From a virus, in the IMG/VR virus record IMGVR_UViG_3300017742_000175, positions 1-20,503 of that record: a stretch of 20,503 nucleotides of DNA, one strand, 5' to 3'. How positions within the stretch are numbered: position 1 is the stretch's first letter; each line of letters starts with the position of its first letter. The translations under genes were made by a program, and so were the position numbers. Positions 1-20,503 of the stretch are shown in pieces. The notes beneath the pieces were generated by a model, which did no database searches, was not told the DNA's origin, and saw only the letters and a list, made by a program, of their open reading frames with translations.

Positions 1-1
1 T

Positions 2-352
2 GATAGACTTCGTAGAAGATTTTCTGATATTTTCTTACAACTGATTAAGACCCAGTTGTTATTAAAGGGTGTTATTACTCGTCAAGACTGGGATACCTGG
101 AAAGAAGATATCGCCTTCGATTATATCGAAGATAACTATTTCTCAGAACTAAAACAAAACGAGATTCTGAGAGAACGGTTTGAAATGCTTTCACAATTAG
201 ATGAATATATTGGTAAGTACGTTTCAAACCAGTGGGTTCGCAAGAATATTCTCAAGCAATCTGACGAAGACATTGAAGAAATCAAGAAGCAGATGGAAGA
301 AGAAGAGAAAGACGGCGAAGGCACAGACGATATTAATCTCGATTTAATGTAG
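2..352 (+). CDS. 20: Portal vertex protein gp20, C-terminal part (5' truncated)
   Basis: The reading frame is open from base 2, so this is the last ~116 residues of a gene that begins outside the window. The residues from QLLLKGVIT through FSELKQNEILRERFEML to IGKYVSNQWVRKNIL match the end of T4 gp20 as I remember it (VITEEEW, YFAELKEAEIL, VGKYYSNEWIRKNVL). The portal forms the dodecameric ring at the unique capsid vertex, starts prohead assembly and passes DNA. The protein ends in an acidic tail rich in Glu and Asp. It is followed by 67-like, 68-like, 21, 22 and 23, the T4 order. An internal ATG at 56 is not the start, because conserved sequence continues upstream of it. Confidence 0.93.
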   Translation, partial: DRLRRRFSDIFLQLIKTQLLLKGVITRQDWDTWKEDIAFDYIEDNYFSELKQNEILRERFEMLSQLDEYIGKYVSNQWVRKNILKQSDEDIEEIKKQMEEEEKDGEGTDDINLDLM

Positions 353-361
353 CGTTGGGAT

Positions 362-378
362 TATAAATATTATAAATA
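362..378 (+). promoter_or_regulatory. Tandem T4-type late promoters
   Basis: Two exact copies of the late -10 octamer TATAAATA lie at 362-369 and 371-378, directly after the portal stop and 19-35 bases before the ATG of the 67-like gene. In T4-like phages this octamer is read by the gp55 sigma factor with gp33 and the gp45 clamp, and both gp55 and gp45 are encoded in this window. Confidence 0.75.
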
Positions 379-396
379 TAATACAGGAACAATGAA

Positions 397-564
397 ATGA
401 GTACAGATACAATAATTAACGCAATTCAATCTGGTAATAATATAGAAGCTGGCGTGGCTTTTAAAGAAGTAATTCACCAGAAACTTACTGACGCAATCGC
501 AGCGAAAAAGATTGAGGTGGCTGCTAGTATTGTGGCTAAACCATCTAAGACCGAAGAAGAGTAA
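397..564 (+). CDS. 67: Small prohead core protein, gp67-like
   Basis: A 55-aa ORF starts at ATG 397, 18 nt downstream of two late promoters, and ends at TAA 562-564. Its sequence opens MSTDTIINAIQSGNNIEAG and ends with acidic EEE. T4 gene 67 sits at exactly this place, between 20 and 68, and encodes an 80-aa internal core protein that starts with a similar short helix and ends in a long acidic tail; here the tail is almost absent. The assignment rests mainly on synteny, late promoter and size, with only weak residue similarity (AIQSGN against AIKSND). Gene 67 products are head-core components that gp21 cleaves. Confidence 0.62.
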   Translation: MSTDTIINAIQSGNNIEAGVAFKEVIHQKLTDAIAAKKIEVAASIVAKPSKTEEE

Positions 565-568
565 TTAT

Positions 569-802
569 ATGGCTATCACATTCTTACAACTGCAAGAAAA
601 AATTGCCAGTGGTGAAAAGGAAGTAAAATCCTTTAAGTCAGGTAAGAGGAAAAAAGTAACTGTTACTATCGCTCAAAAAGGTAGGGCATTCACCGTGTAT
701 ATTAATGGTGATAAATTAGATGATAATTATAAATCCGTTAAGGATGCAGAAAAATCTGCAAGCGAATTTATTCAACTAATGGGCGAGGAGCTTGAACTAT
801 GA
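569..802 (+). CDS. 68: Prohead core protein, gp68-like
   Basis: A 77-aa protein starts at ATG 569 (MAITFLQLQEKIASGEKEVK), 4 nt after the 67-like stop. An in-frame ATG at 512 would overlap the 67-like gene in another frame and is less likely. It is basic in the middle (KSGKRKKVTVTI) and acidic at the end (GEELEL), and overlaps the protease start by 4 nt (ATGA). T4 gp68 (141 aa) is a scaffold-core component placed between 67 and 21; this copy is about half that length. Synteny is the main evidence. Confidence 0.62.
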   Translation: MAITFLQLQEKIASGEKEVKSFKSGKRKKVTVTIAQKGRAFTVYINGDKLDDNYKSVKDAEKSASEFIQLMGEELEL

Positions 803-1452
803 AGTTAATTGCAGAATATACAGACGGTAGTGATTTACAAATCATTACTGAGAAAAAAGAAGATGGCAAATGTAATTTTGTTATCGAAGGAATTTTTATG
901 CAGGCCGAATCCAAGAATAGGAACGGTCGCATTTATGAAAGAAATATTCTAGAGAATGCTGTTAACAGGTATGTTAATGAGCAAGTATTGACAGGAAGAG
1001 CTGTTGGTGAATTAAATCACCCAGAAGGTCCATCAATCAATCTAGACAAAGTTTCGCATAAGATTACTGAACTCAAATTTGAGGGCAATAATGTTATCGG
1101 GAAGGCATCAATTCTTAATACTCCAATGGGTAATATCGTTAGTGGTTTACTTGAGGGTGGCGTTAAGCTTGGTGTATCAAGTCGTGGTATGGGTAGTCTT
1201 GAGAGAAAAAATGGTACAATGTATGTCAAAGATGACTTTATGTTGGCAACTGTTGATATAGTACAGGATCCGAGTGCTCCAGAAGCATTCGTTAATGGTA
1301 TTATGGAGGGTGTCGACTGGATCTGGGACAACGGTATCTTGAAACCTCAGGAAATTGAATTAATTGAGACTGAAATAAAAGCCGCTCGAGGTGTTAGTTC
1401 TTCTGACACTGAGATTAAAGCGTTCAAAAATTTCCTCTCGAAACTTGTATAA
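799..1452 (+). CDS. 21: Prohead core protease gp21
   Basis: A 217-aa protein similar in size to T4 gp21, the serine protease that matures the prohead by cutting scaffold and capsid proteins after (L/I)-x-E. The two catalytic blocks are visible: GELNHP with the candidate catalytic His74, and LGVSSRGMGS with candidate nucleophile Ser127 or Ser128. A third conserved block, VQDPSAPEA, around Asp157, follows. The fold is that of herpesvirus assemblin-like prohead proteases. The start ATG overlaps the 68-like stop, which suggests translational coupling. The scaffold gene follows after 20 nt with its own Shine-Dalgarno. Confidence 0.94.
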   Translation: MKLIAEYTDGSDLQIITEKKEDGKCNFVIEGIFMQAESKNRNGRIYERNILENAVNRYVNEQVLTGRAVGELNHPEGPSINLDKVSHKITELKFEGNNVIGKASILNTPMGNIVSGLLEGGVKLGVSSRGMGSLERKNGTMYVKDDFMLATVDIVQDPSAPEAFVNGIMEGVDWIWDNGILKPQEIELIETEIKAARGVSSSDTEIKAFKNFLSKLV

Positions 1453-1472
1453 CTCTTATAGGAGAGAATGAT

Positions 1473-2615
1473 ATGTCTGAAGACATTAAAGTAGAAGACA
1501 ATCATGATGTAGAGCAAATTCAGGAAACAGAAACGCTCGTTGATGAAACACAAGTTGAGTCAAACGAGGAAGTTGTGGATGTTGAAGAAGCGAAAGCTAA
1601 ACCTACGTCGGAAGACGAAGATGAAGCCGAAGTGGAAGTTGATGGCGATGAAGAAGAGGAAGAAGACGAAGACGATGAGTCTGAAGAGCCTTCTCCCAAA
1701 ATGGAAATGCCAAAAACCAAAGCGGGTATCGTTAGCGCTGCTTATGATATGTTAAAAAAATCTAAAAAAGAAGACGCTCAAAAAATCTTTGCCAGCATGC
1801 TTAAGGTTGTCGAAGGTGTTGAGGTTGTAGATGGTGAAGAAGTTGTTGCAGAAGAAACTGTTGATAAGACAGATGCTGATGTTGCACACATCGATTACCA
1901 AGAAGACCTTGATGCTATGGTAGCCGAAGAAGCCACTTTATCTGATGGATTTCGTGATAAAGCAGGAATTATTTTCGAAGCTGCTTTGAAAGCCAAAGTA
2001 GGTACAGAAATTGATCGTCTTGAAGTAGAATATGCTCAAAATCTTGAAGAAGAAGTATCTTCATTAAAATCTGACCTCGTAGAAAAAGTAGATTCCTACC
2101 TTTCTTACGTTGTTGAAGGTTGGATGAAGGAGAATGAACTTGCAGTTGAAACCGGTCTCCGGTCTGAGATTGCAGAAGAATTCATGACCTCTTTGCAAGG
2201 TGTATTTAAAGAGCACTATATTGAAATTCCTGAAGGTAAGGTTGATATGTTCGACGAATTGTCCGAGCAAGTAACTGAGCTTGAAGAACAACTCAATAAA
2301 ACCACTGAAGAAAACATTGCACTTCACGAAAAAACACAGGCTTTTGCCCGTACTGAAATCGTGCGTAATCAATCTTCTGACTTGGCTTCAACTGAAGCAG
2401 AAAAGCTTGCTTCTTTGGTAGAAGACCTTGATTTTACTGATGCTGAATCTTTCGAAATGAAAGTGAAAACCATCAAAGAATCATACTTCGCTAAAGAAAC
2501 TGTCGAAACTGTTTCTGAGGTAACCGAGTTAATCGGGTCTGAGCATTCTAATGATGAAGCTCATTCCGATTCAATGACTAGATACATGCAAGCAATTGCA
2601 AAATCTAATAAATAA
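1473..2615 (+). CDS. 22: Prohead scaffold (core) protein gp22
   Basis: A 380-aa, very acidic protein lies between the protease and major capsid genes, where T4 has the 269-aa scaffold gp22. Residues ~20-75 form a Glu/Asp-rich tract with runs such as DGDEEEEEDEDDESEE. The rest is predicted to be helical, with coiled-coil-like heptads around residues 255-285 (LSEQVTELEEQLNKTTEEN). The extra length over T4 is largely the acidic N-terminal domain. A good Shine-Dalgarno (AGGAGAG, 1460-1466) precedes ATG 1473. The scaffold fills the prohead and is degraded by gp21; IFE/A inside it fits the (L/I)-x-E rule. Its low complexity creates long false reading frames on both strands. Confidence 0.88.
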   Translation: MSEDIKVEDNHDVEQIQETETLVDETQVESNEEVVDVEEAKAKPTSEDEDEAEVEVDGDEEEEEDEDDESEEPSPKMEMPKTKAGIVSAAYDMLKKSKKEDAQKIFASMLKVVEGVEVVDGEEVVAEETVDKTDADVAHIDYQEDLDAMVAEEATLSDGFRDKAGIIFEAALKAKVGTEIDRLEVEYAQNLEEEVSSLKSDLVEKVDSYLSYVVEGWMKENELAVETGLRSEIAEEFMTSLQGVFKEHYIEIPEGKVDMFDELSEQVTELEEQLNKTTEENIALHEKTQAFARTEIVRNQSSDLASTEAEKLASLVEDLDFTDAESFEMKVKTIKESYFAKETVETVSEVTELIGSEHSNDEAHSDSMTRYMQAIAKSNK

Positions 2616-2618
2616 ATA
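2611..2618 (+). promoter_or_regulatory. Possible late promoter of gene 23 (one mismatch)
   Basis: AATAAATA differs from the late octamer TATAAATA at one base. It overlaps the scaffold stop codon and lies 27 nt before the major capsid ATG. T4 gene 23 has a strong late promoter at the same relative place. The repeat-rich context (AATAAATAAATAAACA) makes a chance match possible. Confidence 0.35.
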
Positions 2619-2645
2619 AACAATATCCATATAGAGGAAATTAAA

Positions 2646-3950
2646 ATGTTTGATCAAGATAAAAATCTAATCGAAAAATGGAGCCCGGTATTGGAGCACA
2701 GCGAAGCTTCTCCAATCCAGGACCAGTATAAAAAAGCAGTCACTGCAAGATTGCTAGAAAACCAAGAAGTCGCTATGAAAGAAGAGCGTGCTCATCAAGG
2801 TTTCAACCTAAACGAAACTGCTGCTAACCAAACTGGCGGAAGCGTAGCTGGTTTTGACCCCGTACTTATCTCTTTGGTAAGACGTGCAATGCCTAACTTG
2901 ATTGCTTATGATATCGCTGGCGTACAGCCAATGACTGGACCAACTGGTCTTATCTTCGCAATGAAGAGCAAGTACACCAATCAGGGTGGAACTGAAGCTA
3001 TGGTTGACGAAGCTGATTCTACTTTCTCAGGTACAGGAACTCAGGAAACTGATCCTTCTGGTCTGTTGGGTGTAACTGATAGTGACGCAGACAATACATT
3101 GTCTGACGAAACTAACGTATCTACTTTCGGTTCTGGCCTTACTACAGCAGCTGCTGAAGCTCTTGGTAACACAGGCGACGCATTTGGTGAAATGGCTTTC
3201 TCAATCGAGAAATCAACCGTTACTGCCAAGTCAAGAGCTCTGAAAGCTGAGTACACAATGGAATTAGCACAAGATCTTAAAGCAGTTCACGGCCTAGACG
3301 CTGAATCTGAGCTTGCTAACATCTTGTCTAGCGAAATTCTTGCTGAAATCAACAGAGAAGTTGTAAGAACAGTTCTTACAAAAGCTAAGCTTGGTGCACA
3401 ACAGTCTAACGTTGCTCTTAAAGGCGCATTCGACCTAAGCACTGACTCTGACGGCAGATGGATGGCTGAGAAGTTCAAAGGTCTCATCATGCAAATCGAA
3501 AGAGAAGCTAACATCATTGCAAAAGAAACACGTAGAGGCAAAGGTAACTATGTTATCGTTTCTTCAGACGTCGCTTCTGCACTTGCTGCTGCTGGCATGC
3601 TTGATTACAGCCCAGCCCTTGCTACTAACTTGAACGTAGATGACACTGGTAATACATTTGCTGGTCTACTCAACGGCAGAATCAAAGTATACATCGACCC
3701 GTATGCTGCTGCTGACTATGTTTGTGTTGGCTACCGTGGTTCTAACCCTTACGATGCTGGCTTGTTCTATTGCCCGTACGTACCATTAACCATGGCAAAA
3801 GCAATTGGTGAGGAAGACTTCCAGCCACGTATCGGTTTCAAAACCAGATACGGAATGGTTGCAAACCCATATGTTGCTGCAGACGGCGTTGGTACTAACC
3901 GTGCTAACCCTTACTTCAGAATCTTCCGTGTTGACTCACTGATGGTTTAA
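2646..3950 (+). CDS. 23: Major capsid protein gp23
   Basis: A 434-aa HK97-fold major head protein. It matches T4 gp23 along its length: KWSPVLE near the N terminus, LVRRAMPNLIAYDIAGVQPM, the VTAKSRALKAEYTMELAQDL block, AVHGLDAESELANILSSEI, EINREVV, and the C-terminal FQPRIGFKTRYGM. It is shorter than T4 gp23 (521 aa), mainly through loss of insertions in the middle. The N-terminal delta region contains LNE/T at residues 55-58, which fits the gp21 cleavage rule and would give a mature protein of about 377 aa. A Shine-Dalgarno (AGAGGAAA) precedes the ATG, and a strong terminator follows the stop. Confidence 0.97.
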   Translation: MFDQDKNLIEKWSPVLEHSEASPIQDQYKKAVTARLLENQEVAMKEERAHQGFNLNETAANQTGGSVAGFDPVLISLVRRAMPNLIAYDIAGVQPMTGPTGLIFAMKSKYTNQGGTEAMVDEADSTFSGTGTQETDPSGLLGVTDSDADNTLSDETNVSTFGSGLTTAAAEALGNTGDAFGEMAFSIEKSTVTAKSRALKAEYTMELAQDLKAVHGLDAESELANILSSEILAEINREVVRTVLTKAKLGAQQSNVALKGAFDLSTDSDGRWMAEKFKGLIMQIEREANIIAKETRRGKGNYVIVSSDVASALAAAGMLDYSPALATNLNVDDTGNTFAGLLNGRIKVYIDPYAAADYVCVGYRGSNPYDAGLFYCPYVPLTMAKAIGEEDFQPRIGFKTRYGMVANPYVAADGVGTNRANPYFRIFRVDSLMV

Positions 3951-3983
3951 GGTAAAATCGTAAAACATATCTTTTGTTTTAAA

Positions 3984-4009
3984 GGGGAGCTTCGGCTCCC
4001 CTTTTTTTT
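3984..4009 (+). terminator. Intrinsic terminator after gene 23
   Basis: A perfect 7-bp GC-rich stem GGGGAGC / GCTCCCC with a TTCG tetraloop is followed by eight T. Three A before the stem can pair with the first Ts. It lies 34 nt after the capsid stop codon and should end the head cassette transcript. Confidence 0.95.
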
Positions 4010-4012
4010 GCT

Positions 4013-4020
4013 TATAAATA
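4013..4020 (+). promoter_or_regulatory. Late promoter of the small lipoprotein gene
   Basis: An exact TATAAATA begins 4 nt after the terminator T-run. The predicted leader to ATG 4113 is about 85 nt, unusually long for this phage, and it holds short inverted repeats (GTGG/CCAC around 4069-4084). Confidence 0.72.
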
Positions 4021-4112
4021 AGTGTAAGGAAGATGTTCTGCGTATCAAGTGGTACGTACTGCACATGAGTGGATAGGAAACCACCCTCGGAATTACAGGA
4101 TAGGAGATTATT

Positions 4113-4316
4113 ATGCATAAGTTATTTGCATTAATGACCGTAGTTTTATTGGTTGGATGTAGCACGGTTGACTCAGTAATTGATGGCACTAAGGGTATTA
4201 TTAACGGTGTTGCATCAGACGTTGCTGGCGTTGCTACCGGAACATTGGATGTTGCATCTGGTACAATTAAAACTGTCGCCGATAAAACTGGTGTCGAAGA
4301 GTCAGAAGCTAAGTAA
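4113..4316 (+). CDS. Small late-expressed lipoprotein
   Basis: A 67-aa protein with a clear lipoprotein signal: MHKLF, hydrophobic ALMTVVLLVG, then lipobox Cys16 (L-V-G-C). Ser at +2 predicts outer-membrane sorting in a Gram-negative host. The mature part of ~52 residues is rich in Gly, Val, Ala and Thr, with a loose repeat (IDGTKGIINGVASDVAG, VATGTLDVASG) that could form an amphipathic helix or strand. A Shine-Dalgarno (ATAGGAGA) precedes the ATG. It has its own late promoter and sits between the capsid and tail-tube-like genes. I do not recognise a family; entericidin-like peptides and superinfection-exclusion or lysis lipoproteins are possible by size and signal only. Confidence 0.8.
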   Translation: MHKLFALMTVVLLVGCSTVDSVIDGTKGIINGVASDVAGVATGTLDVASGTIKTVADKTGVEESEAK

Positions 4317-4324
4317 AGCTTTAG

Positions 4325-4350
4325 GAGCAAGCCGGCCAAGGATGGCGCTC
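4325..4350 (+). other. Hairpin between the lipoprotein and tail-tube genes
   Basis: GAGC/GCTC and GCC/GGC can pair as one stem with a two-base bulge and a 10-nt loop. No T-run follows, so it may be a weak attenuator or an mRNA 3'-end stabiliser rather than a terminator. It lies just before the late promoter at 4359. Confidence 0.35.
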
Positions 4351-4358
4351 ACGACTTG

Positions 4359-4366
4359 TATAAATA
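4359..4366 (+). promoter_or_regulatory. Late promoter of the tail-tube-like gene
   Basis: An exact TATAAATA lies 33 nt before ATG 4400, with a purine-rich ribosome site (AAAGAGG) in between. Confidence 0.75.
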
Positions 4367-4399
4367 GATGTATGAATACAATTAAAGAGGTTACGCATA

Positions 4400-4873
4400 A
4401 TGGCGCTTACATCAAATAAAAACTTTTTGACACCAATTGGGTTTCAATTAAAAATCGATAGTACCCGATATCCGAATCTTGAGTTCTTTTGTTCTGGTGT
4501 TACATTGCCTAATCTAAGCGTAAGTGAAGTCGATGTTCCTTATGGTTCAATTAACGTATCTGAGCCTGGCGATAGATTAACCTTCGGTGACTTATCCATT
4601 AAGTTTAATGTAACTGAAGACATGGATAACTATATTGAGGTTTATGATTGGATTCGTTCACTTGTTGTAGATGATTATGCACATAAGGCTGATGCAACGT
4701 TAGCCATTCTAACTTCACACAACAATGTTAGCCGTGAGATAAAATTTGACGGCGTATTCCCCGTTGATATTTCAGAGATTACTTTCAGTGCAACCGAGAC
4801 TGAATCAACTTATGTTGAAGTTAACGTGACTTTTAAATATACACAGTTTAATTTTTTAACACCCCCAGCCTAA
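4400..4873 (+). CDS. Tail tube family protein (gp19-like)
   Basis: A 157-aa protein, close to the length of T4 gp19 (163 aa). It has the layout of the myovirus tube fold: an N-terminal FQLKIDS strand, then FFCSGVTLPNLSVSEVDVPYG, PGDRLTFGDLSIKFNVTEDM, a helix DNYIEVYDWIRSL, a strand HNNVSREIKFDGVFPVDISEI, and a terminal beta strand VEVNVTFKYTQF. The GDRLTFGD block corresponds to GDRTFDDW in T4 gp19. Gene 19 in T4 lies before 20, so this copy after 23 may be the true tube, a paralogue, or a gp54-type tube initiator. It has its own late promoter, as expected of a tail protein. Confidence 0.72.
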   Translation: MALTSNKNFLTPIGFQLKIDSTRYPNLEFFCSGVTLPNLSVSEVDVPYGSINVSEPGDRLTFGDLSIKFNVTEDMDNYIEVYDWIRSLVVDDYAHKADATLAILTSHNNVSREIKFDGVFPVDISEITFSATETESTYVEVNVTFKYTQFNFLTPPA

Positions 4874-4881
4874 AATAACTG

Positions 4882-4931
4882 TTTACTTTTTGCTTGAAGC
4901 AGTATATAATACTATATACAGTTGATATAAT
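4882..4931 (+). promoter_or_regulatory. Promoter region of the uvsY operon with palindrome
   Basis: TTTACT (4882-4887), a 17-bp spacer and TATAAT (4905-4910) form a sigma70-type promoter. A second extended -10, TGA-TATAAT, lies at 4923-4931. A perfect inverted repeat, GTATATA-ATAC-TATATAC (4902-4919), covers the first -10 and could be an operator. It does not belong to the TGTACA promoter class used further right. Confidence 0.6.
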
Positions 4932-4942
4932 ATGGAGAGATT

Positions 4943-5389
4943 ATGAATAACCTTGAACAAATACTAGAGATGTGGAAGAAAGATTCTATCATAGAAGAAC
5001 TGAATCTGGATAGTGCATCACGCGATTCCGCAAAACTTCATTCAAAATACTTAGAGATGCTAAGCGTAAACCGTCTTAGGGTAAAGAAGTACGAGATGGA
5101 TTTTAAAGTCCTACTCAAGAACAAATGGCTATGGTATAATGGTAAGATGACAAAGGCTGAGATGGATGAACTTGGATGGGATTACGATGCTATGAAAGGT
5201 CTTACCGTATTGAAAGGTGATATGGACCGTTTCTATGACGCAGATCCTGATATCCAAACCGCGCAGGCAAAAATCGATTACCTCAAAGAAGTAAATGATA
5301 CTTTAAAAGAGATTATAGATAATATCAAATGGAGACACCAATCAATCAAGAATGCAATTGATTGGGCCAAATTTACCAGTGGGATGTAA
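4943..5389 (+). CDS. uvsY: Recombination mediator UvsY
   Basis: A 148-aa protein matching T4 UvsY (137 aa) in size and pattern: an N-terminal acidic helix (ILEMWKKDSIIEELNLDSAS), LHSKYLEML, a middle KVLLKNKWLWYNGKMTKAEMDELGW, then a C-terminal helix ending in WRHQSIKNAIDWAKF that resembles T4 SRGFAIKHIQDMRAFEAG. UvsY loads the UvsX recombinase onto gp32-coated ssDNA as a ring-shaped oligomer. The start ATG 4943 follows GGAGAG. The SNase gene begins 5 nt after the stop and uvsW follows, so the three likely share one transcript. Confidence 0.9.
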   Translation: MNNLEQILEMWKKDSIIEELNLDSASRDSAKLHSKYLEMLSVNRLRVKKYEMDFKVLLKNKWLWYNGKMTKAEMDELGWDYDAMKGLTVLKGDMDRFYDADPDIQTAQAKIDYLKEVNDTLKEIIDNIKWRHQSIKNAIDWAKFTSGM

Positions 5390-5394
5390 TTACA

Positions 5395-5823
5395 ATGTAT
5401 GAATATAGATGTAAAGTAGTAAGAGTAGTCGATGGCGACACTGTAGATGTTGATATTGATTTAGGCTTTGGCGTATGGTTAAAGAAACAACGTGTTCGTA
5501 TGATGGGTATCGATACTCCGGAATCTCGAACTCGTGACCTTGAAGAAAAGTTTTATGGTAAAGAATCTAAGTATTTTTTACAGGATTTAATTCAATCAGT
5601 TGAAGACGAAGTTAAGTTGATCTCACATGAAAAAGGTAAGTTCGGTAGAATTCTTGGTGAAATCTTTATTGATGCCGAAGAGAAATCTGTTAATCAATTA
5701 ATGATTGATAATCATCATGCTGTTCCATATTATGGCGGTAACAAAGATGCTACTAATGAACACCACATGGTTAATAGAAAAGCTCTTAATGAGCAGGGAA
5801 TTATTTACGAGGGTGTAAAGTAG
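5395..5823 (+). CDS. Staphylococcal-nuclease-like (thermonuclease) protein
   Basis: Read from ATG 5395, this is a 142-aa SNase-fold protein (OB-fold nuclease). An in-frame ATG at 5362 inside uvsY would add 11 residues without a known counterpart. Conserved parts are VVDGDTVDVDIDLGFG (Ca2+ site region), RVRMMGIDTPE carrying Arg35, Asp40 and Glu43, and KGKFGRILGEI with Arg85; these correspond to the catalytic Arg35, Glu43 and Arg87 of the Staphylococcus enzyme, so it should be active. The start shows no signal peptide, so it likely acts in the cytoplasm. Its place between uvsY and uvsW suggests a role in DNA processing or host DNA breakdown. SNase genes are known in cyanophage-type T4 relatives. 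Confidence 0.88.
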   Translation: MYEYRCKVVRVVDGDTVDVDIDLGFGVWLKKQRVRMMGIDTPESRTRDLEEKFYGKESKYFLQDLIQSVEDEVKLISHEKGKFGRILGEIFIDAEEKSVNQLMIDNHHAVPYYGGNKDATNEHHMVNRKALNEQGIIYEGVK

Positions 5824-5832
5824 TCCTATAAC

Positions 5833-7344
5833 ATGGAAAAAATAAGAGTTAAAAAACTTAACCACGTTAATCTCCAGATAGAGTGCGATGCTGGTATACA
5901 GATGGAAATATCAGAACACTTCTGTTTCTATGTGCCGGGTTATAAATTCATGCCGGCATTTAAGAATCGTATGTGGGATGGTAAGATAAGGCTTTTTGAC
6001 GTTCGTAAACAAACACTATATTGTGGACTTTTTAATTACCTCAAAGAATTTGCTGAAGCTCGTGATTACCAAATTATTGTAGAGGACAACCGTGTATATG
6101 GTAGGCCTGATACTGAAGAGGTAATTGATATTCCTGCATTACTCGATGAATTAACATTGTCCGCCGGCAAGAAATTAATTAAACCAAGAGATTATCAGAT
6201 TAGCGCATTGGACCATGCACTTCGGCATAGGCAATCTCTATTACTATCTCCTACTGCATCCGGTAAATCATTAATCATTTATATGGCTCTCAGATATTAC
6301 TTAGAAACATATGAAGATAACGTATTGTTGATTGTACCTACTACTTCTCTGGTTGAACAGATGTATAGTGACTTTGAAGACTATGCGTATTTCGAAGAAG
6401 AATTTCGTGTAGAAGATAACTGTCACCGAATCTATTCAGGCAAAGAAAAATTTGGTATTAAGAAGAGAGTAATCATTACTACTTGGCAATCAGTATATAA
6501 GCTACCAGGTACTTGGTTTCAAGAATTCGGTATGGTAGTAGGTGATGAGGCGCACAATTTTAAGGCCAAATCATTAACATCTATCCTAGAAAAATGCTGC
6601 AACGCAAAGTATCGTATAGGTACAACAGGTACACTCGATGGTACACAGACACATCGGTTAGTATTAGAAGGTTTATTCGGCCCAGTAAAAAAGGTTACCA
6701 CAACGAAAGATTTGATTGACCAAGGTGCTTTGGCTGACCTCGATGTATCAGTAATCCTCCTTAAGTATGCAGATGAGATTTGCCAGAAGGTATCAAAATT
6801 AAAATACCAAGATGAGATAGATTATATTGTACGTAATGAGGAACGCAACAGGTTTATTACTAACTTGGCACTAGACCAGGATGGCAATACATTAGTGTTG
6901 TTCCAATTTGTAGATAAGCATGGTAAACCACTGCATGATATGATGAGAAAAAAATTAGAGTCATTTGGCGATACAAACCGTAAGTTGTTTTATGTGTCAG
7001 GTGAAACCGATGTTGATACAAGAGAGAAAATCAGAGAGATTACTGAGACCCAGTCTGATGCTATTATTGTTGCTTCATTGGGTACATTCTCTACTGGTAT
7101 TAATATTAAGTCATTGAATAATATTATATTTGCATCTCCAAGTAAATCACAAATTAAAGTTCTTCAGAGTATCGGTAGAGGTTTGCGTAAGAGCGCAGAT
7201 GGTAAAGGTACTAAAGTATTTGACATTGCCGATGACTTACATTGGAAAGCAAAGAAGAACTATACGTTACAACATGCTGGTGTGCGTATAAGTATATACA
7301 GCAAAGAGAAATTCAAATATAAAATTTATGAGGTAAGCCTGTGA
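5833..7344 (+). CDS. uvsW: UvsW-like superfamily 2 helicase
   Basis: A 503-aa protein of the same size as T4 UvsW, the helicase that unwinds R-loops, Holliday junctions and stalled forks. The N-terminal ~100 residues match the UvsW substrate domain (PAFKNRMWDGKIRLFD against PRFRYGNWDGRIRLLD). SF2 motifs follow: Walker A SPTASGKS (139-146), VPTTSLVEQM (Ia), Walker B DEAH (238-241), TGTL (III, near 265), ASLGTFSTGINIKSL (V) and IGRGLRKS with Arg449 and Arg452 (VI). It lies 9 nt after the SNase gene, and its last codons hold the ribosome site of the next gene. Confidence 0.96.
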   Translation: MEKIRVKKLNHVNLQIECDAGIQMEISEHFCFYVPGYKFMPAFKNRMWDGKIRLFDVRKQTLYCGLFNYLKEFAEARDYQIIVEDNRVYGRPDTEEVIDIPALLDELTLSAGKKLIKPRDYQISALDHALRHRQSLLLSPTASGKSLIIYMALRYYLETYEDNVLLIVPTTSLVEQMYSDFEDYAYFEEEFRVEDNCHRIYSGKEKFGIKKRVIITTWQSVYKLPGTWFQEFGMVVGDEAHNFKAKSLTSILEKCCNAKYRIGTTGTLDGTQTHRLVLEGLFGPVKKVTTTKDLIDQGALADLDVSVILLKYADEICQKVSKLKYQDEIDYIVRNEERNRFITNLALDQDGNTLVLFQFVDKHGKPLHDMMRKKLESFGDTNRKLFYVSGETDVDTREKIREITETQSDAIIVASLGTFSTGINIKSLNNIIFASPSKSQIKVLQSIGRGLRKSADGKGTKVFDIADDLHWKAKKNYTLQHAGVRISIYSKEKFKYKIYEVSL

Positions 7345-7709
7345 CTGATGAAGTAAATATTAGACAAATGAAGTTAATTAGCGGTGATGAGATTGTGTGT
7401 CTTGTTAGTTCAGACAACGATAGCACATATCTAGTAGAAACACCTATGGAATTGCGTTATGTACCTGGTACCGCTGGAAAGTATCATTTGCTTCCATGGT
7501 TTGCCCTTTCCAGTTCTAAGCTTGTGAGTATCAATAAGTCAAATGTTATCTCACATTGTGCAGTAGATGCAGAGGTTAAATATCATTACATCTCGCTTGC
7601 GCTCGATGATGGTTCCCATAATGTTGGATTATTAAATGAAGATGAAGAACGACAGTTGGATATGTTTGATGAGCTTATGCTTCCAACTAAGAGTGACTTG
7701 ATTCATTAA
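7341..7709 (+). CDS. Conserved-looking small protein after uvsW, possible Sm-like fold
   Basis: A 122-aa protein starts at GTG 7341, overlapping the uvsW stop (GTGA) with GAGGT six bases upstream. The N-terminal half reads as an SH3/Sm-like barrel: IRQMKLISGDEIVCLV, a strand YLVETPMELRYV, then LLPWFALSSSKLVSINKSNVIS. The C-terminal half is acidic (EDEERQLDMFDELM). This layout recalls small Sm-like proteins of marine T4-like phages, which is an inference. It lies at the end of the uvsY operon, and transcripts from the reverse promoter at 7747 would be antisense to it. Confidence 0.7.
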   Translation: MTDEVNIRQMKLISGDEIVCLVSSDNDSTYLVETPMELRYVPGTAGKYHLLPWFALSSSKLVSINKSNVISHCAVDAEVKYHYISLALDDGSHNVGLLNEDEERQLDMFDELMLPTKSDLIH

Positions 7710-7746
7710 TACCTTTGTACCTCTGCTCCCCCCAGACCATAGCTCT

Positions 7747-7788
7747 ATTATACCATGCTTTGCAGGCTTTGTACACAGTTATTTTGCA
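7747..7788 (-). promoter_or_regulatory. Reverse-strand promoter of the TGTACA class
   Basis: Read on the minus strand, TGCAAAATAACTGTGTACA (7788-7770) matches the block upstream of the 11539 and 13860 genes at 17 of 19 positions. It is followed by a 17-bp spacer and an extended -10 TGG-TATAAT (7755-7747). All elements of the forward class are present in the right order and spacing. It points left, into the 7341-7709 gene and uvsW, where no minus-strand gene is recognised. Confidence 0.75.
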
Positions 7789-7798
7789 TTATTTGCAA
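7784..7798. promoter_or_regulatory. Palindrome TTGCA-N5-TGCAA between divergent promoters
   Basis: A perfect 5-bp inverted repeat with 5-bp spacing lies between the reverse promoter (-35 at 7770) and the forward promoter (-35 at 7831). Its position suits an operator acting on both, but no binding protein is known from the sequence. Confidence 0.4.
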
Positions 7799-7830
7799 TT
7801 AATTTTTTTATGTAATAACGAAATAAAAGG

Positions 7831-7859
7831 TGTACTTTTACATAAAACTGTGGTATAAT
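7831..7859 (+). promoter_or_regulatory. Promoter of gene 55 (TGTACA class)
   Basis: TGTACT, 17 bp and extended -10 TGG-TATAAT match the class also found at 11484, 13794, 15285 and 19212. The start of gene 55 is 24 nt after the -10, with AAGGAGAG as ribosome site. Confidence 0.8.
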
Positions 7860-7883
7860 AACATATTATAAGGAGAGCTACTA

Positions 7884-8456
7884 ATGGCAATTAAACCTAA
7901 AGATAAACCACACTACGTTAATAATAGGGAATTCTCATATGCTGTCGTGGACTATGTTAAATCTGTAATGAAGGCTGAAGAAGATGGGAAACCACTTCCA
8001 ATCGTTCCTGATTATATAGCCATGTGTTTCATGAAAATTTCAGAAGGACTTTCACATCGTCCTAACTTTATACGATATTCATACCGAGAAGAAATGGTAA
8101 TGGATGCTGTAGAGAATTGTCTCAAAGCAATTCGGAACTATAACATCGATACTATTACTCGTACCGGTAAACCGAATGCATTTTCATATTTCACACAGAT
8201 TTGTTTCTTTGCATTCATTCGTAGAATCACAAAAGAGAAAAAGCAACAAGATATTAAATTTAAATACATTGAGAAAATGGGTATTGAAGACTTTATCGAT
8301 GTTGGTATGGACCCTAATTCTGCCCGCAGCGCATCGGCCTATGTTGAAACCTTACGTAACCGTATTGATAGTATCAAGACTAAAGATGATAAAATCAAAG
8401 AATTCGCAAAGGAAGAAAAGAAGAAACTCAAAAAACTTGAATTGTTTATGGTATAA
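7884..8456 (+). CDS. 55: Late-promoter sigma factor gp55
   Basis: A 190-aa protein, similar in size to T4 gp55 (185 aa), the small sigma70-family factor that makes host RNA polymerase read TATAAATA. Matching blocks include KPHYVNNREF (T4 KYNYVNNKEL), MFMKISEGLSHRPNF-like CFMKISEGLSHRPNFIRYSY (T4 IAEGLSKRFNFSGYT), the region-2 helix YREEMVMDAVENCLKAIRNY, PNAFSYFTQICFFAFIRRI (T4 PHAYITQACFNAFVQRI) and a basic ITKEKKQQD. The C terminus is Lys-rich and may carry the clamp- and polymerase-binding tail. The exact TATAAATA octamers in this window are its expected targets. Confidence 0.95.
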   Translation: MAIKPKDKPHYVNNREFSYAVVDYVKSVMKAEEDGKPLPIVPDYIAMCFMKISEGLSHRPNFIRYSYREEMVMDAVENCLKAIRNYNIDTITRTGKPNAFSYFTQICFFAFIRRITKEKKQQDIKFKYIEKMGIEDFIDVGMDPNSARSASAYVETLRNRIDSIKTKDDKIKEFAKEEKKKLKKLELFMV

Positions 8457-8458
8457 TT

Positions 8459-8578
8459 ATGTGGAGATATGAATGTAAATCAGGTGTCTATTCTGAGACA
8501 TCACTAATTAAACTTTTATGGGCTATTCACAGCCATAGAATGTATCACTTAATTAATCATGGGAGGTATTCAGATTGA
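8459..8578 (+). CDS. 39-aa conserved-looking protein between 55 and 47
   Basis: A short ORF starts at ATG 8459, two bases after the gene 55 stop. It encodes MWRYECKSGVYSETSLIKLL, continues with Trp, His and Tyr residues, and ends RYSD. Its final codons contain the GGGAGG ribosome site of gene 47, and its TGA overlaps the gene 47 TTG start (TTGA). Tight packing with exact use of both junctions supports a real gene. No family is recognised; a small gene at this spot seems familiar from T4-like marine phages, but I cannot confirm it. Confidence 0.6.
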   Translation: MWRYECKSGVYSETSLIKLLWAIHSHRMYHLINHGRYSD

Positions 8579-9636
8579 AAGTTGCTATTTTAAACGACAC
8601 ACATTGTGGTGTCCGTAATTCGTCAGATATCTTTATTGAATATCAACGTAGGTTCTACGCTGATGTATTCTTTCCGTATCTAAAAGAGCATGGTATTACT
8701 AATATCCTACATCTAGGTGATTATTATGAACACCGTAAGTTTGTTAATTTCAAGGCTCTACATGCAAATCGTAAACACTTCTTAGAACCAATGCGTGACC
8801 TTGGTATTACTATGGACATTATTCCAGGTAATCATGACGTGTTCTATAAGAATACTAACGATCTGTGTAGCCTTAAAGAACTATTGGGACACTTCACGTC
8901 GCATGTTAATATTGTGATGAAGCCTACTGTATTAGATTACGGTGGCCTTGGCGTTGCAGTAGTACCATGGATTAATAACCAGAACTATGTAGAATATACT
9001 GATTTCATCTCAAAGTGTAAAGCTCCAATACTCGGTGCTCACCTTGAACTGGTTGGGTTTGATATGCATAAAGGTATGCCGAATCCTCATGGCATGAGTC
9101 CATCTCTATTCAGTCGATTTGAAATGGTATTATCAGGTCACTTCCATACGAAGTCATCTCAAGGTAATATCCACTATCTTGGTTCTCAAATGGAGTTTAC
9201 TTGGAATGATGTTGATGACCCAAAGTATTTCCATGTCCTAGATACTGATACTCGCGAGCTTACTCCTGTCAGAAACCCGCATACAATATTCAAAAAATAT
9301 ATGTACAATGACGAAAAAGCAGTGTATAATAGCGTAGATATGTCACAATTTGAGAACAAGTTTGTCAAGTTGGTAGTAGTTAACAAAACTGATTTATATC
9401 AATTTGATAGGTTTGTTGATAAGTTACAAGACGTAGATACACATGAGCTCAAGATTGCCGAGAGCTTTGATGAATATAGAGGAGAAAATGTTGAAGATGA
9501 ATCGATATCTTTAGAGGATACAAAAGATTTGTTGGATACATATGTTGAGGCTGTTGATACTGACCTAGACAAAGATAATATTAAATTGCGCCTAAGAGAA
9601 CTATATACAGAGGCGCAGAACCTTGAGGTAGTATAG
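8575..9636 (+). CDS. 47: Recombination nuclease subunit gp47 (SbcD/Mre11-like)
   Basis: A 353-aa calcineurin-like metallophosphoesterase. Metal-binding motifs in order: NDTHCG (Asp8, His10), LHLGDYYEH (Asp49), IPGNHD (Asn86, His87), LGAHLELVGF, and LSGHFHTKS near residue 190. T4 gp47 is 339 aa and has the same set (GDWHLG, YGDIFD, GNHD, GHFHT). With gp46 it resects DNA ends for recombination-dependent replication. The start is TTG 8575, with GGAGGT seven bases upstream. Gene 46 starts 2 nt after the stop. The acidic C-terminal region (EDESISLEDTKDLLDTY) likely contacts gp46, as in T4. Confidence 0.95.
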   Translation: MKVAILNDTHCGVRNSSDIFIEYQRRFYADVFFPYLKEHGITNILHLGDYYEHRKFVNFKALHANRKHFLEPMRDLGITMDIIPGNHDVFYKNTNDLCSLKELLGHFTSHVNIVMKPTVLDYGGLGVAVVPWINNQNYVEYTDFISKCKAPILGAHLELVGFDMHKGMPNPHGMSPSLFSRFEMVLSGHFHTKSSQGNIHYLGSQMEFTWNDVDDPKYFHVLDTDTRELTPVRNPHTIFKKYMYNDEKAVYNSVDMSQFENKFVKLVVVNKTDLYQFDRFVDKLQDVDTHELKIAESFDEYRGENVEDESISLEDTKDLLDTYVEAVDTDLDKDNIKLRLRELYTEAQNLEVV

Positions 9637-9637
9637 T

Positions 9638-11356
9638 TTGAGTATTCACTTTAAATCTGTAAGATGGAAAAACTTCTTATCTACAGGAGATGAGTTCACA
9701 TCAGTGCAATTGGACCGGACTCCAACTACACTTATTGTAGGCTCAAATGGTGCGGGTAAATCAACAATGCTTGATGCACTTTCGTTTGGGTTATTTGGTA
9801 AACCACATAGGGATATTAAGAAGAACCAACTTATCAATTCTATCAATAGAAAACATGCGGTTGTTGAAGTAGAGTTCAATGCTGGTAAGCAAGAGTTTCG
9901 TATTGTGCGGTCGATTAAACCTAATAAGTTTGAGATTTACCAGAACGGTAACCTCATTAACCAAATGTCCTCGGTAAGAGATTATCAAAAATTCTTAGAA
10001 CAAAACATTCTGAAGCTTAACCATAAGTCATTTCACCAAGTTGTTGTGTTAGGTAGTTCATCATTTATTCCCTTTATGCAAATGCCAGTGTGGTCACGCA
10101 GAGAAGTCATTGAGGACTTATTGGATATTAATATATTCACTAAGATGAATGGTTTACTTAAGGAACGCAACTCTAAGATTAAAGAAGAAATCAAAGATAT
10201 TACACATCAAATTGATTTGGTTAACACTCGTATCGATGGACAGAGCAAGTATATTAAGAATCTAGAGTCGCTTAACACAGATCAGATAAGCCAGAAGCAC
10301 GATTCAATTTCTGATTTGGAGGGTAGCATTAATGACCTATTGGAAGAATCTCAAGACCTAGGTAAAAACCTACCTACATTGATTGAGTCCCAAGAGGCTG
10401 AATGTAAAAAGAACAATTCCTCTGTGAATCAAATGAATTCATACGATATGCAGTTTAATACTAAAATGAAATCTCTGGTACAAGAGTCTAAGTTTTATAC
10501 TGATAATGATAATTGCCCAACATGTGACCAAGTCATCACTGAAGAGAAGAAGAGCGAAAAGGTATCTGAAATTAGTGCGAAAGCGAAAGAACTGAATAAA
10601 GCCTCTGAAGATTTAAAGAAAAAATTAGAAGAAGCAAATAGTGAAGTAGAGGCAAGTAAGGCTAAACTAAAAGAATTACAAGACCGGCAAAACAAGATTC
10701 TTGGTAACAATGATAAAATCGGTATCCTTCAAAATGAGATTAACAAGACTCTCAAAGAGATTGAGAAGCTTACAGGTCAAACTGGTGATATTAACCAAGC
10801 GAAGGTTGAACTTGATGGATTGCGTGAGAATAAGGATACACAAACTGAACGCAAACTAAAGTACTTAGAAGAAAGAACATACAATGAAATTATCGCTGAG
10901 CTTTTAAAGGATACTGGCATTAAGACCAAAATCATTAAACAGTATTTGCCAGTGATGAATAAGTTGATTAATAACTATCTTCAAGTCTTGGATTTCTTTG
11001 TATCATTTCACTTAGATGAAACGTTCACTGAAACCATTCGATCACGTCATCGTGATAACTTTAACTATTCGTCATTTTCTGAGGGTGAGAAGCAACGTAT
11101 TGACCTTGCCTTATTGTTCACATGGCGTCAGATTGCGAAGATGAAGAACAGTGCGTCAACTAATTTATTAGTACTTGATGAAACTTTTGATTCATCCCTA
11201 GACCATGACGGTATAGATAATCTTACAAAAATACTTGAAACATTAGAGGAAGGTTCTAACGTATTCATTATATCCCACAAAGGAGATATTCTCGAGAATA
11301 AGTTTAGGTCCAAGATTGAATTCTACAAAGAACACAATTTCTCTAAAATCAAATAG
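9638..11356 (+). CDS. 46: Recombination nuclease subunit gp46 (SbcC/Rad50-like)
   Basis: A 572-aa SMC-type ATPase, near T4 gp46 (560 aa). Motifs: Walker A GSNGAGKS (35-42), Q-loop region VVLGSSSFIPFMQM, long coiled-coil arms (~170-420) with a zinc hook CPTC (293-296), ABC signature FSEGEK (480-485), and Walker B NLLVLDE with Asp514 and Glu515, followed by the H-loop IISHKG. It forms the ATP-driven clamp that regulates gp47. The start is TTG 9638, behind GAGG in the gp47 tail, and the two are probably coupled. There is no recognisable terminator after the stop. Confidence 0.96.
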   Translation: MSIHFKSVRWKNFLSTGDEFTSVQLDRTPTTLIVGSNGAGKSTMLDALSFGLFGKPHRDIKKNQLINSINRKHAVVEVEFNAGKQEFRIVRSIKPNKFEIYQNGNLINQMSSVRDYQKFLEQNILKLNHKSFHQVVVLGSSSFIPFMQMPVWSRREVIEDLLDINIFTKMNGLLKERNSKIKEEIKDITHQIDLVNTRIDGQSKYIKNLESLNTDQISQKHDSISDLEGSINDLLEESQDLGKNLPTLIESQEAECKKNNSSVNQMNSYDMQFNTKMKSLVQESKFYTDNDNCPTCDQVITEEKKSEKVSEISAKAKELNKASEDLKKKLEEANSEVEASKAKLKELQDRQNKILGNNDKIGILQNEINKTLKEIEKLTGQTGDINQAKVELDGLRENKDTQTERKLKYLEERTYNEIIAELLKDTGIKTKIIKQYLPVMNKLINNYLQVLDFFVSFHLDETFTETIRSRHRDNFNYSSFSEGEKQRIDLALLFTWRQIAKMKNSASTNLLVLDETFDSSLDHDGIDNLTKILETLEEGSNVFIISHKGDILENKFRSKIEFYKEHNFSKIK

Positions 11357-11389
11357 CCCTTACCTTAGGGCCAGACCTGAGTATGTCTG
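11356..11389 (+). other. Two short hairpins after gene 46
   Basis: GCCCT-N6-AGGGC (11356-11371) and CAGAC-N8-GTCTG (11372-11389) lie directly after the stop. Neither is followed by a T-run. They may slow exonucleases or weakly attenuate read-through into the next unit. Confidence 0.35.
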
Positions 11390-11418
11390 TGCTAAACTGC
11401 TCCCCTTATAACCAAAAA

Positions 11419-11438
11419 GTGTGATATAAATGTCACAT
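11419..11438. promoter_or_regulatory. Operator-like palindrome upstream of the VWA gene
   Basis: GTGTGATATAAATGTCACAT contains TGTGA-N8-TCACA, and the same element recurs as a better palindrome at 13739-13758 upstream of the AAA+ gene. It is centred 78.5 bp before the first base of the -10. The half-sites resemble CRP-family half-sites, but the usual CRP spacing is N6, so this is only a resemblance. Confidence 0.55.
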
Positions 11439-11470
11439 ATTCTAAAAAAGTATAAAAAAATGGCATAAAC

Positions 11471-11520
11471 TGCAAAATAGTTGTGTACATACCCAATTGT
11501 TCGTGGTATAATGGTTACAT
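11471..11520 (+). promoter_or_regulatory. Promoter of the VWA/HExxH gene (TGTACA class)
   Basis: TGCAAAATAGTTGTGTACAT (11471-11490) holds -35 TGTACA, followed by 17 bp and extended -10 TGG-TATAAT (11504-11512), then GGTTACATAAATT. The 20-mer and the flanks of the -10 are repeated upstream of the AAA+ gene. Confidence 0.85.
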
Positions 11521-11538
11521 AAATTGAGAGGAATATCT

Positions 11539-13737
11539 ATGTCATTGTTAACTAATCCAATCCTAGCCAAGCTACTCGCCAAGGAGAACCTTGAGGTTCG
11601 TCATGGTAACTTCCGTACGGCATGGTTTGACCCTAAGAATCGGGTATTAGGTCTTCCTATCTGGAAAGACCATGGTAAAGATGTGTATGATTTGTTGGTT
11701 GGCCACGAAGTTGGTCATGCTCTGTTTACTCCTTCTGAGGGTTGGCATGGTGCTAACGAAGAAATCAAAGGTTGTCCTCATAGTTACCTAAACGTTATTG
11801 AAGATGTACGTATTGAACGTAAGATTCGTGAGACTTATCCTGGTTTGATTTCGCCAATGAAGCGTGGATACAAAGTTCTCGTTGAGAAAGAATTCTTCGG
11901 TGACTTAGATAGTTACGATATGGATAAGATGAAGCTTATTGATAAAATCAATCTGAAGTCTAAACTACGTAGCGAGATTGAAGTTCCGTTCAATTCTGAA
12001 GAGCAAGTATTATTTGACCGTTCTCTTAAAGCCGAGACATGGTCAGAAGTTGTTCAGATTGTTCGTGATATCCTAGCCTATTCAAAAGCCTTAGAAGAAG
12101 ATAAACAAGAGCTTCCTCAGATTGCGGCTAATGAAGATAATGAAGATACTACTGAAGAAGAGAGTGACAACGAAGCCACTGCACCTTCTGTAACGAATAC
12201 TCCTGAGGGTGACGAAGAAGAAGACGAAGATAATTCAAATAGTGGTGGCGAAGGTGATGACGAAGAAGAAACATCATCTGACGAAGAAGACCAAGATGAG
12301 ACTACTGCTTCAGCACAGACCAAAGATGATGAAGATGATTTGGAAACTTCAATCACTGATAAGATTTTCCGTTCTCGTGAAGAAGAACTTTTAGATACTA
12401 ATGAAGATGGACATCAACCGGTCTTTGTGCAAGAGATGAAAAAAGAACTTCGTGATTTTGTGACGGTTAAGTATGACCGATTGGTAGAAGAACGTGCTAA
12501 AGTTCGTTCACAAAAAGATAACAATTTCCCACAATACGAGCTTGACAACAATCTTCCTAATGAATTCAATATACATTATAAGTCTGTGAAGAAAGCAATT
12601 ACTCCTGCGGTTAAAGAGTTTGAGATGCGTAAGGCTGCATATCAATATCAACGTTCATCTTCTGCGAAAACCGGAAGCGTTGATGTGAACCGAGTACATT
12701 CATACAAGTTCAATGATGACATATTCAAGCGAGTGACTCTTCAGGCTGATGCGAAGAATCACGGAATGTTTTTGTTAGTTGATTACTCTGGTTCTATGTA
12801 CGAGACATTGGATAATGCGCTTGACCAAGTGATGCACTTAGTTGCTTTCTGTAAGGCAACTAATATTCCTTTTGAGGTTTATGGGTTTAGTTCAAACACA
12901 TCTACTTATGACCAAGGCGGTTGGCAGCCAGGAACTATGGACCTCGATAATCTTACATTGTTTCAGATGACTAGTTCAACTCTGAAGAAGAAAGAATTCG
13001 AAGATTCTATATACAACATTTGGTTGCGTAGATTATGTTCTAGCCGATATGGTGACATGCGTTGGGCTGGTGTATACCCACGAGATATCTATTGTCCTCT
13101 TGAAGAGTTCGGTTCTACTCCTTTGCACCAAGCATTGAATGTCTCTTACTACTTAGTAAAGGAAATGATTAGAAAGAACAACATCGAGAAGATGAGCTTT
13201 GTAACTTTAACTGATGGTGATTCAAACAACCTTCGTGTGTATCAATCAAATAGAGAAGACAATGCCATGCCGACAAAGTTCGGTCGTAAAGGTGGAGAAT
13301 ATTCTATGGTGATTGATAAGAAGATGGTAAAGTTTGAGGGAGCTCGTAGCGCGACTCAGGCTATCCTAGAACATATGCAAAAACGTCTAGGTCTTACTAC
13401 TGTCGGATTCTTTATTGCGGACAATAATCGTTATATGCACAACCGTTGCTGGCATGCGAATAATGATTCAAAGACCACAAAGAATCAATACTATGAGAAC
13501 AAAGAAGGTAATTCTGAATACCGCAAGAACCGTTGTATTGCATTCCAAGATACATTAGGTTACAACGAGTATTATGTTCTTAAGAAGACTGGTCTCAGTA
13601 CAGAAGAAGACGAAGGTTTTGGTGCTGTAGAGGCTGGAATGAGTAAAGGCAAACTTAACTCTGAGTTCAAGAAGTTCGCGAAGTCTAAGAAGACAAACCG
13701 AGTTTTGATGACAAAGTTTGCTAAAGCGGTTGCATAA
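11539..13737 (+). CDS. HExxH metallopeptidase-like protein with C-terminal VWA domain (CobT-like)
   Basis: The start is ATG 11539 (MSLLTNPILAKLLAKENLEV) behind GAGAGGA; an in-frame TTG at 11524 would put the ribosome site inside the gene. The 732-aa protein has three parts. Residues 1-~190 carry LVGHEVGHALFT with HEVGH at 56-60, and LNVIEDVRIERKI with Glu88, a likely third zinc ligand as in gluzincins. Residues ~195-270 are an acidic linker. The rest holds a VWA domain with a complete MIDAS: DYSGSM (Asp415, Ser417, Ser419), Thr527 in GSTPLH, and TDGDS (Asp559). VWA proteins of this sort pair with MoxR/CobS AAA+ ATPases, and such an ATPase is the next gene. It is likely a zinc protease or inactive scaffold driven by that ATPase; the substrate is unknown. 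Confidence 0.88.
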   Translation: MSLLTNPILAKLLAKENLEVRHGNFRTAWFDPKNRVLGLPIWKDHGKDVYDLLVGHEVGHALFTPSEGWHGANEEIKGCPHSYLNVIEDVRIERKIRETYPGLISPMKRGYKVLVEKEFFGDLDSYDMDKMKLIDKINLKSKLRSEIEVPFNSEEQVLFDRSLKAETWSEVVQIVRDILAYSKALEEDKQELPQIAANEDNEDTTEEESDNEATAPSVTNTPEGDEEEDEDNSNSGGEGDDEEETSSDEEDQDETTASAQTKDDEDDLETSITDKIFRSREEELLDTNEDGHQPVFVQEMKKELRDFVTVKYDRLVEERAKVRSQKDNNFPQYELDNNLPNEFNIHYKSVKKAITPAVKEFEMRKAAYQYQRSSSAKTGSVDVNRVHSYKFNDDIFKRVTLQADAKNHGMFLLVDYSGSMYETLDNALDQVMHLVAFCKATNIPFEVYGFSSNTSTYDQGGWQPGTMDLDNLTLFQMTSSTLKKKEFEDSIYNIWLRRLCSSRYGDMRWAGVYPRDIYCPLEEFGSTPLHQALNVSYYLVKEMIRKNNIEKMSFVTLTDGDSNNLRVYQSNREDNAMPTKFGRKGGEYSMVIDKKMVKFEGARSATQAILEHMQKRLGLTTVGFFIADNNRYMHNRCWHANNDSKTTKNQYYENKEGNSEYRKNRCIAFQDTLGYNEYYVLKKTGLSTEEDEGFGAVEAGMSKGKLNSEFKKFAKSKKTNRVLMTKFAKAVA

Positions 13738-13738
13738 A

Positions 13739-13758
13739 GTGTGACTTAAATGTCACAC
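13739..13758. promoter_or_regulatory. Operator-like palindrome upstream of the AAA+ gene
   Basis: GTGTGAC-TTAAAT-GTCACAC is a perfect 7-bp inverted repeat, extended by an outer A/T pair, and starts one base after the VWA stop. It repeats the element at 11419. No T-run follows, so it is not an intrinsic terminator. It is centred 68.5 bp before the -10, exactly 10 bp closer than the first copy. Confidence 0.65.
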
Positions 13759-13780
13759 TGGTCATTTAAATGGCAAATAA

Positions 13781-13830
13781 TGCAAAATAGTTGTGTACAT
13801 TACCAGAACATCGTGGTATAATGGTCACAT
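13781..13830 (+). promoter_or_regulatory. Promoter of the AAA+ gene (TGTACA class)
   Basis: The 20-mer TGCAAAATAGTTGTGTACAT is identical to that at 11471. The -35 TGTACA, 17-bp spacer and extended -10 TGG-TATAAT (13814-13822) follow, then GGTCACATAAATT. So the AAA+ gene can be transcribed apart from the VWA gene. Confidence 0.85.
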
Positions 13831-13859
13831 AAATTAATGATGAAAGAGAAAACTATATT

Positions 13860-14999
13860 ATGAAAATTTCAACCTTGAATATCCTGAAAGAACTTAAGTC
13901 TAACTCACCTGACAGTAATCTGTTTAGAACTGCAGTGATTGAGTCAACTACCAAAGCCCTTGGCTATACTAACAAAGATTATTGGGGACCTATTTGTAAT
14001 GCTACAAACCGAGTTCGTAACGGTACATATGACCTTTCAACTATGTTGGAAAATGTAGTGGTTGATATTCCAAAGATGAATCAACAAGTCTCTAATCAAA
14101 CTTCGGCCGCTATGGTTTCTTCTGTTACTAATAACGAGAAGACATTTGCTAAGGCTGACCCTACGTTTGTTCCATGGGGTTCATACAATGATATCCTACG
14201 AATCCTCAAGTCTGAGATGTTCTATCCTACATATGTTTCAGGATTATCCGGTAACGGTAAAACCTTTATGGTTGAACAAGCTTGTGCTAAGTTAAATCGT
14301 CAATTCATTCGTGTTCAGATTAATCCTGAGACTGATGAAGATGATTTGATTGGTGGATTCCGTCTTATCAATGGCGAGACTGTGTTTCAAAAAGGTCCAG
14401 TAATCAAAGCAATGGAAGACGGTTGTGTCCTTCTACTCGATGAGATTGACCGTGCTACAAACAAGATTATGTGCCTACAAGGTATCCTCGAAGGTAAGTC
14501 AGTTCTTGTCAAGAAAACTGGTGAGACTGTTACTCCTGCTAAGGGATTCAATGTTATTGCTACTGCGAACACTAAAGGTAAGGGTTCAGAGGATGGCCGA
14601 TTCACTGCGGCTTCTATTATCGATGATGCATTCCTTGAGCGTTTCGTTATTTCGATTGACCAGAAGTTTCCATCCATTTCGGTTGAACGTAAGATTGTGG
14701 CTAACCACATGAGTAAGTATGGTTCTGAAGACAAAGACTTCTGCGAGAAGCTAGTTAATTGGGCTGATATTATTCGTAAGACGTTTTACGATGATGGTAT
14801 TGATGAGGTTATTTCAACTCGTCGTTTGTGTCACATCGTACAGACCTTCTCTATCTTCAATGATAAGATGAAGTCAATTGACTTGTGTACTGCACGTTTC
14901 GATGATGACACGAAAGATGCCTTCATGGATTTGTACACTAAAATAGATAACACGGTTGAGGGTGAGTCCGCAACCACAACGGAGGAAGTAAATGGCTAA
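13860..14999 (+). CDS. CobS/MoxR-like AAA+ ATPase
   Basis: A 379-aa protein with an N-terminal ~110-residue domain of unknown role, followed by an AAA+ core: Walker A GLSGNGKT (128-135), the MoxR/CobS block INPETDEDDLIGGFRL (154-169), Walker B CVLLLDEID (189-197), sensor-1 ATANTKGKG with Asn237, and DDAFLERF with a candidate Arg finger at 261. Cyanophage homologues are usually called CobS after the cobaltochelatase subunit, but no cobalamin genes lie here. The close VWA neighbour fits the MoxR-VWA pairing seen in RavA-ViaA and NorQ-NorD, where the ATPase remodels a target recognised by the VWA protein. The stop overlaps the DUF3310 start. Confidence 0.92.
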   Translation: MKISTLNILKELKSNSPDSNLFRTAVIESTTKALGYTNKDYWGPICNATNRVRNGTYDLSTMLENVVVDIPKMNQQVSNQTSAAMVSSVTNNEKTFAKADPTFVPWGSYNDILRILKSEMFYPTYVSGLSGNGKTFMVEQACAKLNRQFIRVQINPETDEDDLIGGFRLINGETVFQKGPVIKAMEDGCVLLLDEIDRATNKIMCLQGILEGKSVLVKKTGETVTPAKGFNVIATANTKGKGSEDGRFTAASIIDDAFLERFVISIDQKFPSISVERKIVANHMSKYGSEDKDFCEKLVNWADIIRKTFYDDGIDEVISTRRLCHIVQTFSIFNDKMKSIDLCTARFDDDTKDAFMDLYTKIDNTVEGESATTTEEVNG

Positions 15000-15276
15000 A
15001 AGCCCAGACTACAAATACAACGAAGGAGCTCTGATTTCAGAGCTTCAGTCGTATATTGATTCAACCTATGACCAACATTATAGTTTGAACCAGTATCAAG
15101 CAACTGAATTCATCATTGACGCAGGTCATGGTGAAGGTTTCTGTATCGGTAATGTATTGAAATATGCACAAAGATATGGTAAAAAAGACGGTAAGAACAG
15201 GAAGGATTTAATGAAAGTCCTACACTACGCTGTCATTCAATTATACATTCATGACCTTGAATCAAATAATAATTAA
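14992..15276 (+). CDS. DUF3310-like small protein
   Basis: A 94-aa protein with the pattern of DUF3310 proteins, common in phages: YQATEFIIDAG, FCIGNVLKYAQRYGKKDG, then KDLMKVLHYAVIQLYIHDLE. The GNxxKYxxRxxxK core is the family hallmark. Biochemical function is not established; a link to nucleotide-kinase-like proteins has been suggested in annotations. It overlaps the AAA+ gene by 8 nt (ATGGCTAA) and has a strong GGAGGAA ribosome site inside it, so it belongs to that transcript. The promoter for gene 45 starts 9 nt after its stop. Confidence 0.75.
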   Translation: MAKSPDYKYNEGALISELQSYIDSTYDQHYSLNQYQATEFIIDAGHGEGFCIGNVLKYAQRYGKKDGKNRKDLMKVLHYAVIQLYIHDLESNNN

Positions 15277-15284
15277 TTTAAAGA

Positions 15285-15313
15285 TGTACAAACGCATCAA
15301 AACGTGTTATAAT
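15285..15313 (+). promoter_or_regulatory. Promoter of gene 45 (TGTACA class)
   Basis: TGTACA (15285-15290), 17 bp and extended -10 TGT-TATAAT (15305-15313), followed by ATACACAT. The sliding clamp ATG lies 32 nt downstream, after CTGGAGA. Confidence 0.82.
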
Positions 15314-15345
15314 ATACACATCATAAAAACTGGAGAACCTATACT

Positions 15346-16008
15346 ATGATTTTATCTAATGATACTCTTTCAGTTCTGAAGAACTTCAGCACCATTAATC
15401 CAAATGTGGTACTGAAACCAGGACAGAAAATTAAAACAATCTCGGACGCTAAGAATATTCTGGCTGTAGCAACTGTCGAAGAAGATTTTCCCCGCGACAT
15501 GGGAATCTATGACTTGAGTGAATTCCTTTCAGTATTCAGTATTGTCCAAGACGGACAACTCGAATTCACCGAAAAAGCGGCAAAGATTTCTAACGGAAAA
15601 TCCCGTGTTCAATACTACTTTGCCGAACCGTCAATTCTGACTGCCCCTCAAAAAGACATTACAATGCCTGAATGTGAAGTGAATCTAACAATGACAAAAT
15701 CTATGTTAGATCAGATTCGCAAAGCAGCATCAGTACTTGGTCATACGGAAATGGCTATCATCGGTAGTCCAGACGGAATCAATGTCCGCGTACTGGATAG
15801 CAAAGATTCTACTGCAAATACATATGAGATGGAATTGTCTTCTGAAGCACAAGACCGTGAATATGAATTTGTCATGAACATCTCTAATTTGAGATTGATG
15901 GATGGTGACTATGAAGTTGCAATCTCATCTAAGCTTATTTCAAATTGGAAAAACACCTCTAAACCCGTAGAGTACTTTATTGCACTCGAAAAAAATAGTA
16001 AATATTAG
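15346..16008 (+). CDS. 45: Sliding clamp gp45
   Basis: A 220-aa protein close to T4 gp45 (228 aa), the trimeric ring that tethers DNA polymerase and also activates late transcription together with gp55. Its start MILSNDTLSVLKNFSTINPNV matches T4 MKLSKDTTALLKNFATINSGI, and DMGIYDLSEFLSVFSI matches the first clamp-fold repeat. The C-terminal region DGDYEVAISSKLISNWKN ends the second repeat. It lies behind its own promoter, and the clamp loader genes follow after two small ORFs, as in T4-like phages. Confidence 0.95.
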   Translation: MILSNDTLSVLKNFSTINPNVVLKPGQKIKTISDAKNILAVATVEEDFPRDMGIYDLSEFLSVFSIVQDGQLEFTEKAAKISNGKSRVQYYFAEPSILTAPQKDITMPECEVNLTMTKSMLDQIRKAASVLGHTEMAIIGSPDGINVRVLDSKDSTANTYEMELSSEAQDREYEFVMNISNLRLMDGDYEVAISSKLISNWKNTSKPVEYFIALEKNSKY

Positions 16009-16021
16009 GAGATAAAATACT

Positions 16022-16267
16022 ATGTCAAATGAAGAAACTAACCAACCAGTCGAAGAAACCGCTGTACAACTTGGTCTAAATGACCTAGCGATTCTTGTAC
16101 AAGCAATCGATATTGGTTCAAAGAACGGCGCGTATGCCGGCAAAGATATGGAACTCGTTGGAGCAGCCCGTAACCGTGTTGCAACATTCGTAAATTCCAA
16201 TTCGCCTAAACCAGCCCCCGAAGAAGATGTAACGCCTTCTTCCGAAGAACCAGAACCAACTGAATAA
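16022..16267 (+). CDS. Small acidic protein between 45 and 44
   Basis: An 81-aa protein with an acidic N terminus (MSNEETNQPVEETAVQ), a central helical region LGLNDLAILVQAIDIGSKNG and AYAGKDMELVGAARNRVATFV, and a Pro/Glu-rich tail (PAPEEDVTPSSEEPEPTE). It begins 13 nt after the clamp stop with TAGGAGAT as ribosome site. The compact core with disordered acidic ends suggests a binding partner in the replication cluster. I do not recognise a named family, though a gene of this type is common near 45 in cyanophage-like genomes as far as I recall. Confidence 0.72.
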   Translation: MSNEETNQPVEETAVQLGLNDLAILVQAIDIGSKNGAYAGKDMELVGAARNRVATFVNSNSPKPAPEEDVTPSSEEPEPTE

Positions 16268-16286
16268 ATCAAAGGAATATTATATT

Positions 16287-16544
16287 ATGCAAACAAGCGA
16301 AAAACATTTACTCATCGAAGCATTAATGAAAGGAACTGTCACTGTCACTTTTAAGAAGATTAACAGTGATGAGATTCGTGTAATGCCTTGCACATTAAAC
16401 CCCAAAGTTCTAGAAGCAAATGGAATCACAACTGAAGTTAAATCAGTTGCGGCCGATTCGGACCATATTGCAACATGGGCTTTGGACAAAGAAGCATGGA
16501 GGTCATTTCGGACTAGTACAGTTCTCGGTTGGGAGGTACTATAA
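16287..16544 (+). CDS. DUF2693-like (WYL_2, Sm-like SH3-barrel) protein
   Basis: An 85-aa protein. The strand pattern ALMKGTVTVTFKKINSDEIRVMPCTLNP and the ending IATWALDKEAWRSFRTSTVLGWEVL fit DUF2693/WYL_2, small SH3-barrel proteins found next to replication genes in T4-like phages. The WRSFR block is the most characteristic part. Its function is not known; nucleic-acid or protein binding is plausible from the fold. Its TAA shares one base with the gene 44 ATG (TAATG), and its end carries GGGAGG for gene 44, so the two are coupled. Confidence 0.75.
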   Translation: MQTSEKHLLIEALMKGTVTVTFKKINSDEIRVMPCTLNPKVLEANGITTEVKSVAADSDHIATWALDKEAWRSFRTSTVLGWEVL

Positions 16545-17482
16545 TGTCTGAAGAATTCCTCTGGGTAGAAAAGTATCGGCCTCGTACTGTTGACGATACT
16601 GTCTTACCGGTTCCCCTGAAAAATACCTTTAGTCAAATCGTTAAAGGCGGTGAACTTCCTAATATGATGTTCACCGGTACGGCGGGTATCGGTAAGACTA
16701 CCGTGGCAAAAGCTTTGTGTAACCAACTAGACTTAGATTATCTAGTCATCAACGGTTCAGAAGAAGGCAACATCGATACCCTACGCGGTAAGATTAAACA
16801 GTTTGCATCTTCTGTTTCGTTACAGGGTGGATACAAAGTCGTGATTCTGGATGAGGCTGATTACCTAAATCCACAATCAACTCAACCCGCATTACGCGGA
16901 TTCATCGAAGAATTCTCTAACAACTGTAGGTTCATTCTAACCTGCAACTTCAAGAATCGTATTATTGAACCATTACATTCTCGTTGTTCTGTTGTTGAAT
17001 TCAATATCAGTAAAAAAGATTTACCACCACTCATGGCTCAATTCATGAATCGTGCAGAGTCCATTCTTAATGAACAAAGCATTCCTTATGAAAAGCCTGT
17101 GTTGGCAGAACTGATTATGAAGTATTGCCCAGACTGGCGTAGGGTTCTTAACGAACTACAACGTTATTCTGTTTCAGGGTCAATCGACTCTGGAATTCTT
17201 GTGTCTTTACAAGAGGCTTCGTTGGAAGGTTTAATGAGTGACCTAAAGAACAAAAACTTCAAAGGTATGAGACAGTGGGTAGTTAACAATATTGACGTGG
17301 AACCAGCGGCTTTGTTCCGTAAGATTTACGACAGTATGACAGACTATGTTGTACCACAATCTATTCCTCAGTTGGTATTAATACTGGCTGACTATCAATA
17401 CAAGAATAGTTTTGTTGCCGACCATGAACTCAACTTCGTTGCATGTATGACCGAAGTAATGGCAGGGGTGGAATTCAAATGA
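16544..17482 (+). CDS. 44: Clamp loader large subunit gp44
   Basis: Read from ATG 16544 (MSEEFLWVEKYRPRTVDD) this is 312 aa, near T4 gp44 (319 aa). An in-frame TTG at 16529 would place the GGGAGG ribosome site inside the gene. AAA+ motifs: Walker A GTAGIGKT (45-52), Walker B VVILDEAD with DEAD at 103-106, sensor-1 ILTCNFKNRI, and the SRC Arg-finger motif (146-148). Four gp44 and one gp62 form the loader that opens the gp45 clamp at primer ends using ATP. The stop overlaps the next ORF start (ATGA). Confidence 0.96.
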   Translation: MSEEFLWVEKYRPRTVDDTVLPVPLKNTFSQIVKGGELPNMMFTGTAGIGKTTVAKALCNQLDLDYLVINGSEEGNIDTLRGKIKQFASSVSLQGGYKVVILDEADYLNPQSTQPALRGFIEEFSNNCRFILTCNFKNRIIEPLHSRCSVVEFNISKKDLPPLMAQFMNRAESILNEQSIPYEKPVLAELIMKYCPDWRRVLNELQRYSVSGSIDSGILVSLQEASLEGLMSDLKNKNFKGMRQWVVNNIDVEPAALFRKIYDSMTDYVVPQSIPQLVLILADYQYKNSFVADHELNFVACMTEVMAGVEFK

Positions 17483-17655
17483 CAGATAAATACAAATTCC
17501 AGTGGCAGATTGTGTATGTCCACTATACCGGTCATGAGATGAAATATCGAGTGGTAAACTATAGCGATAAGAGCACGGTCATCTTTGAAAAGATGTTTGA
17601 TGAGGAAGAGGATGCAAAAGCATTTTTAAGGAAGATGCGCGATGAATCCATTTGA
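17479..17655 (+). CDS. 58-aa protein between 44 and 62
   Basis: Read from ATG 17479, which overlaps the gene 44 TGA by ATGA, this gives a 58-aa protein. An in-frame upstream ATG at 17443 lies inside gene 44 and is unlikely. The sequence has a beta-rich first half (KFQWQIVYVHYTGHEMKYRV, STVIFEKMF) and a charged helical end (DEEEDAKAFLRKMRDESI). It overlaps gene 62 by 14 nt. No family is recognised. Its tight insertion between the two loader subunits suggests co-translation with them. Confidence 0.65.
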   Translation: MTDKYKFQWQIVYVHYTGHEMKYRVVNYSDKSTVIFEKMFDEEEDAKAFLRKMRDESI

Positions 17656-18022
17656 TTATTTAAACACAATCAACTATTCTAAGAAGGATATTATGGTTGA
17701 CGATGCGGCAGAGAAGTCGTATAGTGCATTTATGGTAAATCGAGGTTTATCGTATTTCCATGATACGGTTCTTATCGCGAATGAAATGAATATCAACCAC
17801 CATATTGATAGTCGTCTTCAGTACGATTTCATGATGAATATTGTAACCAAAAAGAAGCGTTTTAGTAAATGGCTTAAGTCTGATGAAGAGCTAAATAGTA
17901 TAAATACTATTAAAGAGTACTATGGTTATAGCGATGAAAAAGCTAAATCCATTTTATCATTACTAAGTCATGAACAAATAAACGAATTGAAATTAAGGAT
18001 TTACAAAGGTGGAAAACGATAA
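17642..18022 (+). CDS. 62: Clamp loader small subunit gp62
   Basis: A 126-aa protein, shorter than T4 gp62 (187 aa) and nearer the size I recall for cyanophage-type gp62. Shared pattern: YSAFMVNRGLSYFHDTVLIANEMN (T4 [24 protein letters not shown]) and YDFMMNIVTKKKRFSKWLK (T4 FNYLMAAVPRGKRYGKWAK). The T4 C-terminal part is mostly missing. It lies in the expected order 44-62-regA. Its start at ATG 17642 is within the preceding small ORF, and a late-type TATAAATA lies inside it at 17899. Confidence 0.88.
   Translation: MNPFDYLNTINYSKKDIMVDDAAEKSYSAFMVNRGLSYFHDTVLIANEMNINHHIDSRLQYDFMMNIVTKKKRFSKWLKSDEELNSINTIKEYYGYSDEKAKSILSLLSHEQINELKLRIYKGGKR
17899..17906 (+). promoter_or_regulatory. Possible internal late promoter upstream of regA
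   Basis: An exact TATAAATA lies inside gene 62, about 100 nt before the regA start. It could give late transcripts of regA. It is within coding sequence, so chance is not excluded. Confidence 0.4.
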
Positions 18023-18422
18023 TAAAATTCATGAATGGACTCCCGCAGATATGTTGGAAGTCACACTCAAAGAACCGGATGATTTTCTTAAAATCCGTGA
18101 AACATTAACTCGAATCGGAGTTGCTTCACGTAAGGATAATAAGTTATATCAGTCATGCCACATTTTGCACAAACAAGGAAGATATTTCATTGTGCATTTC
18201 AAAGAGCTTTTTTTGTTAGATGGTAAACCTTCTAACTTAATGGAAAATGATATTCATAGACGTAATACAATCTCAACTCTCATGAGTGATTGGGGTCTTA
18301 TTACCATCTTAGATAATATTAATCCAGAACACATTGCTCCATTGAGACAAATTAAGGTTATCTCACACAGAGATAAACCGCTTTGGGAATTATGCCCAAA
18401 ATATAATATTGGTAATAAGTAA
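18009..18422 (+). CDS. regA: Translational repressor RegA
   Basis: A strong match to T4 RegA (122 aa): MLEVTLKEPDDFLKIRETL against MIEITLKKPEDFLKVKETL, then LTRIGVASRKDNKLYQSCHI, FIVHFKELF, DWGLITIL and the end CPKYNIGN. RegA binds the start regions of early phage mRNAs and blocks ribosome access. There are two possible starts: GTG 18009 overlaps gene 62 and has AAGGA upstream, giving 137 aa; ATG 18051 aligns with the T4 N terminus (123 aa) but has no ribosome site. I prefer GTG with moderate confidence. Confidence 0.95.
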   Translation: MENDNKIHEWTPADMLEVTLKEPDDFLKIRETLTRIGVASRKDNKLYQSCHILHKQGRYFIVHFKELFLLDGKPSNLMENDIHRRNTISTLMSDWGLITILDNINPEHIAPLRQIKVISHRDKPLWELCPKYNIGNK

Positions 18423-18442
18423 TAAACTAATATCAAATAATG

Positions 18443-18450
18443 TATAAATA
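18443..18450 (+). promoter_or_regulatory. Late promoter of hsp20
   Basis: An exact TATAAATA lies 20 nt after the regA stop and 62 nt before ATG 18513. Late RNA should begin near 18456, at the foot of the first leader hairpin. Confidence 0.75.
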
Positions 18451-18455
18451 AACCT

Positions 18456-18507
18456 GGATTGCCGATGGTCGGGGTCCAATTTTTAACCTTGCTTAATTAA
18501 TAGGGGG
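18456..18507 (+). promoter_or_regulatory. Structured hsp20 leader, possible ROSE-type RNA thermometer
   Basis: Hairpin I: CCGA-TGG-TCGG (18462-18472), extended by ATTG/CAAT (18458-18461 with 18477-18480) with a 4-nt bulge. Hairpin II: CTTGCT (18488-18493) pairs with the ribosome site AGGGGG (18502-18507) over an 8-nt loop, through U-A, C-G, a G-G mismatch, two U-G and C-G. A UUGCU strand opposite the Shine-Dalgarno with a G-G mismatch is the hallmark of ROSE thermometers upstream of small heat-shock genes. The stem is short, so this is tentative. Confidence 0.4.
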
Positions 18508-18512
18508 TCAAT

Positions 18513-18971
18513 ATGACACATAAAGCAATAACACACGTACCACGTTCACTCTTTGTAGGCTTCGACAAGATGTTCGATGACCTAGAAAGGATTCACAGTT
18601 CAGCCCGAAGTGGGGCAGACAAATATCCACCACACAATGTTCTAAAATTAGAAGAGGACCTCTTCGACATTGAACTAGCCGTGGCCGGATTTAAAGAAGA
18701 GGATCTGCGAGTAGAGACCAAAGACGGCATTTTACATGTCTATGGTTGTAGTAAAGCAGATGACCGAGACTACGTGCATAAAGGCATTTCGTCACGCAAG
18801 TTCGAGAAAAGCTTCCGCATCTCAGAGTTTGTAGTAATAACTGGTGCTGATTTAAGGGACGGTATACTTGTCATTCATATGAAAGTAGAAGTCCCTGAGG
18901 AAAAGCGTCCTAGGGAGATCAAAATCGGGTCTGCTGGGGCATCAACCAAAGACGTCTTTTTACAGGAGTAA
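18513..18971 (+). CDS. Small heat-shock protein, Hsp20/alpha-crystallin family
   Basis: A 152-aa protein with an Ibp-like layout: N-terminal arm (MTHKAITHVPRSLFVGFDKM), YPPHNVLKLEEDLFDIELAVAGF (38-60, the crystallin domain start), DGILHVYG, RKFEKSFRI, a central DGILVIHM, and the C-terminal I-x-I anchor IKI at 136-138. Such ATP-independent holdases keep unfolding proteins soluble; Hsp20 genes are frequent in cyanophage-type T4 relatives. It starts at ATG 18513 with TAGGGGG five bases upstream. The late promoter suggests use during virion assembly, perhaps for capsid or tail proteins. Confidence 0.95.
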   Translation: MTHKAITHVPRSLFVGFDKMFDDLERIHSSARSGADKYPPHNVLKLEEDLFDIELAVAGFKEEDLRVETKDGILHVYGCSKADDRDYVHKGISSRKFEKSFRISEFVVITGADLRDGILVIHMKVEVPEEKRPREIKIGSAGASTKDVFLQE

Positions 18972-18980
18972 TTAGGCTAA

Positions 18981-19016
18981 TTGAGAGAAAACCTGGTAGA
19001 TTATACTTAATCTACT
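18981..19016 (+). promoter_or_regulatory. Possible promoter with palindrome before the 41-aa gene
   Basis: TTGAGA (18981) and TATACT (19002) are 15 bp apart, a poor spacing. A perfect inverted repeat TAGATTA-TACT-TAATCTA (18997-19014) covers the -10. As with the palindrome before uvsY, it has 7-bp arms and a 4-bp spacer, but the sequence differs. Confidence 0.35.
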
Positions 19017-19026
19017 GGAGATAATT

Positions 19027-19152
19027 ATGGGCTACATACGTAAGCACAAAGATTCGATTGCACTGTATGGTGAATTTATATTCGCAACTGTAGGGACAGT
19101 ATTTCTTGTTGTCGGCCTACCAATTGCGACTATTATGGCTGCCGCAATGTAA
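19027..19152 (+). CDS. 41-aa single-pass membrane protein
   Basis: An ORF from ATG 19027, with CTGGAGA 6 nt upstream, encodes a basic N terminus (MGYIRKHKDSIALYGEF) and one transmembrane helix (IFATVGTVFLVVGLPIATIM), ending AAAM. The positive-inside rule predicts the N terminus in the cytoplasm. It is followed by a strong terminator, so it forms a unit with hsp20 or by itself. Small membrane proteins near gene 43 in T4-like phages include immunity factors such as Imm, but I see no similarity to support that. Confidence 0.7.
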   Translation: MGYIRKHKDSIALYGEFIFATVGTVFLVVGLPIATIMAAAM

Positions 19153-19170
19153 TCGTAAACAACGACTAAA

Positions 19171-19202
19171 GTGAGGGGGCTGATGCTCTCTCACTTTTTT
19201 TT
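19171..19202 (+). terminator. Intrinsic terminator before gene 43
   Basis: A 10-bp stem GTGAGGGGGC / GCTCTCTCAC, with two G-U pairs and a TGAT loop, is followed by eight T (19195-19202). It separates the hsp20/membrane-protein unit from the polymerase promoter. Confidence 0.92.
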
Positions 19203-19211
19203 ATTTTTTAG

Positions 19212-19240
19212 TGTACATTACTATGAAAGTGTGATATAAT
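19212..19240 (+). promoter_or_regulatory. Promoter of gene 43 (TGTACA class)
   Basis: TGTACA (19212-19217), 17 bp and extended -10 TGA-TATAAT (19232-19240), followed by GCTTACATT, the same downstream pattern as at 11513. It lies right after the terminator, 26 nt before the TTG start. Confidence 0.85.
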
Positions 19241-19266
19241 GCTTACATTATGCAAAAGGTGACAAA

Positions 19267-20503
19267 TTGACAAAATTCTATACAAACGTTTCTCGTTATG
19301 CAAACTCACTACTCTATCGTGGATACGAGCATGGTAAACGAGTTTCAAAACGTATCAAGTACAAACCAACATTGTTTGTATCTACTACAAAACCAACCCC
19401 ATGGAAAAGCCTAGACGGAGTTCCTGTATCCCCCGTTCAAATGGATTCTATGCGGGATGCTAAGGAATGGATTCAGGTTAACAAAGAAATGGCAGGCCGA
19501 AAAATCTTCGGTAATGATAAACATGTTCCGTGTTTTATCAGAGAACAATTCCCAGGTAAAATCGATTTTGACCGTAACCTTATTAACGTTACTACAATCG
19601 ATATCGAGGTTGCATCAGACGATGGATTTCCTGAACCAGATGCTGCCGCACAACCAGTCATATCAATCACGACTAAAAACAATATCGACGATGTCTACCA
19701 CGTCTGGGGACTGGAAGATTACGATGTTGAAAATTCTTATATGCAAAATACCGAAGTGGAATATCGTAAGTTCGATTCCGAGGCTGCGCTACTCAATGAC
19801 TTCATCGGCTTCTGGCATTCCAATGAACATTGTCCTGATGTAGTAACCGGTTGGAATGTAAGGTTCTTTGATATACCGTACCTCGTCAATCGTACATTTA
19901 AAATCCTAGGTGAAGATGCAGTCAAACGTTATTCTCCCTGGGGAATGGTTGACCGTCGCGAAGTGAAAGTGATGGGCCGGGCTCAAACTGCTTTCGAACT
20001 ATCCGGTATTGCTATTGTTGACTACCTTGAGTTATTCAAAAAGTTTGGTTATTCGTATGGTCCACAAGAATCATATCGACTAGACCATATTGCTCATGTA
20101 GTACTCGGTGAAAAGAAACTATCCTACGAAGAGCACGGCTCTTTACATTCATTATACCTGAATGACCATCAGAAATTCATCGACTATAACATCAAGGATG
20201 TTGAGTTGGTTGAACGCATGGAAGATAAGATGGGTCTTATTACTCTGTGTATGACCATAGCGTATAAGGGTGGCGTCAACTATTCCGATACATTCGGTAC
20301 AACAGCGATATGGGAATCAATCATTTATCGTCATCTGTACGAACAAAAAACAATCATTCCTTTCTATGAAGAGAAGTTTAAATCACCGTATCCTGGTGGT
20401 TACGTGAAAGAACCACAATGTGGATTGCATGAATATGTGGTATCATTCGATTTGAATTCACTGTATCCATCACTTATTATGCAATACAATATGTCTCCAG
20501 AAA
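19267..20503 (+). CDS. 43: DNA polymerase gp43, N-terminal part (3' truncated)
   Basis: A family-B replicative polymerase read from TTG 19267 (MTKFYTNVSRYANSLLYRGY) behind AAAGGTG, open for 412 codons to the window edge. The 3'-5' exonuclease motifs are present: Exo I TIDIEVAS with Asp112 and Glu114 (same numbers as T4), Exo II GWNVRFFDIPY with Asp202, and Exo III YNIKDVE with Tyr307 and Asp311. Polymerase motif A DLNSLYPSL begins at Asp395. Motifs B and C lie outside. It works with the gp45 clamp and gp44/62 loader encoded just upstream. No split or intron is seen in this part. TTG as start fits AAAGGTG; no in-frame ATG occurs before position 19441. Confidence 0.96.
   Translation, partial: MTKFYTNVSRYANSLLYRGYEHGKRVSKRIKYKPTLFVSTTKPTPWKSLDGVPVSPVQMDSMRDAKEWIQVNKEMAGRKIFGNDKHVPCFIREQFPGKIDFDRNLINVTTIDIEVASDDGFPEPDAAAQPVISITTKNNIDDVYHVWGLEDYDVENSYMQNTEVEYRKFDSEAALLNDFIGFWHSNEHCPDVVTGWNVRFFDIPYLVNRTFKILGEDAVKRYSPWGMVDRREVKVMGRAQTAFELSGIAIVDYLELFKKFGYSYGPQESYRLDHIAHVVLGEKKLSYEEHGSLHSLYLNDHQKFIDYNIKDVELVERMEDKMGLITLCMTIAYKGGVNYSDTFGTTAIWESIIYRHLYEQKTIIPFYEEKFKSPYPGGYVKEPQCGLHEYVVSFDLNSLYPSLIMQYNMSPE

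Follow-up and report, generated by a model that had tools for sequence, protein, structure and literature searches.

Gene content of the window

The 20 503-base stretch analysed here, referred to below as the window, is an entire virus record and, judged from its gene content, reads as a fragment of a T4-like phage. It includes genes for the gp21 protease, gp23, UvsW, gp46/47-like proteins, a VWA/cobT-type protein, an AAA+ protein of the cobS type, gp45 and gp44, and its gp23 shares 58–64 % identity with Kyanoviridae among the 15 best matches (e.g. HTVC008M and phage C48C1). No close DNA match to the window was found in a near-identity search of cultured phages, a blastn comparison of the cobS control region with phages gave nothing beyond weak matches of 25–26 bases, and an Rfam search of the window had no match. 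The VWA/cobT-type gene had no match in a Pfam search, and the homologue of the cobS-type ATPase in locus L324 is phrog_249. A gene for an 85 aa protein (16287–16544) lies between gp45 and gp44 and has homologues in G001, G014, G025 and G431, all of which are operator-bearing contigs.

Two control regions

The palindrome TGTGAYATWWATRTCACA is found upstream of the promoters of both cobT and cobS (Table 1).

Table 1. Features of the cobT and cobS control regions (window coordinates)
Feature	Position	Strand	Remarks
Palindrome copy 1, TGTGATATAAATGTCACA, 18 bp core, putative operator	11420..11437	none	Centre 78.5 bp before −10 (cobT); as 19-mer, 11419–11437
20-mer, copy 1	11471..11490		Exact repeat
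AT-rich upstream part of 20-mer, copy 1	11471..11483	+	UP-element-like by resemblance only
T4-type early promoter, copy 1	11484..11512	+	TGTACA −35, 17 bp, TATAAT −10 preceded by TG
TATAAT, copy 1	11507..11512		
VWA/cobT-type gene	11539..13737	+	463 phage records, every one <60 % identity; annotated 'peptidase' in cyanophages
Palindrome copy 2, TGTGACTTAAATGTCACA, 18 bp core, putative operator	13740..13757	none	Directly after cobT stop; centre 68.5 bp before −10 (cobS); as 19-mer, 13739–13757
20-mer, copy 2	13781..13800		Exact repeat
AT-rich upstream part of 20-mer, copy 2	13781..13793	+	Sequence match to copy 1
T4-type early promoter, copy 2	13794..13822	+	Promoter scan
TATAAT, copy 2	13817..13822		
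AAA+ cobS-type ATPase gene	13860..14999	+	Pfam AAA_5, 2.5e-21

An earlier note on this DNA had described palindromes, 20-mers and −10 elements upstream of the VWA and AAA+ genes. All were found where it placed them, and remeasurement from the palindrome centre to the first T of TATAAT, the distance used throughout, reproduced its values of 78.5 and 68.5 bp exactly, confirming that the paired arrangement is real. With up to three mismatches allowed, the window contains three matches to the palindrome (shuffle mean 0.07), one of them a site already counted, read on the opposite strand, and three to the 20-mer (shuffle mean 0.01). Two details were corrected. The stretch between palindrome and 20-mer, given as 32 and 22 bp, measures 33 and 23 bp from the 19-mer, leaving the difference of 10 bp intact, and the spacer is indeed 17 bp long but runs from the TGTACA inside the 20-mer to TATAAT and not from the end of the 20-mer. 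A terminator-like hairpin on the minus strand (11354–11373) follows gp46 and lies just ahead of the first putative operator.

The 20-mer belongs to a T4-type early promoter

The 20-mer contains TGTACA, 17 bp ahead of a TATAAT that is extended by a preceding TG. In PMC1524935, T4-like early promoters are described as carrying GTTTAC from −36 to −31, position −33 being preferentially G in RB49, RB43 and Aeh1. Positions −40 to −44 are rich in A, and the −10 resembles TATAAT and has its last base at −7. The window promoters resemble them in having GTGTAC at −36 to −31, A-rich DNA upstream and GT before TATAAT, and both show the GTTTAC/GTGTAC-like −35 and GT-rich stretch before TATAAT that we took from this consensus to define the T4-type early class. 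Because TGTACA, the 17 bp spacing and TG-TATAAT agree with the T4-like early consensus (PMC1524935), the 20-mer is a promoter element of a kind widespread in this phage group, together with AT-rich upstream DNA, and not a special duplicated region. A T4 middle (MotA) promoter was considered and rejected, as neither window promoter has the TGCTTtA box (consensus from PMC1524935) 11–13 bp before TATAAT.

The scan identified six T4-type early promoters in the window and the palindrome is at only two of these. T4-type promoters lacking it are at 7831+, 15285+ and 19212+, with a weaker one near 4903+, and a third 20-mer-like copy (three mismatches, 7788–7769, minus strand) also belongs to a promoter without the palindrome. 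Hence, the 'duplicated control region' of the earlier note is not simply one unit, since early promoters that are otherwise alike may have the palindrome or lack it. The subset that carries it differs from T4-type early promoters as described in section 10 of PMC1524935 in bearing a putative operator at a fixed distance.

Two early promoters in the window are divergent (7747–7864; 7775 minus and 7831 plus). The minus promoter reads antisense into 7341–7709, where no ORF was seen, and its product is possibly a small RNA. Relatives share this layout, and in G006 the palindrome lies between the two promoters.

Palindrome-to-promoter distances fall in two bands

In the loci fetched first, copies of the motif clustered at 68.5/69.5 and 78.5/79.5 bp upstream of T4-type early promoters. 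An unrestricted scan (25–150 bp, all loci then gathered, cultured phages excluded) yielded 56 motif–promoter pairs, with 45 inside the bands and the other 11 at single values and mostly involving promoter matches that were poor by inspection. Three control motifs gave 0, 0 and 1 promoter-linked pairs.

The final census began from promoters, using the 447 distinct ones in all fetched loci, the motif at up to two mismatches and distances of 34.5–116.5 bp. The palindrome was present at 49 promoters, whereas 0.05 matches were expected in shuffled upstream DNA, and the nearest copy was in one of two bands at 48 of them, 33 at 66.5–69.5 bp and 15 at 77.5–79.5 bp, with none at 70.5–76.5 bp. The individual distances were 44.5 (1), 66.5 (1), 67.5 (1), 68.5 (22), 69.5 (9), 77.5 (2), 78.5 (9) and 79.5 bp (4). 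The exception at 44.5 bp is the second of two divergent promoters sharing one palindrome, which is 68.5 bp from the other promoter. When similar promoters were collapsed, 30 of 31 remained in the bands. Phase concentration was strongest at a period of 10.5 bp (0.90) among those tried, with 10 and 11 bp nearly equal. The earlier note had argued that the palindrome keeps to one face of the helix and had suggested tabulating its distance to the −10 in related phages; the tabulation upholds the argument, as in near and distant phages alike the distances form two bands one helical turn apart. At promoters without the motif, generic palindromes were not enriched at the same distance.

The census counts are not independent, because the sites are related to one another and the palindrome or the promoter itself was used to fetch many of the loci. 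On their own, two copies in a single window are little proof, and with loci partly chosen by the motif the pattern might be due to chance or sampling. We regard this as most improbable given the control motifs and two sets of loci that were chosen in other ways and show the same bands. In a palindrome-blind sample, fetched by promoter letters, six of 94 promoters had the motif (within 160 bp, up to three mismatches) and all six were in the bands. Loci picked by homology to one operator-controlled protein (six of seven read, two from contigs already seen, and with some palindromes lacking a called promoter) added four new contigs, in which all eight nearest copies with a called promoter were at 68.5/69.5 bp. 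Outer copies of tandem pairs were at 102.5/103.5 bp in the new contigs and at 96.5 bp in two already-seen contigs, and thus the inner copy alone is kept at a fixed place.

Fetching blind to promoters gave 44 new palindromes. The best promoter-like match was in the bands for three (68.5 bp, twice, and 77.5 bp) and elsewhere for six (60.5, 80.5, 96.5, 103.5, 106.5 and 117.5 bp, one each), and 35 had none. Five of the six out-of-band matches are poor promoters, and in the 96.5 bp case (L401) there is a second palindrome at 69.5 bp.

Shared ancestry and the stem-loop explanation

The distance varies between cassettes of a single phage, as the G010 phage has two cassettes that share a flank but have distances exactly 10 bp apart (78.5 and 68.5 bp). 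Judging by their gene order relative to that of G012, G001 and G010 probably represent two parts of a single genome, and their five exact sites are at 78.5, 68.5, 68.5, 78.5 and 68.5 bp. For cobS, the distance is 68.5 bp in the window and in L324, and 79.5 bp in L061. The five cobT orthologues listed with a site have 77.5 to 79.5 bp. The genes served are unlike one another (a search confined to the two distance bands listed 47 distinct sites). The 36 bp from palindrome to −35 at sites of the 68.5 bp type have a median identity of 39 % compared to a mean of 28 % for shuffled letters, and the palindrome-to-−35 stretches include AT-rich, GC-rich and terminator-bearing DNA. Two discrete distances over such unlike sequence would not be expected from common descent alone.

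This bears on the possibility that the palindrome is an RNA stem-loop, a terminator or the 3′ end of the upstream gene, within a shuffling promoter-early stem-loop (PeSL) cassette, the distance simply being inherited with the cassette. PMC4503421 and PMC5931544 cite known PeSLs of T4-like phages, the palindrome is often within a few bases after the upstream stop codon, and the RNA folds well (−7.6 kcal/mol for copy 1 and −15.8 kcal/mol for a 44 nt piece with copy 2). Against it, in addition to the two distances, in tandem pairs the distance of the outer copy varies, and at L326 (9442–9467) and L055 (3014–3052) a separate intrinsic terminator lies between the palindrome and the −35. At these loci the arrangement is like that of PeSLs, with an early promoter and an intrinsic terminator just upstream of it in the intergenic gap, but the palindrome is present in addition, upstream of the terminator, and is conserved in sequence and in distance. 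The palindrome was rejected as a terminator itself, as in the window the transcribed strand has no U-tract after it and it is missing from the terminator predictions, which include none for the plus strand of the two gaps. The stem-loop explanation therefore seems very improbable.

Symmetry and distribution of the palindrome

Both arms of the palindrome are near-invariant over 15 cluster representatives. A direct-repeat reading resembling a PHO box was discarded, as there were no direct TGTGA pairs and the arms are symmetric. The CRP/FNR-family consensus site is TGTGA-N6-TCACA. The earlier note had pointed to a resemblance to CRP-family sites; this applies to the half-sites but not to the spacing, as with exact arms at the 447 promoters the inner spacing was N8 in 39 cases, N7 in two and N6 in none, and the palindrome is thus not a CRP site.

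Repeated occurrence, as expected of a site belonging to a host regulon, was not found in bacterial genomes, where the motif is near chance level both in the genome collection (searched for exact matches) and in 398 Pseudomonadota genomes (searched at one mismatch). The looser 19-mer pattern is present in 88 viral stretches and a tighter one has four exact matches in the genome collection, but the two patterns differ. Among the 398 Pseudomonadota genomes nine match, one of which is the sample centre and was already known to carry the motif. In five cultured Kyanoviridae genomes, the motif was found at two to three mismatches only, with one-strand counts of 2, 1, 4, 2 and 3 compared to 2, 1, 3, 0 and 0 for the control.

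The same palindrome, often centred on TATA, was seen in contigs resembling other phage groups (L002, L003, L021, L030, L029, L031, L066 and many of L360–L398), sometimes beside degenerate copies such as TGTTGCATAAATGTCACA and lacking a T4-type promoter at the set distance. From ORF reading, terminase-type genes of other phages are present in the contigs of many of the earlier palindrome loci that had no promoter, and therefore the palindrome also exists outside the T4-type early promoter class. Many of the palindromes fetched blind to promoters are likewise in other phage groups, where the palindrome must have another role or work with different promoters.

A generic search for TGTNN-N8-N′N′ACA before 902 loosely defined promoters gave 46 matches, compared to one and two for the same arms with N7 or N9 and zero to four for other arms. 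This revealed a sister form, TGTTG-N8-CAACA, at nine positions: 36.5, 38.5, 48.5 (2), 57.5, 58.5, 69.5 and 78.5 bp (2). Eight of these nine positions agree with the same helical comb to about 1 bp and 36.5 bp is off phase, though the numbers are small. The sister form is present in six other cobT-bearing T4-like loci (L107, L109, L157, L159, L160 and L168), and at the cobT promoters of L107 and L109 there is a TGTTG pair at 48.5 and 78.5 bp. The GTTATAA palindromes of L092–L098 were considered as a further sister operator but not counted, as L092 and L093 differ by about 12 bp, which is not one turn.

A putative activator operator

We propose that a dimeric transcription regulator binds the palindrome and acts at a subset of early promoters of the host sigma70 type, from a fixed face of the helix at about −80.5 or −90.5, and put the probability of this at roughly 0.55. 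These centres follow from a start site assumed from the −10, with TATAAT at −12 to −7. The bound regulator would contact RNA polymerase, most simply through the alpha C-terminal domain, the contact made by CRP at class I sites, and would activate rather than repress. The outcome would be a delayed-early or tuned promoter class that raises cobT/cobS and assorted small early genes once the first phage proteins appear.

In the account given in PMC6301791, Escherichia coli CRP activates from −61.5, −71.5/−72.5 and −81.5/−82.5 and hardly at −66.5 or −76.5. With the assumed start site, the palindrome centres fall within 1–2 bp of this class I comb, and as at lac-type class I promoters (PMC6301791) a symmetric site upstream of a sigma70 promoter is tolerated one helical turn apart. 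The palindrome differs from CRP class I sites in its N8 inner spacing, in a motif that is bound to viruses and, for the TGTGA type, in occupying two comb positions only. A further parallel is with p4 of phi29, a phage-encoded dimer that acts on inverted repeats near sigma-A promoters (PMC3100819), but the p4 site described there, CTTTTT-15 bp-AAAATG, is unrelated to the palindrome in sequence and layout.

Whether the regulator activates or represses was approached through the −10 element. A consensus TATAAT is present at 16 of 32 promoters with the palindrome and 63 of 73 without it (p 1.6e-4), at 7/23 and 46/56, respectively, when promoters found with the scan pattern are removed, and at 10/18 and 35/38 in loci not fetched by the promoter scan, but in long contigs alone there is no difference (2/2 and 21/27); all of these comparisons drew on chosen locus subsets (35 or fewer). 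The weaker −10 elements favour an activator, which on this evidence is the more likely. The same operator could instead bind a protein that holds or loops polymerase from the same face, shutting early genes off later. Dependence on the helix face equally fits repressors that touch polymerase, p4 of phi29 takes part in both activation and repression (PMC3100819), and both palindrome promoters in the window have a consensus −10 and look strong unaided. As the −10 elements at palindrome promoters are generally weaker, and as overlap with the core promoter would be a simpler repressor site, we consider repression unlikely.

If the several operator forms are taken together, these early promoters may form a further class in T4-like phages. 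Their driver would be a class I activator encoded by the phage and belonging to a new family, and its operator would have diversified from one phage lineage to another (TGTGA, TGTTG and TGTAT arms, always N8) with the helical phase kept. We advance this tentatively, at somewhat less than even odds.

The search for a regulator

The regulator of the proposed operator is probably encoded by the phage. A host protein, of the CRP family or another, recruited by the phage would account for the CRP-like half-sites and for the same palindrome in other phage groups, as if several phages shared one host factor. It is at odds with the N8 spacing and with the near-chance occurrence of the motif in bacteria, and we judge it rather unlikely. 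The rarity of the motif in bacteria speaks for a phage protein and weakens the host-protein reading, although phages could carry better sites than any on the chromosomes of their hosts.

G431 is a 155 kb contig with T4-like core genes, and hence a phage regulator should be encoded in it. No convincing DNA-binding regulator was found with Pfam and PHROGs among the top 25 families listed for 75 of the 166 ORFs of the best relative, or among the operator-controlled genes, and a comparison of the genes common to G431 and other operator phages yielded no convincing regulator. G432 served in homology searches only. The best candidate, which is a lead only, is an operator-controlled protein of 186 aa with a helix-turn-helix-like start. 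It was found in the G431/G433 group only and is absent by sequence from the group that includes the window. Its AlphaFold model has a mean pLDDT of 54, with 69–78 by block over the first 50 residues. In L424 (12858–13418), L419 (16076–16636) and L326 (10062–10601), operator-controlled proteins were also seen whose N-terminus is helix-turn-helix-like and whose tail is rich in lysine and proline, and it is possible that these are autoregulators.

Implications for early gene control

In a literature collection short of most subscription papers and of the two original PeSL papers, the letters of the palindrome did not occur in full text, and no operator or activator on T4-like early promoters was found among the papers listed. 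We have filed the palindrome system as class I-like control of T4-type early promoters by a predicted regulator. The usual view of T4-like early promoters is that they are host-type and constitutive. T4-like phages are common in the sea, and a strictly phased operator on chosen early promoters, the subset being those for cobT, cobS and small early genes, would mean that early control has a layer so far unrecognised, with a new regulator. The two spacings amount to natural 10 bp insertions and would offer a direct test of activation of the alpha C-terminal domain type outside E. coli, and the motif would provide a simple handle for locating the regulator gene once a cultured member exists.

Follow-up and report, generated by a model that had tools for sequence, protein, structure and literature searches.

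A HExxH-VWA protein and a MoxR/CobS-like AAA+ ATPase of a T4-like marine phage as a candidate protein-remodelling pair

A phage gene pair that often carries vitamin B12 labels in databases more likely serves to reshape or cut proteins during phage DNA replication. We analysed a 20,503-nucleotide stretch of viral DNA (IMG/VR record IMGVR_UViG_3300017742_000175, positions 1 to 20,503; the window), in which a HExxH-VWA protein and a MoxR/CobS-like AAA+ ATPase are encoded next to each other, and put the probability that the pair is an ATP-driven remodeller with a functional metal site, and not primarily a cobalt chelatase, at roughly 60%. Replication or recombination proteins as its targets are plausible at somewhat less than even odds. 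The remodeller reading draws on invariant HExxH, Glu88 and MIDAS residues, an N-terminal domain model resembling zinc metallopeptidases, a VWA domain like those of NorD and MDN1 and an ATPase like midasin, CobS and NorQ, together with the co-occurrence of the two genes, a promoter class in common with gp43, gp45 and gp55, and genes of replication or recombination beside the pair in unrelated elements. CobS is counted among the cyanophage core genes, and ocean surveys use it to mark vitamin B12; these readings need correction if the two genes make a protein remodeller with a protease site.

All features described here lie on the plus strand of the window. The VWA gene (11539..13737, with its ATG at 11539) encodes a 732-aa protein that matches PHROG 459 (phrog_459, 'peptidase') over residues 9-732 at E 5.8e-173; Pfam and NCBIfam searches gave no usable domain match for it. 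The source of both genes is a T4-like marine phage. A putative metal-binding or catalytic motif, HEVGH (residues 56-60 with H56, E57 and H60; 11704..11718), is followed by Glu88, the probable third metal ligand (11800..11802, within LNVIEDVRIE), and the VWA MIDAS is complete, comprising DYSGS at residues 415-419 (12781..12795), Thr527 (13117-13119) and Asp559 (13213-13215). Among 59 VWA sequences (the window protein plus 58 relatives at 28-67% identity), H56, E57, H60, N85, E88, D89 and all five MIDAS residues show no variation, and because these relatives were fetched with seed peptides lacking the tested motifs, the conservation goes beyond chance. The His-Glu-His-Glu set was also kept in 174/174 sequences covering the site in a larger collection, which was partly seeded on EDxRI and is therefore biased in its count for E88. 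The intact HEVGH with a downstream Glu and the complete MIDAS claimed by the sequence-only reading are thus borne out, and loss of the metal site in close homologues, which it had named as evidence against itself, was seen in neither set. The histidines are gone in three distant lineages (BUCTxx99, an Acinetobacter element and nickie) in which the gene pair persists, and therefore proteolysis may be dispensable and not needed everywhere.

The N-terminal domain (residues 1-190, 11539..12108) was folded alone, because a fold search with the full-length model (pLDDT 76) was filled by VWA domains. The resulting model (pLDDT 93.3, pTM 0.88) appears zincin-like, of the gluzincin type, and its best solved-structure matches, among them ArdC, abylysin/selecase, BlaR1, ZMPSTE24 and IrrE, are almost all zinc metallopeptidases, a coherent set but at weak structural scores (best Foldseek E 0.012; best Z 7.1 with rmsd 4.2 over 123 aligned residues). 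H56, E57 and H60 lie on a predicted helix at residues 46-63 and E88 on an adjacent one at 81-99. A structure unable to bind a metal had been named as a further ground for rejecting the metal site; the apparently zincin-like fold and the ligand residues on two adjacent predicted helices would be compatible with such a site. The HExxH+Glu domain on this VWA co-chaperone is probably metal-binding. It is followed by an acidic linker (residues 191-275, 12109..12363; 44% Asp+Glu), of which residues 191-267 are predicted to be unstructured (pLDDT <50), and by a C-terminal VWA domain (residues 406-732, 12754..13734) whose structure matches the NorD VWA domain at Z 16.0 and the MDN1/Rea1 MIDAS domain at Z 15.3, both partners of AAA+ motors. 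When the whole VWA alignment was used as a profile against the PDB, only noise and weak VWA matches came back.

The neighbouring gene (13860..14999) encodes a 379-aa ATPase matching PHROG 249 ('porphyrin biosynthesis') at E 2.5e-113 and Pfam AAA_5 at E 2.5e-21, with midasin, CobS, NorQ and CbbQ as relatives of solved structure. Motif conservation was read from 48 sequences, in which the following residues are invariant: G128 and S130-T135 of Walker A (GLSGNGKT, residues 128-135, 14241..14264); D194 and E195 of Walker B (LLLDE, residues 191-195, 14430..14444); T235, A236 and N237 of sensor 1 (ATAN, residues 234-237, 14559..14570); E260, R261 and F262 of an ERF motif (residues 260-262, 14637..14645), with Arg261 as Arg-finger candidate; and T320, R321 and R322 of a sensor-2-like TRR (residues 320-322, 14817-14825). 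Walker A, Walker B and sensor 1 are therefore intact, as had been stated from the sequence, and with the Arg-finger candidate and the sensor-2-like motif the protein has the features of a MoxR/AAA_5 ATPase.

Co-occurrence of the two genes is near-obligate: an ATPase gene adjoins the VWA gene in 117/121 VWA loci, and all 50 ATPase loci with room for it carry the VWA gene, so the ATPase on its own, which would have counted against the pairing, was not seen in these 50. The ATPases of Microbacterium Pumpernickel, Listeria LP-125 and Acinetobacter Mithridates, with no adjoining HExxH-VWA gene among the neighbours examined, were treated as more distant AAA+ proteins and left out. The gene order gp47-gp46-VWA-AAA-gp45, found in this phage and in S-PM2, agrees with the proposed placement in the replication cluster between 46 and 45. 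Since T4-like phages inherit the position of their genes, the many T4-like loci count as one observation. In DLP6 the neighbours are the polymerase, uvsX and primase-helicase; dnaE lies beside the pair in E. coli phage-plasmid, Rhizobium, Stenotrophomonas, Pseudomonas, SSU5 and Acinetobacter elements, and ssb-bet-exo beside the homologous pair on an IncC plasmid. The GodonK pair has no replication neighbours, and near that of CRP-810 there is only an endonuclease V. A tblastn search of plasmids with the window VWA protein gave no match, though its distant relatives do occur there. The recurrence of these relatives beside dnaE or ssb-bet-exo on phages, phage-plasmids and IncC plasmids suggests work on replication or recombination proteins.

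Both genes are preceded by an exact match to the promoter motif TGTACA-N17-TATAAT with an extended -10 (TGn), at 11484..11512 for the VWA gene (kept in 21/23 close relatives) and at 13794..13822 for the AAA gene (kept in 17/17). The first sits in a 68-nt cassette that is 84% identical to a cassette before the AAA gene. Exact TGTACA-N14-TGnTATAAT also stands before gp45 and gp43, and before gp55 with one mismatch; conservation among close relatives is 14/14 for gp55, 3/3 for gp43 and 7/10 for gp45, and the motif is absent in close relatives before gp47, gp46, p480, gp44, gp62, regA and hsp20. At up to three mismatches the motif has 16 matches against 4.7 expected by chance, and only exact or near-exact, well-placed ones were used. 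The sharing of one motif with gp55, gp45 and gp43 fits the assignment of both genes to sigma70-type promoters of the replication class. Further upstream of the VWA gene, an imperfect inverted repeat, TGTGATATAAATGTCACA (11420..11437), is a possible operator or RNA hairpin and has a 25-nt copy, 88% identical, before the AAA gene; the inverted repeat there, TGTGACTTAAATGTCACA (13740..13757), lies immediately 3' of the VWA stop codon. Both copies also occur in L009 and are absent from L001; Rfam gave no match in the window.

Together, the products of the two genes would make up a MoxR/VWA-type machine of two parts that remodels proteins. The AAA+ protein would form a ring that uses ATP, and the VWA partner would dock on this ring and pick the target through its MIDAS. 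The metal site could, in this phage group, cut or trim the remodelled target or the partner itself. The machine would most likely work on complexes of DNA replication or recombination, of phage or host, and not in cobalamin synthesis.

Three other readings have to be weighed. A virion-assembly chaperone with a maturation protease has been put forward for jumbo phages, by analogy with an archaeal-virus MoxR-vWA system needed for tail assembly (PMC7824862). Here it is unlikely, given the promoter class common to gp43, gp45 and gp55, the position of the pair within the replication-recombination cluster and not among structural genes, and the homologous pair on an IncC conjugative plasmid. Alternatively, the N-terminal domain could be an adaptor that binds metal or peptides but does not cleave, with the pair only remodelling, as RavA-ViaA or NorQ-NorD do. 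Persistence of domain and pair where the histidines are lost, in the three distant lineages and in cellular CobT, would fit such an adaptor; however, the strict invariance of all four residues in the T4-like family includes the catalytic Glu57, dispensable for metal binding alone, and we give this alternative a low probability.

The pair has also been read as CobST, replacing or boosting the AAA+ and VWA subunits of the aerobic cobaltochelatase with host CobN and so providing more cobalamin for ribonucleotide reductase (PMC8651126). The homology is real: an HExxH-bearing E. coli phage-plasmid protein matches Pfam CobT at E 3.6e-27 and CobT_C at 1.3e-82 and is linked to the window VWA protein by phrog_1576/phrog_459 similarity, and the window ATPase matches CobS at E 3.7e-18. 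However, that CobS score is 65.8 bits, short of the equivalog cut-off of 558.55, and the window VWA protein, unlike more distant pair members, matches neither CobT nor CobT_C of Pfam at E up to 1. Solved cellular CobT, reached via the Rhizobium, E. coli and Paraburkholderia relatives, bears HNPRIH where the phage protein has HExxH; PF06213 had no match in four cellular MAG or isolate records. CobN was found in 0/14 pair-carrying records, with positive controls, although the host of this phage may have one, and an E. coli control genome had no detected CobN, yet E. coli elements carry pairs of this kind. As to whether the pair marks use of a cobalamin-dependent ribonucleotide reductase, the reductase family is present in most, not all, pair-carrying records, and the Pfam model used cannot split B12-dependent from B12-independent enzymes. 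Because cellular CobT lacks HExxH, no record carried CobN and some hosts are without it, cobalt chelation is disfavoured as the general role, and we regard CobST as very unlikely; the earlier claim that the pair is not for cobalamin is favoured.

For the remodeller reading, a wider form can be stated, with more doubt than belief: the names CobS, CobT and peptidase may conceal one ATP-driven protease-remodeller, common to phages, phage-plasmids and IncC plasmids, that would clear or cut proteins on DNA undergoing replication or recombination, cellular CobT having the same N-domain minus the metal site. Should the pair be a protein remodeller with a protease site, a machine widespread in phages and plasmids and encoded close to DNA replication genes would be an obvious object for tests. 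The HExxH, kept here, lost in some lineages and lost in cellular CobT, offers a natural experiment on the role of the metal site.

Among known systems, the phage N-domain shares the HExxH+Glu arrangement and, at weak structural scores, a similar predicted fold with small gluzincins, M48/M56/IrrE-type peptidases and ArdC; we know of no matched gluzincin-like chain that is fused to a VWA domain. NorQ-NorD and MDN1/Rea1 (midasin, one giant chain) are the closest solved VWA/MIDAS and AAA+ folds, and to our knowledge neither bears an HExxH protease domain. Cobaltochelatase CobS-CobT has a homologous AAA+ protein and the same layout of N-domain, acidic linker and VWA, connected through the phrog_1576 similarity chain, but differs in the missing HExxH of cellular CobT and in its CobN, which the phage records lack. 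The cyanophage 'peptidase' and 'CobS' (phrog_459 and phrog_249; T4-GC 146 and 150; S-PM2d119 and S-PM2d120) belong to the same families, in the order gp46-VWA-AAA-gp45, but are only ~31% (VWA) and ~52% (AAA) identical and are treated in cyanophage annotation as unrelated genes. The two-gene pairing is not new. A metallopeptidase-vWA/MoxR pair was described in group 2.2 jumbo phages (Viruses 2021, PMC7824862; ASV44728, ASV44729), and the present genes show its features, with HExxH+Glu and a zincin-like N-domain model before the vWA and a MoxR-type AAA+ adjacent. Of the sequence-only reading, the architecture, the near-obligate pairing of ATPase and co-chaperone and the promoter class hold; the architecture, which it offered as its own inference, had already been published, and the cyanophage gene was already annotated 'peptidase'. 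The jumbo-phage pair is alike in architecture, an N-terminal metallopeptidase fused to a vWA domain beside a MoxR AAA+ ATPase, but was proposed to act in virion assembly, whereas the present pair lies inside the replication cluster of a T4-like marine phage.

The 20.5-kb window, which has its own IMG/VR record, is a fragment of a T4-like myovirus genome whose gene order runs from prohead protease, scaffold and capsid to, further along, uvsW, gp55, gp47, gp46, VWA and AAA, then a conserved small gene and gp45 and, after a second interval, gp44, gp62, regA, hsp20 and gp43, some of these names being assigned by resemblance and by synteny with S-PM2. The VWA gene (11539-13737, plus strand) and the adjacent MoxR/CobS-like ATPase gene (13860-14999, plus strand) lie exactly where the sequence-only reading had placed them. 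The VWA protein falls in PHROG 459 (E 5.8e-173), which carries the label ‘peptidase’; the ATPase falls in PHROG 249 (E 2.5e-113), labelled ‘porphyrin biosynthesis’. The small gene (14992-15276; phrog_480) overlaps the ATPase stop codon and is similar to phage nucleotide kinase families in their C-terminal region.

VWA relatives were collected by scanning viral contigs with six seed peptides, all clear of the active-site motifs, and had identities of 28–67%. In an alignment of 59 sequences with a mean column identity of 36%, H56, E57, H60, N85, E88 and D89 are invariant, as are all five MIDAS residues (D415, S417, S419, T527 and D559). When the set was enlarged to 176, every sequence covering the site kept the H, E, H and E residues, and the frequent loss that would have spoken against a metalloprotease was not seen. 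The second VWA scan was partly seeded with EDxRI and therefore provides no independent evidence for E88. Only L106 seemed to deviate, and it is a fragment beginning downstream of the site. Across 48 ATPase sequences the Walker A and Walker B motifs, sensor 1, the arginine of ERF and a sensor-2-like TRR motif do not vary.

The full-length VWA model is good except for the acidic linker (mean pLDDT 76), and its C-terminal half resembles the VWA domain of NorD (Z 16.0; 248 residues at rmsd 8.5, with low-confidence stretches left untrimmed) and the MIDAS domain of MDN1 (Z 15.3; 217 aligned at rmsd 3.3). The N-terminal domain, modelled on its own from 126 sequences, gave a confident prediction (pLDDT 93.3, pTM 0.88) that puts H56, E57 and H60 on one helix (46-63) and E88 on another (81-99). 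All of its best nine Foldseek matches are metallopeptidases (ArdC, abylysin, jannalysin and selecase), the best E value of 0.012 being weak alone; the best VIA rows are mostly metallopeptidases as well (ArdC, abylysin, selecase, BlaR1, ZMPSTE24 and IrrE), and the ArdC score is likewise weak alone (Z 7.1, rmsd 4.2, 123 aligned). What speaks for a metallopeptidase-like domain is how coherently the match list agrees with the invariant motif. In a viral structure library it matches proteins labelled VWFA or CobT from many phages and haloarchaeal tailed viruses.

The two genes travel together. Among the 121 VWA loci that are followed by 2.5 kb or more of sequence, 115 show the ATPase; whole-record searches recovered it for two more, and the remaining four records are fragments. 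Conversely, the VWA gene lies just upstream at 48 of 50 ATPase loci with room, just downstream at one (L142), and on the same contig at the last (L198, which shares its contig with the VWA locus L112), so that the ATPase was not found to occur routinely without its partner. Counted by name in a phage collection, records with the VWA gene are as many as those with the ATPase gene for Synechococcus (365), ‘Cyanophage’ (61) and Prochlorococcus (24). The unannotated, unverified record of Pseudoalteromonas phage XG4 contains an open frame for a 405-aa VWA protein that lacks the zincin domain (6890-8104), which could reflect a split gene, loss or sequencing error.

An intact metal motif is present in the annotated records of several more distant pairs, those of DLP6 (HEIGH), E. 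coli phage-plasmid pDETEC87 and SSU5 (HEVAH), Rhizobium phage RHph_N1_15 (HEVGH), Roseobacter phage CRP-810 (HEAGH), IncC plasmid pKAZ3 (HEAAH) and Gordonia GodonK (HETGH, the VWA being recognised by motif only). In ICP2 the motif reads HECYH and, by eye, a Val takes the place of the Glu. Stenotrophomonas BUCTxx99 (DREVS), an Acinetobacter element (DQEVA) and Pseudomonas nickie (DSEIS) have lost the motif; in these three both metal-site histidines are gone and the pair beside dnaE is retained. A profile of the T4-like N-domain matches the Rhizobium, E. coli, IncC, SSU5 and BUCTxx99 domains (E 1e-8 to 2e-6, search space 10,000), and several of the matched domains also match Pfam CobT. Solved cellular CobT, placed by eye, has ARHNPRIHAAL...IFDAVEQARVE at the corresponding place, without HExxH and with the second-motif Glu retained. 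Thus, the N-domains of the phage protein and of CobT are probably the same domain, its metal site being present in one branch and missing from others. A Paraburkholderia megaplasmid carries a ‘CobT’ and AAA pair without HExxH (L188, 2836-5786), adjoining enolase, aldolase and triose-phosphate isomerase genes, not cobalamin genes.

The sequence-only reading had set cobalamin aside. The score of the ATPase is far short of the equivalog cut-off for CobS, and CobN was found in none of 14 records carrying the pair by a search that finds it in five control genomes; the same search did not find CobN in E. coli, though E. coli elements carry such a pair. These comparisons argue against cobalt chelation as the general role, and this part of the claim is favoured; in cyanobacterial hosts the pair may possibly still act with host CobN.

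The DLP6 pair is close to DNA polymerase, uvsX and primase-helicase, and dnaE is close to the pair in pDETEC87, Rhizobium, BUCTxx99, Acinetobacter, nickie and SSU5. DNA polymerase lies a few genes away in ICP2, and ssb-bet-exo sits between the two genes in the IncC plasmid; CRP-810 fits weakly and the GodonK neighbourhood does not fit. On conjugative pKAZ3, AAA+, ssb, bet, lambda-type exonuclease, DUF3150 and HEAAH-VWA form one run (L189, 1-7797), a homologous pair outside phages. There are perhaps four independent contexts; the dnaE-linked elements may be a single lineage and phage genomes are modular, so we take the location near replication and recombination genes in unrelated elements as suggestive.

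A sigma70-like promoter, TGTACA-N14-TGnTATAAT, is exact before VWA, AAA, gp45 and gp43 and has one mismatch before gp55. In close relatives it is retained before VWA (21/23), AAA (17/17), gp55 (14/14), gp43 (3/3) and gp45 (7/10), and is absent before gp47, gp46, gp44, gp62, regA and hsp20. The claim of replication-class promoters before both genes therefore holds, and the pair may act early. Before gp55, two promoters of this class stand back to back (7747-7775, minus strand; 7831-7859, plus strand), which suggests divergent transcription, though a minus-strand gene is not obvious there. The VWA and AAA upstream regions have in common a 68-nt cassette, with 84% identity between the copies, as well as an 18-nt inverted repeat of the type TGTGAC-N6-GTCACA, about 120 nt upstream of each gene (11420-11437 and 13740-13757); compared locus L009 has two identical copies and L001 none. 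Its half-sites are CRP-like but more widely spaced, and it may be an operator or an RNA hairpin.

By analogy with MoxR-VWA systems and from the motifs, the reading we favour is a remodeller driven by ATP: the VWA protein would dock on a putative AAA+ ring, read a target through its MIDAS and use the metal site for cutting. The pair is real and conserved, its database names are probably wrong, and it is not categorically new. In jumbo phages, the metallopeptidase-vWA/MoxR pair was described by Iyer and colleagues, who suggested a role in virion assembly (PMC7824862); Liu and colleagues reported a cobST cluster widespread in tailed viruses, with ‘peptidase’ as a misannotation (PMC8651126). CobS is among the cyanophage core genes (PMC3037559), and ocean surveys treat it as a B12 gene (PMC9983427). 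Pairing and cluster being already known, the present sequence therefore adds a member to a known type; to that picture we add an invariant metal site that solved CobT and three phage/plasmid lineages lack, the contexts with IncC and with dnaE, and the sharing of promoters.
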